Below the pieces are notes generated by a model, which was given only the letters and a program-made list of their open reading frames with translations, had not been told where the DNA came from and searched no databases. Below, one piece after another: positions 1 to 40,802 of a DNA stretch of 40,802 nucleotides. The stretch comes from Actinomycetota bacterium. Its GTDB lineage: Bacteria; Actinomycetota; Acidimicrobiia; IMCC26256; PALSA-610. Position 1 is the stretch's first letter. Each line of letters opens with the position of its first letter. The stretch is taken from positions 212,757 to 253,558 of the forward strand of contig PLBO01000151.1 in NCBI GenBank assembly GCA_003134555.1, read 5' to 3'. Position numbers and translations under genes: made by a program.

Positions 1-1198
1 CGAGCGCGGCGGCCATGAGCGCGCTCGCACCGAAGGTGGTGGCGCGCAGGCCGATGTCGTCGGCGATCTTTCCTTGGATGACCGCTCCGAGGGGGTACAG
101 CGACCCGAGGATCATCGTGTTCACCGCCACCACGCGACCGCGGATGCTCGCGGGCGCGCGCAGCTGCGCGATCGTCGAGAACGTCGAGAGCGCGCCGAGA
201 TAGAGCGCACCGACCACGAGGAGCGCTACGGCCGACAGCGCGAGGTTCGGCGCGTACGCGTAGGCGGCCAGCGCGGGCGGCAACGCTCCCATCAGGCCGA
301 CGAGCAACCGGCGGGGTCCGTATCGCTGCACGAGCGCTCCGAGGAAGAGCGCCATGGAGACCGCACCGATGCCCTGGGCGACGATCAAGACGGATGTTCC
401 TACGTTGCCGTTGTGCAGCACGTTCTCGGCCATCGCCGGGACGAGGGCGATGAACGGCGCGGCGAGGAACGTGTTGAGGCACATCGCAGCCGCGTTGACG
501 CGGAGACCGCGCTCGCGCCGCACGAAACGGAATCCTTCTGCGATCGACCGGAACAGCTTCTGTTCACGCGCGTGCACGCCGGGCTTCGGCAGCGTGAGGG
601 TCAGGAGCACCGCGATCACCGCGAAGAAACTCGCGGCATTGACCGCCTCGGCCCACGCGTAGCCGCCGAGCGCGATCACGATGCCCGCGAGCGCGGGACC
701 GAACACGCGGCCGAGGTTGTACTGCGCCGATGACAACGCAATCGCGCCGGGGAGAACCTCGACGGGTACGAGATCGGGAAGGATCGCCTGGAACGCCGGG
801 AACCCGAGCCCGGCGCAGACACCGTTCCCGAAGGCGATGAGCGTGAGTGTCGGGGGCGAGGGATGTCCGACTGCGAACAAGAAGGCGAGAAGGGATGCCA
901 GCCCGGTCTGAACGATGGTGGTCCCCATCAGTAGCCACTTGCGGGGAAAGCGATCGGCCAGCGCGCCGCCGATCGGACCGAAGAACGCGATCGGAACGAA
1001 GGCGGCGGCGGCGATCGTTCCCGTCCACGCGGCCTGGTGCGTGACCTTGGTCACGTAGATGCCGAGCGCGAGGGTTTCCATCCACGTCCCGATGTTCGAG
1101 ACGAACGCACCGGTCCACAGCCGCGCGTACGGAGGATGACGCAGAGGCGCGATCGCGTCGAACCGGCGCCGAACGGGGATGTCGGCTAACGGTTCCAC
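1..1198 (-). CDS. MFS_3 (EntS-like) exporter, C-terminus cut by window edge
   Basis: A 399-codon open frame on the minus strand runs off the left edge without a stop. It encodes a hydrophobic protein with about ten visible membrane segments. The N-terminal part reads RFDAIAPLRHPPYARLWTG, then NIGTWME and a GGALADRFPRK loop, the MFS motif-A position between helices 2 and 3. This is the pattern of MFS_3 (PF05977) exporters such as EntS. The start is probably GTG at 1198, inside the 3' end of the crotonase gene (13-base overlap), so translation is likely coupled. No other in-frame start lies near the beginning of the conserved region. Substrate is unknown. A second MFS_3 protein is at 15186. Confidence 0.85.
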   Translation of the reverse strand, partial: MEPLADIPVRRRFDAIAPLRHPPYARLWTGAFVSNIGTWMETLALGIYVTKVTHQAAWTGTIAAAAFVPIAFFGPIGGALADRFPRKWLLMGTTIVQTGLASLLAFLFAVGHPSPPTLTLIAFGNGVCAGLGFPAFQAILPDLVPVEVLPGAIALSSAQYNLGRVFGPALAGIVIALGGYAWAEAVNAASFFAVIAVLLTLTLPKPGVHAREQKLFRSIAEGFRFVRRERGLRVNAAAMCLNTFLAAPFIALVPAMAENVLHNGNVGTSVLIVAQGIGAVSMALFLGALVQRYGPRRLLVGLMGALPPALAAYAYAPNLALSAVALLVVGALYLGALSTFSTIAQLRAPASIRGRVVAVNTMILGSLYPLGAVIQGKIADDIGLRATTFGASALMAAAL

Positions 1199-1971
1199 CA
1201 CTGTGGTGCCCGCTTCTCGAGGAACGCGCGCATGCCCTCGTGCGCGTCGTCGGCCTGGGCGTTGTCGACCATCGCTCGGTACGCGATGTCGTAAGCGCCG
1301 TCTTCGGGAAGCTGGTCTTGCGCGTAGAACGCGCGCTTGCCGAGCGCGAGGACGTACGCGCTGGCGCTCGCGATACGTCGCGCGAGGTCGTCAACCTCGT
1401 CGTCGAGTCGATCGGCTGCGACCACGCGGTTGACGAGGCCCCATTCGAGCGCAGTGCGCGCGTCGATCATCTCGCCGGTGAACAGCATCTCGAGCGCCCG
1501 CTTCCGACCGATCGAGCGCGCGACCGGAACCATCGGCGTGGAGCAGAACAATCCGATGTTGACGCCCGGGGTGGCGAAGCGGGCGTCGTCGGACGCGACC
1601 GCGAGATCGCACGCCGCGACCAGTTGGCAGCCCGCGGCCGTCGCCACGCCGTGAACCTTGGCGATGACGGGTTGCGGCAGCTCGTGCACCCGTGTCATCA
1701 GCCGAACGCACGTCGAGAAGAGCTCTTCGTAGAAGTCGGCGGCGCGGTTCGCGGTCATCTCCGCGAGATCGTGACCGGCCGAAAACGCAGGACCCCGACC
1801 CTCGATGACGAGCACGCGCGTCGTTTTGTCGGTCGCGACTGTGTCGAGCGCTTGCAGCATCTCGAGCATGACCGCCTGCGAGAGCGCGTTCCGGCGCTCC
1901 GGCCGGTTCAACACGAGGCGGGCGACGAGGTCGCCGCGTTCGAGCTCGACGAGGTTTCCGGCGGTCGGCAC
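1186..1971 (-). CDS. Crotonase-superfamily protein (ECHDC3-like) lacking both catalytic glutamates
   Basis: 261 aa with a full crotonase fold signature: LNRPERRNAL near residue 20, oxyanion-hole segment AFSAGHDL, and AAGCQLVAACDLAVA. In classical enoyl-CoA hydratase the two catalytic Glu lie in GGGCELA and QPEILLG. Here these positions are Gln (GCQLVA) and Gly (TPGVNIGLF). CoA binding is likely kept, but water addition by the usual mechanism is not expected. The closest remembered family is ECHDC3, which also lacks them. GTG start at 1971 has no RBS but has a -10-like hexamer six bases upstream. It probably forms an operon with the overlapping exporter. Function is unassigned: isomerase, hydrolase or non-catalytic are all possible. 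Confidence 0.85.
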   Translation of the reverse strand: MPTAGNLVELERGDLVARLVLNRPERRNALSQAVMLEMLQALDTVATDKTTRVLVIEGRGPAFSAGHDLAEMTANRAADFYEELFSTCVRLMTRVHELPQPVIAKVHGVATAAGCQLVAACDLAVASDDARFATPGVNIGLFCSTPMVPVARSIGRKRALEMLFTGEMIDARTALEWGLVNRVVAADRLDDEVDDLARRIASASAYVLALGKRAFYAQDQLPEDGAYDIAYRAMVDNAQADDAHEGMRAFLEKRAPQWWNR

Positions 1972-1977
1972 GGCCCG

Positions 1978-1983
1978 AGGCTA
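1978..1983 (-). promoter_or_regulatory. -10-like TAGCCT, leaderless start of crotonase gene
   Basis: TAGCCT lies six bases before the GTG at 1971 and no Shine-Dalgarno sequence is present. This is the spacing expected when transcription starts at the start codon. Confidence 0.5.
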
Positions 1984-2032
1984 ACGGGGAAATGTCGGGA
2001 TGCAGACGCCCGGCCGCGGCGACAATGCACCA

Positions 2033-3031
2033 ATGTCCGACGCTTCGACGCCCTCGTTTCCGCAGGCCTCCGGGCGACGGATGCAATGGGCCCAGATGCC
2101 CGCGCCGGTTCGGTCGGCAATCGAAGATCGACTCGGATCGCGTGTCGTGTCGGCGCGGTCGCAAGCCGGTGGTTTCTCACCGGGGGTCGCGGCGCGCCTC
2201 GAGCTGGCCGACGGCGCGCGCGTGTTCGTCAAGGCTGTGTGCGGCACGCCGAATCCCGACTCGCCCGCGATCCACCGGCGAGAAGCTCGTGTCGCGGCCG
2301 CGTTGCCGGCCCACGTTCCCGCGCCGGCGCTGCTCTGGTCGTCGGACGACGGCGATTGGGTCGTGCTGGCGTTCGACGACATCGACGGCCGCGAGCCCGA
2401 GTTGCCGTGGCGTGCCGACGAGTTGCAACGAGTGCTCGCGGCGTTGCACGCGCTCGCCGACGGGTTGACGCCGTCGCCGGTCTCGCTGGAACCCGCGGGC
2501 GAGTCGCTCGCCCGTCTGTTCGGTGGATGGCGCCGCATCGCCGACGACGCGGCGGATTCCGCGCGTGTCCCGGCAACCGTGCGCGCACGGCTCGAGGACC
2601 TTGTCGAGATCGAGTCGCGATGGCCCGAGTCGGTACGCGGCGACACCCTGGTCCATCTCGACGTGCGAGCCGACAATCTCTTGCTCACACCGGATCGCGT
2701 GCTCGTCGTCGACTGGCCGTGGGCTGCCGTCGGCGCGCCCTGGCTCGATCTCGTCGCGATGCTGCCGAGCGTGGCGATGCAGGGCGGACCCGATCCCGAA
2801 CGTCTTTGGCGCGCGCACCCGCTAGGTCGCCGAGTCGACGACGACCGGGTCGACGCGTTCATCGCCGCGCTCGCAGGCCTGTTCGTGCACGCGGCGCTCC
2901 TTCCTCCGGCGCCCGGGATCCCGACCCTGCGCGCGTTCCAGGCCGGTCAGGGTGAACAGGCACTGGCATGGCTCGCGCGCCGACGCGGCTGGCGCGACTT
3001 CGCGGTCGCTGATCCGTCCGCCTACACTTGA
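2033..3031 (+). CDS. APH-family phosphotransferase (aminoglycoside/choline/acyl-CoA kinase-like)
   Basis: 332 aa from the ATG at 2033. The protein shows a kinase-like N-lobe (ARVFVKAV, Lys for ATP), a Brenner motif HLDVRADN at residues 208-215 and the metal-binding segment VVDW at about 224-228. These define the APH fold (PF01636). In lipid-degrading actinobacteria many such proteins sit next to acyl-CoA dehydrogenases, as here, and act on unknown alcohols or fused ACAD substrates. Antibiotic resistance should not be assumed. An upstream in-frame ATG at 2000 adds eleven non-conserved residues. GACAAT six bases before 2033 may be a weak leaderless -10. The stop codon lies inside the palindrome at 3026-3045. 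Confidence 0.8.
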   Translation: MSDASTPSFPQASGRRMQWAQMPAPVRSAIEDRLGSRVVSARSQAGGFSPGVAARLELADGARVFVKAVCGTPNPDSPAIHRREARVAAALPAHVPAPALLWSSDDGDWVVLAFDDIDGREPELPWRADELQRVLAALHALADGLTPSPVSLEPAGESLARLFGGWRRIADDAADSARVPATVRARLEDLVEIESRWPESVRGDTLVHLDVRADNLLLTPDRVLVVDWPWAAVGAPWLDLVAMLPSVAMQGGPDPERLWRAHPLGRRVDDDRVDAFIAALAGLFVHAALLPPAPGIPTLRAFQAGQGEQALAWLARRRGWRDFAVADPSAYT

Positions 3032-3045
3032 CCGATCGGTCAAGT
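3026..3045. promoter_or_regulatory. Perfect 20-bp palindrome, TetR-type operator candidate
   Basis: ACTTGACCGATCGGTCAAGT is an exact palindrome. It overlaps the stop of the kinase gene and lies 16 bases before the GTG of the acyl-CoA dehydrogenase, just upstream of its RBS. Size and GACCG/CGGTC arms are typical of TetR-family operators. No regulator gene is adjacent, so a distant TetR would act here. Confidence 0.65.
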
Positions 3046-3061
3046 TCTGGGAGGAGCCTCG

Positions 3062-4246
3062 GTGACGGCGGACGAGCAGCGTGTGACCCAACTGTGCGAC
3101 GACCTCCTCGCGGAGCACGATCCCAAGTCGACGCCGGCGGCGGAGTTCCTCGGCGCGCAGTACGACCGGGGCATCGCGTGGGTGCATTTCCCCGAAGGCT
3201 CCGGCGGCCTCGGGCTGTCCCCGAAGCTGCAGAACACCGTCAACGCCAAGTTGTTCGGCGCGGGCGCTCCCGTTCCCTACGCACGCAATCCGATCGGCCA
3301 CGGCATGTGCGCGCCGACGCTCGTCGCCCATGGTTCCGACGAGCAGCAGCGTCGCTACCTGCGCCCCCTCTTCACGGGCGAGGAGATCTGGTGCCAGATG
3401 TTCAGCGAGCCAGGCGCGGGCTCCGACGTCGCCGGCCTGTCGACGCGCGCCCTACGCGACGGCGACGAGTGGATCGTCAACGGCCAGAAGGTGTGGACCA
3501 CGCTCGCGCACGTCGCGACTTACGGCATCGTCCTCGTGCGCACCGATCCCGAACAGGTGAAGCACAAGGGCATGACCATGTTCGTGATCGACATGCACGC
3601 ACCGGGCGTCGAGGTACGACCGCTGGTGCAGGCAACCGGTGACGCGGAGTTCAACGAGGTCTACATGACCGACCTGCGCATCCCCGATCGCGAACGGCTC
3701 GGCGATGTCGGCGAGGGCTGGGGGGTGTCGCTCACCACTCTGATGAACGAGCGCGTGTCGATCGGCGGGCAGGTGAACCCGCGCGGCTCCGGTGTGATCG
3801 CGGTCGCGGTGAATCAGTGGAAGCGCAACGAGCAACGCCACGACGCGGTCGCGCGCGACAACCTGCTGCGGCTCTGGATCGACGCCGAGGTGAATCGCCT
3901 CACCAACATGCGGGCGAGCCAAACCCGCCGTAAGGGGACTCCGGGTCCGGAGGGTTCGGTCGGCAAGCTCGCCATGGCCGGCCTCAACCAGCGAATCATG
4001 AGCTTCGTCATGGATCTCATGGGTCCCGACGCGCTTCTGTATCCGAGCGGCTACACGTTCGATCGGCCCCGCAGTGCAATGGACCTTTCGAATCCACAAA
4101 AGGCATTTCTGCGCGTTCAGGCCAATTCCATCGAGGGTGGGACCACCAACATCATGAAGAACATCCTCGGCGAGCGGGTACTCGGGCTGCCGGGCGAACC
4201 GCGTCCCGATAAAGGTCTTCCGTGGAGCCAAGTGCCCCGAAGCTGA
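3062..4246 (+). CDS. Acyl-CoA dehydrogenase (FadE-like)
   Basis: 394 aa, full length for the family. It has the flavin/substrate motif WCQMFSEPGAGSDVAGL near residue 115, a WIVNGQKVWTT segment, and the C-terminal SIEGGTTNIMKNILGERVLG. Glu358 in IEGG aligns with the catalytic base of medium-chain acyl-CoA dehydrogenase. It would introduce an alpha,beta double bond in an acyl-CoA using FAD, passing electrons to ETF. GTG start at 3062 is set by the strong RBS GGGAGGAG ending about six bases upstream. The palindrome at 3026-3045 sits where a repressor would control it. Chain or ring specificity cannot be read from the sequence. Confidence 0.93.
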   Translation: MTADEQRVTQLCDDLLAEHDPKSTPAAEFLGAQYDRGIAWVHFPEGSGGLGLSPKLQNTVNAKLFGAGAPVPYARNPIGHGMCAPTLVAHGSDEQQRRYLRPLFTGEEIWCQMFSEPGAGSDVAGLSTRALRDGDEWIVNGQKVWTTLAHVATYGIVLVRTDPEQVKHKGMTMFVIDMHAPGVEVRPLVQATGDAEFNEVYMTDLRIPDRERLGDVGEGWGVSLTTLMNERVSIGGQVNPRGSGVIAVAVNQWKRNEQRHDAVARDNLLRLWIDAEVNRLTNMRASQTRRKGTPGPEGSVGKLAMAGLNQRIMSFVMDLMGPDALLYPSGYTFDRPRSAMDLSNPQKAFLRVQANSIEGGTTNIMKNILGERVLGLPGEPRPDKGLPWSQVPRS

Positions 4247-4311
4247 CACTGGGTCCGGAATGGGACCGCTCCATACACTGCGGACTTTCCTGCCATTCCT
4301 GAAGATCCGAC

Positions 4312-5700
4312 GTGCGAATGCCGACTGGAAAAGAGATGTTCGGACTCTCGCGCGCGCGGGTTGCCGTCGTCGCGGCCGTCGTCGCCTCCGTCGCGGCACC
4401 CGGGGCCGCGTATGCCCTGGCGACGCCGACCACCACCAAACCCACCACTACGACGACGATCGGTGGTCCGCGCATTCCGTCGCCGTCGGACGGCTCGACC
4501 ACGACGGTGCCTTCGACGGGCCCGACGACCACGACGACGATTCCCGGCCCGCCGCCGGAGATGCCTGCGTTCACCCTGCCGACCAGTGTCGGGATCGAGC
4601 TCCTGAAGACGATGCAGCAGGCCAAGACCGACCTGACGGCTGCGCAGGGCGGGCTCGGGCCGGCGGAAGCGGGCGTTGCGGCCGCGCGGAAGAAGGATGC
4701 CGCGGCGCGCCGGGAGCTGCAGAAGCTCGAAGCCGCGGCGCGCAAGACGCAGCGACTCCTCGACGAGACGCGCACTCTGTTGCACCGGGCCGCGGCTGAG
4801 GCATACATCCACGCCGGCGACGCCCAGATCATGAATGCGATCTCGGGATACTTGAACACCACTTCGATCGTCCAGGCGGGAAGCCAGCTACACGTGCTCG
4901 GCACGTTCGGCTCGAATCAGAAGCACCTGCTCGACCAGTACCTCGGCCTGAAGCGGCGCGTCGACGGTCAGGTCGCCAACATCAGGGACGTCGCGGCGCG
5001 CGCCGCGGCCGCGGTCCGTTCCGCCGAGAAACGCCTGACGGAGTTCCACTCGAAAATCGACGACGCGCGGACGCGTACGGCCGTCGCCCTCGCGGGAATC
5101 CACGACTTCCAGACCGCGGCGACGAGCGCGACGAGCCCGATCCTGGGTCCCAGCCGGCTGACCGCGAAGCAGATGTCCGACTTCGTTGTTTCGCAGCACT
5201 ACACGACGCACATCACGGTGCCGATCGAAGTGCTCGCACAGATCTACCTCGACGAGGGCGCGGCGACGGGCGTGCGCGGCGATGTGGCATTCGCGCAGTC
5301 GATACTCGAGACTGCCGGCTTTGCGAACCCGGGGAGCGCGGCGACCGACAACAACTTCGCCGGGATCGGTTGGTGCGATTCCTGCGCGCACGGCTTCGAC
5401 TTCCCCGACGCGAAGACCGGCGTGCGCGCACAGATGCAATTGCTACGCGTTTACGTCGACCCGTTCTTTCCCGACGCTGCGTACACGGCCAAGGATCCGA
5501 TCCTCTTGCCGGGCACGCTGACGCTCGGCTTCCGGGGCAAGGTGCAGACGTGGTGGGACCTGTGGGGAACGTGGGCGACGGGCGCGCTCTACGGACAACG
5601 GGTGTACGACATATACCAACGCATGGTCACGTTCTCTCTGTTCGACCCCACGCCTCCACCCCCGGCCGCGCCGACCTCCAAGCCCAAGCCCAAGCCCTAG
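4312..5700 (+). CDS. Secreted coiled-coil protein with C-terminal glucosaminidase domain
   Basis: 462 aa. Residues 14-36 form a signal peptide (RVAVVAAVVASVAAPGAAYA). Residues 38-85 are a Thr/Pro-rich linker with repeated TTTT runs. Residues 95-270 are Ala/Lys/Glu-rich and probably coiled coil, like NlpC/P60 cell-separation enzymes. Residues 300-445 match a glucosaminidase (PF01832) pattern: AFAQSILETAGF with likely catalytic Glu333, then NNFAGIGWCDSC and the Trp-rich YGQRVYDIYQRM end. It ends in a KPKPKP tail. It should cleave peptidoglycan glycan strands outside the membrane. Start is uncertain: GTG 4312, ATG 4318 or ATG 4336; a TACACT hexamer at 4274-4279 could be its -10. It overlaps the convergent P450 gene by 4 bases. 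Confidence 0.8.
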   Translation: MRMPTGKEMFGLSRARVAVVAAVVASVAAPGAAYALATPTTTKPTTTTTIGGPRIPSPSDGSTTTVPSTGPTTTTTIPGPPPEMPAFTLPTSVGIELLKTMQQAKTDLTAAQGGLGPAEAGVAAARKKDAAARRELQKLEAAARKTQRLLDETRTLLHRAAAEAYIHAGDAQIMNAISGYLNTTSIVQAGSQLHVLGTFGSNQKHLLDQYLGLKRRVDGQVANIRDVAARAAAAVRSAEKRLTEFHSKIDDARTRTAVALAGIHDFQTAATSATSPILGPSRLTAKQMSDFVVSQHYTTHITVPIEVLAQIYLDEGAATGVRGDVAFAQSILETAGFANPGSAATDNNFAGIGWCDSCAHGFDFPDAKTGVRAQMQLLRVYVDPFFPDAAYTAKDPILLPGTLTLGFRGKVQTWWDLWGTWATGALYGQRVYDIYQRMVTFSLFDPTPPPPAAPTSKPKPKP

Positions 5701-6938
5701 CCGTCGCGAGTCAGCCGTACCGGCAGGTGGCGGATGCCGGTGTGCTTGTTGCTGCGCGTCCACTCGACCGGGCCGGTCAGCTCGATCTCGCCGACGCGTG
5801 CGCACAGCTCGTCGAGCACGACGCGGATCTCGAGGCGCGCCAGGTTCGCGCCGAGGCAGTGGTGCACGCCGTGACCGAACCCCAGATGCGGATTCGGGTC
5901 GCGGTCGAGGTCGAAGCGGAACGGATGCGCGAACACGTCCTCGTCACGATTGGCGGACGCCTCCCAGAACACGACTTTCTCGCCCGCATGCACGAGTTCT
6001 CCGAAGAGCTCGAGGTCGCGTGTCGCGGTGCGACGGTTGTACGCGGCGGGATGGGTCCACCGCACGATCTCCTCGACCGCCGCGCTGCTCGCGCAACGAG
6101 CGGCGCGTAGCGCGCGCCACTGGTCGGGGAACGCGTCGAGCGCGACGACCGCGCCCGCGATGGCGTTGCGCGTCGTGTCGGCGCCGGCGGCCCAGAGCAG
6201 CGAGAAGAAGAACTGCAACTCCTGGTCGGTGAGCTCGGGCGGATCCTCGCCCGCGAGGCGGGCGTGACAGACGACGGAGAGCATGTCGTCGGCGGGGTGC
6301 GCGCGCTTTTCGGCGATGAGCGCCGTGCCGTACTCGAACATCGAGATGGCGGCGCGAGACACCTCGTCGGTGGTCTCGAAGGCCTCGCGTCCGCCCTTGA
6401 AGTCGAACGCGTGCTCGATCCAATCGAACAACTGATGACGATCAGCTTCGGGGATGCCCATCAAGATGCAGATCGCCTGCATGGGCAGCTCCCCGGCGAT
6501 CTCGTTCACGAAGTCGCAGTCGCCTCGGTCGATTGCCGCCGCGACGAGTTGCGCGGTCCGCGCGCGCAGGTCGTCCTCGAGCCGCGCGATCATGCGCGAG
6601 GTCAAGCCCTTGCTCACGAGCATCCTGACCCGTTGGTGACGCGGGTCGTCCATCATGTTGAGCATCAGGCCAGCCACGGGCAGGTCGTTGAGTGTCGTGC
6701 CCCCGAAGGGCCGCGTGCCGCCGGTCTCCGAAGAGAACGCGCCCGGATCATGCACGACCGTCATGCACGCGGCGTGCGAATTGACCGACCAAAATCCCTC
6801 GCCCTCGGGCGTGTGCTCGGTCGGCTCGTGCCAGAGCACCGGCGCGACGTGGCGGAGCCGGGTGAACACGTCGTGCGGGAAGCCACCGGCGAAGAGGTCG
6901 AGGTCGGTGAGGTCGACGCCCTCGGGAATGCGCGCCAC
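5697..6938 (-). CDS. Cytochrome P450
   Basis: 413 aa, the usual length for a soluble bacterial P450. It has the I-helix oxygen-activation motif AGADTT at 251-256, ExxR (EEIVR, Glu290/Arg293), and a heme loop LGFGHGVHHCLGANLAR with Cys361 as thiolate ligand. The C-terminal KHTGIRHLPVRL resembles the CYP124/125/142 lipid and sterol hydroxylase branch, but this placement is a weak inference. Electrons must come from a ferredoxin and reductase, which are not in the window. GTG start at 6938 has no RBS and probably a leaderless transcript. It lies head-to-head with the Ddn-like gene at 6964, with only 25 bases between starts. Confidence 0.95.
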   Translation of the reverse strand: MARIPEGVDLTDLDLFAGGFPHDVFTRLRHVAPVLWHEPTEHTPEGEGFWSVNSHAACMTVVHDPGAFSSETGGTRPFGGTTLNDLPVAGLMLNMMDDPRHQRVRMLVSKGLTSRMIARLEDDLRARTAQLVAAAIDRGDCDFVNEIAGELPMQAICILMGIPEADRHQLFDWIEHAFDFKGGREAFETTDEVSRAAISMFEYGTALIAEKRAHPADDMLSVVCHARLAGEDPPELTDQELQFFFSLLWAAGADTTRNAIAGAVVALDAFPDQWRALRAARCASSAAVEEIVRWTHPAAYNRRTATRDLELFGELVHAGEKVVFWEASANRDEDVFAHPFRFDLDRDPNPHLGFGHGVHHCLGANLARLEIRVVLDELCARVGEIELTGPVEWTRSNKHTGIRHLPVRLTRDG

Positions 6939-6946
6939 GGGTGTCG

Positions 6947-6952
6947 ACGTTA
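6947..6952 (-). promoter_or_regulatory. -10-like TAACGT for the P450 gene
   Basis: TAACGT on the minus strand ends eight bases before the GTG at 6938. Its first two bases are the same TA base pairs used by the opposite hexamer at 6951-6956. Confidence 0.45.
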
Positions 6953-6956
6953 CTCT
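6951..6956 (+). promoter_or_regulatory. -10-like TACTCT for the Ddn-like gene
   Basis: TACTCT ends seven bases before the ATG at 6964. No RBS exists in the 25-base gap, so the transcript is probably leaderless. Confidence 0.5.
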
Positions 6957-6963
6957 CGGTTAT

Positions 6964-7398
6964 ATGCCGAACCTCGAAGACTTCAACAACGATTTCAACG
7001 CGTTCAACAACGCAGTCATCGACGAGTTCCGCAACAACGGTGGCCAGGTCACCGGCATGTTCGCGGGTGCCCCGCTGGTGTTGGTCACGACCACCGGAGC
7101 CAAGTCGGGGAAACGACGCACGAGCCCGGTCGTGTACACGACCGACGGCGATCGGGTCGTCGTCATCGCCTCCAAAGGCGGCGCGCCGACGAGTCCCGAC
7201 TGGTATCACAACCTCGTGGCGAACCCGGACGTGACGGTCGAACTGCCGACCGAGACGTTCGAGGCTCGCGCCAAGGTGGCCGAGGGACCGGAGCGGGATC
7301 GGCTGTACGACGCGCAGGCCGCGCTGATGCCGAACTTCGCCGAGTACCAAAAGGCGACGACCCGAAAGATCCCGGTCGTCGTACTCGAACGCGTCTGA
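6964..7398 (+). CDS. Deazaflavin (F420)-dependent nitroreductase family protein, Ddn-like
   Basis: 144 aa. The segment GAPLVLVTTTGAKSGKRRTSPVVYTTDGDRVVVIASKGG, shortened here in description, is the split-barrel core of PF04075 proteins such as Ddn; the Lys/Arg cluster after SGK binds the F420 phosphate tail in this family. The following SPDWYHNLVANPDVTVE block is also diagnostic. It should use reduced F420 to reduce a quinone-like or other lipid-soluble substrate at the membrane. The ATG at 6964 is chosen because the conserved region starts soon after it and a -10-like hexamer sits at leaderless distance. A longer open frame reaching back to 6655 is antisense to the P450 and is not coding. 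Confidence 0.9.
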   Translation: MPNLEDFNNDFNAFNNAVIDEFRNNGGQVTGMFAGAPLVLVTTTGAKSGKRRTSPVVYTTDGDRVVVIASKGGAPTSPDWYHNLVANPDVTVELPTETFEARAKVAEGPERDRLYDAQAALMPNFAEYQKATTRKIPVVVLERV

Positions 7399-7434
7399 GT
7401 TCCCAACGGAGTCGCCCAGCGACTCACGAACTCA

Positions 7435-7440
7435 TATCCT
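7435..7440 (+). promoter_or_regulatory. -10-like TATCCT, leaderless start of methyltransferase
   Basis: TATCCT ends six bases before the GTG at 7447; no RBS is visible. Confidence 0.5.
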
Positions 7441-7446
7441 CACCGC

Positions 7447-8436
7447 GTGTCCGATCCGGAGGCGTTCGTCGACGATTTGTATCGTCGCCTGCTCGGCCGT
7501 GCGGCCGACCCGGGCGGCCTCCGGCACTTCGTGGCTGAATTGACGGCCGGAGTATCCCCGGCCGAGGTCGTGATGAGCCTGGCCACGTCGCAGGAGTACG
7601 TGGAGCGCGTCCGGGCGGCGGCGTCACCGCGCCGACGCTCTCCGGATCGCTACCGACACGCGGTCGACACGTCAGGAACCAGTCCGTTCTGGGCGTTCGA
7701 CGTGCACGATCCTTCCGACTTCGATTGGCTCGAATCGGTGATCATCGACGACGGGTACTACGAGCGTGCCGGCGTATGGACTCTCGAGCCCGACGAAGAC
7801 AAACGCATCATGGGCGAGCTCGTCGCAAGTTTGCAGCCGCGGCGGGCACTCGAGATCGGCTGTTCTTCGGGAACGGTGTTGAGTGTGCTCGCCCGTCATG
7901 GCGTTGACGCCGAAGGTGTCGAGATCAGCCGTATGGCGTATGACCGCGCGGATCCCGAGGTGCGGGCTCGCATTCACGTCGGCGATCTTCTCGACCTGGA
8001 GTTGCCGTCCGACTACGACCTGGTTTACGGGCTCGATGTCTTCGAGCATCTGAATCCCAATCGCTTCGCGAAGTATTGCCATGCGCTGCGCGCTCGGGTG
8101 CAAACGGGCGGACTGCTCTTCGCGAACATTCCGGCGATCGGCCACGACGACGTGTTCGGCGAGGTTTTCCCCATCTATGTCGATCAATGGCCGGACGACA
8201 TTGCTGCGAGCCGCCCCTTCCGGGTGCTGCACTGTGACGACGACGGGTATCCGATGCACGGGCATCTCATCTGGGCCCACACGAACTGGTGGGTCGAGCA
8301 ATTCGAGGCGGTGGGCTTCGCGCGCCAACCGTCGGTGGAGCGTGAACTGCACGAGCGCTATGCCGAGCACTTCCGGGTCGCGCCCGCGCGGCGATCCTTC
8401 TATGTGTTCCGTGCAATCGCGGCGCGCCCGGCTTGA
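7447..8436 (+). CDS. DUF4214 domain fused to SAM-dependent methyltransferase
   Basis: 329 aa. Residues 5-55 (FVDDLYRRLLGRAADPGGL ... SQEYVE) match DUF4214, a short helical domain found in S-layer, toxin and glycan-modifying proteins. Residues 95-325 form a class I methyltransferase: SAM loop LEIGCSSGTVLSVLARHG at 135-152, acidic GVEIS, then VYGLDVFEHL as in Methyltransf_23/UbiG-like enzymes. The methyl acceptor is unknown; a surface glycan or lipid-linked sugar is reasonable given the sugar-type cupin immediately downstream (17-base gap). GTG start at 7447 fits both the domain edge and a -10-like hexamer. Confidence 0.8.
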   Translation: MSDPEAFVDDLYRRLLGRAADPGGLRHFVAELTAGVSPAEVVMSLATSQEYVERVRAAASPRRRSPDRYRHAVDTSGTSPFWAFDVHDPSDFDWLESVIIDDGYYERAGVWTLEPDEDKRIMGELVASLQPRRALEIGCSSGTVLSVLARHGVDAEGVEISRMAYDRADPEVRARIHVGDLLDLELPSDYDLVYGLDVFEHLNPNRFAKYCHALRARVQTGGLLFANIPAIGHDDVFGEVFPIYVDQWPDDIAASRPFRVLHCDDDGYPMHGHLIWAHTNWWVEQFEAVGFARQPSVERELHERYAEHFRVAPARRSFYVFRAIAARPA

Positions 8437-8453
8437 TAGGGCACACTGTCGGC

Positions 8454-8804
8454 ATGAGCGGGGAGCGCGATGAACGACCGTGGGGACGCTACGAGGTGCT
8501 GCTCGACGAGCCCGACCACAAGGTCAAGCAGATCGTCGTCAAGCCCGGCAAGCGATTGAGCTATCAGATGCACTCGCGTCGCTCGGAGCATTGGTTCGTC
8601 GTCAGAGGCACCGGAGTCGTGACGCTCGACGATGCCGCCATCGAAGTGAAGGCCGGCTCCGCCGTCGACGTCGCGCAGGGCGCGTCACACCGCGTCGAGA
8701 ACACCGGACTCGAGGATCTCGTCTTCGTCGAGGTGCAGCACGGCGAATACTTCGGCGAGGACGACATCGTCCGCTTGGAAGACGACTTCGGCCGCGCCGG
8801 CTGA
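8454..8804 (+). CDS. Cupin, mannose-6-phosphate isomerase type II-like
   Basis: 116 aa single cupin. RPWGRYEVL at the start, KPGKRLSYQMHSRRSEHWFVV (His, Glu and His metal ligands) and GASHRVENTG follow the C-terminal isomerase domain of bifunctional mannose-1-phosphate guanylyltransferase/isomerase (PF01050). It would interconvert fructose-6-phosphate and mannose-6-phosphate, or be a related sugar-phosphate cupin. The guanylyltransferase half is absent. An in-frame TTG at 8433 overlaps the methyltransferase stop, but the ATG at 8454 directly precedes the conserved start. It probably shares a transcript with the methyltransferase. Confidence 0.8.
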   Translation: MSGERDERPWGRYEVLLDEPDHKVKQIVVKPGKRLSYQMHSRRSEHWFVVRGTGVVTLDDAAIEVKAGSAVDVAQGASHRVENTGLEDLVFVEVQHGEYFGEDDIVRLEDDFGRAG

Positions 8805-8830
8805 GATTGCACGTGGTGCAGACTGTTGCG

Positions 8831-9080
8831 ATGGCGGGCCGGTCCGTCGTGACGTTCTTGTTCACGGACATCGAAGGCAGCACGCGTCTATGGGAAGACC
8901 ATCCCGGCGCGATGGAAGTAGCACTCGCGCGCCACGACGGCCTGATGCGTCGTGCGATCGAAGATTCGGGTGGGGTCGTCTTCAAGACCGTCGGCGACGC
9001 GTTCTGCGCGGTGTTTGCCGCCACGTCCGATTGTCTTGGTGCCGCGAAACCTCGTCGCGCTCGACATCGACCGTCAGTAG
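8831..9080 (+). pseudogene. Truncated class III adenylate/guanylate cyclase remnant
   Basis: From the ATG at 8831 the frame encodes VVTFLFTDIEGSTRLWEDHP, then GGVVFKTVGDAFCAVFAA. This is the first half of the cyclase homology domain, with both metal-binding Asp (FTDIEGST and VGDAF). After about residue 68 the homology stops and the frame becomes Arg-rich and meaningless. The dimerization arm and the transition-state Asn/Arg half are missing. From about 9038 the next frame reads LVPRNLVALDIDRQ and stops at 9078-9080, which looks like the tail of some other gene, so a deletion joining two genes is likely. No stop separates the remnant from the flavin reductase, but that gene has its own promoter. 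Confidence 0.7.
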
Positions 9081-9102
9081 CCCGAAGCCACGGCGCTCCG
9101 AA

Positions 9103-9108
9103 TACCCT
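9103..9108 (+). promoter_or_regulatory. -10-like TACCCT, leaderless start of flavin reductase
   Basis: TACCCT ends seven bases before the ATG at 9116. This supports an independent start, not a cyclase-reductase fusion. Confidence 0.5.
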
Positions 9109-9115
9109 TCAACGC

Positions 9116-9664
9116 ATGCCCGTCAAAGAAGGACCCGTCCCGCCGTTTCCTCCGGGTGCCGATCCGGACGAGTACGACCGGCTTCGCCGGCGCGTGCTTT
9201 GGAAGATGCCGAGTGGTCTGTACGTGGTCGGGTCGACCGACAAGGCGCAGCGCCGCAACGCGATGACCCTCAACTGGGCGACGCAGGTGTCGTTCGACCC
9301 GAAGTGGATCGGCATCGGGGTGGAGCGCGCCGCGTTCACGCACGAGCTGATCGAAGCCGGCGGCGTGTTCAGCCTGTGCATGATCGATCGCGAAGACCGT
9401 GCGATCGTCCGCAAGTTCACCAAGCCGGTCGAGGTCGACCTCGAAGCGCACACGTTGAACGGCTTCGCCTATCTCGACGGGTCCGCGACCGGTGCGCCCG
9501 TACTCGCGCAGTCCATCGCGTACGTCGAATGCGAGGTCCGCCAGCCGGTGGCCGTCGGCGACCACACGTTGTTCCTCGGTGAGGTGGTCAACGTCGCGTT
9601 CTTGAAGGACGAGGAGACCGAGGTCCTCCGCATGGAGGACACTCGGATGAACTACGGCGGCTGA
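9116..9664 (+). CDS. Flavin reductase-like (FMN-binding) domain protein
   Basis: 182 aa. The fold is indicated by LWKMPSGLYVVGSTDKAQRRN, MTLNWATQVSFDPKWIGIGVE (FMN-binding split barrel), a HELIEAGGVFSLCMI segment and HTLFLGEVV near the end, as in PF01613 proteins. Members supply reduced FMN to monooxygenases or act as reductases with tightly bound flavin. No partner oxygenase is adjacent. The frame is open upstream through the cyclase remnant, but the conserved domain, the length and the -10-like hexamer all place the start at 9116. It lies tail-to-tail with the small gene ending at 9667, leaving two bases between them. Confidence 0.85.
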   Translation: MPVKEGPVPPFPPGADPDEYDRLRRRVLWKMPSGLYVVGSTDKAQRRNAMTLNWATQVSFDPKWIGIGVERAAFTHELIEAGGVFSLCMIDREDRAIVRKFTKPVEVDLEAHTLNGFAYLDGSATGAPVLAQSIAYVECEVRQPVAVGDHTLFLGEVVNVAFLKDEETEVLRMEDTRMNYGG

Positions 9665-9666
9665 GC

Positions 9667-9972
9667 TCAGCCGAAGAGGAGCCGCCGCACCGGCGCGGGA
9701 GGCGGGAGCGGCGCCTTGAAGGCGCGGTGGTAGTCGGCGAGGGCGTTCGCGGCCGCGGTCCGGTTGACGGCGATGGGTGAGCTCTGCTCGCCGTCGCGGT
9801 GCTGCCAGTACCAGCGACCCTCCTTCGCTCCGACCTTGCCGATGCTCATGCTGCTCGGACCGCCGGTAGAGAGGCGGACCTCGGCGGCGGTCTGCGAGAG
9901 CGGCAGCACCTCCACCTGACTGGTCTCCGGTGTCGTCATCGTCACTCGCTCCACCTCCGTCGCAGGTGTCAT
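9667..9972 (-). CDS. Small orphan protein, unknown function
   Basis: 101 aa from the ATG at 9972, which has a good RBS (GGGAGGAG, about nine bases upstream). A second possible start is the GTG/ATG pair near residues 10-12, preceded by GGAGGTG. The protein is soluble. A polar N-terminus is followed by a compact block SMSIGKVGAKEGRWYWQHRDG and NRTAAANALADYHRAF, ending in a Pro-rich tail and RRLLFG. The W-Y-W block followed by AxxALxxYH suggests a small beta-hairpin/helix domain, but I do not recognise a family. It lies divergent from the UbiA gene (64 bases between starts). Confidence 0.6.
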   Translation of the reverse strand: MTPATEVERVTMTTPETSQVEVLPLSQTAAEVRLSTGGPSSMSIGKVGAKEGRWYWQHRDGEQSSPIAVNRTAAANALADYHRAFKAPLPPPAPVRRLLFG

Positions 9973-10022
9973 CGCGCGGCTCCTCCCGGCTGCGAGTCGG
10001 GCAGGGTTTCCGTGTTCCCTTC

Positions 10023-10028
10023 TAGGCT
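10023..10028 (+). promoter_or_regulatory. -10-like TAGGCT, leaderless start of UbiA gene
   Basis: TAGGCT ends eight bases before the ATG at 10037; no RBS is present. Confidence 0.5.
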
Positions 10029-10036
10029 TCGGCGTT

Positions 10037-11071
10037 ATGGCAGACACTTCTGCAGCGCAATCCGCGAAGAGTCCGACCAGAAGTGGCTTTTTTCATAGTT
10101 GGCGGTACGTCCTCGCCACCACGAATCCGCCCCCGGGGCACCTCGATCCGGTGTCCAAGTGGCTGTACCTGACCCGGGCCGGCGTACTTCCGATGACCCT
10201 GGTGGCCGGGGCTATAGCCGGGCTCCTGGCCGTCTACCGGGGCGCGGACGTCTCCTGGGGCTGGTTCGCCCTGGCGGCCGCCGGGATCGTGCTCGCCCAC
10301 ATGGCGAACAACCTCATGAACGATCTGTTCGACCTGCAGGTCGGAACCGACCGGGTCGACTACCCCCGCAATCTCTACTCGCCGCACCCGGTTTTGTCCG
10401 GCGTGATCACCCGCAAGGGACTTGCGGCCTGCGCCCTCGCGGTCAACGGGCTGTGCCTCGCGATCATGGTCGTGCTCACCGTGGCCCGCGGCTGGCCGAT
10501 CGTCGGTTTCGCGCTCGGCGGCTTCCTGCTTTCGGCGGCGTACACCGCACCGCCTTTGCGCCTGAAGAAGCGCGGCCTCGGTGAGCCGACCGTGATGGTG
10601 GTCTGGGGTCCGTTGATGGTCGGCGGCACCTACTACGCGGCGACGGGCACGATTCCGGGCGCGGTCGTGCTCGCATCCCTTCCGTACGCGCTGCTGTGCA
10701 CGACGGTGCTGATGGGCAAGCACATCGACAAGATCGCGTGGGACGCGTCGGACGGCACGCAAACGTTGCCCGTGATCATGGGTGAGGCCGCGGCCCGCCG
10801 GCTCACGCAGGCGATGTTCGTCGCTTTCTACCTCTCGATCTTCGTGCTCGTCATCGCGCGCGTGCTTCCCGTCGCGTCGGTGCTGGTCGTGTTGTCGTGG
10901 CCGGTGTTCCGGCGGACGTTCGCGGCGTACTCGCAGCCCAAGCCCGACGTCTCTCCCATTCCCAACCCCGTATGGCCGCTTTGGTTCGCCGCGATGTCGT
11001 TCCTGGTGACCCGCCGCGCGGGCGGGTTGTTCGTGCTCGGCCTGGTCATCGGCGCGATCCTCGGTTGGTGA
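10037..11071 (+). CDS. UbiA-family prenyltransferase (MenA-like)
   Basis: 344 aa with about eight to nine membrane helices. The first Asp-rich motif NNLMNDLFDLQVGTDRVD lies at 91-108 and the second, DKIAWDASDGTQTLPVIMG, at about residue 233. These two motifs bind the Mg-prenyl diphosphate in UbiA enzymes. The NDLFD-x-x-x-G-T-D form is like MenA, so a role in menaquinone or another prenylated aromatic is possible, but the remaining men genes are not in view. A soluble N-terminal tail of about 45 residues precedes the first helix. It overlaps the EamA gene by four bases (GTGA), so the two are co-translated. Confidence 0.9.
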   Translation: MADTSAAQSAKSPTRSGFFHSWRYVLATTNPPPGHLDPVSKWLYLTRAGVLPMTLVAGAIAGLLAVYRGADVSWGWFALAAAGIVLAHMANNLMNDLFDLQVGTDRVDYPRNLYSPHPVLSGVITRKGLAACALAVNGLCLAIMVVLTVARGWPIVGFALGGFLLSAAYTAPPLRLKKRGLGEPTVMVVWGPLMVGGTYYAATGTIPGAVVLASLPYALLCTTVLMGKHIDKIAWDASDGTQTLPVIMGEAAARRLTQAMFVAFYLSIFVLVIARVLPVASVLVVLSWPVFRRTFAAYSQPKPDVSPIPNPVWPLWFAAMSFLVTRRAGGLFVLGLVIGAILGW

Positions 11072-11988
11072 GCGCGAGCGAGGTCGCGCCCGACGGGCGG
11101 CGGCTCGATCTCGCGTTGGGCGCGGCGGGCGCGTTCGCATTCGGCTGCACGATCCTCTTCAGCCGCGCCGTCGCGCGCGACAACCTGTCGCCTCCCGTCG
11201 CGCTCGGCATTCGCTTCGGCGTCGCTGGACTACTCCTGCTCGGTGTGCTCGTGGTGACGCGTCGGCCGTTGTTGCCTCCGCCGGGGGAGCGGATCTTCGC
11301 GATCTCCCTCGGTTTCGTCGTGTACGCGGTGGAGTCGACCTGTTTCTATCTCGGACTCGAGCACGGCACTGCGGCGGCGGTTGCCTTGATCTTCTATGCC
11401 TACCCGGCCGTCATCGCGATCACCGAGGTCGTGCTCGGCGCCGCGCGTTGGCGGGCGCGCACGTTCGTCGCGCTCGCGTTGGCCGTCTCCGGGAGCTCGG
11501 TCGTGGCGATAGGAGGTGGTCGGCTCGCGATCTCGACGAGCGGCGTGTTCTTCGTCGGCGCATCGATCCTGATGTTCTCCGCCTACGTGCTCCTCAGCGA
11601 TCGCGTGCTGGTGCGCACCGACTCGATCACCGCGGCGACGTGGACGGCCATCGGCGCGTCGATGGGAACCGCGACCTTCGGGGTGTTGCGCGGCGACCTG
11701 GAGGCGCCGTCGGGTCACGCGCTCGCGGCGCTGTTCGCCAACGGCTTGGCGACCGCGACCGCGTTCACGCTGTTTTTGGTCGTGCTCGACCGGATCGGCG
11801 CCACCCGTACCGCGATCGTCATGGCGCTCGAGGCGGTTACCGGCATCGTGCTCACCGCGGTCTTCCTCGGTGAGTCGGTGCGCCCGGTCGTGGCGCTCGG
11901 CGGTGCGGCGGTGCTCGCGGGCGCGGTGATCGCCGCGTTCAGCGCTCCGGCGTCGGTCGAGGCCCTCGAGTCGGCGTCGCCGCCATAG
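11068..11988 (+). CDS. EamA/DMT-family transporter
   Basis: 306 aa from the GTG at 11068, whose last bases form the UbiA stop (GTGA overlap). About ten membrane segments are arranged as two EamA repeats; the first begins AAGAFAFGCTILFSRAVAR and the second ISTSGVFFVGASILMFSAYVLL. The signature end of repeat two, LEAVTGIVLTAVFLGES, is characteristic of the drug/metabolite transporter superfamily. Substrate unknown. Coupling to a prenyltransferase may be incidental or may point to export of a prenylated product; this is inference. Confidence 0.87.
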   Translation: MSASEVAPDGRRLDLALGAAGAFAFGCTILFSRAVARDNLSPPVALGIRFGVAGLLLLGVLVVTRRPLLPPPGERIFAISLGFVVYAVESTCFYLGLEHGTAAAVALIFYAYPAVIAITEVVLGAARWRARTFVALALAVSGSSVVAIGGGRLAISTSGVFFVGASILMFSAYVLLSDRVLVRTDSITAATWTAIGASMGTATFGVLRGDLEAPSGHALAALFANGLATATAFTLFLVVLDRIGATRTAIVMALEAVTGIVLTAVFLGESVRPVVALGGAAVLAGAVIAAFSAPASVEALESASPP

Positions 11989-12001
11989 TGATACGACGTT
12001 A

Positions 12002-12022
12002 CGCTTCGCCCCGAATGAAGCG
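12002..12022 (+). terminator. Short hairpin after EamA gene, weak terminator candidate
   Basis: CGCTTC at 12002-12007 pairs with GAAGCG at 12017-12022 across a nine-base loop. There is no T-run, so termination activity is doubtful. Confidence 0.25.
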
Positions 12023-12054
12023 CGACCAAAATCAACGGGACTGAGGGAGGCGAA

Positions 12055-13686
12055 GTGATCTCGAGCACGATGCAGGATTTCCCGTTGACGATCACCGCCG
12101 TCCTGCGCCACGGGATGAGTGTCTACGCCGATGCCGAGTGCGTCACCTGGACCGATGCGGGCCCCCGGCGCGCCACGTACGGGTCGATCGGCGCCAACGC
12201 CGGACGCCTGGCGAACGCGCTCACACGCCTCGGCGTGCAGGCGGGCGACCGCGTCGGCACGTTCATGTGGAACTCGCAGGAACACATGGAGGCGTACCTC
12301 GCCATTCCGTCGATGGGCGCGGTCCTGCACACGTTGAACATCCGGCTGTTCCCCGAGCAACTTGCCTACGTGATCAACCACGGCGAGGACAAGGTCGTGC
12401 TGGTCGACGATTCGCTCGTTCCGGTACTCGCCAAGGTCGTCTCCGAGCTGACCAGCGTCGAGTGCTTCGTCATCGTGGGCGACGGCGACGCGTCGGCGCT
12501 CGGGACCGACCGCCCGATCGCGCGCTACTCCGAGCTGCTCGCGCAGGAGTCTTCCGATTTCGCGTGGCCCGAGATCGACGAACGCCAGGCCGCGGCCATG
12601 TGTTACACGTCGGGGACCACCGGCAACCCGAAGGGCGTCGCGTACTCGCACCGGTCGGCGTTCCTCCACTCGATGGCGGCACTGACCGGCAACGCGCTCG
12701 ATCTGTCGGAACGCGATCGCATTCTCATGATCGTTCCGATGTTCCACGCGAACGCCTGGGGCATTCCGTACGCGGCCTTCTTGTGCGGAGCGTCGCTCGT
12801 GATGCCGGGCCGGTTCCTGCAAGCCGAGCCGCTCACGCGCATGGTGAAGGAAGAGCGCGTCACGTTTTCGGGCGCGGTGCCGACCATCTGGGCCGACATC
12901 TACCGCTACGGCGAGACGAACGACATCGACCTGTCGAGCATCCGCATGATCGTGTGTGGGGGCTCGGCCGTCCCGCGTTCGCTCATGGAGAACTTCGAGA
13001 AGAAGTACGGCGTGCGCATCATCCAGGCATGGGGCATGACCGAGACGTCGCCGCTCGCCGCGGTCGCGCATCCTCCCGCGTCGGTCGCGATCGGCTCGAC
13101 CGACGAGATGGACTGGCGCGCGCGCACCGGTCGGGTCGTGGGCGGCGTCGAGATCCGTATCGTCGACGACGCGGGAACATCGCTGCCCTGGGACGGCGAG
13201 GCCGTCGGCGAGATCCAGGTGCGGGGTCCGTGGATCACGGCGTCCTATTACCGCGACCCGTCCCCCGAGAAGTTCGACAACGGTTGGCTGCGCACCGGCG
13301 ACGTCGGCAGCGTCTCGCCCGAGGGATACATACAGATCACCGACCGGGCAAAGGACGTGATCAAATCCGGTGGCGAATGGATCAGCTCGGTCGAGCTCGA
13401 GAACATTTTGATGGGCCATTCCGACGTGCTCGAGGCGAGCGTCATCGGCGTTCCCGATCCGCGTTGGGACGAGCGTCCGCTCGCGTGCGTGGTGCGCTGC
13501 AGTGGCTCGGAGGTCGGCGCGGCGGAGCTCGCCACTTACCTCGCCGGGCACGTGGCCAAGTGGCAGGTACCCGAACGATGGGCCTTCATCGACGAGGTTC
13601 CGAAGACATCGGTCGGAAAGTTCGACAAGAAGGTGCTGCGGGCCCGCCACGAGAAGGGTGAGCTCTCCATTGAACAACTGGATTGA
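12055..13686 (+). CDS. AMP-forming acyl-CoA synthetase (long/medium-chain fatty acid CoA ligase)
   Basis: 543 aa, a full-length ANL-superfamily enzyme. The P-loop MCYTSGTTGNPKGVAYSHRS lies at about 182-201, followed by VPMFHANAWGIPY. The adenylate-binding segment AWGMTETSP, the hinge region WLRTGDVG with EGYIQITDRAKDVIKSGGEW, and the C-terminal catalytic Lys in KTSVGKFDKK are all present. It activates a carboxylic acid as acyl-AMP and then acyl-CoA. The GTG at 12055 is set by RBS GGGAGG five bases upstream; an ATG at 12070 is an alternative. The NUDIX gene begins within its last 29 bases, so they are likely co-expressed. Confidence 0.95.
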   Translation: MISSTMQDFPLTITAVLRHGMSVYADAECVTWTDAGPRRATYGSIGANAGRLANALTRLGVQAGDRVGTFMWNSQEHMEAYLAIPSMGAVLHTLNIRLFPEQLAYVINHGEDKVVLVDDSLVPVLAKVVSELTSVECFVIVGDGDASALGTDRPIARYSELLAQESSDFAWPEIDERQAAAMCYTSGTTGNPKGVAYSHRSAFLHSMAALTGNALDLSERDRILMIVPMFHANAWGIPYAAFLCGASLVMPGRFLQAEPLTRMVKEERVTFSGAVPTIWADIYRYGETNDIDLSSIRMIVCGGSAVPRSLMENFEKKYGVRIIQAWGMTETSPLAAVAHPPASVAIGSTDEMDWRARTGRVVGGVEIRIVDDAGTSLPWDGEAVGEIQVRGPWITASYYRDPSPEKFDNGWLRTGDVGSVSPEGYIQITDRAKDVIKSGGEWISSVELENILMGHSDVLEASVIGVPDPRWDERPLACVVRCSGSEVGAAELATYLAGHVAKWQVPERWAFIDEVPKTSVGKFDKKVLRARHEKGELSIEQLD

Positions 13687-14389
13687 CCAACGCAGATCCG
13701 GCGGAACGTCGGGCGAGACGAGCAGCGTCGACGCGGTCCCCGCCGCGACAGTGGTGCTGCTGCGCGACCGATCCGGCGGGCTCGAGGTCCTGCTCGCACG
13801 ACGGTCGTCGAAGTTGGCCTTCCACGGCGGCGCGTGGGTGTTCCCCGGCGGGCGCATCGATCCCGGCGACTACGGCGACGCGCCCGACGACCTCCCGCGC
13901 GCGGCGCGGCGCGCCGCGGTGCGCGAGGCGAAGGAGGAGGCGGGTGTCGACGTCGACGGCGATGCGCTCGTGCACCTCTCGAACTGGACGACGCCCGAAG
14001 GATCGCCGAAGCGGTTCGCGACCTGGTTCTTCGTCGGGCCGGTCGCCGGCGGCAACGAAGTCGCCGACGGCGCGGAGACCGAGGCGTTGCAGTGGTTCGG
14101 TCCCGACGAGGCCCTTGCCGCGCGCGCGGTAGGCGAGATAGAGCTCGCGCCGCCGCAGTACGTGACGCTGCTCGACCTCCGCGAGTTCGCGACGGTTGCC
14201 GACGCGATGACCGCAATCGAGGCGGCCGAATCGGTCGACTACCTGCCGCGATTCCACTTCATCGACGACGGCGCGGTGTGCGTCTACCCCGAAGACGTCG
14301 CTTACACAGATCTCGGGCGCCTCGAGACTCCCGGCCCTCGCCACCGGCTGTACCTGCGTGGCGAGGCCTGGGAGTACATCCGCGACTGA
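13658..14389 (+). CDS. NUDIX hydrolase, CoA-pyrophosphatase/NUDT19-like with insertion
   Basis: 243 aa if GTG 13658 is used; a TTG at 13670 with GGTGAG upstream is an equally good start. The catalytic helix REAKEEAGVDV (REUXEEXGU) is intact, while the preceding glycine segment GAWVFPGGRIDPGDYG is separated by an insertion of about ten residues from the standard 23-residue Nudix box. Such insertions occur in NUDT7/NUDT19-type CoA and acyl-CoA diphosphatases. The overlap with the acyl-CoA ligase gene supports a CoA-related substrate. The C-terminal part (YLPRFHFIDDGAVCVYPED) is conserved-looking but of unknown role. Confidence 0.82.
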   Translation: MSSPLNNWIDQRRSGGTSGETSSVDAVPAATVVLLRDRSGGLEVLLARRSSKLAFHGGAWVFPGGRIDPGDYGDAPDDLPRAARRAAVREAKEEAGVDVDGDALVHLSNWTTPEGSPKRFATWFFVGPVAGGNEVADGAETEALQWFGPDEALAARAVGEIELAPPQYVTLLDLREFATVADAMTAIEAAESVDYLPRFHFIDDGAVCVYPEDVAYTDLGRLETPGPRHRLYLRGEAWEYIRD

Positions 14390-14420
14390 CCTCCGACTGC
14401 CGGACGCCGACGACGCGGCG

Positions 14421-15056
<636 letters not shown>

Positions 15057-15062
15057 GCGATG

Positions 15063-15069
15063 CCTCTTT
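15063..15069 (-). promoter_or_regulatory. RBS deciding the peroxiredoxin start
   Basis: AAAGAGG on the minus strand, six bases before the ATG at 15056. It rules against the longer reading from 15140. Confidence 0.65.
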
Positions 15070-15153
15070 CGTCGTCGTTTTGGGGTGTCGGTGTCGGCGA
15101 GCAGGCTAGATCGCGCGCCCGTCAAAAAGCCAGTAGTCAAGTCGGGATTTGCA

Positions 15154-15170
15154 ACCGACCGCCCGTCGGT
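15154..15170. promoter_or_regulatory. ACCGAC-N5-GTCGGT inverted repeat over the exporter promoter
   Basis: Exact 6-bp arms with a CGCCC spacer. It lies between a TTGCAA -35-like element (15149-15154) and a TATTGT -10-like element (15170-15175), the position of a classical repressor site. The arms are identical to those of the TetR sites at 18502 and 20645, but the spacer is longer. Confidence 0.5.
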
Positions 15171-15175
15171 ATTGT
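15170..15175 (+). promoter_or_regulatory. -10-like TATTGT for the second MFS exporter
   Basis: TATTGT lies ten bases before the GTG at 15186, with TTGCAA fifteen bases upstream of it. The 5' leader would be only a few bases. Confidence 0.4.
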
Positions 15176-15185
15176 TCCGCGTCCT

Positions 15186-16472
15186 GTGACCGCACCTGCC
15201 CCGGGCCCTCGCCGCGCCCTCTCCGGTCGGGTGCGCGGCCTCGCGATCGACATCTCGCCACTGCGCGTGTCGCGCGACTTCCGGCTCCTCTGGGGCGGTG
15301 AGCTCGTGTCCCAGATCGGCAGCCAGATCATGGTGGTCGCGCTGTTCTTCCAGGTGTACCGGCTCACAGGCTCATCGGTGGCCGTAGGAGCGATCGGCTT
15401 GGTGCAGCTCGTTCCGATGCTGTTGGTGTCGATCGGCTTCGGACCGCAGATCGACCGCCGCGATCGCCGCCGGCTGCTCTTGTTCGCGCAGTTCGGGCTG
15501 ATGGCGGCGTCCGTGCTGCTCCTCTACGGCGCGCACCTGGGTCGTCCACCGCTGGCACTCGTCTACGGGGCGGCCGCGCTCAACGCCGCGTTCTTGTCGA
15601 TCTCGATGCCGACCCGCACTGCGATGACGCCGAACCTCTTTCCGCGTGAGTACCTCCCGTCCGCGATGGCGCTCAACCAGGTCATGTGGAACGGCGCGGG
15701 CCTGGTGGGCCCCGCACTGGGCGGGATCGTGATCGCCCGGGCCGGCCTCACCTGGGCATACGCCATCGACGTGGCCAGCTTCGTGGCCGCGCTGTCCGCG
15801 GCGTTCATGGTGCATTCGCAGCGGCCGGTTCCGGCGGAGGGCGCCGAGGACGACGTCGGGTTGGCGGCCGTGTTCAACGGGCTCCGCTACGTGAGGGGCA
15901 AACGGGTGCTGCAGTCGACGTACACCGTCGACATCGTCGCCATGGTGTTCGGGATGCCGCGCGTCCTCTTCCCGGTGCTCGCCGACAAGCAGTTCCATCG
16001 CGGCCCGGAGGCTCTCGGCTGGCTGTTCAGCGCGGTGGCGCTCGGTGCGGTCGTGGCGGCCCTGAGCTCGGGCTGGATCCGGCGGGTCCGACGCCTCGGC
16101 CTCGCGATCCTGCTCGCGGTCGCGGTTTGGGGAGCTGCCATAACCGCGTTCGGGCTGGTGGGAGCCAACCTCTTGCTCGCGCTCGTGTTCCTCGCGATCG
16201 CGGGAGGTGCCGATGTCATCTCCGCGGTGTTTCGCGGAACATTGCAGCAACTCGTCGTACCCGACGGGCTGCGGGGACGGTTGGCTTCGTTGAACATCTT
16301 GGTCGTCACCGGCGGTCCTCGTGTGGGTGACCTGGAGGGTGGCCTGGTTGCGAGCGCGTTCACGCCGACGATCTCGGTCGTCTCCGGCGGTTTGTTGTGT
16401 ATCGCAGGCGTCGCGGCAATTGCGATGACGGTGCCACGATTCGCGCGTTGGCATGTGGGCGATCCGCCCTGA
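15186..16472 (+). CDS. MFS_3 (EntS-like) exporter
   Basis: 428 aa with about twelve predicted membrane helices. It opens with ISPLRVSRDFRLLWGGELVSQIGSQI, the entry signature of MFS_3 proteins. The motif-A loop is IGFGPQIDRRDRRR. MPTRTAMTPNLFPREYLPSAMALNQ and GAGLVGPALGG also fit the family. It is a likely proton-driven exporter of a siderophore, drug or lipid-like molecule. The GTG at 15186 is the only start that keeps the conserved N-terminus without reading through the peroxiredoxin region. The inverted repeat in its promoter suggests TetR control, though no regulator is adjacent. Confidence 0.9.
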   Translation: MTAPAPGPRRALSGRVRGLAIDISPLRVSRDFRLLWGGELVSQIGSQIMVVALFFQVYRLTGSSVAVGAIGLVQLVPMLLVSIGFGPQIDRRDRRRLLLFAQFGLMAASVLLLYGAHLGRPPLALVYGAAALNAAFLSISMPTRTAMTPNLFPREYLPSAMALNQVMWNGAGLVGPALGGIVIARAGLTWAYAIDVASFVAALSAAFMVHSQRPVPAEGAEDDVGLAAVFNGLRYVRGKRVLQSTYTVDIVAMVFGMPRVLFPVLADKQFHRGPEALGWLFSAVALGAVVAALSSGWIRRVRRLGLAILLAVAVWGAAITAFGLVGANLLLALVFLAIAGGADVISAVFRGTLQQLVVPDGLRGRLASLNILVVTGGPRVGDLEGGLVASAFTPTISVVSGGLLCIAGVAAIAMTVPRFARWHVGDPP

Positions 16473-16508
16473 TTGACCCCACGCTTCAACCGCGATTGAC
16501 TGCGACCA

Positions 16509-16937
16509 ATGGCGGGGTACTCGGGGACGCCCCTTCCCCAAAAGCTCGGCGTGAAGCCGGGGGCACGTCTCGCGGTTGTGCGCGCACCTGCGGGCTTCGA
16601 GCGCGCGCTCAATCCGTTACCGGATGGTGTGCGACTTCGAACGCAGGCGCGCGGCGCGCAGGACGTCGTGCTCTTCTTCGCGACGCGTCGCGCCGAGCTC
16701 GAACGTCGCTTCGACGGATTGGCGCGCACGATCGAACCGGAAGGTGGATTGTGGATCGCGTGGCCGAAGCGCACCGCGTGCGTCGCGACCGATCTGCGCG
16801 AAGGCATCGTGCGTGAGCTCGGGCTCGCGCACGGCCTCGTCGACAACAAAGTGTGCGCGGTCGACGAGACGTGGTCGGGTTTGCGATTCGTGTTCCGCCT
16901 TGTCGACCGTCCGGCGCGCAACGGCAAGTCGCGTTGA
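16509..16937 (+). CDS. DUF3052 family protein
   Basis: 142 aa. MAGYSGTPLPQKLGVKPGARL followed by VVRAPAGFERAL, then DVVLFFATRRAELERRF and GGLWIAWPKR, and near the end GLVDNKVCAVDETWSGLRFVFR. This matches the DUF3052 (PF11253) pattern common in actinobacteria. The biochemical role is unknown. The Trp-Pro-Lys and Cys-Ala-Val-Asp-Glu-Thr-Trp-Ser blocks look like conserved surface or active-site patches. Its stop codon lies inside the 20-bp palindrome that separates it from the convergent GNAT gene. Confidence 0.75.
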   Translation: MAGYSGTPLPQKLGVKPGARLAVVRAPAGFERALNPLPDGVRLRTQARGAQDVVLFFATRRAELERRFDGLARTIEPEGGLWIAWPKRTACVATDLREGIVRELGLAHGLVDNKVCAVDETWSGLRFVFRLVDRPARNGKSR

Positions 16938-16949
16938 CGCGTCAACGCG
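16930..16949. terminator. Perfect 20-bp palindrome between convergent genes
   Basis: CGCGTTGACGCGTCAACGCG is an exact palindrome containing the DUF3052 stop. As RNA it would fold into an eight-pair stem with a four-base loop in either direction, so it may serve as a two-way terminator. There is no T-run. A protein-binding site is the alternative. Confidence 0.45.
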
Positions 16950-16967
16950 GTGACGAATTGGCGCGGC

Positions 16968-17510
16968 TCAGCTCGCGCGCACCAGCGGGAGCGAAGCCTC
17001 GTACTCGCCGCCGGCCCAGCGAACCGTCGCTTCGGGAGCGAGCTTGCGGACGAGGCCGAGGGCAGCCCGGTTGTCGGGGAGCATCGTGGCCACGAAGGTG
17101 TCGTAGCCGCGGTCGGTTGCGAGCGTGGCGAGCCGCAAGGCCAGGCGCTGGCCGACCCCCCGGTGCTGCCAGGCGTCCTCGACGGTGATGGCGATCTCGG
17201 CCTGGTGACTGGCTGTCGGGCCGTTGTCGGGCCGTCCGTCGTAACGGGCCACGGCGACGATCTCGTCGCCGTCCATCGCCACCAGGGCGTCCCGGCGCCG
17301 GTGGTCGACGTCGGCGAGCCGGAGCAGGGCGGCGCGCGGCGGTCGCGCGATCGGCGAGAAGAAGCGGAAGTGCACGCTCGAGGGCGAGAGGCGCGTGAAC
17401 AGGCGCGCGAGTCGCTCCGCGTCGCGGATCGTGATCGGGCGCACCGTGAGGTCGGTGTCGCCCACTCGCATGATGCCGGTGTCGTTGTGCGTGTCGTTCG
17501 TGTCGTTCAT
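16968..17510 (-). CDS. GNAT-family N-acetyltransferase
   Basis: 180 aa. TVRPITIRDAERLARLFTRLSP is the usual GNAT start, followed by LVAMDGDEIVAVARY. The acetyl-CoA pyrophosphate loop is QHRGVGQRLALRLA (Q-x-x-G-x-G). MLPDNRAALGLVRKLAPEATV closes the domain. It resembles the acetyltransferase domain fused to Pat-type protein acetylases but stands alone; substrate unknown. The ATG at 17510 has a strong RBS (GGAGGAG) and overlaps the stop of the upstream gene by ATGA. The N-terminus NDTNDTHNDTG comes from a small GTGTCGTT tandem repeat. Third gene of the TetR operon. Confidence 0.9.
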   Translation of the reverse strand: MNDTNDTHNDTGIMRVGDTDLTVRPITIRDAERLARLFTRLSPSSVHFRFFSPIARPPRAALLRLADVDHRRRDALVAMDGDEIVAVARYDGRPDNGPTASHQAEIAITVEDAWQHRGVGQRLALRLATLATDRGYDTFVATMLPDNRAALGLVRKLAPEATVRWAGGEYEASLPLVRAS

Positions 17511-17854
17511 CGTGCTCCTCCTTGTACGAGGCACGTCGACTTTGCGTGCGCGTAGAGGGTGCCCGCGTCGTCGGCGCGCGCTTCGGTGGTCGCGACGCGT
17601 CCACCTCTGTGCACGACCCGGTCCTCGGCGTGCACCCGTTCGGTCGTTTGCGTGATCGCGCGGTTCTCGTGCAACTCGTCGGCCACGACCGAGAACCCGG
17701 TGCGTCCGCGTTCGAACTCGTCGAGCGAGAGGCCGAGCAGACCACGCAGCCGGAAACGCGTGCGCGCCGGATTGGCCCACGTGATCGTGCGCGAGCGCGC
17801 TCCTTCGACGCGAGACGCGTCCGTGTCGGCCATCGCGCTGTCGGAAGGAGTCAT
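17507..17854 (-). pseudogene. PaaI-type hotdog thioesterase with internal in-frame deletion
   Basis: 115 aa. The first part (SRTITWANPARTRF, LLGLSLDEFERGRTGFSVV) and the last part (AEDRVVHRGGRVATTEARAD, GTLYAHAKSTCLV) match the two ends of a PaaI thioesterase of about 160 residues. The middle is missing: ELHEN jumps directly to RAITQTTERV. The lost piece normally holds the G-x-V-HGG catalytic loop and the central hotdog helix, so no thioesterase activity is expected. The frame is intact and both ends overlap neighbours by ATGA, so coupling of the operon is kept. It may be a decayed gene retained as a translational bridge, or a small adaptor. Confidence 0.72.
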
Positions 17855-18471
17855 CGTTGCCCCTCCTTCACTCGCAGCGACTCGATGTGCGCGACGAGAT
17901 GATCGACGACGCGGTCCATGTGCGCGGCGTCGGCGTAGAGCTGCGAGAGCATCAACGCGCCTTCGAGCGAGCCGGTGATCGTCGATGCGAGCGCGTACGG
18001 ATCGAGGTCGGGCGCCAGGGTTCCGGCGGCCTTGCCGTCCTTCACGATGCGGCCCACGAGGCGGTGCCACAACGTCATCGATTCGCGGGCCCGGTCGCGC
18101 AGATCGGGATGCGTATCGTCGGCTTCGATCGCGGTGTTCATGATCGGGCACCCGCCCTCGACCGAGGGCCGGCGGGCATTGCGCGCGAACGCCCGGATCA
18201 TCCGGGTCAGGCGGTCGATCGCGTCGGTCGCGCCGTCCTGCGAGCGGGCGAGGCTCTCGGTGACCCGGGTCATCGCATAGTCGTAGGCCTCGAGCGCGAG
18301 CTGCTCCTTGGAGCCGAAATGGTTGTAGATCCCGCCCTTTTCCAGCCCGGTGGCGCCGATGAGGTCGCGCAGCGATGCTCCGACGAAGCCCTGGCGGTTG
18401 AACACCGGCGCCGCGAGCTCCACGATGCGCTGGCGGGTGCGCTCGCCCTTCGTCGCGCGGGTGCCGACCAT
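17851..18471 (-). CDS. TetR/AcrR-family regulator
   Basis: 206 aa. The N-terminal helix-turn-helix is ASLRDLIGATGLEKGGIYNHFGSKEQL at about 30-58, with the usual YxHF end. The C-terminal ligand domain (IDRLTRMIRAF, GGCPIMNTAIEADDTHPDLR) resembles the YxaF/LmrA-type group, in which the GCxx-N segment is conserved. The ATG at 18471 has RBS GGAGGAG seven bases upstream. It heads the operon with the deleted thioesterase and the GNAT gene, and the palindrome at 18502-18515 is a likely autoregulatory operator. The divergent yedK-like gene could also be controlled. Confidence 0.93.
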   Translation of the reverse strand: MVGTRATKGERTRQRIVELAAPVFNRQGFVGASLRDLIGATGLEKGGIYNHFGSKEQLALEAYDYAMTRVTESLARSQDGATDAIDRLTRMIRAFARNARRPSVEGGCPIMNTAIEADDTHPDLRDRARESMTLWHRLVGRIVKDGKAAGTLAPDLDPYALASTITGSLEGALMLSQLYADAAHMDRVVDHLVAHIESLRVKEGQR

Positions 18472-18501
18472 TTCCGCTCCTCCGGCCCCTCGAGAAAGAA
18501 A

Positions 18502-18515
18502 ACCGACCGGTCGGT
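18502..18515. promoter_or_regulatory. TetR operator candidate ACCGACCGGTCGGT
   Basis: Perfect 14-bp palindrome (ACCGAC-N2-GTCGGT), 31 bases upstream of the TetR start and 60 bases upstream of the YedK-like gene. Same arms and spacing as the site at 20645-20662. Confidence 0.7.
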
Positions 18516-18560
18516 CTGATTCTGGGGGATTGGAGGGGTCTTGTCAAGGCCGGAGCCCGG

Positions 18561-18566
18561 TACCGT
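18561..18566 (+). promoter_or_regulatory. -10-like TACCGT, leaderless start of yedK-like gene
   Basis: TACCGT ends nine bases before the ATG at 18576; no RBS is seen. Confidence 0.4.
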
Positions 18567-18575
18567 CCAAGACCT

Positions 18576-19277
18576 ATGTGCGGCCGTTACGTCTCGGTTT
18601 CGTCCCCGACGATCCTCGCCGAGCGCTTCCACGTCGAGGAGGTGCGAGCCGGCGCAACCGAGGCGAACTACAACGTCACGCCCCGGGCCGAGGTTCCGGT
18701 GGTTGCCCAGAGCGACGGCCGCCGGGTGCTCGATCTCGTCCGCTGGGGCCTGGTGCCGTATTGGGCCAAGGACCTCTCGGTCGGCGACCGGATGATCAAC
18801 GCACGCGCGGAGCGGCTCTCGAAGAGCAACGCGTACAAGCGTCCGTTCGAGCGGCATCGATGCATCGTCGCCGCCGACGGCTTCTACGAGTGGCAGGCGC
18901 TTCCGGGAAAGCAGCAGAAGCAACCGTGGTTCGTCCGTCGCCGTGACCGCGAGCCCCTCGCCTTCGCCGGACTCTGGGCGATCTGGCACGACCGCGCGCT
19001 CGGGGACGAAGCGCCCCGCGTACGAACGTGCACGATCATCACGACCGAACCGAACGACCTCATGCGACCGATCCACGATCGCATGCCGGTGATCCTCCCC
19101 GAGTCGGTCTGGGACACCTGGCTCGATCCCGACAACCGCGACGTGCGATCGCTCGGGGAATTGCTGGTGCCCGCGCCGTCGGAGGAGTTCGAGCGGTGGC
19201 CGGTCACGACGCTCGTCAACAAGCCCGTCAACAATGGCCCGGAGCTGCTCGAACCGGCGCCGGTAGATTCCGGCTGA
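18576..19277 (+). CDS. Abasic-site DNA-protein crosslink protein, YedK/HMCES (SRAP) family
   Basis: 233 aa, normal SRAP length. Cys2 immediately after the initiator Met (MCGRY) forms the thiazolidine crosslink to abasic sites in single-stranded DNA. Asn75 in INARAE, Glu105 in GFYEW and His167 in HDRMP are the other active-site residues known from E. coli YedK. TPRAEVPVV and RWGLVPYWA are also conserved. It protects replication forks from abasic-site breakage. The start is fixed by the need for Cys2. Its stop overlaps the start of the next gene by one base (TGATG), so the two are co-translated. Confidence 0.96.
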   Translation: MCGRYVSVSSPTILAERFHVEEVRAGATEANYNVTPRAEVPVVAQSDGRRVLDLVRWGLVPYWAKDLSVGDRMINARAERLSKSNAYKRPFERHRCIVAADGFYEWQALPGKQQKQPWFVRRRDREPLAFAGLWAIWHDRALGDEAPRVRTCTIITTEPNDLMRPIHDRMPVILPESVWDTWLDPDNRDVRSLGELLVPAPSEEFERWPVTTLVNKPVNNGPELLEPAPVDSG

Positions 19278-19999
19278 TGGAACATTCCGCGTTCGTAGAC
19301 GCCATTCGACGTGAAGGCGCCGCGCTCGCCGATGCCGCGCGCACGGCCGGCTTCGAACATCCGGTGCCGACGTGCGGTGAGTGGACGATCGGCGACCTCT
19401 GCTCGCACGTCGGCCGGCTCCACCGCTGGGCGACCGACATCATCGAGCGCCGTCCCGCCGATCCCGTCGGCTACTGGAAGCAGCTCGAGGTACCGGAGGG
19501 TCCCGCGCTCGTCGACTTCGTCGCGCAGGGCTACGGCCCTCTGGCCGACGTGCTCGCGTCGGCGGGCGCCGACGAACCCTGCTGGTCGTGGACGGATCAA
19601 CGCACGGTGGGCTTCTGGTCGCGGCGCCAGGCGAACGAGCTCGCGGTGCACCGTTGGGACGCGGAGTCTGCTGCGGGCGCGCCCCAACCGATCGACCGCG
19701 ACCTGGCGGTCGACGGCATCCAGGAGTTGTTCGACATCCTTCCGTTCCGGCCCGGCGGACCGCCGACCGGAAACGGCGAGACCATCCACCTGCACTGCAC
19801 CGACGGCGAAGGCGAATGGCTGGTCCGACTCGGCCCGGAGGGGGTCACGGTCGTCAACGAGCACGGCAAAGGCGACGTCGCCGCGCGCGGCGGTGCCAGT
19901 GATCTGCTGTTGATGATGTGGGGGCGCGTACCCGTCCGTCAGCTCGAGATCTTCGGCGACGCCTCGCTGCTCGAGCGGTGGAGCGACGGGAAGCTCTGA
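19277..19999 (+). CDS. Maleylpyruvate-isomerase-family mycothiol-dependent protein
   Basis: 240 aa. The N-terminal DinB-like four-helix bundle has the likely Zn ligands His44 (SHVGRLHRW), Glu121 and His125 (NELAVHRWDAE), matching the H/E/H set of Corynebacterium MDMPI. The C-terminal part (TIHLHCTDGEGEWLVRLG, GASDLLLMMWGR) is the MDMPI_C sterol-carrier-like domain. Such proteins use mycothiol as a cofactor or co-substrate, in detoxification or ring-cleavage isomerization. The ATG at 19277 overlaps the YedK stop. The pairing with a DNA-repair protein is unexplained. It ends four bases before the convergent TetR gene. Confidence 0.88.
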   Translation: MEHSAFVDAIRREGAALADAARTAGFEHPVPTCGEWTIGDLCSHVGRLHRWATDIIERRPADPVGYWKQLEVPEGPALVDFVAQGYGPLADVLASAGADEPCWSWTDQRTVGFWSRRQANELAVHRWDAESAAGAPQPIDRDLAVDGIQELFDILPFRPGGPPTGNGETIHLHCTDGEGEWLVRLGPEGVTVVNEHGKGDVAARGGASDLLLMMWGRVPVRQLEIFGDASLLERWSDGKL

Positions 20000-20003
20000 A
20001 CGG

Positions 20004-20621
20004 CTACAGCGCCACCGCGGTGCGCATCACGTCGATGACGTGCTCGCGCCGCTTCGCCAAGGCCGCCGGAGAGAGCGGGTCGAGGTCGAGCAGGCCCGAC
20101 ATCAACTGTCCGTCCGAGAGGTACGACAGCACCGCGCCGTAGCCGGTGAGGAGCAGCTGCCGCGCGTCGTAGCGCCGGAGCCGGCCCGCGTCCATCTCGC
20201 GCTCGAGGAAGTCGGCGCCACGATCGAACAACGGTCGCAACAAGAGGCTGAGCTCGTCGCGCAGGATCGGGCCGCCTTCGAGCGCTTCCCAGCGCACGAG
20301 CCGTACGAACTCGGGGTGATCCTCGAAGAACGTGAATGCGGCGCGCAGCATGCGCTCGACCTGCGGCCAACCTTGACGTGTTCCCGCCGTCGCCTGTTCG
20401 ACGAGGAGGGTCCAGTCGGCGAACGAGGCGAAGAGCACGGCGCGGTAGAGCGCTTCCTTCGAGGGGAAGTGGTGCAACAGGCTCGGACGCCGAATGCCGA
20501 CCTCGTCGGCGATGTCGTTCAGGCTCGTTCCGGCGTAGCCGTGGTCGCCGAAGCGCTTGAGCGCCACCTCGAGGATGAGATCCTTGGTCGACGAGGGGCC
20601 GGAAGCGACAGGTAGGGCCAC
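20004..20621 (-). CDS. TetR-family regulator divergent from a desaturase
   Basis: 205 aa. The HTH is TSLNDIADEVGIRRPSLLHHFPSKEALY at about 32-59. The C-terminal domain starts MLRAAFTFFEDHPEFVRLVRWEALEGG, a form frequent in TetR proteins that sense lipids or acyl-CoA. GTG start at 20621 has a TAGAAT hexamer six bases upstream and no RBS. It lies head-to-head with the fatty acid desaturase at 20675, with a palindrome between them. This layout resembles Pseudomonas DesT, a TetR that controls a desaturase according to acyl-CoA saturation. The functional analogy is inference. Confidence 0.92.
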   Translation of the reverse strand: MALPVASGPSSTKDLILEVALKRFGDHGYAGTSLNDIADEVGIRRPSLLHHFPSKEALYRAVLFASFADWTLLVEQATAGTRQGWPQVERMLRAAFTFFEDHPEFVRLVRWEALEGGPILRDELSLLLRPLFDRGADFLEREMDAGRLRRYDARQLLLTGYGAVLSYLSDGQLMSGLLDLDPLSPAALAKRREHVIDVMRTAVAL

Positions 20622-20627
20622 TTCGTC

Positions 20628-20633
20628 ATTCTA
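20628..20633 (-). promoter_or_regulatory. -10-like TAGAAT, leaderless start of TetR gene
   Basis: TAGAAT on the minus strand ends six bases before the GTG at 20621. It is the closest to consensus of all the hexamers in the window. Confidence 0.55.
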
Positions 20634-20644
20634 CCGACACGCAT

Positions 20645-20662
20645 CTACCGACTGGTCGGTAG
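20645..20662. promoter_or_regulatory. TetR operator candidate between regulator and desaturase
   Basis: CTACCGACTGGTCGGTAG: exact 8-bp arms around a TG spacer. It lies between the two opposing -10-like hexamers, twelve bases before the desaturase start, so bound protein could block both promoters. Confidence 0.75.
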
Positions 20663-20668
20663 TACCAT
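20663..20668 (+). promoter_or_regulatory. -10-like TACCAT, leaderless start of desaturase
   Basis: TACCAT directly follows the operator and ends six bases before the GTG at 20675. Confidence 0.5.
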
Positions 20669-20674
20669 TTTCAA

Positions 20675-21430
20675 GTGACGTTGACCAATCTGATTGCCGC
20701 CGTGATCGCCGCTTTCGCGGTGACGCAGCTGGCGATTTTCACGACCACCGTGTACCTGCACCGGGCGCTCTCCCACCGGGCGCTCACGGTCGGCGATCCC
20801 GCCGCGATCCCCTTCCGGGCAGTCATCTGGATGACCACGGGCATGCGACCGCGGGAGTGGGTGGCGGTGCACCGCAAGCACCATGCCGCGACCGACACCG
20901 CCGACGACCCGCACAGTCCGTTCCAAGTCGGGTTCTGGCGCGTGCAGCTCGGCAACATCGGGCTCTACAAGCGCTGCGCGTCGGATCACGCGAACGTGCA
21001 GAAGTACGCGCGTGATCTCCCGCCCGACCGCCTCGACCGTCTCGCGTTCGACCACTCGTTCGTGGGGCTGGCTATCGGGATCACGATCATCGTCGTGACG
21101 ATGTGGGTGCTCGGCTTCGGCCTGTTCGCGGGCTTTCTCGCCGCCGGCCTGCACGGCGTCATGTACGTGATGCTCTCGGGCGCGATCAACGCCGTCGGCC
21201 ACACGCGGGGCAAGCAGCCCTACGTGAACTCCGCGACGAACATGCAATCACTCGCGTTGATCACCGCCGGCGAGGGACTGCACAACAACCACCATGCCGC
21301 GCCCACGTCGGCGCGCTTCTCGCTGCACAAGGCCGAGCTCGACCCCGGTTGGTGGTTGGTACGCGTCCTCGTAAAGCTGCGCCTCGCCCAAGTGCGCCAC
21401 GAAGACGTGCACCTAAAGACAGCTGCGTGA
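20675..21430 (+). CDS. Acyl-CoA/acyl-lipid fatty acid desaturase (delta-9 type)
   Basis: 251 aa membrane protein with all three histidine boxes: H29RALSH34 (HX4H), H66RKHH70 (HXXHH) and H203NNHH207 (HXXHH), plus NAVGH at 172-176. These bind the di-iron center that inserts a double bond in saturated acyl chains using O2. The spacing matches OLE1/DesC/DesA3-type enzymes, but the protein is shorter than the usual 300 or more residues because the N-terminal tail is short. No fused cytochrome b5 or reductase is present, so a separate electron donor is needed. It is probably repressed by the adjacent TetR. Confidence 0.93.
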   Translation: MTLTNLIAAVIAAFAVTQLAIFTTTVYLHRALSHRALTVGDPAAIPFRAVIWMTTGMRPREWVAVHRKHHAATDTADDPHSPFQVGFWRVQLGNIGLYKRCASDHANVQKYARDLPPDRLDRLAFDHSFVGLAIGITIIVVTMWVLGFGLFAGFLAAGLHGVMYVMLSGAINAVGHTRGKQPYVNSATNMQSLALITAGEGLHNNHHAAPTSARFSLHKAELDPGWWLVRVLVKLRLAQVRHEDVHLKTAA

Positions 21431-21451
21431 GGTAACCCTCCGGGCCCAGAA

Positions 21452-22408
21452 CTATCTCGCGAGCGCCCGGACGACGTCGCTGATCTGATCGGGGCCGCAG
21501 AACAACGCGGGGGCGGGAGTCGTCACGCCGTTTTCGATGTAGCGGGCGATGTGCTCCTTGCATTGTTCGGGCTTGCCCCAGACGAGCAGGTCGTCGACGA
21601 CCGAATCGGGGATCGATTCCGCGGCGGCCTTGCGGTCGCCTTCCTTCCAGAGTCGCCACAGGTCGGCGAGCTCGTCGCCGCGGCCGAGCCACTCGTGGAA
21701 CGCGGCGTACACGGGCACGGTGAGGTACGACGCGATCGCGCGTTTGCCAACGGTTCGAGCCAGTCCCGCGTCGTCGACGGGGAACACGAAGATGCGCGCC
21801 GCGATCTCCTTCCCGGCGCCGACGTGGGGTGCGACCGTCTTGACGTCGTCGGCCGACAGCCAGTTGATGATCGCACCGTCGCCTTCGCGCCCGGCGAGTC
21901 GCAACATGCCTTCGCGTAGCGCGGCCACGAGGATCGGCGGCTGCTCGGCGACCGGGATGCCGAGGCGAAAGCCGCGGACGCGAAACGTCTCGTACTCCTC
22001 GTCGACCTTCTCGCCCGTCAACGCTTTGCGCAGGAACCGGATCGTGTCGCGCACGCGCTGGTACGGCTTGTCGAACGTCAAACCGTTCCAGCGTTCGACG
22101 ATGACGTCGGAGGAGGTACCGATCCCGAGGGCGAAGTGGCCCGGGGCGGCCTGGCACATCGACGCGACGGTCGACGCGAGCGTGTGCGCGCCGCGCGTGT
22201 ACGCGGGAACGATCGCCGTTCCGAACCGCAGTTCGGGTGCCCACTGCGCCGCGACCGCGAGCGGGATGAACGCGTCGTAACCGCCGGATTCGGCCGACCA
22301 CAGATCGGTGTATCCGAGGTCGACGAGCTCGCGCACGAGCTCGCGCTGTTCCAACAGCGGAATGCCGTCGAACGGAAACGTGATGCCGTAGCGCTGCGGA
22401 ATGGTCAT
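21452..22408 (-). CDS. LLM-class (F420-dependent) oxidoreductase
   Basis: 318 aa. A TIM-barrel luciferase-like protein (PF00296): YGITFPFDG at the start, ELVDLGYTDLWSAESGGYDAF, RFGTAIVPAYTRGAH and HFALGIGTSSDVIVERWNG. These match F420-dependent members such as Mer, Fgd and Adf-like enzymes. F420 use rather than FMN is inferred from the actinobacterial context. The ATG at 22408 is favoured over a GTG at 22414 because AAGGA sits seven bases before it. It is the last gene of an operon with the thioesterase (24-base gap) and the phosphonate-monoester-hydrolase-like gene. Confidence 0.9.
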   Translation of the reverse strand: MTIPQRYGITFPFDGIPLLEQRELVRELVDLGYTDLWSAESGGYDAFIPLAVAAQWAPELRFGTAIVPAYTRGAHTLASTVASMCQAAPGHFALGIGTSSDVIVERWNGLTFDKPYQRVRDTIRFLRKALTGEKVDEEYETFRVRGFRLGIPVAEQPPILVAALREGMLRLAGREGDGAIINWLSADDVKTVAPHVGAGKEIAARIFVFPVDDAGLARTVGKRAIASYLTVPVYAAFHEWLGRGDELADLWRLWKEGDRKAAAESIPDSVVDDLLVWGKPEQCKEHIARYIENGVTTPAPALFCGPDQISDVVRALAR

Positions 22409-22415
22409 GACCACA

Positions 22416-22420
22416 TCCTT
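22416..22420 (-). promoter_or_regulatory. RBS deciding the LLM oxidoreductase start
   Basis: AAGGA on the minus strand, seven bases before the ATG at 22408; too close to serve the GTG at 22414. Confidence 0.55.
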
Positions 22421-22432
22421 GCCGCGATCTGC

Positions 22433-23278
22433 TCAGCGCTGCACGTCACCTTCGAGCTCCGTGAGCGGCGCGACCTGGTCGTCGCGCCACGCGCGCACGA
22501 TCGTCGACTGACTCGCGGTTCCGAGCAGCGTGCCGTCCTCGGCCCAGAGGTGCACGAGCCCGTGACCGAAACCGTCGGCGACCGCGTGCACCCGCACGTC
22601 GGCGAGAACCCACGTGGTCGGGACGCGGTGCGCGACGCGCAAGGTGTTGTCGAGGCTGTTGCCTCCCGCGCGCTTGCCGAGCGCCTGGCTGATGCCGAAC
22701 GGCACGAAGTCGCCGATGATGGCGAGCGCGGCTGCCGACATGTCGAGTAACTCCGGCATGCGGATCCACAGCGCGGCGTGGCCGGAGCCTTCCGGGCCGG
22801 GAAACTCCCACGGTGTGCGTCCGCTCGCGAGCTTGGTGTCGAGGCGGCTGCTGATCGTGCCTTCGTGGCGGTTCATGAGTGCTCGGGGCGGGCAGTCGTC
22901 GGGGCCCGGTACGTCGGGGCGCACCGCCCACTGACCCTCGAGCGGGAGGGGACGGCGCCCGAGCGCGCCGAGCACCGTGAGGATCTCCGTGTCGCCGACG
23001 CGCACGATGACGCGCGCTTGCGAAATCTGATGGCCGCGCACAACCTCCAACACGTCGAGCTCGACGATCGAAGGCGGGCGTGCGAACGAGAGATACTGCG
23101 CGGTCGCCCAGATGCACGGCCGACCGGTCACCTGCTCCATGACCTCGATGCACGCGCCGAGTCCGCAACCACCGAACAGTGCACCCGTACCCGACGTCAG
23201 TCCGCGCACGACCTCCATGCGCCAGCGCGTGCGATCGGTCGCGTCGGGTTCGAGTCCGAAGAAGGTGCGGGCGTCCAT
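22433..23278 (-). CDS. Double-hotdog acyl-CoA thioesterase-like protein (TesB/4HBT_3 group)
   Basis: 281 aa. The N-terminal half has LFGGCGLGACIEVMEQVTGRPC and a beta-rich RPPSIVELDVLEVVRG; the C-terminal half ends VHLWAEDGTLLGTASQSTIVR. The LWAEDG-x-L-x-x-x-A-S-Q-S motif is the second-hotdog signature of TesB-like thioesterases. A middle segment of about 60 residues links the domains. It should hydrolyse or bind an acyl-CoA. A related protein with the same closing motif is at 38713. Middle gene of the operon started by the sulfatase-like gene (52-base gap); TAGCGT nine bases before the ATG may give it its own promoter. Confidence 0.8.
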   Translation of the reverse strand: MDARTFFGLEPDATDRTRWRMEVVRGLTSGTGALFGGCGLGACIEVMEQVTGRPCIWATAQYLSFARPPSIVELDVLEVVRGHQISQARVIVRVGDTEILTVLGALGRRPLPLEGQWAVRPDVPGPDDCPPRALMNRHEGTISSRLDTKLASGRTPWEFPGPEGSGHAALWIRMPELLDMSAAALAIIGDFVPFGISQALGKRAGGNSLDNTLRVAHRVPTTWVLADVRVHAVADGFGHGLVHLWAEDGTLLGTASQSTIVRAWRDDQVAPLTELEGDVQR

Positions 23279-23330
23279 CGGCCGGGCACGCTACCCGTCC
23301 CGCATCGATCGCCGAGGATGACGTGAGCGT

Positions 23331-24836
23331 TCAGCGCCTCGGCGCGTTGCGTTCGACCAAGCCGGCGTGCATCGTCAGCTTCATGCCGGTGAGCGTGCGT
23401 TCCGTGTGAGTCATGCGCCACGTCAGCATGCGCTGCGCGTAGTCGAGCACTTTCGCCGCGTAGGCCGGATCGCCCGCGACGTTGCGTATCTGCGCCGCAT
23501 CGGTGTCGAGATCGAAGAAGATCGCCGGCAGCATCGGATAACCGGAGAACTGTACGTACTTGCCGTGGTCGTCGCGCAGCACCGCGAGCGCGCACTCCTC
23601 CATCGTGATGCCGAACGCCTCTTCGATGAGCGGACTGTCGGGATCGCGGAAGTCGAACTCGAAATGTACTTCTCGTCGCCAGTCGTCGGGTGACGCGCCG
23701 CGCAGCCACGGCGTGAGCGCGCGACCGTCGCATTGCAGCGGTATGTCGGCGTCGAGCAGCTCGCAGATCGTCGGCAGCACGTCGACGTGCTCCGTGAACG
23801 CGTCGACGATGCGGCCATCGGACACGCCCGGGCCCCGTACGATCAACGGTACGTGGTACGACTGGTCGAACCAGCCGAGCTTGTGCAGCATGTAGTGATC
23901 GCCGAGGTTCTCGCCGTGGTCGCTCGTGAAGATCACCAGCGTGCGGTCGGCCTGCCCGGTTGCGTCGAGCCAGTCGAGAACGCGGGCGACCTGGTCGTCG
24001 ACCTCGGCGAGCATGCCGTAGTAGGTCGCTTGCAGCTCGCGCTGCTCTCGATCGTCGTCGGGCGACTTCAGGAACGGATGGTCGATCATCATGGCGAGCA
24101 ACGGATGCTGCGCGCCCTCTTCCGCGCGTGACGCCGCCCGCACCGGTGCCGGGACCGACCCCGGATCGAACATCGTGTCGTACGGAGCGGGCGCAAGGAA
24201 CGGAGGATGGGGTCGCAGGAACGACACGTGCGCGAACCATGGGCTCTCGCCCTGCCCGTCGGCCCATTCGAGGAACCGGTCGGTGAGGAAGGTGGTCTGC
24301 GAGTGCTTCGCGTCGTACTGGGTGCGCCCAAGCGAACCGGCGGCCGGTCGGTCGACGAACGCGCGCCAGTCGTCGGGGACTTCGAGGCCGTCGGCTCGCA
24401 TCCAGTCGAGCCACTCGAGCGGCTCGCCCTCCGGGAGATGGCACACGGGGTCGAAGCCGGGAAGGACGCCCTCGTAACGGAACAGACGGGGGTCGCCGGG
24501 CGCGACCGTTCGGGGGTCGATGCTCGTGTCGGTGTAGCCGAAGAGCGCCGGCTCGTACCCAAGCCGGCGGGCGACGAGCGCGACATTGTCGTGGCGGGCG
24601 TCGAGCGGCGTTCCGTTCGACACCGACCGGTGGTTCATCAGGTACATGCCGGTGTAGAGGGCCGCCCGGCTCGGCCCGCAGGGCGCGGCCTGGGCGAAAT
24701 GCCGCCGGAACGACACCCCGCCGGCGGCAAGGCGGTCGAGGTTGGGCGTGCGCACAACCGGGTGCGCGGCCGCGCCGAGGCAGTCGCCCCGCCACTGGTC
24801 GGCGGTGATGAACAGGACGTTTACGCCGGGTGCCAT
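23331..24836 (-). CDS. Phosphonate monoester hydrolase / sulfatase (alkaline phosphatase superfamily)
   Basis: 501 aa. NVLFITADQWRGDCLG gives the first metal ligands. The nucleophile motif is C53GPSR57, where Cys is converted to formylglycine; the flanking APCGPSRAALYTGMYLMNHR is the specific form of Rhizobium/Burkholderia phosphonate monoester hydrolases. SDHGENLGDHYMLHKLGW supplies the second metal cluster, and CDGRALTPWLRG follows. These enzymes are promiscuous for phosphonate monoesters, phosphodiesters and sulfate esters. Formylglycine formation needs a maturase that is not in the window. ATG start at 24836; it lies divergent from lon (54 bases between starts) and heads an operon with the thioesterase and LLM genes. 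Confidence 0.9.
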   Translation of the reverse strand: MAPGVNVLFITADQWRGDCLGAAAHPVVRTPNLDRLAAGGVSFRRHFAQAAPCGPSRAALYTGMYLMNHRSVSNGTPLDARHDNVALVARRLGYEPALFGYTDTSIDPRTVAPGDPRLFRYEGVLPGFDPVCHLPEGEPLEWLDWMRADGLEVPDDWRAFVDRPAAGSLGRTQYDAKHSQTTFLTDRFLEWADGQGESPWFAHVSFLRPHPPFLAPAPYDTMFDPGSVPAPVRAASRAEEGAQHPLLAMMIDHPFLKSPDDDREQRELQATYYGMLAEVDDQVARVLDWLDATGQADRTLVIFTSDHGENLGDHYMLHKLGWFDQSYHVPLIVRGPGVSDGRIVDAFTEHVDVLPTICELLDADIPLQCDGRALTPWLRGASPDDWRREVHFEFDFRDPDSPLIEEAFGITMEECALAVLRDDHGKYVQFSGYPMLPAIFFDLDTDAAQIRNVAGDPAYAAKVLDYAQRMLTWRMTHTERTLTGMKLTMHAGLVERNAPRR

Positions 24837-24890
24837 GGGAATGCCGACCGCGGGAATCGGGAATCGCCCTTCGTCGTTACAACTCGCACT

Positions 24891-27197
<2,307 letters not shown>

Positions 27198-27228
27198 TCC
27201 GGCGATATCCCCACCCCCGAGCACCTAC

Positions 27229-27255
27229 GGGGCGGTGGCCTTAGGCTGCCGCCCC
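27229..27255 (+). terminator. Strong hairpin after lon that abuts the SDR start codon
   Basis: GGGGCGG (27229-27235) pairs with CCGCCCC (27249-27255). Inside, GCC (27238-27240) pairs with GGC (27244-27246) around a TTA loop, with a TG/TG internal mismatch. It starts 31 bases after the lon stop and touches the GTG at 27256. No T-run follows. Likely a lon 3'-end or attenuator structure. Confidence 0.55.
27242..27247 (+). promoter_or_regulatory. -10-like TAGGCT inside the hairpin, leaderless SDR start
   Basis: TAGGCT ends eight bases before the GTG at 27256. A transcript starting there would omit the hairpin, while lon read-through RNA would contain it. Confidence 0.45.
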
Positions 27256-28059
27256 GTGCTCGAGGGCAAGGTCGCGATCGTCACGGGCGGGGGTGGCGGG
27301 ATCGGTCGCGGGATCGTCGAGCGTTTCGTCGCGGAGGGCGCGTCGGTCGTGTTCGCCGAGGTCGACGTCGACCGCGCCCGCGAGACCCAGGCGGCAGTCG
27401 GAGAGCGGGTCGTGGGGGTTGTCTGCGACGTGCGCGAACCTCACACCTCAGAAGCGCTGGTCGTCGCGGCACGCGACAACTTCGGCCGCGTCGACGTCCT
27501 CGTCAACAACGTGGGGCACTTCGGTGGGCGGCGGGTCGCGTTCCACGAGCAGACCGACGACGAATGGGACGCGCTGTACCAAGTGAATCTTGCGCATGTC
27601 TTCGCGTGCTCGCGTGCAGTGCTTCCGCGACTCGTCGAGCAGGGCGACGGCGGCACGATCGTCAACGTCTCGACCATCGAGGCGTTCCGCGCGATCCCGA
27701 CCCGCGCCGTGTACTCCGCGTTCAAGGCCGCGATCACGGGCTTCACCCGTTCGTTGGCGGTCGAGTACGCGCGCCACGGGGTGCGGGTGAACGCGATCGC
27801 TCCCGACGTGACGGAGACACTGCAGGTGCCGTACTCGCGATGGGTCGGGCCGGAGGACGAGCATCTGATCCCGACGTGGGTGCCGCTCGGTCGGTTCGGA
27901 CAGCCGTCCGACGTCGCCGGCGTCGCGGTGTTCCTCGCGTCGGAGCTCTCGAACTTCGTCACCGGTACGACCGTGCACGTCGACGGCGGCACGTTCGCGG
28001 CGGGAGGGTGGTTTCCGACTGAGGAGGGTGGGTGGACCAACCGGCCGCGCCGACCCTGA
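27256..28059 (+). CDS. Short-chain dehydrogenase/reductase
   Basis: 267 aa classical SDR. The Rossmann motif TGGGGGIGRG lies at 10-19, an acidic Asp near 37 (AEVDVD) favours NAD(H), and NNVG is at 84-87. The catalytic tetrad is Asn111, Ser139 (NVSTIE), Tyr153 and Lys157 (YSAFK). The C-terminal GRFGQPSDVAGVAVFLAS and VHVDGG blocks are normal. Substrate unknown; a hydroxyacyl or sterol alcohol would fit the region. GTG 27256 is preferred over an upstream TTG at 27235, which falls inside the hairpin. The CPBP-like gene begins within its last 28 bases. Confidence 0.93.
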   Translation: MLEGKVAIVTGGGGGIGRGIVERFVAEGASVVFAEVDVDRARETQAAVGERVVGVVCDVREPHTSEALVVAARDNFGRVDVLVNNVGHFGGRRVAFHEQTDDEWDALYQVNLAHVFACSRAVLPRLVEQGDGGTIVNVSTIEAFRAIPTRAVYSAFKAAITGFTRSLAVEYARHGVRVNAIAPDVTETLQVPYSRWVGPEDEHLIPTWVPLGRFGQPSDVAGVAVFLASELSNFVTGTTVHVDGGTFAAGGWFPTEEGGWTNRPRRP

Positions 28060-28880
28060 CCCCGATCCGAAAGCTGTGGCGCACCTACGTCACCGACGTG
28101 CGGGCCGACGCGGATGCGCACGCGTCGACCACACCCGAGACCGATCGCAAGATGGTGCTGGTCTTCGTGACGGCTGCGGTCGCGCTCACCTGCGGGAACT
28201 TCCTCTCCGACGGCAGCCGGCCCGAGTGGCTCGAGACGATCCTGCGCACCTTCGGCCTGCACGGTCTCGCGTCGCGGTTGCACGACGCCATGCTCGTGTC
28301 GGCGCACCGCGACTGGAACCAGCTCGCGTTCTGGGCCGTCATCGTGATCGCCTCGTACGTCATTCCGCCGATGCTGGTAATCCGGCTCGTGCTGCATGAA
28401 CGCGCGCGCGACTACGGGCTGCGCGTGCGCGGGATCATGCCGCATCTGCGCACGTACGCGATTCTGTACGCGGTCGCCGCGCCGTTGATCGTCGCGGCTT
28501 CGTTCACGGCGTCGTTCCAGGACCGGTATCCCTTCTTCCATCCCGCGGCCGGCCACTCGCTCTGGCCGTACCTGTACGCGTGGTGGTTGCTCTACTGGCT
28601 CCAGTTCTGCGCGCTCGAGTTCTTCTTTCGCGGCTTCCTCCTGCACGGGCTCGCGCCGCGCCTCGGTTGGGCCGCGATCTTCGCGATGGCGCTGCCGTAC
28701 AACATGCTGCACTACGCCAAGCCGATGCCCGAGGCGCTCGCCGCGATCGTCGGAGGGATCGTGCTCGGGACGTTGAGCCTGAAGACGCGATCGGTGTGGT
28801 GGGGCGCCGCGCTCCACATCTCGATCGCGTTCACCATGGACGTCTGCGCGCTCACGCACGCGGGCCGCATCTTCGGGTGA
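28032..28880 (+). CDS. CPBP/CAAX-protease-like membrane protein with altered active site
   Basis: 282 aa with about six to seven membrane segments after a soluble N-terminus of about 40 residues. The core ALEFFFRGFLLHGLAPRLG resembles the EExxxR motif of CPBP (Abi, PF02517) intramembrane proteases, but the first Glu is Leu195; Glu196 and Arg200 remain. YNMLH gives His227 and LHISIA gives His262, but the usual Asn four residues after the last His is Ala266. Two of the expected catalytic or metal positions are therefore changed, and activity is uncertain. It starts at GTG 28032, overlapping the SDR gene. It may be a membrane protease homologue with a non-protease role. Confidence 0.7.
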   Translation: MDQPAAPTLTPIRKLWRTYVTDVRADADAHASTTPETDRKMVLVFVTAAVALTCGNFLSDGSRPEWLETILRTFGLHGLASRLHDAMLVSAHRDWNQLAFWAVIVIASYVIPPMLVIRLVLHERARDYGLRVRGIMPHLRTYAILYAVAAPLIVAASFTASFQDRYPFFHPAAGHSLWPYLYAWWLLYWLQFCALEFFFRGFLLHGLAPRLGWAAIFAMALPYNMLHYAKPMPEALAAIVGGIVLGTLSLKTRSVWWGAALHISIAFTMDVCALTHAGRIFG

Positions 28881-28889
28881 GTCATCGGT

Positions 28890-30785
28890 TCAGGTGACGT
28901 CGCCGTCGCCGTCGATGTCGACGACGGGCGCCACGAACTGCGAGTTGTAGAGCCGGTAGTAGGGACCGTCGTGGTCGAGCAGCTCGCGGTGCGAACCCTG
29001 TTCGACGATGCGGCCGTTTTCCATCACGAGGATGACGTCGGCGCCGCGGATCGTCGACAACCGGTGCGCGATGACGAAGCTGGTGCGCTCTTTGCGCAGC
29101 GCGTTCATCGCCTCTTGGATGAGGACCTCGGTGCGGGTGTCGACCGAGCTGGTCGCTTCGTCGAGGATGAGAATGGCCGGGTCGGCGAGGAACGCTCGGG
29201 CGATGGTGAGCAACTGCTTCTGGCCGGCGCTGATGTTGTCGCCTTCTTCGTTGATCATCGTGTCGTACCCGTCGGGCAGCGAGTGCACGAAACGATCCAC
29301 GTAGGTCGCGCGGGCGGCCGCGAGAATCTGCTCTTCGGTCGCGTCGGGGTTGCCGTACGCGATGTTGTCGCGGATCGTGCCGCCGAACAGCCACGTATCC
29401 TGCAGCACCATGCCGATGTTCGATCGCAGTTCGCGCCGTGGAATCGACGAGATGTCTTGCCCGTCGAGCGTGATCACACCGCCGTTCAGCTCGTAGAACC
29501 GCATGATGAGGTTGACGAGCGTGGTCTTGCCGGCTCCGGTCGGACCGACGATGGCGATGGTCTGGCCGGGCTCGGCGACGAGCGAGAGCGACTCGATGAG
29601 CGGCCGGTCGGGGTCGTAGGAGAAGGTCACGTCGCAGAATTCGACGCGGCCGCGTACGGGGGGCGGGTTGTCGCTCTCGACCGCGTCGGGACTCTGCTCC
29701 TCGGCGTCGAGGAACTCGACGACGCGCTCGAACGAGGCGATTCCCGACTGGAAGACGTTCATCATCGACGCCACTTGCGTCAGCGGCATCGAGAACTGGC
29801 GGGAATACTGGATGAACGCCTGGATATCGCCGATGGTGATGGCGCCGCTCGAGACTCGGAGACCGCCCACGACCGCGACGATCACGTACTGGATGTTCCC
29901 CATGAACATCGTGAGTGGCTGCATCAGGCTCGACATGAACTGCGCGGCGAACGACGACTCGTAGAGCTCGTCGTTGGTGTCGCGGAAGCGCCGTTCGACC
30001 TCGCGTTGGCGGCCGAACGCCTTCACGACCGCGTGACCGGTGAAGGTTTCCTCGATCTGCGAGTTGAGCAGCCCGGTGCTCCTCCATTGCGAGATGAACT
30101 TGGGACGGGAGCGACGCGCGACCGCGCGCATCCCCCAGATCGACACCGGGACGGTCGTGAGCGCGACGACCGCGAGCAGCGGCGAGATCGTGAACATCAT
30201 CACGGCGGTGCCGACGAGTAAGAGCACGGACGTGAGCATCTGGCTGAGCGTCTGCTGCAGGCTCTGCGCGACGTTGTCGATGTCATTGGTTACCCGGCTG
30301 AGCAGATCACCGCGCGACTGCTTGTCGATGTAACTGAGTGGCAACACGTTGACTTTGTCCTCGACATCGGATCGCAGCTTGAACATCAGTCGCTGGATGA
30401 CACCGGCGAGCATGTACGCCGCGACTATCGACAACGCAGACGAGGCCGTGTAGAGCACGATCGCCTGGATCAGCACGTGATGCAGCGCGCCGAAGTTCAT
30501 GTGATGGTGTATGACACCTTGAACGATGATGTCGGTGCCGTGCCCCAGCACCTTTGGCCCGAAGACGTTGAGGGTCGCGCTGGCCATGGCGACCAATACG
30601 ACGATGCCGAGCACCACCCGCATCGGCCCGAGCATGCGGACCATCCGCCGGAGCGCGTTCTTGAAGTCCTTCGAGCGTTCTCCCGGAACGCCCGCCGAGT
30701 TCCACCGGCCCGCGGCACGTGTCTCCGGCGCCGCGAGATCGAGATCTTCTTGCTCTTGTTGCTCTTGGTCGTCGATGATCGTCAT
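28890..30785 (-). CDS. ABC exporter half-transporter, catalytic subunit
   Basis: 631 aa. About 70 soluble residues (an Asp/Glu/Gln-rich tail) precede six membrane helices and an ATPase domain. It has Walker A GPTGAGKTT near 411, signature NISAGQKQLL near 516, Walker B LILDEATSSVD near 533 with the catalytic Glu, and H-loop IAHRLSTI near 571. The signature has SAGQ instead of SGGQ. With its partner (30782-32518), which lacks the catalytic Glu and H-loop His, it forms an asymmetric heterodimer like TM287/288 or BmrCD. The start overlaps the partner stop by ATGA. It is a likely multidrug or lipid exporter under TetR control. It lies tail-to-tail with the CPBP gene. Confidence 0.92.
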   Translation of the reverse strand: MTIIDDQEQQEQEDLDLAAPETRAAGRWNSAGVPGERSKDFKNALRRMVRMLGPMRVVLGIVVLVAMASATLNVFGPKVLGHGTDIIVQGVIHHHMNFGALHHVLIQAIVLYTASSALSIVAAYMLAGVIQRLMFKLRSDVEDKVNVLPLSYIDKQSRGDLLSRVTNDIDNVAQSLQQTLSQMLTSVLLLVGTAVMMFTISPLLAVVALTTVPVSIWGMRAVARRSRPKFISQWRSTGLLNSQIEETFTGHAVVKAFGRQREVERRFRDTNDELYESSFAAQFMSSLMQPLTMFMGNIQYVIVAVVGGLRVSSGAITIGDIQAFIQYSRQFSMPLTQVASMMNVFQSGIASFERVVEFLDAEEQSPDAVESDNPPPVRGRVEFCDVTFSYDPDRPLIESLSLVAEPGQTIAIVGPTGAGKTTLVNLIMRFYELNGGVITLDGQDISSIPRRELRSNIGMVLQDTWLFGGTIRDNIAYGNPDATEEQILAAARATYVDRFVHSLPDGYDTMINEEGDNISAGQKQLLTIARAFLADPAILILDEATSSVDTRTEVLIQEAMNALRKERTSFVIAHRLSTIRGADVILVMENGRIVEQGSHRELLDHDGPYYRLYNSQFVAPVVDIDGDGDVT

Positions 30786-32518
30786 GCGGCCGCGCTCTTC
30801 TCGCCGATCTGCGACTGCACGATCTCCGCGTACGTCGGATTATCTCTGATCAGCTCGTCGTGCGTACCACGGCCGATAACGACGCCGTCCTCGAGCACGA
30901 GGATGTTGTCGGCGGTCGCAATTGTCGACACCCGTTGGGCCACGATGATCACAGCGGAGTCGCGCGTATAGGGACCGAGCGCGGCGCGCAGGCGCGCGTC
31001 GGTCGAAAGATCGAGCGCCGAGAACGAGTCGTCGAACACGTAGATGTCGGGCTTGCGGACGAGCGCCCTCGCGATCGAGAGTCGCTGGCGCTGGCCCCCC
31101 GACACGTTCGTGCCGCCCTGTTCGATGCGGGCTTGCAGCCCGCCGGGCATGCTGCGGACGAACTCGCTCACCTGCGCGACGTCGAGCGCGGCCCACATCT
31201 CGTCCTCGGTGGCGTCGGGCTTGCCGTATTGCAGGTTGCTCGCCACCGTCCCCGAGAATAGATACGGCCGCTGCGGCACGAGGCCGATGGTGCTCCACAA
31301 CACGTCGGGGTCGAGGTCGCGCACGTCGACGCCGCCCACCAACACGTTGCCCTCGGTGCTGTCGAACAACCGGAGTATGAGATTGACGAGCGTCGACTTG
31401 CCCGCGCCGGTACTACCGACGATCGCGGTCGTTTGGCCCGGCGCGGTGGAGAAGGAGACACCGGTGAGCACGGGGTGCTCGGCGCCGGGATAATGGAAGC
31501 CGACGTCGCGAAACTCGAGCGCGCCCTGCTCGATGACGTCGTGCACCGGATTCACCGGCGGCACGACGCTCGGGTCGGTGTCGAGCACCTCTTGAATCCG
31601 ATCGGCCGATACCGATGCGCGCGGGATCATCGAGATCACGAAGGTGGCCATCACCACCGACATGAGGATCTGCACGAGGTACGAGAGGTACGCGACGAGC
31701 GTCCCGACCTGGATCTGGCCGGAGCTCACGCGACTCGCGCCGATCCAGAGCACCGCGACGAACGACACGTTGATGAGGAGGTTCACCGTCGGGAACATCG
31801 ACGACATGAGCCGGCCGGCGCGCAGCGATACGGCGGTCAGGTCGGCATTGGCCTTGCCGAACCGCTTCGCCTCCTGGGGCTCGCGCACGAACGCCCGTAC
31901 GACGCGGACGCCGGTGATCTGCTCGCGCAGCACGCGGTTGACCTGATCGATGCGCTCCTGCATCAGGCGGAAGGCGGGAACCATCTGCGAGACGAGCAGG
32001 CCGAGCACAACGCCCGCCACCGGCATCGCCACGACCAGGATGATCGATAGGCCGACGTCCTGGCGAAGGGCCATGAACACGCCGACGACGATCGTGATCG
32101 GTGCCGCGATGGCCATGGTGGCGGCCATCACGACGAGCATCTGCACCTGCTGCACGTCGTTGGTGATGCGCGTGATCAGCGACGGCGCACCGAACGTGCC
32201 GACTTCGCGGGCCGAGAAGTCGGTGACCTGATGGAAGAGGTTCTTGCGCAGGTCGCGCCCGAAGCTCATCGCGACCTTGCCGCCCCAGTAGACCGCGGCA
32301 ACCGAGAACGCAACCTGGACGAGCGCGAAGCCCAACATGATCGCGCCCCACGTGTAGATGTAATGCGTGTTCCCGGCGATGACGCCCTTGTCGATGATGC
32401 GCGCGTTGATCGTCGGCAGCGTCAGCGCGGCCGACGTCTGCACAGTCTGCAGCACCACGATCAACCACAGAGCCCTGCGGTACGGGCTGAGGTGTGAGCG
32501 CAGGAGTCGCTTCAGCAC
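30782..32518 (-). CDS. ABC exporter half-transporter, degenerate-site subunit
   Basis: 578 aa with six membrane helices (residues 15-300) and an ATPase domain. Walker A GSTGAGKST is near 368 and the signature VSGGQRQRLS is canonical. The Walker B end is VFDDSFSALD near 493, with Asp in place of the catalytic Glu. The H-loop is VAQRVSTI near 525, with Gln in place of His. The nucleotide site formed by these residues and the partner's SAGQ signature should bind but barely hydrolyse ATP, the standard arrangement in heterodimeric type IV exporters. GTG 32518 overlaps the TetR gene by 7 bases and has AAAGGA six bases upstream. Confidence 0.92.
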   Translation of the reverse strand: MLKRLLRSHLSPYRRALWLIVVLQTVQTSAALTLPTINARIIDKGVIAGNTHYIYTWGAIMLGFALVQVAFSVAAVYWGGKVAMSFGRDLRKNLFHQVTDFSAREVGTFGAPSLITRITNDVQQVQMLVVMAATMAIAAPITIVVGVFMALRQDVGLSIILVVAMPVAGVVLGLLVSQMVPAFRLMQERIDQVNRVLREQITGVRVVRAFVREPQEAKRFGKANADLTAVSLRAGRLMSSMFPTVNLLINVSFVAVLWIGASRVSSGQIQVGTLVAYLSYLVQILMSVVMATFVISMIPRASVSADRIQEVLDTDPSVVPPVNPVHDVIEQGALEFRDVGFHYPGAEHPVLTGVSFSTAPGQTTAIVGSTGAGKSTLVNLILRLFDSTEGNVLVGGVDVRDLDPDVLWSTIGLVPQRPYLFSGTVASNLQYGKPDATEDEMWAALDVAQVSEFVRSMPGGLQARIEQGGTNVSGGQRQRLSIARALVRKPDIYVFDDSFSALDLSTDARLRAALGPYTRDSAVIIVAQRVSTIATADNILVLEDGVVIGRGTHDELIRDNPTYAEIVQSQIGEKSAAA

Positions 32519-33105
32519 GACGGGTCCTTTCCTCCGACCCCGTGCAGGAACAGGTGCACGAGCTCGGCGGGCGACCTCGGTTCACCGGCGAGCATCGGGT
32601 GTGTCGTCGACAACGTGAGCGCGCGCAGCAACCGCGCCGCGACGATCGGCTCGACCGTGATCCGGGCGCGGCCCGCCTCGAACCGCCGAACGAGCGCGTC
32701 ACTGTCGGCCATGGGGCGCCGCGTCATCTCGTGGAACCGCGTGCCGACGCTCGACACGAGCCGCCACATGTCGATGACGCGCTGCTGCATGATCACGACC
32801 GCGGCGGCGAGTCCTTCCTCGAACGGCAGGCCTTCCGGGATGCCGTTCAAGGCCGCTTCGAGGGGCTCCGGGTCGAGCGCCGACTCGACGACGGCCGCGA
32901 TGATCTCGTCCTTGTCGGCGAAGGCGCGGAAAATCGTGCCCTCGGCGATGCCGGCCGCGTCGGCGATCTGCCGGCTGGTCACCCGGTCGCCGTGCTCGAG
33001 CAGCAACGGCAGCGTCGCCGCGACGATCATCGCCCGCCGGTCGTCGGGCGCCAGGGACGGGGCCCGCTTGGTCTTCGGTTCTGTCTCGGTCGCCGGTCCG
33101 GTCAC
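32512..33105 (-). CDS. TetR-family regulator of the ABC exporter operon
   Basis: 197 aa. The HTH is VTSRQIADAAGIAEGTIFRAFADKDEII at about 42-69, where the usual YxHF is FRAF. The remaining two-thirds is a helical ligand-binding domain. GTG at 33105 has TATGGT eight bases upstream and no RBS. The gene overlaps the first exporter gene by 7 bases, so regulator and pump are one operon. The palindrome at 33122-33139 lies just upstream of its -10-like hexamer, fitting autorepression released by the pump substrate. Confidence 0.93.
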   Translation of the reverse strand: MTGPATETEPKTKRAPSLAPDDRRAMIVAATLPLLLEHGDRVTSRQIADAAGIAEGTIFRAFADKDEIIAAVVESALDPEPLEAALNGIPEGLPFEEGLAAAVVIMQQRVIDMWRLVSSVGTRFHEMTRRPMADSDALVRRFEAGRARITVEPIVAARLLRALTLSTTHPMLAGEPRSPAELVHLFLHGVGGKDPSC

Positions 33106-33113
33106 GGCCGTCC

Positions 33114-33119
33114 ACCATA
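33114..33119 (-). promoter_or_regulatory. -10-like TATGGT, leaderless start of TetR-ABC operon
   Basis: TATGGT on the minus strand ends eight bases before the GTG at 33105 and immediately follows the operator. Confidence 0.5.
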
Positions 33120-33121
33120 GC

Positions 33122-33139
33122 TGAGTGAGTCCTCACTCA
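33122..33139. promoter_or_regulatory. TetR operator candidate TGAGTGAG-TC-CTCACTCA
   Basis: Exact 8-bp arms around a TC spacer, next to the -10-like hexamer of the TetR-ABC operon. The arm sequence differs from the ACCGAC/GTCGGT sites elsewhere in the window. Confidence 0.75.
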
Positions 33140-33175
33140 CCTAACGGGGCAGGTCAGGACCCAGCTCTCGCCAGG

Positions 33176-34432
33176 TCAGGACGACAAGCTCACCGGGAGC
33201 TGGGCGAGGCCGCGCAGCACGATTCGGCCGTTCCACTCGGGCGTGTCGGTGGCGAGGTCGACGCCCGGGAAGCGCCGGACCAGGGTCGTGATCGCGACCT
33301 CGCCTTCGAGCCGGGCGAGATGCGCGCCCAGGCAGGAATGGAACCCGCCGCCGAACGACATGTGGTCGCGGGCGTCGGGCCGCCGGAGGTCGAGGTCGTC
33401 CGCCGTGGGTCCCCACTTGTCGGGATCGCGGTTGGCCGAGCCGAGCGCGGTCATGAGCATGGAGCCGGCGTCGATCGTCGTGCCACCGATCTCGTAGGGC
33501 GCGATCGTCACGCGCCGCGACATCTGCACCGGTGAGTCGTAGCGCAGCAACTCGTCGACGAACGTCGTGTCGACCGAAGTGTCCGTGGCGAGCAACTCGA
33601 GCTGGTCGCGGTGGCGCAGGAGCGCGAGCGTGCCGTTGCCGATGAGGTTGACGGTCGTCTCGTGCCCGGCGACGTACAAGAGCATCACCTGCTCGATGAG
33701 CTCGATCTCGCTCAGCCGGTCACCCTCGTCTTCAGCGGCCACGAGGGCACTGAGCAGGTCGCCGCTCGGGTGCTCGCGCTTCCACGCGATCACTTCGTTG
33801 ACGTACGCGTTGATGTTGTCGATCGCGTCGAACGAGGCGAGTATCTCGTCACGCGTCAGGATGGGGTCGAACGTCTTCACCACTGCGCCCGACCACTCCC
33901 GGAGCTGGGAGCGATCGCGACCTTCGGGGATGCCGAGCAACTCCGAGATCACGATGAACGGCAGGGGAAACGCGAGGGCCGCGATGAGGTCGACCTCCGT
34001 CCCGGCCGCGATTGCGGCGTCGAGGTGCTCGTCGACGAGCTGCTGCACGCGGGGTCGCAGTTCCTCGATCGTGCGGGGCGTGAAGACCTTCGATACCAGG
34101 CGGCGCAGCCGGTGATGGTCGGGCGGATCGAGGTTGAGCATGGTGTGCGTGCCGCCCTCGCGCCGCTCGGCGAGCATCGCCTCGATATCCGCGTCGGCGG
34201 TGACCGCGAGTGGCTTGATGTGCCGGTCCTCCACGCTGAGGCCGGGGTCGCGCAACACGCGATGTACGTCGTCGTAGCGGAACAGCGCGAACGCGCCGAT
34301 CGGGCTGAGGTGCACCGGGTCCTGCTCGCGCACGAGCCGGTACTGCGAGTACGGGTCGTCGAAGAAGCCGGGTTCGAACGGGTTGAGCATCACCGGCAGG
34401 TAGCCGGTATCGGGCGTTTCGCTCGTCGTCAC
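33176..34432 (-). CDS. Cytochrome P450 (second in window)
   Basis: 418 aa from the GTG at 34432. The conserved N-terminal block is LNPFEPGFFDDPYSQYRLVREQDPVH. The oxygen-activation motif is AGHETT, the ExxR sits in DELLRYDSPVQ, and the heme loop is SFGGGFHSCLGAHLARLE with the Cys ligand. It belongs to the soluble bacterial class that uses ferredoxin partners. It is clearly different from the P450 at 5697 (FGGGFHSC against FGHGVHHC). Substrate unknown. GTG 34432 is preferred over ATG 34390 because TACGGT lies six bases upstream. It is divergent from the TetR-DUF1330-sulfatase operon, 118 bases apart. Confidence 0.94.
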   Translation of the reverse strand: MTTSETPDTGYLPVMLNPFEPGFFDDPYSQYRLVREQDPVHLSPIGAFALFRYDDVHRVLRDPGLSVEDRHIKPLAVTADADIEAMLAERREGGTHTMLNLDPPDHHRLRRLVSKVFTPRTIEELRPRVQQLVDEHLDAAIAAGTEVDLIAALAFPLPFIVISELLGIPEGRDRSQLREWSGAVVKTFDPILTRDEILASFDAIDNINAYVNEVIAWKREHPSGDLLSALVAAEDEGDRLSEIELIEQVMLLYVAGHETTVNLIGNGTLALLRHRDQLELLATDTSVDTTFVDELLRYDSPVQMSRRVTIAPYEIGGTTIDAGSMLMTALGSANRDPDKWGPTADDLDLRRPDARDHMSFGGGFHSCLGAHLARLEGEVAITTLVRRFPGVDLATDTPEWNGRIVLRGLAQLPVSLSS

Positions 34433-34438
34433 GAGAGG

Positions 34439-34444
34439 ACCGTA
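34439..34444 (-). promoter_or_regulatory. -10-like TACGGT, leaderless start of second P450
   Basis: TACGGT on the minus strand ends six bases before the GTG at 34432. It selects this start over the internal ATG at 34390. Confidence 0.5.
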
Positions 34445-34510
34445 CGCCCTTCCGTGCCCGGAGCGCGACGTGACATCGGTCACATTCACCGCTCCGGAGT
34501 AGCCGGAAAC

Positions 34511-34533
34511 TAGTTGCATGTATCCTGTAACTA
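34511..34533. promoter_or_regulatory. Imperfect inverted repeat between P450 and TetR
   Basis: TAGTTGCA-N7-TGTAACTA: arms match at seven of eight positions. It sits in the 118-base divergent region, 17 bases before the TetR start. Candidate operator for the adjacent regulator. Confidence 0.4.
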
Positions 34534-34550
34534 ATGGCAGACTGACGGCC

Positions 34551-35099
34551 ATGACGACGGTCGACGGCCGGGTGCGACGAGGGGCGCGCAATCGAGAGGC
34601 GATCGTCGACGCGCTGCTCGCCTGCTACGAGGCCGGCGCGTTGCGGCCGAGCGTGCCCGAGGTCGCAGCCCGAGCGGGCGTGTCGGTGCGATCCGTGCAC
34701 AACCACTTCGCCGACGTCGAGGCGCTGCGCGCCGAGGTCGCGCAGCGGCAATGGCAGCGGTACGCGTCGCTCATCGGGCCGGCCGCGACCGTCGACGAGC
34801 TCGTCGGCCAACGGGCGACGTTCTACGAAGCGGTCACGCCGGTGCGCCGTGCCGCGCTGCTGTCGATCCACGACTCGCCCACGATCGCCCGCAATCTCGC
34901 GCGCCTCGACCGGTTGCTACGGCGGCAGCTCGAGGCGACGTTCCCGGCGCTCGCGAGCACGGCGCTCGACGCGCTCGAGCTCGTCACGAGCTGGGACGCG
35001 TGGAACCGCCTGCGTGCCGCGCAGGGTTGCAGCGTCGCCCGCGCCCGCCGCGTCGTCATCGACGTCGTTCACAAACTCACCGAGGAGACAGTCGCATGA
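34551..35099 (+). CDS. TetR-family regulator of the sulfatase operon
   Basis: 182 aa from the ATG at 34551. The HTH is PSVPEVAARAGVSVRSVHNHFADVEALRAEV at about 30-60. The C-terminal region is short and helical with Arg/Leu-rich stretches (ARNLARLDRLLRRQLE). An upstream in-frame ATG at 34518 lies inside the inverted repeat and is unlikely. The stop overlaps the DUF1330 gene by ATGA, so it is the first gene of a tightly coupled three-gene operon, and it is divergent from a P450 it may also control. Ligand unknown. Confidence 0.9.
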   Translation: MTTVDGRVRRGARNREAIVDALLACYEAGALRPSVPEVAARAGVSVRSVHNHFADVEALRAEVAQRQWQRYASLIGPAATVDELVGQRATFYEAVTPVRRAALLSIHDSPTIARNLARLDRLLRRQLEATFPALASTALDALELVTSWDAWNRLRAAQGCSVARARRVVIDVVHKLTEETVA

Positions 35100-35476
35100 G
35101 TGGGATCCGCCCCAACAAGGAACAGTTCCTCGCGCTCATGAACGCGCCCGACGAGGGCCCGGTCGTGATGCTCAACCTGTTGAAGTTCAAACCGCGCGAG
35201 GGCGTCTCGGAGTACAACAAGTACGGCGACGCCGCGGTGCAGATGGTCGAGGCGCGCGGCGGCAAGGTGCTGTGGATGGGCAAGGTCGACCAAACGCTGA
35301 TCGGCGACCTCGATGCCGACGCGTGGGACGCGATCGCGCTCGTGCAATACCCCAGCCGGAAGGCGTTCGTCGAGATGACGACGTCGAAGGAATACGACGC
35401 CGCGCACGAGCATCGGGAGTCCGGGTTGGAACGCACGGTGTTACTCGCGTGCACGCCGGGACGAGGTGCTCTCTGA
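35096..35476 (+). CDS. DUF1330-like dimeric alpha/beta-barrel protein
   Basis: 126 aa. EGPVVMLNLLKFKPREGVSEYNKYGDAAVQMVEARGGKVLWMGKV, here partly paraphrased, has the strand-helix pattern and the LNLLKF and Y-x-x-Y-G-x-A features of DUF1330 proteins (PF07045). WDAIALVQYPSRKAFVEM continues the ferredoxin-like fold seen in dimeric barrel enzymes such as EthD and monooxygenases. No function is established for this family. It is sandwiched between a TetR (ATGA overlap) and a sulfatase (TGATG overlap), so its dosage is tied to both. It may bind or convert the sulfatase product. Confidence 0.8.
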   Translation: MSGIRPNKEQFLALMNAPDEGPVVMLNLLKFKPREGVSEYNKYGDAAVQMVEARGGKVLWMGKVDQTLIGDLDADAWDAIALVQYPSRKAFVEMTTSKEYDAAHEHRESGLERTVLLACTPGRGAL

Positions 35477-37080
35477 TGGGACGCAAGATCCTCTTCGTCA
35501 CGACCGATCAGCAGCGCTACGACTCGCTCGGCTGCAACGGTGGCTCGATCGCGCGGACGCCGACGGTCGACGCGCTCGCCCGCGCCGGCGTGAACTACCG
35601 GCGCGCGTACAACCAGAACACGGTTTGCATGCCCGCGCGCTCGACCATGCTCACTGGCCAGTACGTGCGCACCCATGGCGTGGTCGCCAATGGCGTGCCG
35701 TTGCCCGCCGACGCGCCGAGCGTCGCCGAATACCTGCGCGACACGGCGGGTTACCACACCGCGTTGGTCGGCAAGGCGCACTTCGAGCCCGGCTTCGACC
35801 TGAAGCTCCAGTGGCCGGAGAACAGCATGGCGGCAAATGGCCTCACGGGTCCGTACCGCGGTTTCGAACATGCCGAGCTCGCCGTGCACGTGCCGGCATT
35901 CGGTAAACGCGCGCTGCAGCACTACGGCCGTTGGCTCATCGACAATCACGGCATCGAAGCCACCAAGGGATTTTCGCCGTTGCTCGCGGCGGAGCCGGGC
36001 GGCGAGACCGGCGCGCCCGAGACGCGCCTCAACCCGATCCCGCGCGAGTGGTACCACACCGACTGGGTTGCCGATCGCACGATCGCGTATCTCGACTCGC
36101 TGCCCGACGACGCCGACTGGTTCGTGTGGATGTCGTTCCCCGATCCGCACCATCCGTGGGACCCGCCCGCGAGCGAACAGCATCGCTGCAACTGGCGCGA
36201 CCTCGACTTGCCGCCGGGTCATCCCGGGAGCAAGGACGAAGTCGAGCGGGTGCTCGCGCAGAAGCCGGCGCACTGGCTCGGCGTGTGGGAAGGCACGTTC
36301 GTCAACACCGAAGGCGGGCCCGGCACATACCGCCCGCAGAACGTCACCGACGACAACATCCGCGAGATCAACGCGATGACGCACATCATGAACGAGCTGA
36401 TCGACGACGCGTGCGGGCGCGTGCTCCGCCGCGTCGAGGCGCGCGGATGGGACGCCGACACCGACGTGTTCTTCACGACCGATCACGGCGAGCTGCAGGG
36501 CGACTACGGCCTGATCTTCAAGGGGCCGTTCCACACCGACTCGTTGATGCGGCTGCCGATGGTCTGGCGGCCCGCGCCCGCCGCAGGAGTCGCCGGCGGC
36601 AAGGAGATCAGCGAGCCGGTGGGCCAGCTCGATCTCGCGCCCACCTTCTGCGAGATCGCCGGCGTGCCGCAACCCGACTGGATGCAGGGCGCCCCGCTGC
36701 CGACCGCGCCCGGCTCGGGGCGCGAACGCGTGCTGTGCGAGTGGGACTCGCAGTTCCCCGGCTACGGGATGCACCTCCGGACGATCTACCGCGACGGCTG
36801 GTTGTGCACCGCGTATGAGCCGTCGACCGTCGGCGACCCGAACGGCCTCGAGGAGTTCTTCGCCGCGACCGGCATGTTCGGCGGGGGCATCGGACCGGTC
36901 AGCTCGGTGGCGTACGAAGGTACTGAAGGCGAGTTGTACGACGTCGAGGGTGATCCGCACCAGTGGGAGAACCGCTGGGACGATCCCGAGTGCAAGGCGC
37001 TGCGCGAAGACCTCGTCGCCGACCTCTACGAGAGCCTGCCGAGAGAGCGCAAGGTCCTGAAGGTCGAGCGACCGGCGTAG
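35476..37080 (+). CDS. Type I sulfatase (formylglycine-dependent)
   Basis: 534 aa. ILFVTTDQQRYDSLGCNG gives the first metal ligands. The formylglycine motif is C51MPAR55 followed by STMLTGQY. LVGKAHFEP is the conserved Lys/His segment, and FFTTDHGELQGDYGLIFKGPFH holds the second metal cluster. YDVEGDPHQWENRWDDPE is the usual C-terminal sulfatase block. It hydrolyses a sulfate or related ester; the substrate is unknown. The ATG overlaps the DUF1330 stop by one base. Compared with the enzyme at 23331, its motif is CxPAR rather than CGPSR, so the two should differ in substrate. It lacks a signal peptide and is probably cytoplasmic. Confidence 0.92.
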   Translation: MGRKILFVTTDQQRYDSLGCNGGSIARTPTVDALARAGVNYRRAYNQNTVCMPARSTMLTGQYVRTHGVVANGVPLPADAPSVAEYLRDTAGYHTALVGKAHFEPGFDLKLQWPENSMAANGLTGPYRGFEHAELAVHVPAFGKRALQHYGRWLIDNHGIEATKGFSPLLAAEPGGETGAPETRLNPIPREWYHTDWVADRTIAYLDSLPDDADWFVWMSFPDPHHPWDPPASEQHRCNWRDLDLPPGHPGSKDEVERVLAQKPAHWLGVWEGTFVNTEGGPGTYRPQNVTDDNIREINAMTHIMNELIDDACGRVLRRVEARGWDADTDVFFTTDHGELQGDYGLIFKGPFHTDSLMRLPMVWRPAPAAGVAGGKEISEPVGQLDLAPTFCEIAGVPQPDWMQGAPLPTAPGSGRERVLCEWDSQFPGYGMHLRTIYRDGWLCTAYEPSTVGDPNGLEEFFAATGMFGGGIGPVSSVAYEGTEGELYDVEGDPHQWENRWDDPECKALREDLVADLYESLPRERKVLKVERPA

Positions 37081-37099
37081 CGCGGGGGCGAAGTCGGGA

Positions 37100-38500
37100 T
37101 CAGAACGCCCGCGTGTGCGCGTCCGCTTCGATCGGCGCGACGCGGATGTTGCCGGGTCCCGCCGCCTTCGCCTGGTACATGGCGTGGTCGGCGCGACGCA
37201 GAATCAGCTCGGCCGACTCGTCGGGCGTTCCCGTGGCGATCCCGACGCTCGCGCTCAGGGGGAACTTGGCGATCGATCCGACCTGGACGATCCCGTCGAT
37301 GATCCGTTCGGCGACGATCTGACCCGCGACGACGTCGGAACCCTGCATGATCGCGAGGAACTCGTCCCCACCGAGACGCCCGACGGTCACACCACTCCGC
37401 ACCACGGACGCGATCCGCGACGCGACATCGCGCAGCACCCGGTCGCCTTGCTCGTGGCCGAGCGAGTCGTTCACTTCCTTGAAGCCGTCGAGGTCGATGA
37501 ACAACACGGTCACGTCGACGCGTTCACGCTGACCGAGCTGTTGGGTCAACGCGGCACGGTTCGGCAACCCGGTGAGCTCGTCGACATTCGCGCGGTGCTG
37601 GAGCTGGGCCTCCAGCGCGCGCTGCTCGGTGACGTCGCGCAGGTTGAGGACGAGCGACTTGTCGTGCCGCAGCGTCAGGCGCGCATAGACCTGGCGTTGT
37701 CCGCGCAACGCGTTGGTCAGGCGCCACTCGCAGCTGACGTAGTCGGAGAGCGTGAGGGTCTCGTGCGCCCGCGCGATGTCGGCCGAGGCGTCGGGCCCGA
37801 GCACGTCGCGGATGTGGAGCCCGATGCACGCGGCCGCGGTGCACCCGACCATGGGCTCGATCCCGGGGCTGACGTATTCGAAGTGCAAGTTCTCGCTGAC
37901 CAGCGCGATCACGTCGGCGGCGTGTTGCACCAGATCCCGGAAGTACGAGCGGCCCTCCTCGATGCGCACGGCCGCGTCCTCACCGGTCTTCGCGGATACA
38001 CCGAGGGTTCGTACGATGAGCGCGAGACAACACGTCGTCGCCCCCGCGACCGCGTGCGAGGTCGAAGGCTTCATGATCGAGGGCGCGAGTCCGATCTCGA
38101 TCGCGACCTCACCGCCGAAGACGGCGACCATGCTCCACAGGAGCCCGGGGCGCCAGGCTCGAGAGCCGTGCACCCGCATCGCGTCGGCGATCGCGATCGC
38201 ATACGCGATCACGAGCAGTGATCCCCAGCCCGACGCGTAGATGACCCATGCGGTACTGATCGCCGCGACGGCGGAACGGAGCTGCAACCCCCATGCGGGC
38301 GGGAGCCGACCCTCGACCGCGATGACCAGTGCGTTCGAGACGCTGCAGGCGACCAGCAACGAGATCAGGAGCCAAAGCGGCGTCGGCGCGATCAGGCTCG
38401 CTCGCTGCAGCCAGGGAATCGCGATCGCCGCGACGGGACCGGCCGCGAAGACGACGAGAGACGCGCCGAGGAGTCGCCAGCCGCCGTCGTTCCTTCTCAC
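37100..38500 (-). CDS. Membrane-bound PAS-GGDEF diguanylate cyclase
   Basis: 466 aa. Residues 10-168 hold about five to six membrane helices of an unrecognised sensor type. Residues 185-295 form a PAS domain (YFRDLVQHAADVIALVSEN ... LNLRDVTEQ). Residues 303-455 are a GGDEF domain with NVDELTGLPNR, FIDLDGFKEVND and the active-site GRLGGDEF (377-381 = GGDEF). The catalytic loop is intact, so c-di-GMP synthesis from GTP is likely. The inhibitory I-site position upstream reads RSGV rather than RxxD, so product inhibition is probably lost. No EAL domain is present. GTG start at 38500 has no clear RBS. Confidence 0.9.
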   Translation of the reverse strand: MRRNDGGWRLLGASLVVFAAGPVAAIAIPWLQRASLIAPTPLWLLISLLVACSVSNALVIAVEGRLPPAWGLQLRSAVAAISTAWVIYASGWGSLLVIAYAIAIADAMRVHGSRAWRPGLLWSMVAVFGGEVAIEIGLAPSIMKPSTSHAVAGATTCCLALIVRTLGVSAKTGEDAAVRIEEGRSYFRDLVQHAADVIALVSENLHFEYVSPGIEPMVGCTAAACIGLHIRDVLGPDASADIARAHETLTLSDYVSCEWRLTNALRGQRQVYARLTLRHDKSLVLNLRDVTEQRALEAQLQHRANVDELTGLPNRAALTQQLGQRERVDVTVLFIDLDGFKEVNDSLGHEQGDRVLRDVASRIASVVRSGVTVGRLGGDEFLAIMQGSDVVAGQIVAERIIDGIVQVGSIAKFPLSASVGIATGTPDESAELILRRADHAMYQAKAAGPGNIRVAPIEADAHTRAF

Positions 38501-38712
38501 AAGGAGGTCTATCGGGCGATCCTGCCGGCAACCTGACCGACGAAGGAAGGCGCTACGGGGGTGTTACGGATTGCACATTGCGGCGCCAATACCGAGAAAG
38601 TGCTGGTCACCGAGAGTGGCAATCGTGTTCACTGTGCGAGGGGGAAGCGGGAGGCATCCTCGGCGTGAGGTGACGGGTGGGGTCACGCCGAGGTTGCCGC
38701 CGCCCGGCTCGA
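38501..38712. other. 212-base intergenic region, non-coding
   Basis: Lies upstream of the GGDEF gene and downstream of the thioesterase gene, both on the minus strand. It is less GC-biased than its surroundings and has no convincing open frame. Apart from the hairpin at 38658-38693 I see no clear element. It presumably holds the promoter of the GGDEF gene. Confidence 0.5.
38658..38693 (-). terminator. 11-bp inverted repeat after the thioesterase gene
   Basis: CCTCGGCGTGA pairs exactly with TCACGCCGAGG across a 14-base loop, starting 19 bases past the thioesterase stop. There is no T-run on either side, so it would be an L-shaped actinobacterial-type terminator or an RNA-stabilizing structure. 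Confidence 0.55.
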
Positions 38713-39537
38713 CTATCCCTGCGGCACGTGACGGCGTAGATGCGCGGTTTGCGTGGCGATCGCGCAGAGCCGGCCGTCCTCGTCCCACAGTCGGGCCGGA
38801 CCGGTCGCGTAGCCGTCGCCGACGTGCCAGGCCTCGATCTCTTGGAGGACCCAGGGCGTCACGGGCGTGCGCACGAAGCGGATTCCGATCTCGAGCGACA
38901 ACACCATGAACATTTCAGCAGAGTCGTCGGGCGGTCCGAGGGCGCGTCCGACCGCCGGCCCCAGCACGTCGCCGTGCACCGCGAGGCTGAGCAGGTGGGG
39001 CTCGGTCTCCCGCAGGCGCACCCACGACAGGAAGTGACCCTTGCCCGGATCGTCGAGCGGGCTGACCGGCCGCCACTCGGTCTGTCCGTGGAAGTTGATC
39101 TGGCCGAAGGGGTTCGGCCGCTCGGGCGGCATCTCCACGCCGGCCGGACCCGGAACCTCCGGGAACCGGACCTGCTGATGGGACAGCTCCGTGTCGTGCG
39201 CGGCGCCGAACACACCGTGCACTCGCAGCGCGGGGCCGTCGACGCCCGGGACGCGCAGGTCGGCCGCGACCTGGGAGGCACGCCGGCCGTCGCGCAACAC
39301 GTCGACGTCGATGGTGATCGGCCCCGCGGGAACCGGCGAGAGGAAGATCGCGTTCGCGGTCACGAGCGACAGATCCGTGCGTCCGAGGTGCTCCTGCATC
39401 GCGCGCAGCGCCGCGTACATCGAGACGCCGCCGAAGATGTAGACGACCTTCCAGGCGTCGGGGAGATTCCCGTGGAATCGGCCGCGCCGGTCGGGGTCGG
39501 CGGTGAGGATCGTGTCGTCGCGGAGGTCGCGAGGCAT
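38713..39537 (-). CDS. Double-hotdog thioesterase-like protein (4HBT_3/TesB group)
   Basis: 274 aa. The first hotdog has AWKVVYIFGGVSMYAALRAMQEHLG and TANAIFLSPVPAGPITIDVDVLRDGRRASQ. The second ends ARLWDEDGRLCAIATQTAHLRR, the same LW-x-EDG-x-L...A-x-Q-T motif as the protein at 22433. The order of strands and the R-x-x-SQ segment fit acyl-CoA thioesterase II-like proteins, substrate unknown. The ATG at 39537 has TAGGCT six bases upstream. It lies head-to-head with the gene at 39562, with 24 bases between start codons. Confidence 0.82.
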   Translation of the reverse strand: MPRDLRDDTILTADPDRRGRFHGNLPDAWKVVYIFGGVSMYAALRAMQEHLGRTDLSLVTANAIFLSPVPAGPITIDVDVLRDGRRASQVAADLRVPGVDGPALRVHGVFGAAHDTELSHQQVRFPEVPGPAGVEMPPERPNPFGQINFHGQTEWRPVSPLDDPGKGHFLSWVRLRETEPHLLSLAVHGDVLGPAVGRALGPPDDSAEMFMVLSLEIGIRFVRTPVTPWVLQEIEAWHVGDGYATGPARLWDEDGRLCAIATQTAHLRRHVPQG

Positions 39538-39543
39538 CGGAGC

Positions 39544-39549
39544 AGCCTA
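39544..39549 (-). promoter_or_regulatory. -10-like TAGGCT for the second thioesterase gene
   Basis: TAGGCT on the minus strand ends six bases before the ATG at 39537. It shares the TA base pairs at 39548-39549 with the opposing hexamer. Confidence 0.5.
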
Positions 39550-39553
39550 CGCT
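39548..39553 (+). promoter_or_regulatory. -10-like TACGCT for the carboxymuconolactone decarboxylase-like gene
   Basis: TACGCT ends eight bases before the ATG at 39562; no RBS fits in the gap. Confidence 0.5.
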
Positions 39554-39561
39554 CTGGCCTC

Positions 39562-40104
39562 ATGGAACCTCGCCTGCGGCCACTGCCGCGCGAAGAGTGG
39601 GACGACGAGACGCGCGCGTTGCTGGGCGACCGCACGCTGAAGGTCTTCGCCACGTTCGCGCATCATCCCAAGCTCATGAAGCGTTGGCTCGTGTTCGGCA
39701 ACCACGTGCTCGCGAAGAGCACGTTGCCGGCCCGCGATCGCGAACTTCTCGTGTTGCGCACAGGTTGGAACTGTCGTGCGCAGTACGAGTGGGGTCAGCA
39801 CGTCGCGATCGCGCGTGGGATCGGCATCGGCGACGACGAGATTGCGCGCGTCGCCGAAGGTCCGGATGCCGGCGGTTGGTCGGAGGCCGACGCGGTACTG
39901 CTGCGCGCCGCCGACGAGCTGCACAACGAGCAGACGTTGTCGGATTCCACATACGCCGCGCTCGAGTCGCGCTACGACGTTCAGGGCCTGCTCGACCTCG
40001 TGTTCACGGTCGGCCAGTACCACTTGGTGTCGATGGCGCTGAACGCGTTCCGGGTCGAGCGCGACGACGATGTCACGGGCGTTCCGATCCCAACTCGCGA
40101 GTGA
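39562..40104 (+). CDS. Carboxymuconolactone decarboxylase/AhpD-like protein
   Basis: 180 aa helical protein. LPARDRELLVLRTGWNCRAQYEWGQHVAIARGIGI is the CMD core (PF02627), described here in part: the R-D-R-E-L, the W-N-C-R and the E-W-x-x-H positions are all conserved. Only one Cys precedes the His, so the AhpD CxxC redox pair is absent and a peroxidase-partner role is unlikely. Such single-domain proteins are common beside lipid and aromatic degradation genes with unclear activity. ATG 39562 is the first codon after a leaderless-type hexamer; the frame upstream is antisense to the thioesterase. Its last 32 bases overlap the convergent nuclease gene. Confidence 0.85.
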   Translation: MEPRLRPLPREEWDDETRALLGDRTLKVFATFAHHPKLMKRWLVFGNHVLAKSTLPARDRELLVLRTGWNCRAQYEWGQHVAIARGIGIGDDEIARVAEGPDAGGWSEADAVLLRAADELHNEQTLSDSTYAALESRYDVQGLLDLVFTVGQYHLVSMALNAFRVERDDDVTGVPIPTRE

Positions 40105-40802
40105 TCGCGCCCGCGCCCTCGACCTCGGCCCCCAACTCGCGCGCCCGTTGCGCGAGCTCACGATCCGACGTGACGACCGTGAGCGACGCCGGATCGTCGT
40201 CGCGTGCGATCTCCTCGACGATGCGATCGTCTCCCGCGTTGCGACCCGCGCGCGTCGCGTAGGCAACGTGCACGCCGTCGTGCATGCCCTCGGCCAGGCC
40301 CGGCACCGGCCGGCCGTCGAACACGGCCACGACCTGGTCGCCCGTGCGCGCCGCGTACGCGGCGAGCTCGGCGACGAGCCGGCGGGCTGCACCCTGGCGG
40401 TCGCGCCACCAACCGTCGGGGCGGCTACCCATCACGTTGTTGCCGTCGACGAGTAGGCGCCGGCGGGCGTCGGGCACGACGAGATGATGCTCGCCGGAGC
40501 GGGCGCGTGTCGACGAGACGTCCGCGAGTTCGGGATCGACGTCGAGCGCCTCCGCGCCGACGACCTCGAATCCGGGTCGGGGCGCGACCAGGACGCGAGG
40601 GAGCGCGGCCAGCGCGACGTCGCGAGCCGCCGGGTCGTCGCCGTACCAGGCGGGATCGCGTATCTGGGCCCACTTGTCGGCGCCCATCACGACGACGTCG
40701 TAGCCCGACGCGATGTCGGCGATCAGTTGCGCATCGGTGACCGCGACGTCGAGCCACGGGCGGGTCCGGCCGGCACGTCCGATGGCGGCGGCGCGCGCCT
40801 CG
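40073..40802 (-). CDS. Nucleotidyltransferase-like domain fused to NYN nuclease domain, N-terminus cut by window edge
   Basis: At least 242 codons, open to the right edge. The visible first part, LIADIASGYDVVVMGADKWAQIRDPAWYG ... DVSSTRARSG (abridged), resembles the C-terminal part of NadD-like nucleotidyltransferases; STRAR recalls the ISSTxIR motif of that superfamily. After a linker comes RRLLVDGNNVMGSRPDGWW, VVAVFDGRPVPG and LTVVTSDRELAQRARELG, the acidic Asp set of a NYN/YacP-like PIN-fold ribonuclease (DGNN, FDG, TSD). The two halves are read in one frame. The domain pairing suggests RNA or nucleotide-end processing; this is inference. It ends inside the convergent gene (32-base overlap). 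Confidence 0.75.
   Translation of the reverse strand, partial: EARAAAIGRAGRTRPWLDVAVTDAQLIADIASGYDVVVMGADKWAQIRDPAWYGDDPAARDVALAALPRVLVAPRPGFEVVGAEALDVDPELADVSSTRARSGEHHLVVPDARRRLLVDGNNVMGSRPDGWWRDRQGAARRLVAELAAYAARTGDQVVAVFDGRPVPGLAEGMHDGVHVAYATRAGRNAGDDRIVEEIARDDDPASLTVVTSDRELAQRARELGAEVEGAGAITRELGSERP

Follow-up and report, generated by a model that had tools for sequence, protein, structure and literature searches.

A conserved TetR, DUF1330 and sulfatase gene unit with a predicted operator in an actinobacterial genome

The closest described system is the betICBA operon of Sinorhizobium meliloti, in which, according to the parts of PMC6189696 that deal with it, the repressor BetI and the choline sulfatase BetC belong to one inducible operon. 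The locus studied here likewise joins a repressor-type gene to a class I, Cys-type sulfatase. Among solved structures, the best match to this sulfatase is the dimeric arylsulfatase SpAS1 (PDB 4UPI) with its relatives, and the listed catalytic residues align. Between regulator and sulfatase lies a DUF1330 gene, whose product belongs to the same subfamily as RPA0582 of Rhodopseudomonas palustris (PDB 3DCA, 3HHL), a structural-genomics entry without assigned function. We found no literature pairing DUF1330 with a sulfatase and, judging by titles, none about the function of DUF1330 or RPA0582.

Locus layout and predicted operator

The window, i.e., the whole analysed stretch of 40,802 nucleotides from an Actinomycetota bacterium, contains the following features:

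33176..34432, minus strand: cytochrome P450 (GTG start; PF00067, 94.2 bits), divergent from the operon, its tie to the operon limited to the window's own family
34433..34550: shared control region of 118 bases between the P450 and TetR genes
34470..34483: candidate CRP/GlxR-like dyad GTGACATCGGTCAC, nearer the P450, seen in alignment
34511..34533: predicted TetR operator, inverted repeat TAGTTGCA-N7-TGTAACTA, just upstream of the TetR gene
34551..35099, plus strand: TetR-family regulator, 182 aa (PF00440 TetR_N, 25.0 bits)
35096..35476, plus strand: DUF1330 protein of the RPA0582-like subfamily, 126 aa, predicted dimeric alpha-beta barrel fold (PF07045, 36.8 bits)
35476..37080, plus strand: class I sulfatase of the alkaline phosphatase superfamily, 534 aa, CMPAR motif (PF00884, 110.7 bits)

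These coordinates bear out the arrangement described in an earlier note on this DNA, namely a divergent P450, a 118-base control region and three genes joined by 4-base and 1-base overlaps. The TetR_N and DUF1330 matches lie above the Pfam gathering scores (25.0 against 24 bits and 36.8 against 23 bits). The TetR/DUF1330 junction is ATGA (4-base overlap) and the DUF1330/sulfatase junction TGATG (1-base overlap), and neither differs among the six homologous operons read (window, L023, L024, L025, L026 and L027). The mechanically called reading frame of the P450 extends to a TTG at 34591, and the 118-base gap depends on GTG being the start. Fourteen pairwise comparisons over P450, TetR, DUF1330 and sulfatase gave dN/dS values of 0.09–0.33, i.e., purifying selection on all four. 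Directly after the P450 and on the same strand, the window also carries a second TetR gene at the head of two overlapping ABC exporter genes (28890-33105, minus strand); this TetR and the first exporter are present in L023 and absent in L024 and L027.

The inverted repeat that the earlier note had pointed out is indeed present in the control region and conserved in relatives, its arms being kept while much of the remaining gap drifts in the alignment. The window contains one match to it, where shuffled sequence would give 0.01. With 0–2 mismatches over 16 positions it was found in eight genomes (those of the window, L023, L024, L027/L015, L016, L026, L049 and L060), in each case preceding either the TetR or the sulfatase gene, and at up to two mismatches it is missing from a 2 Mb Markov control sequence. 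Only one good site exists in the window's own genome, where the runner-up has three mismatches, so this TetR looks like a local regulator. What is expected of a TetR-controlled operon is a conserved palindromic operator at the regulator's own promoter, as this repeat would be, and the sequence shows that TetR, DUF1330 and sulfatase are one unit of overlapping genes, preceded by a conserved, predicted operator. In the genome of L049, a TetR relative located elsewhere (L114) has a similar repeat upstream and an adjoining partial sulfatase. Weaker operator-like sites in L045, L047, L048, L054 and L055 were dropped, as equal scores occur within coding sequence of L044, L059 and L071 and as the reversed control pattern gave 47 matches at up to three mismatches in the window's own genome. 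As for the dyad, it resembles the CRP/GlxR consensus, GTGA-N6-TCAC; by the alignment it is shared with L023 and L024, recurs in L016 with a single base change, and is absent from L015.

Recurrence of the neighbourhood

A scan of public genomes with the window sulfatase returned 59 loci at 53–93% identity. Reading stop-to-stop frames with a profile of the DUF1330 subfamily, we located a DUF1330 gene at most about 1 kb from 20 homologues, in Actinomycetota and Pseudomonadota, and not nearby at the other 39, some of which are cut by contig ends. Gene calls were crude: they broke down in L054 and L055, which are AT-rich, and overlooked the DUF1330 genes of L043, L050 and L068.

The 58 genomes of the window's order were surveyed by comparing coordinates. 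They hold 41 sulfatase homologues (35 genomes) and 46 DUF1330 matches (33 genomes). A DUF1330 gene was located no more than 1.5 kb from 18 of the 21 close sulfatases (at least 66% identity) versus one of the 20 distant ones (at most 62%); one of the three close sulfatases without it, in G025, sits at a contig end. The DUF1330 matches themselves split into two groups, whose counts were compared by Fisher test: none of the 18 ordinary members (at least 59 bits) adjoins a sulfatase, versus 19 of the 28 RPA0582-like members (below 46 bits). Only the RPA0582-like subfamily takes part in the pairing. TetR relatives adjoin nine of the 21 close and five of the 20 distant sulfatases, and immediately precede four DUF1330 genes (G004, G012, G031, G032) around which no sulfatase match lies within about 4 kb. 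The recurrence outside close relatives, whose absence would have refuted the earlier note, is thus seen for TetR as well as for the DUF1330–sulfatase pair, the pair in two phyla.

Could this neighbourhood be a product of chance and shared descent? Many genes do stay together in closely related genomes. In a sulfatase tree of 57 rows (L054, L055 and L078 left out), the DUF1330 label required three changes among labelled rows, a number as low in 84 of 500 label shuffles; this clustering is not significant, and the tree therefore gives the pairing no independent support. Random placement, however, predicts 0.05 DUF1330-adjacent cases among the 41 homologues (binomial P ~5e-45, relatedness ignored), against the 18 of 21 observed for the close type, and we reject chance placement of DUF1330 beside the sulfatase. 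Moreover, the pair occurs in several arrangements across the two phyla, with DUF1330 co-directional upstream, divergent, downstream or, in Alphaproteobacteria, separated by a glutathione S-transferase (GST) type gene. Chance combined with descent is thus an exceedingly improbable account.

Six of the 12 alphaproteobacterial rows of one tree clade share the order DUF1330, GST, sulfatase, GST. At most of the loci with this layout (L043, L044, L052, L056, L080 and L081), genes for a TetR, a DsbA-like protein and an MBL-fold metallo-hydrolase stand divergent to it. The presence of GST-type genes points to a substrate that is aromatic or electrophilic. A class-wide search from the alphaproteobacterial L052 gave 15 matches in 14 of 385 genomes, and the sole case of DUF1330 in their 1.5 kb flanks was the L052 locus itself. 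Plasmid searches returned seven DUF1330 records and no sulfatase at 60% identity or more, the matches listed reaching at most 33%. One further locus (L121 627-1193, G055:C54) has a different P450 immediately before DUF1330, in the same orientation.

The P450 behaves differently from the three-gene unit. A relative of it occurs in 40 of the 58 genomes. It is divergent from the operon in all seven genomes of the window's family that have a close sulfatase (on a single contig in six of them, and in G010 deduced across a contig break), and it adjoins the close sulfatase in none of the 11 genomes of other families carrying both genes. We therefore reject it as a general part of the system: it is an optional neighbour of the operon, a local addition at most. 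This bears on the pathway first proposed for the locus, in which an induced sulfatase would free a steroid-like or alkyl alcohol, DUF1330 would act on an intermediate and the P450 would oxidise the product, all under TetR. The constant divergent P450 within the family fits such hydrolysis followed by oxidation, as does one genome (G001; L049/L115) in which TetR and DUF1330 are missing at the site and the P450 still faces the sulfatase across a repeat with two mismatches. On the other hand, adjacency fails in the other families, L026 keeps the operator with no P450 beside the operon, and these genomes are so rich in P450-like first-look candidates that chance P450 neighbours are not rare. As a whole, we regard this pathway as unlikely, its oxidative step applying at most to the window's own family.

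Sulfatase, maturation and the role of DUF1330

The CMPAR motif at residues 51-55 of the sulfatase fits the nucleophile pattern C/S-x-P/A-x-R, and 55 of the 58 homologues aligned retain its Cys, Pro and Arg; in the remaining three, the alignment has no residues at these positions. D11, Q12, C51, R55, N72, K100, H102, H225, D336, H337 and K349 align with SpAS1. The full class I set of metal, nucleophile, sulfate-binding and acid residues, as in SpAS1 and SmCS, is thus present by the residue list in the relevant part of PMC5870055. The substrate is another matter. SpAS1, the closest solved relative, scores 136.4 bits and every NCBIfam model falls far under its cut-off (best 148.6 versus 481 bits), so the substrate cannot be read from the sequence. 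Choline sulfatase (TIGR03417; 112.8 versus an equivalog cut-off of 433.45 bits) and the phosphoric/sulfuric ester hydrolase PehA (NF045661; 143.3 versus 900 bits) were rejected as identities.

Another reading is that the hydrolase natively acts on phosphate or phosphonate esters instead of sulfates. Its superfamily shows promiscuity between sulfate and phosphate esters. Its relatives include PehA and PMH chains, and the AS/PMH branch is described as promiscuous in the pertinent section of PMC5870055. The low PehA score speaks against this reading. So does the alignment, in which the window enzyme carries K100 and H102, the sulfatase K-x-H pair, at the place where chain 4uph, presumably a phosphonate monoester hydrolase, has Y-x-D. 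We hold a native phosphate or phosphonate substrate to be quite improbable.

No signal peptide was seen by eye at the sulfatase start, which fits a cytoplasmic Cys-type enzyme. A Streptomyces homologue (L040) is located behind an SsuA-like ABC transporter, an arrangement compatible with uptake of an organic sulfur compound. The window's own genome encodes five sulfatases with C-x-P-x-R. A second sulfatase in the window (23331-24836, minus strand; PF00884, 175 bits; locus L005) is encoded some 11 kb from the first, on the opposite strand and next to a Lon protease; the motif pattern finds no C/S-x-P-x-R site at that locus.

Cys-type sulfatases raise the question of maturation. The sole PF03781 match of the window's own genome is EgtB (521 bits) and was rejected as a formylglycine-generating enzyme (FGE); EgtB-like proteins also make up most of the PF03781 matches read in the order. 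The survey comprised 56 match rows, 15 of them without a reading of their own; in the 21 genomes with a close sulfatase these are just second pieces of genes that were read. With the FGE cysteine-pair pattern, GGS-x-LCH-x-S-x-C, as a guide, we read the corresponding region in eight of the 58 genomes (G011, G013, G018, G021, G022, G023, G024 and G029); the match in G036 ends at a contig edge, where an FGE-type region is not decidable. With this census, which concerns an order rich in Cys-type sulfatases, L082 1231-2526 (minus strand) was also noted. Among PF03781 matches, canonical FGE was found in none of the 21 close-sulfatase genomes, though the sulfatase retains CxPxR, versus five of the 14 genomes with only the distant type (P 0.006, relatedness ignored and several genomes incomplete). 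This puts the active form of the enzyme in doubt. Two sources report that E. coli modifies such cysteines by an unidentified enzyme (PMC6189696, PMC5870055); the former terms this machinery elusive and gives unmodified choline sulfatase a weak activity. An order that keeps Cys-type sulfatases with few canonical FGE bears on the question of a third route of sulfatase maturation.

DUF1330 could also be imagined, not as a pathway enzyme, but as a partner that chaperones, stabilises or matures the sulfatase protein. It is a near-constant neighbour of a single sulfatase subfamily, and the FGE distribution just given points the same way. However, four genomes (G001, G042, G005 and G057) have the subfamily sulfatase with neither FGE nor an RPA0582-like DUF1330 match, G023 has both FGE and an RPA0582-like DUF1330, and E. 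coli is not among the control genomes with a DUF1330 match. A partner role thus seems rather improbable. Its boldest form, in which the RPA0582-like DUF1330 would be a dedicated partner that matures or activates Cys-type sulfatases in lineages without FGE, is a long shot, since several genomes lack both DUF1330 and FGE; if true, it would make DUF1330 a candidate for the unidentified third maturation route.

The window's DUF1330 protein matches RPA0582 (3dca) with a phmmer E of 2.9e-17, and its AlphaFold2 protomer model (pLDDT 84) superposes on 3dca with a VIA-align Z of 14.8 and an rmsd of 2.5 A over 121 residues; by this model the protomer has a dimeric alpha-beta barrel fold. As part of the reading favoured below, DUF1330 would most likely be a small enzyme that needs no cofactor, like others with a dimeric barrel.

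Taken together, we lean towards a TetR-repressed, substrate-induced operon that would remove sulfate from a small intracellular organic molecule, DUF1330 acting either on that substrate or on its product. TetR would keep the unit off until it binds a sulfate ester or the product derived from it; the sulfatase, probably cytoplasmic, would cleave the S-O bond using the residue at Cys51; the RPA0582-like DUF1330 dimer would handle either this ester or the alcohol or phenol released from it; and, in the window's own family, the P450 may oxidise the product. The initial interpretation is supported in part: the conserved TetR-DUF1330-sulfatase unit, the predicted operator and the complete class I active site speak for it, and the P450 as a general feature is not borne out. 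This desulfation reading gives the RPA0582-like DUF1330 subfamily, which has a solved structure and no function, and an uncharacterised sulfatase subfamily a testable functional setting, and the mapped predicted operator makes ligand screening simple.

Comparison with described systems

The dimeric alpha-beta barrel fold predicted for DUF1330 is that of olivetolic acid cyclase, the SnoaB oxygenase, methylmuconolactone methylisomerase and hydroxynitrile lyase (Z ~9–11); at 8–20% identity the likeness is of fold alone, catalytic residues being unmatched. SpAS1 is distant from the window sulfatase, and the excerpts describing it mention no DUF1330 partner. The betICBA operon differs in having no DUF1330 and in carrying the dehydrogenases BetB and BetA, and the window sulfatase scores below the choline-sulfatase cut-off. 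By analogy, the likeliest description of the window unit is a repressor–sulfatase operon resembling the betIC kind, to which a subfamily-specific DUF1330 has been joined.

Follow-up and report, generated by a model that had tools for sequence, protein, structure and literature searches.

The feature under study lies within a window of 40,802 nucleotides (the whole stretch of DNA that was analysed), in the gap between two divergent genes. The minus-strand gene (38713-39537) encodes an acyl-CoA thioesterase-like protein (Pfam 4HBT_3/4HBT_3C, E 1e-18), its ATG at 39537 reading as CAT at 39535-39537, while the plus-strand gene (39562-40104) encodes a protein of the CMD (carboxymuconolactone decarboxylase) family (Pfam CMD, E 5e-11) and begins with ATG at 39562. 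Both starts, 39537 and 39562, are exactly those called by a coding model blind to promoter motifs. The end of the CMD gene overlaps a convergent gene (40073 to ~41596, minus strand) by 32 b (40073-40104).

The complete intergenic gap is the 24-b sequence CGGAGCAGCCTACGCTCTGGCCTC (39538-39561), within which the core AGCCTACGCT (39544-39553; pattern ANNNTANNNT) contains one TANNNT -10 hexamer on each strand, the two overlapping at a single central TA (39548-39549), as in bidirectional promoters with overlapping -10 elements. The predicted -10 hexamer of the thioesterase gene, TAGGCT (39544-39549, minus strand), stands 6 b from its ATG with its first T at -12, which coincides with the leaderless peak of the genome, and the predicted transcription start site (TSS) is the A of the ATG at 39537. 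The predicted hexamer of the CMD gene, TACGCT (39548-39553, plus strand), stands 8 b from its ATG with its first T at -14, within the leaderless range of spacers (6-9 b), and its TSS is predicted at 39560-39562. No Shine-Dalgarno sequence precedes either start, as is usual for leaderless genes, and neither direction of the gap shows anything resembling a -35 element. An earlier sequence-only reading had described this arrangement of TAGGCT and TACGCT around a common TA between starts 24 b apart, together with the thioesterase and CMD-like identities; the sequence reads exactly so and Pfam agrees with both assignments. The same layout had been claimed for unrelated genes at 6938/6964, where direct reading confirms a 25-b gap with the core ACGTTACTCT (6947-6956) between a P450 gene (5697-6938, minus strand) and a gene for an F420H2-dependent quinone reductase (6964-7398, plus strand), both identified by Pfam.

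The window holds three copies of ANNNTANNNT as against 11 expected from shuffles. The third (11996-12005) lies between co-directional genes, ahead of a 9-codon open frame, and was rejected as a member of the class since its flanking genes are not divergent. In this region (12000-12070) the leaderless 9-codon frame (MKRDQNQRD and a stop) comes after a -10-like TACGCT site and ahead of GGGAGG and then an acyl-CoA synthetase gene (start at 12055 or 12070, plus strand); the short frame is a possible leader peptide.

The -10 signal of the host genome

The host assembly comprises 4.63 Mb in 154 contigs (~68% G+C). Statistics were drawn from whole-genome pattern searches and from 1.83 Mb of stretches of the genome, on which gene starts were called by a self-trained coding model. 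In the divergent gaps of a 1.11 Mb sample, TANNNT reaches 38-42 per 10 kb, as compared with 2.7 in genes (~14-fold). Furthermore, its first T peaks at -12 to -15 relative to the start codons in the host genome stretches, and 33% of the sides of wide divergent gaps carry it at a spacer of 6-9. TANNNT is the -10 signal of this genome, and the pattern is the one already known for leaderless genes in Actinobacteria (PMC3160421; PMC3898074).

Apart from this, TANNNT is ~4.5 times rarer inside genes than TANNNA (2.7 vs 12.1 per 10 kb; 1.11 Mb sample), a scarcity that suggests selection against stray -10 hexamers. Among 225 one-sided leaderless promoters of the 1.83 Mb sample, A is depleted specifically 4 b upstream of the TA (11/225, against 24-48/225 at other upstream positions), this being the base that would make an opposite-strand -10. 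Such depletion may reflect the avoidance of two-way initiation or a base preference of the promoter; A is also depleted directly after the hexamer, which keeps a position-specific preference a live alternative.

Recurrence, conservation and breadth of the shared-TA layout

In the whole genome, 20 sites combine a ANNNTANNNT core with start-like triplets 5-9 b away on both sides. As a raw count this is no excess, the same whole-genome search giving 24 sites for the composition-matched control TNNNTANNNA and 36 for the reversed pattern. Raw counts were dropped as a test because control sites seldom lie at real gene starts, and controls for gene context and spacing were used instead. Starts supported by the coding model on both sides were found at 13 of the 20 sites, against none of the 23 scored TNNNTANNNA sites (Fisher 2e-6), and L006, just under the coding-start threshold, is a possible fourteenth; the unbiased whole-genome figure for shared-TA divergent pairs is hence 13 (14 with L006). 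With the core held constant, start-like triplets are enriched only at spacers of 5-9 b (16 sites, the other spacing blocks averaging 2.5). In the 1.83 Mb sample, with starts called without promoter information, 9 of 14 divergent pairs with gaps of 20-28 b share the TA (0.24 expected under independence), a fraction inflated by the sampling, as 10 of the 13 contigs in the sample had come to notice through carrying a match. Scaled to the whole genome by our own arithmetic, ~13 of ~26 near pairs (about half) would share it, against ~0.5 expected. The 23-bp geometry is the prevailing one; just two close pairs of the sample have the 18-bp TANNNTA form. The recurrence of the layout is not due to chance: the genome-wide comparison called for in the sequence-only reading finds shared-TA cores concentrated between true divergent starts, but no excess in the raw motif count.

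The flanking genes of these sites have diverse, mostly metabolic functions, and the layout is therefore not tied to a pathway. Divergent gaps of 22-28 b are not clearly over-represented (11 pairs at 21-27 b, with 6, 8, 15 and 10 in the neighbouring bins). Because such gaps are not in excess, and because two leaderless divergent -10 elements that are crowded together must overlap, the layout is not a separate design; it is best understood as the form taken by two divergent leaderless promoters that lie this close together.

Orthologous gaps were fetched from three congeners by homology of the flanking DNA and not by the motif. The core is retained in 38 of 42 orthologues, the four exceptions being three of the P450/F420-reductase pair and one truncated contig. 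Identity across the congeners is 96% for the fixed core bases, 90% for the core N, 75% for the spacers and 85/85/68% for codon positions 1/2/3 (fixed core vs spacer, p = 5e-11, the columns being not fully independent); small indels occur in the spacers of several orthologues, while the core is seldom altered. At the thioesterase/CMD pair, the 24-b gap, both start codons and the core are invariant in all three congeners, and a second genus of the family (G006, with the same sequence in the Acidimicrobiia record KatS3mg009) has the orthologous pair with a gap of 24 b and the shared-TA core ACTCTACGCT. The shared core was not seen at the pair in other genera of the family (L083, L085, L091), where the gap is longer or the neighbours differ. 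In all three congeners the P450 and F420-reductase genes are still closely spaced but the core is gone; the layout therefore turns over.

Breadth was assessed in relatives, the named ones being metagenome assemblies of Actinomycetota/Acidimicrobiia, sorted into GC-richer and AT-richer by the count of the control motif, the figures being motif counts without gene calls. The 48 GC-richer relatives have 625 sites at spacers 5-9 as against 134 at spacers 15-19, and the 13 AT-richer relatives show a small excess (712 vs 569). Elsewhere in the phylum, some genomes show an excess (for example, 38 vs 12, 49 vs 27 and 21 vs 4), and those with high motif counts throughout show none. The layout is not confined to the genus or lineage of the host. 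The earlier proposal of a bidirectional leaderless promoter class in this lineage is supported, in that the layout recurs at ~13 pairs and is conserved across species, with the qualification that it is neither specific to the lineage nor a separate design.

A putative two-way promoter and its known counterparts

The segment 39544-39553 is very probably a bidirectional promoter of the sigma-A type, with both predicted transcripts leaderless. RNA polymerase with the housekeeping sigma factor (its identity being presumed) would bind it in either orientation; the TA at 39548-39549 would fill positions -12/-11 in each -10 element, and the -7 base would be supplied by T39553 for the plus direction and A39544 for the minus direction. 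On the usual distance from -7 to +1, the TSSs are predicted at 39537 (minus) and ~39560-39562 (plus), ~23-25 bp apart, so that both mRNAs would begin within ~2 b of their start codons and be leaderless. Since each polymerase would partly cover the first codons of the other gene, the two directions should compete; two-way transcription, leaderless translation and competition are all inferred here from the sequence. The lack of a -35-like sequence in either direction means that activity could be weak or activator-dependent.

Three other readings need to be weighed. According to the first, a genuine promoter exists in one direction only, and the opposing TANNNT arises by chance from the symmetric TA and one further A or T. 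A single added base is indeed enough to make the mirrored hexamer, and the P450/F420 core was lost between species though the genes stayed adjacent. Nevertheless, this reading is improbable: the mirror A is present at 18 of 21 near promoters and at only 2 of 71 ordinary leaderless promoters of wide gaps, both ends of the core are conserved in 38 of 42 orthologues, and chance mirroring predicts ~0.1 TA-sharing pair in the 14-pair sample, in which nine were seen. The second, more improbable still, takes the core as a palindromic operator for a factor that represses or activates both genes, and not as the promoter itself. Some cores are near-perfect palindromes (for example, GACGCTAGCGTC at L013) and N-pair palindromy is slightly over expectation (23 vs 17.4, p 0.04); against this, the N positions vary widely across sites with only ANNNTANNNT in common, the core stands at the set distance from the start codon that a -10 would have, and the genes on either side are diverse in function. 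With palindromy this weak, the operator hypothesis was rejected. The third, that at least one of the two start codons is wrongly assigned, that the transcripts carry leaders and that the layout is a coincidence, draws on the starts being predicted and on the right gene at L003, where a motif-aware caller prefers an ATG further downstream preceded by a Shine-Dalgarno sequence, and is very unlikely in view of the motif-blind placement of both starts, the unchanged start codons and 24-b gap in three congeners, the same gap length in the second genus and the absence of a Shine-Dalgarno sequence before either start.

The bidirectional promoter thus favoured is a minimal case, in which 24 b lock the promoter and both start codons together, and single-base changes in the shared core give clean predictions (loss of one direction vs loss of both). 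The mirror-base data suggest that one-way promoters avoid the mirror base. More tentatively, and less likely than not, the doubly leaderless bidirectional promoters of Acidimicrobiia and other GC-rich relatives could be a class under selection and of long standing, in which one TA fixes both the transcription and the translation starts of two unrelated genes, ordinary promoters being kept one-way by avoiding the mirror A.

Both components of the arrangement have precedents. Bidirectional promoters with overlapping -10 elements have been described by Warman, Grainger and colleagues (PMC12825309, PMC10268837); the commonest distance between their divergent TSSs is 18 bp, 10 and 23 bp being frequent too, and opposing polymerases cannot bind simultaneously (PMC12825309). 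By our derivation, the 23-bp class and the shared-TA arrangement are one and the same in geometry. In Actinobacteria, leaderless genes are marked by a TANNNT ~12 bp ahead of the start (PMC3160421), and such genes are also found in M. tuberculosis (PMC3898074) and C. glutamicum (PMC3890552). In the portion of PMC3898074 consulted, closely juxtaposed divergent promoters are common in M. tuberculosis and prpD/Rv1129c is divergent and leaderless, with no shared -10 class described for such promoters; a literature search combining leaderless with bidirectional promoters found nothing specific.

The present gap resembles the overlapping -10 promoters (PMC12825309, PMC10268837) in its -10 symmetric for both strands and in its predicted TSS distance of ~23 bp, one of the common spacings, and differs in that both transcripts, from the predicted TSSs, would be leaderless, whereby promoter geometry would also fix the start-codon distance. 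With the leaderless TANNNT genes (PMC3160421, PMC3898074, PMC3890552) it shares the hexamer ~12 bp before the start codon and the lack of a Shine-Dalgarno sequence and of a clear -35, while in the present gap a pair of such signals, one on each strand, overlaps. The 23-bp bidirectional class and leaderless TANNNT genes are therefore both already described; the thioesterase/CMD gap is an unusually clear sequence-level example, which extends bidirectional promoters, at that level, to an uncultured leaderless-rich group.
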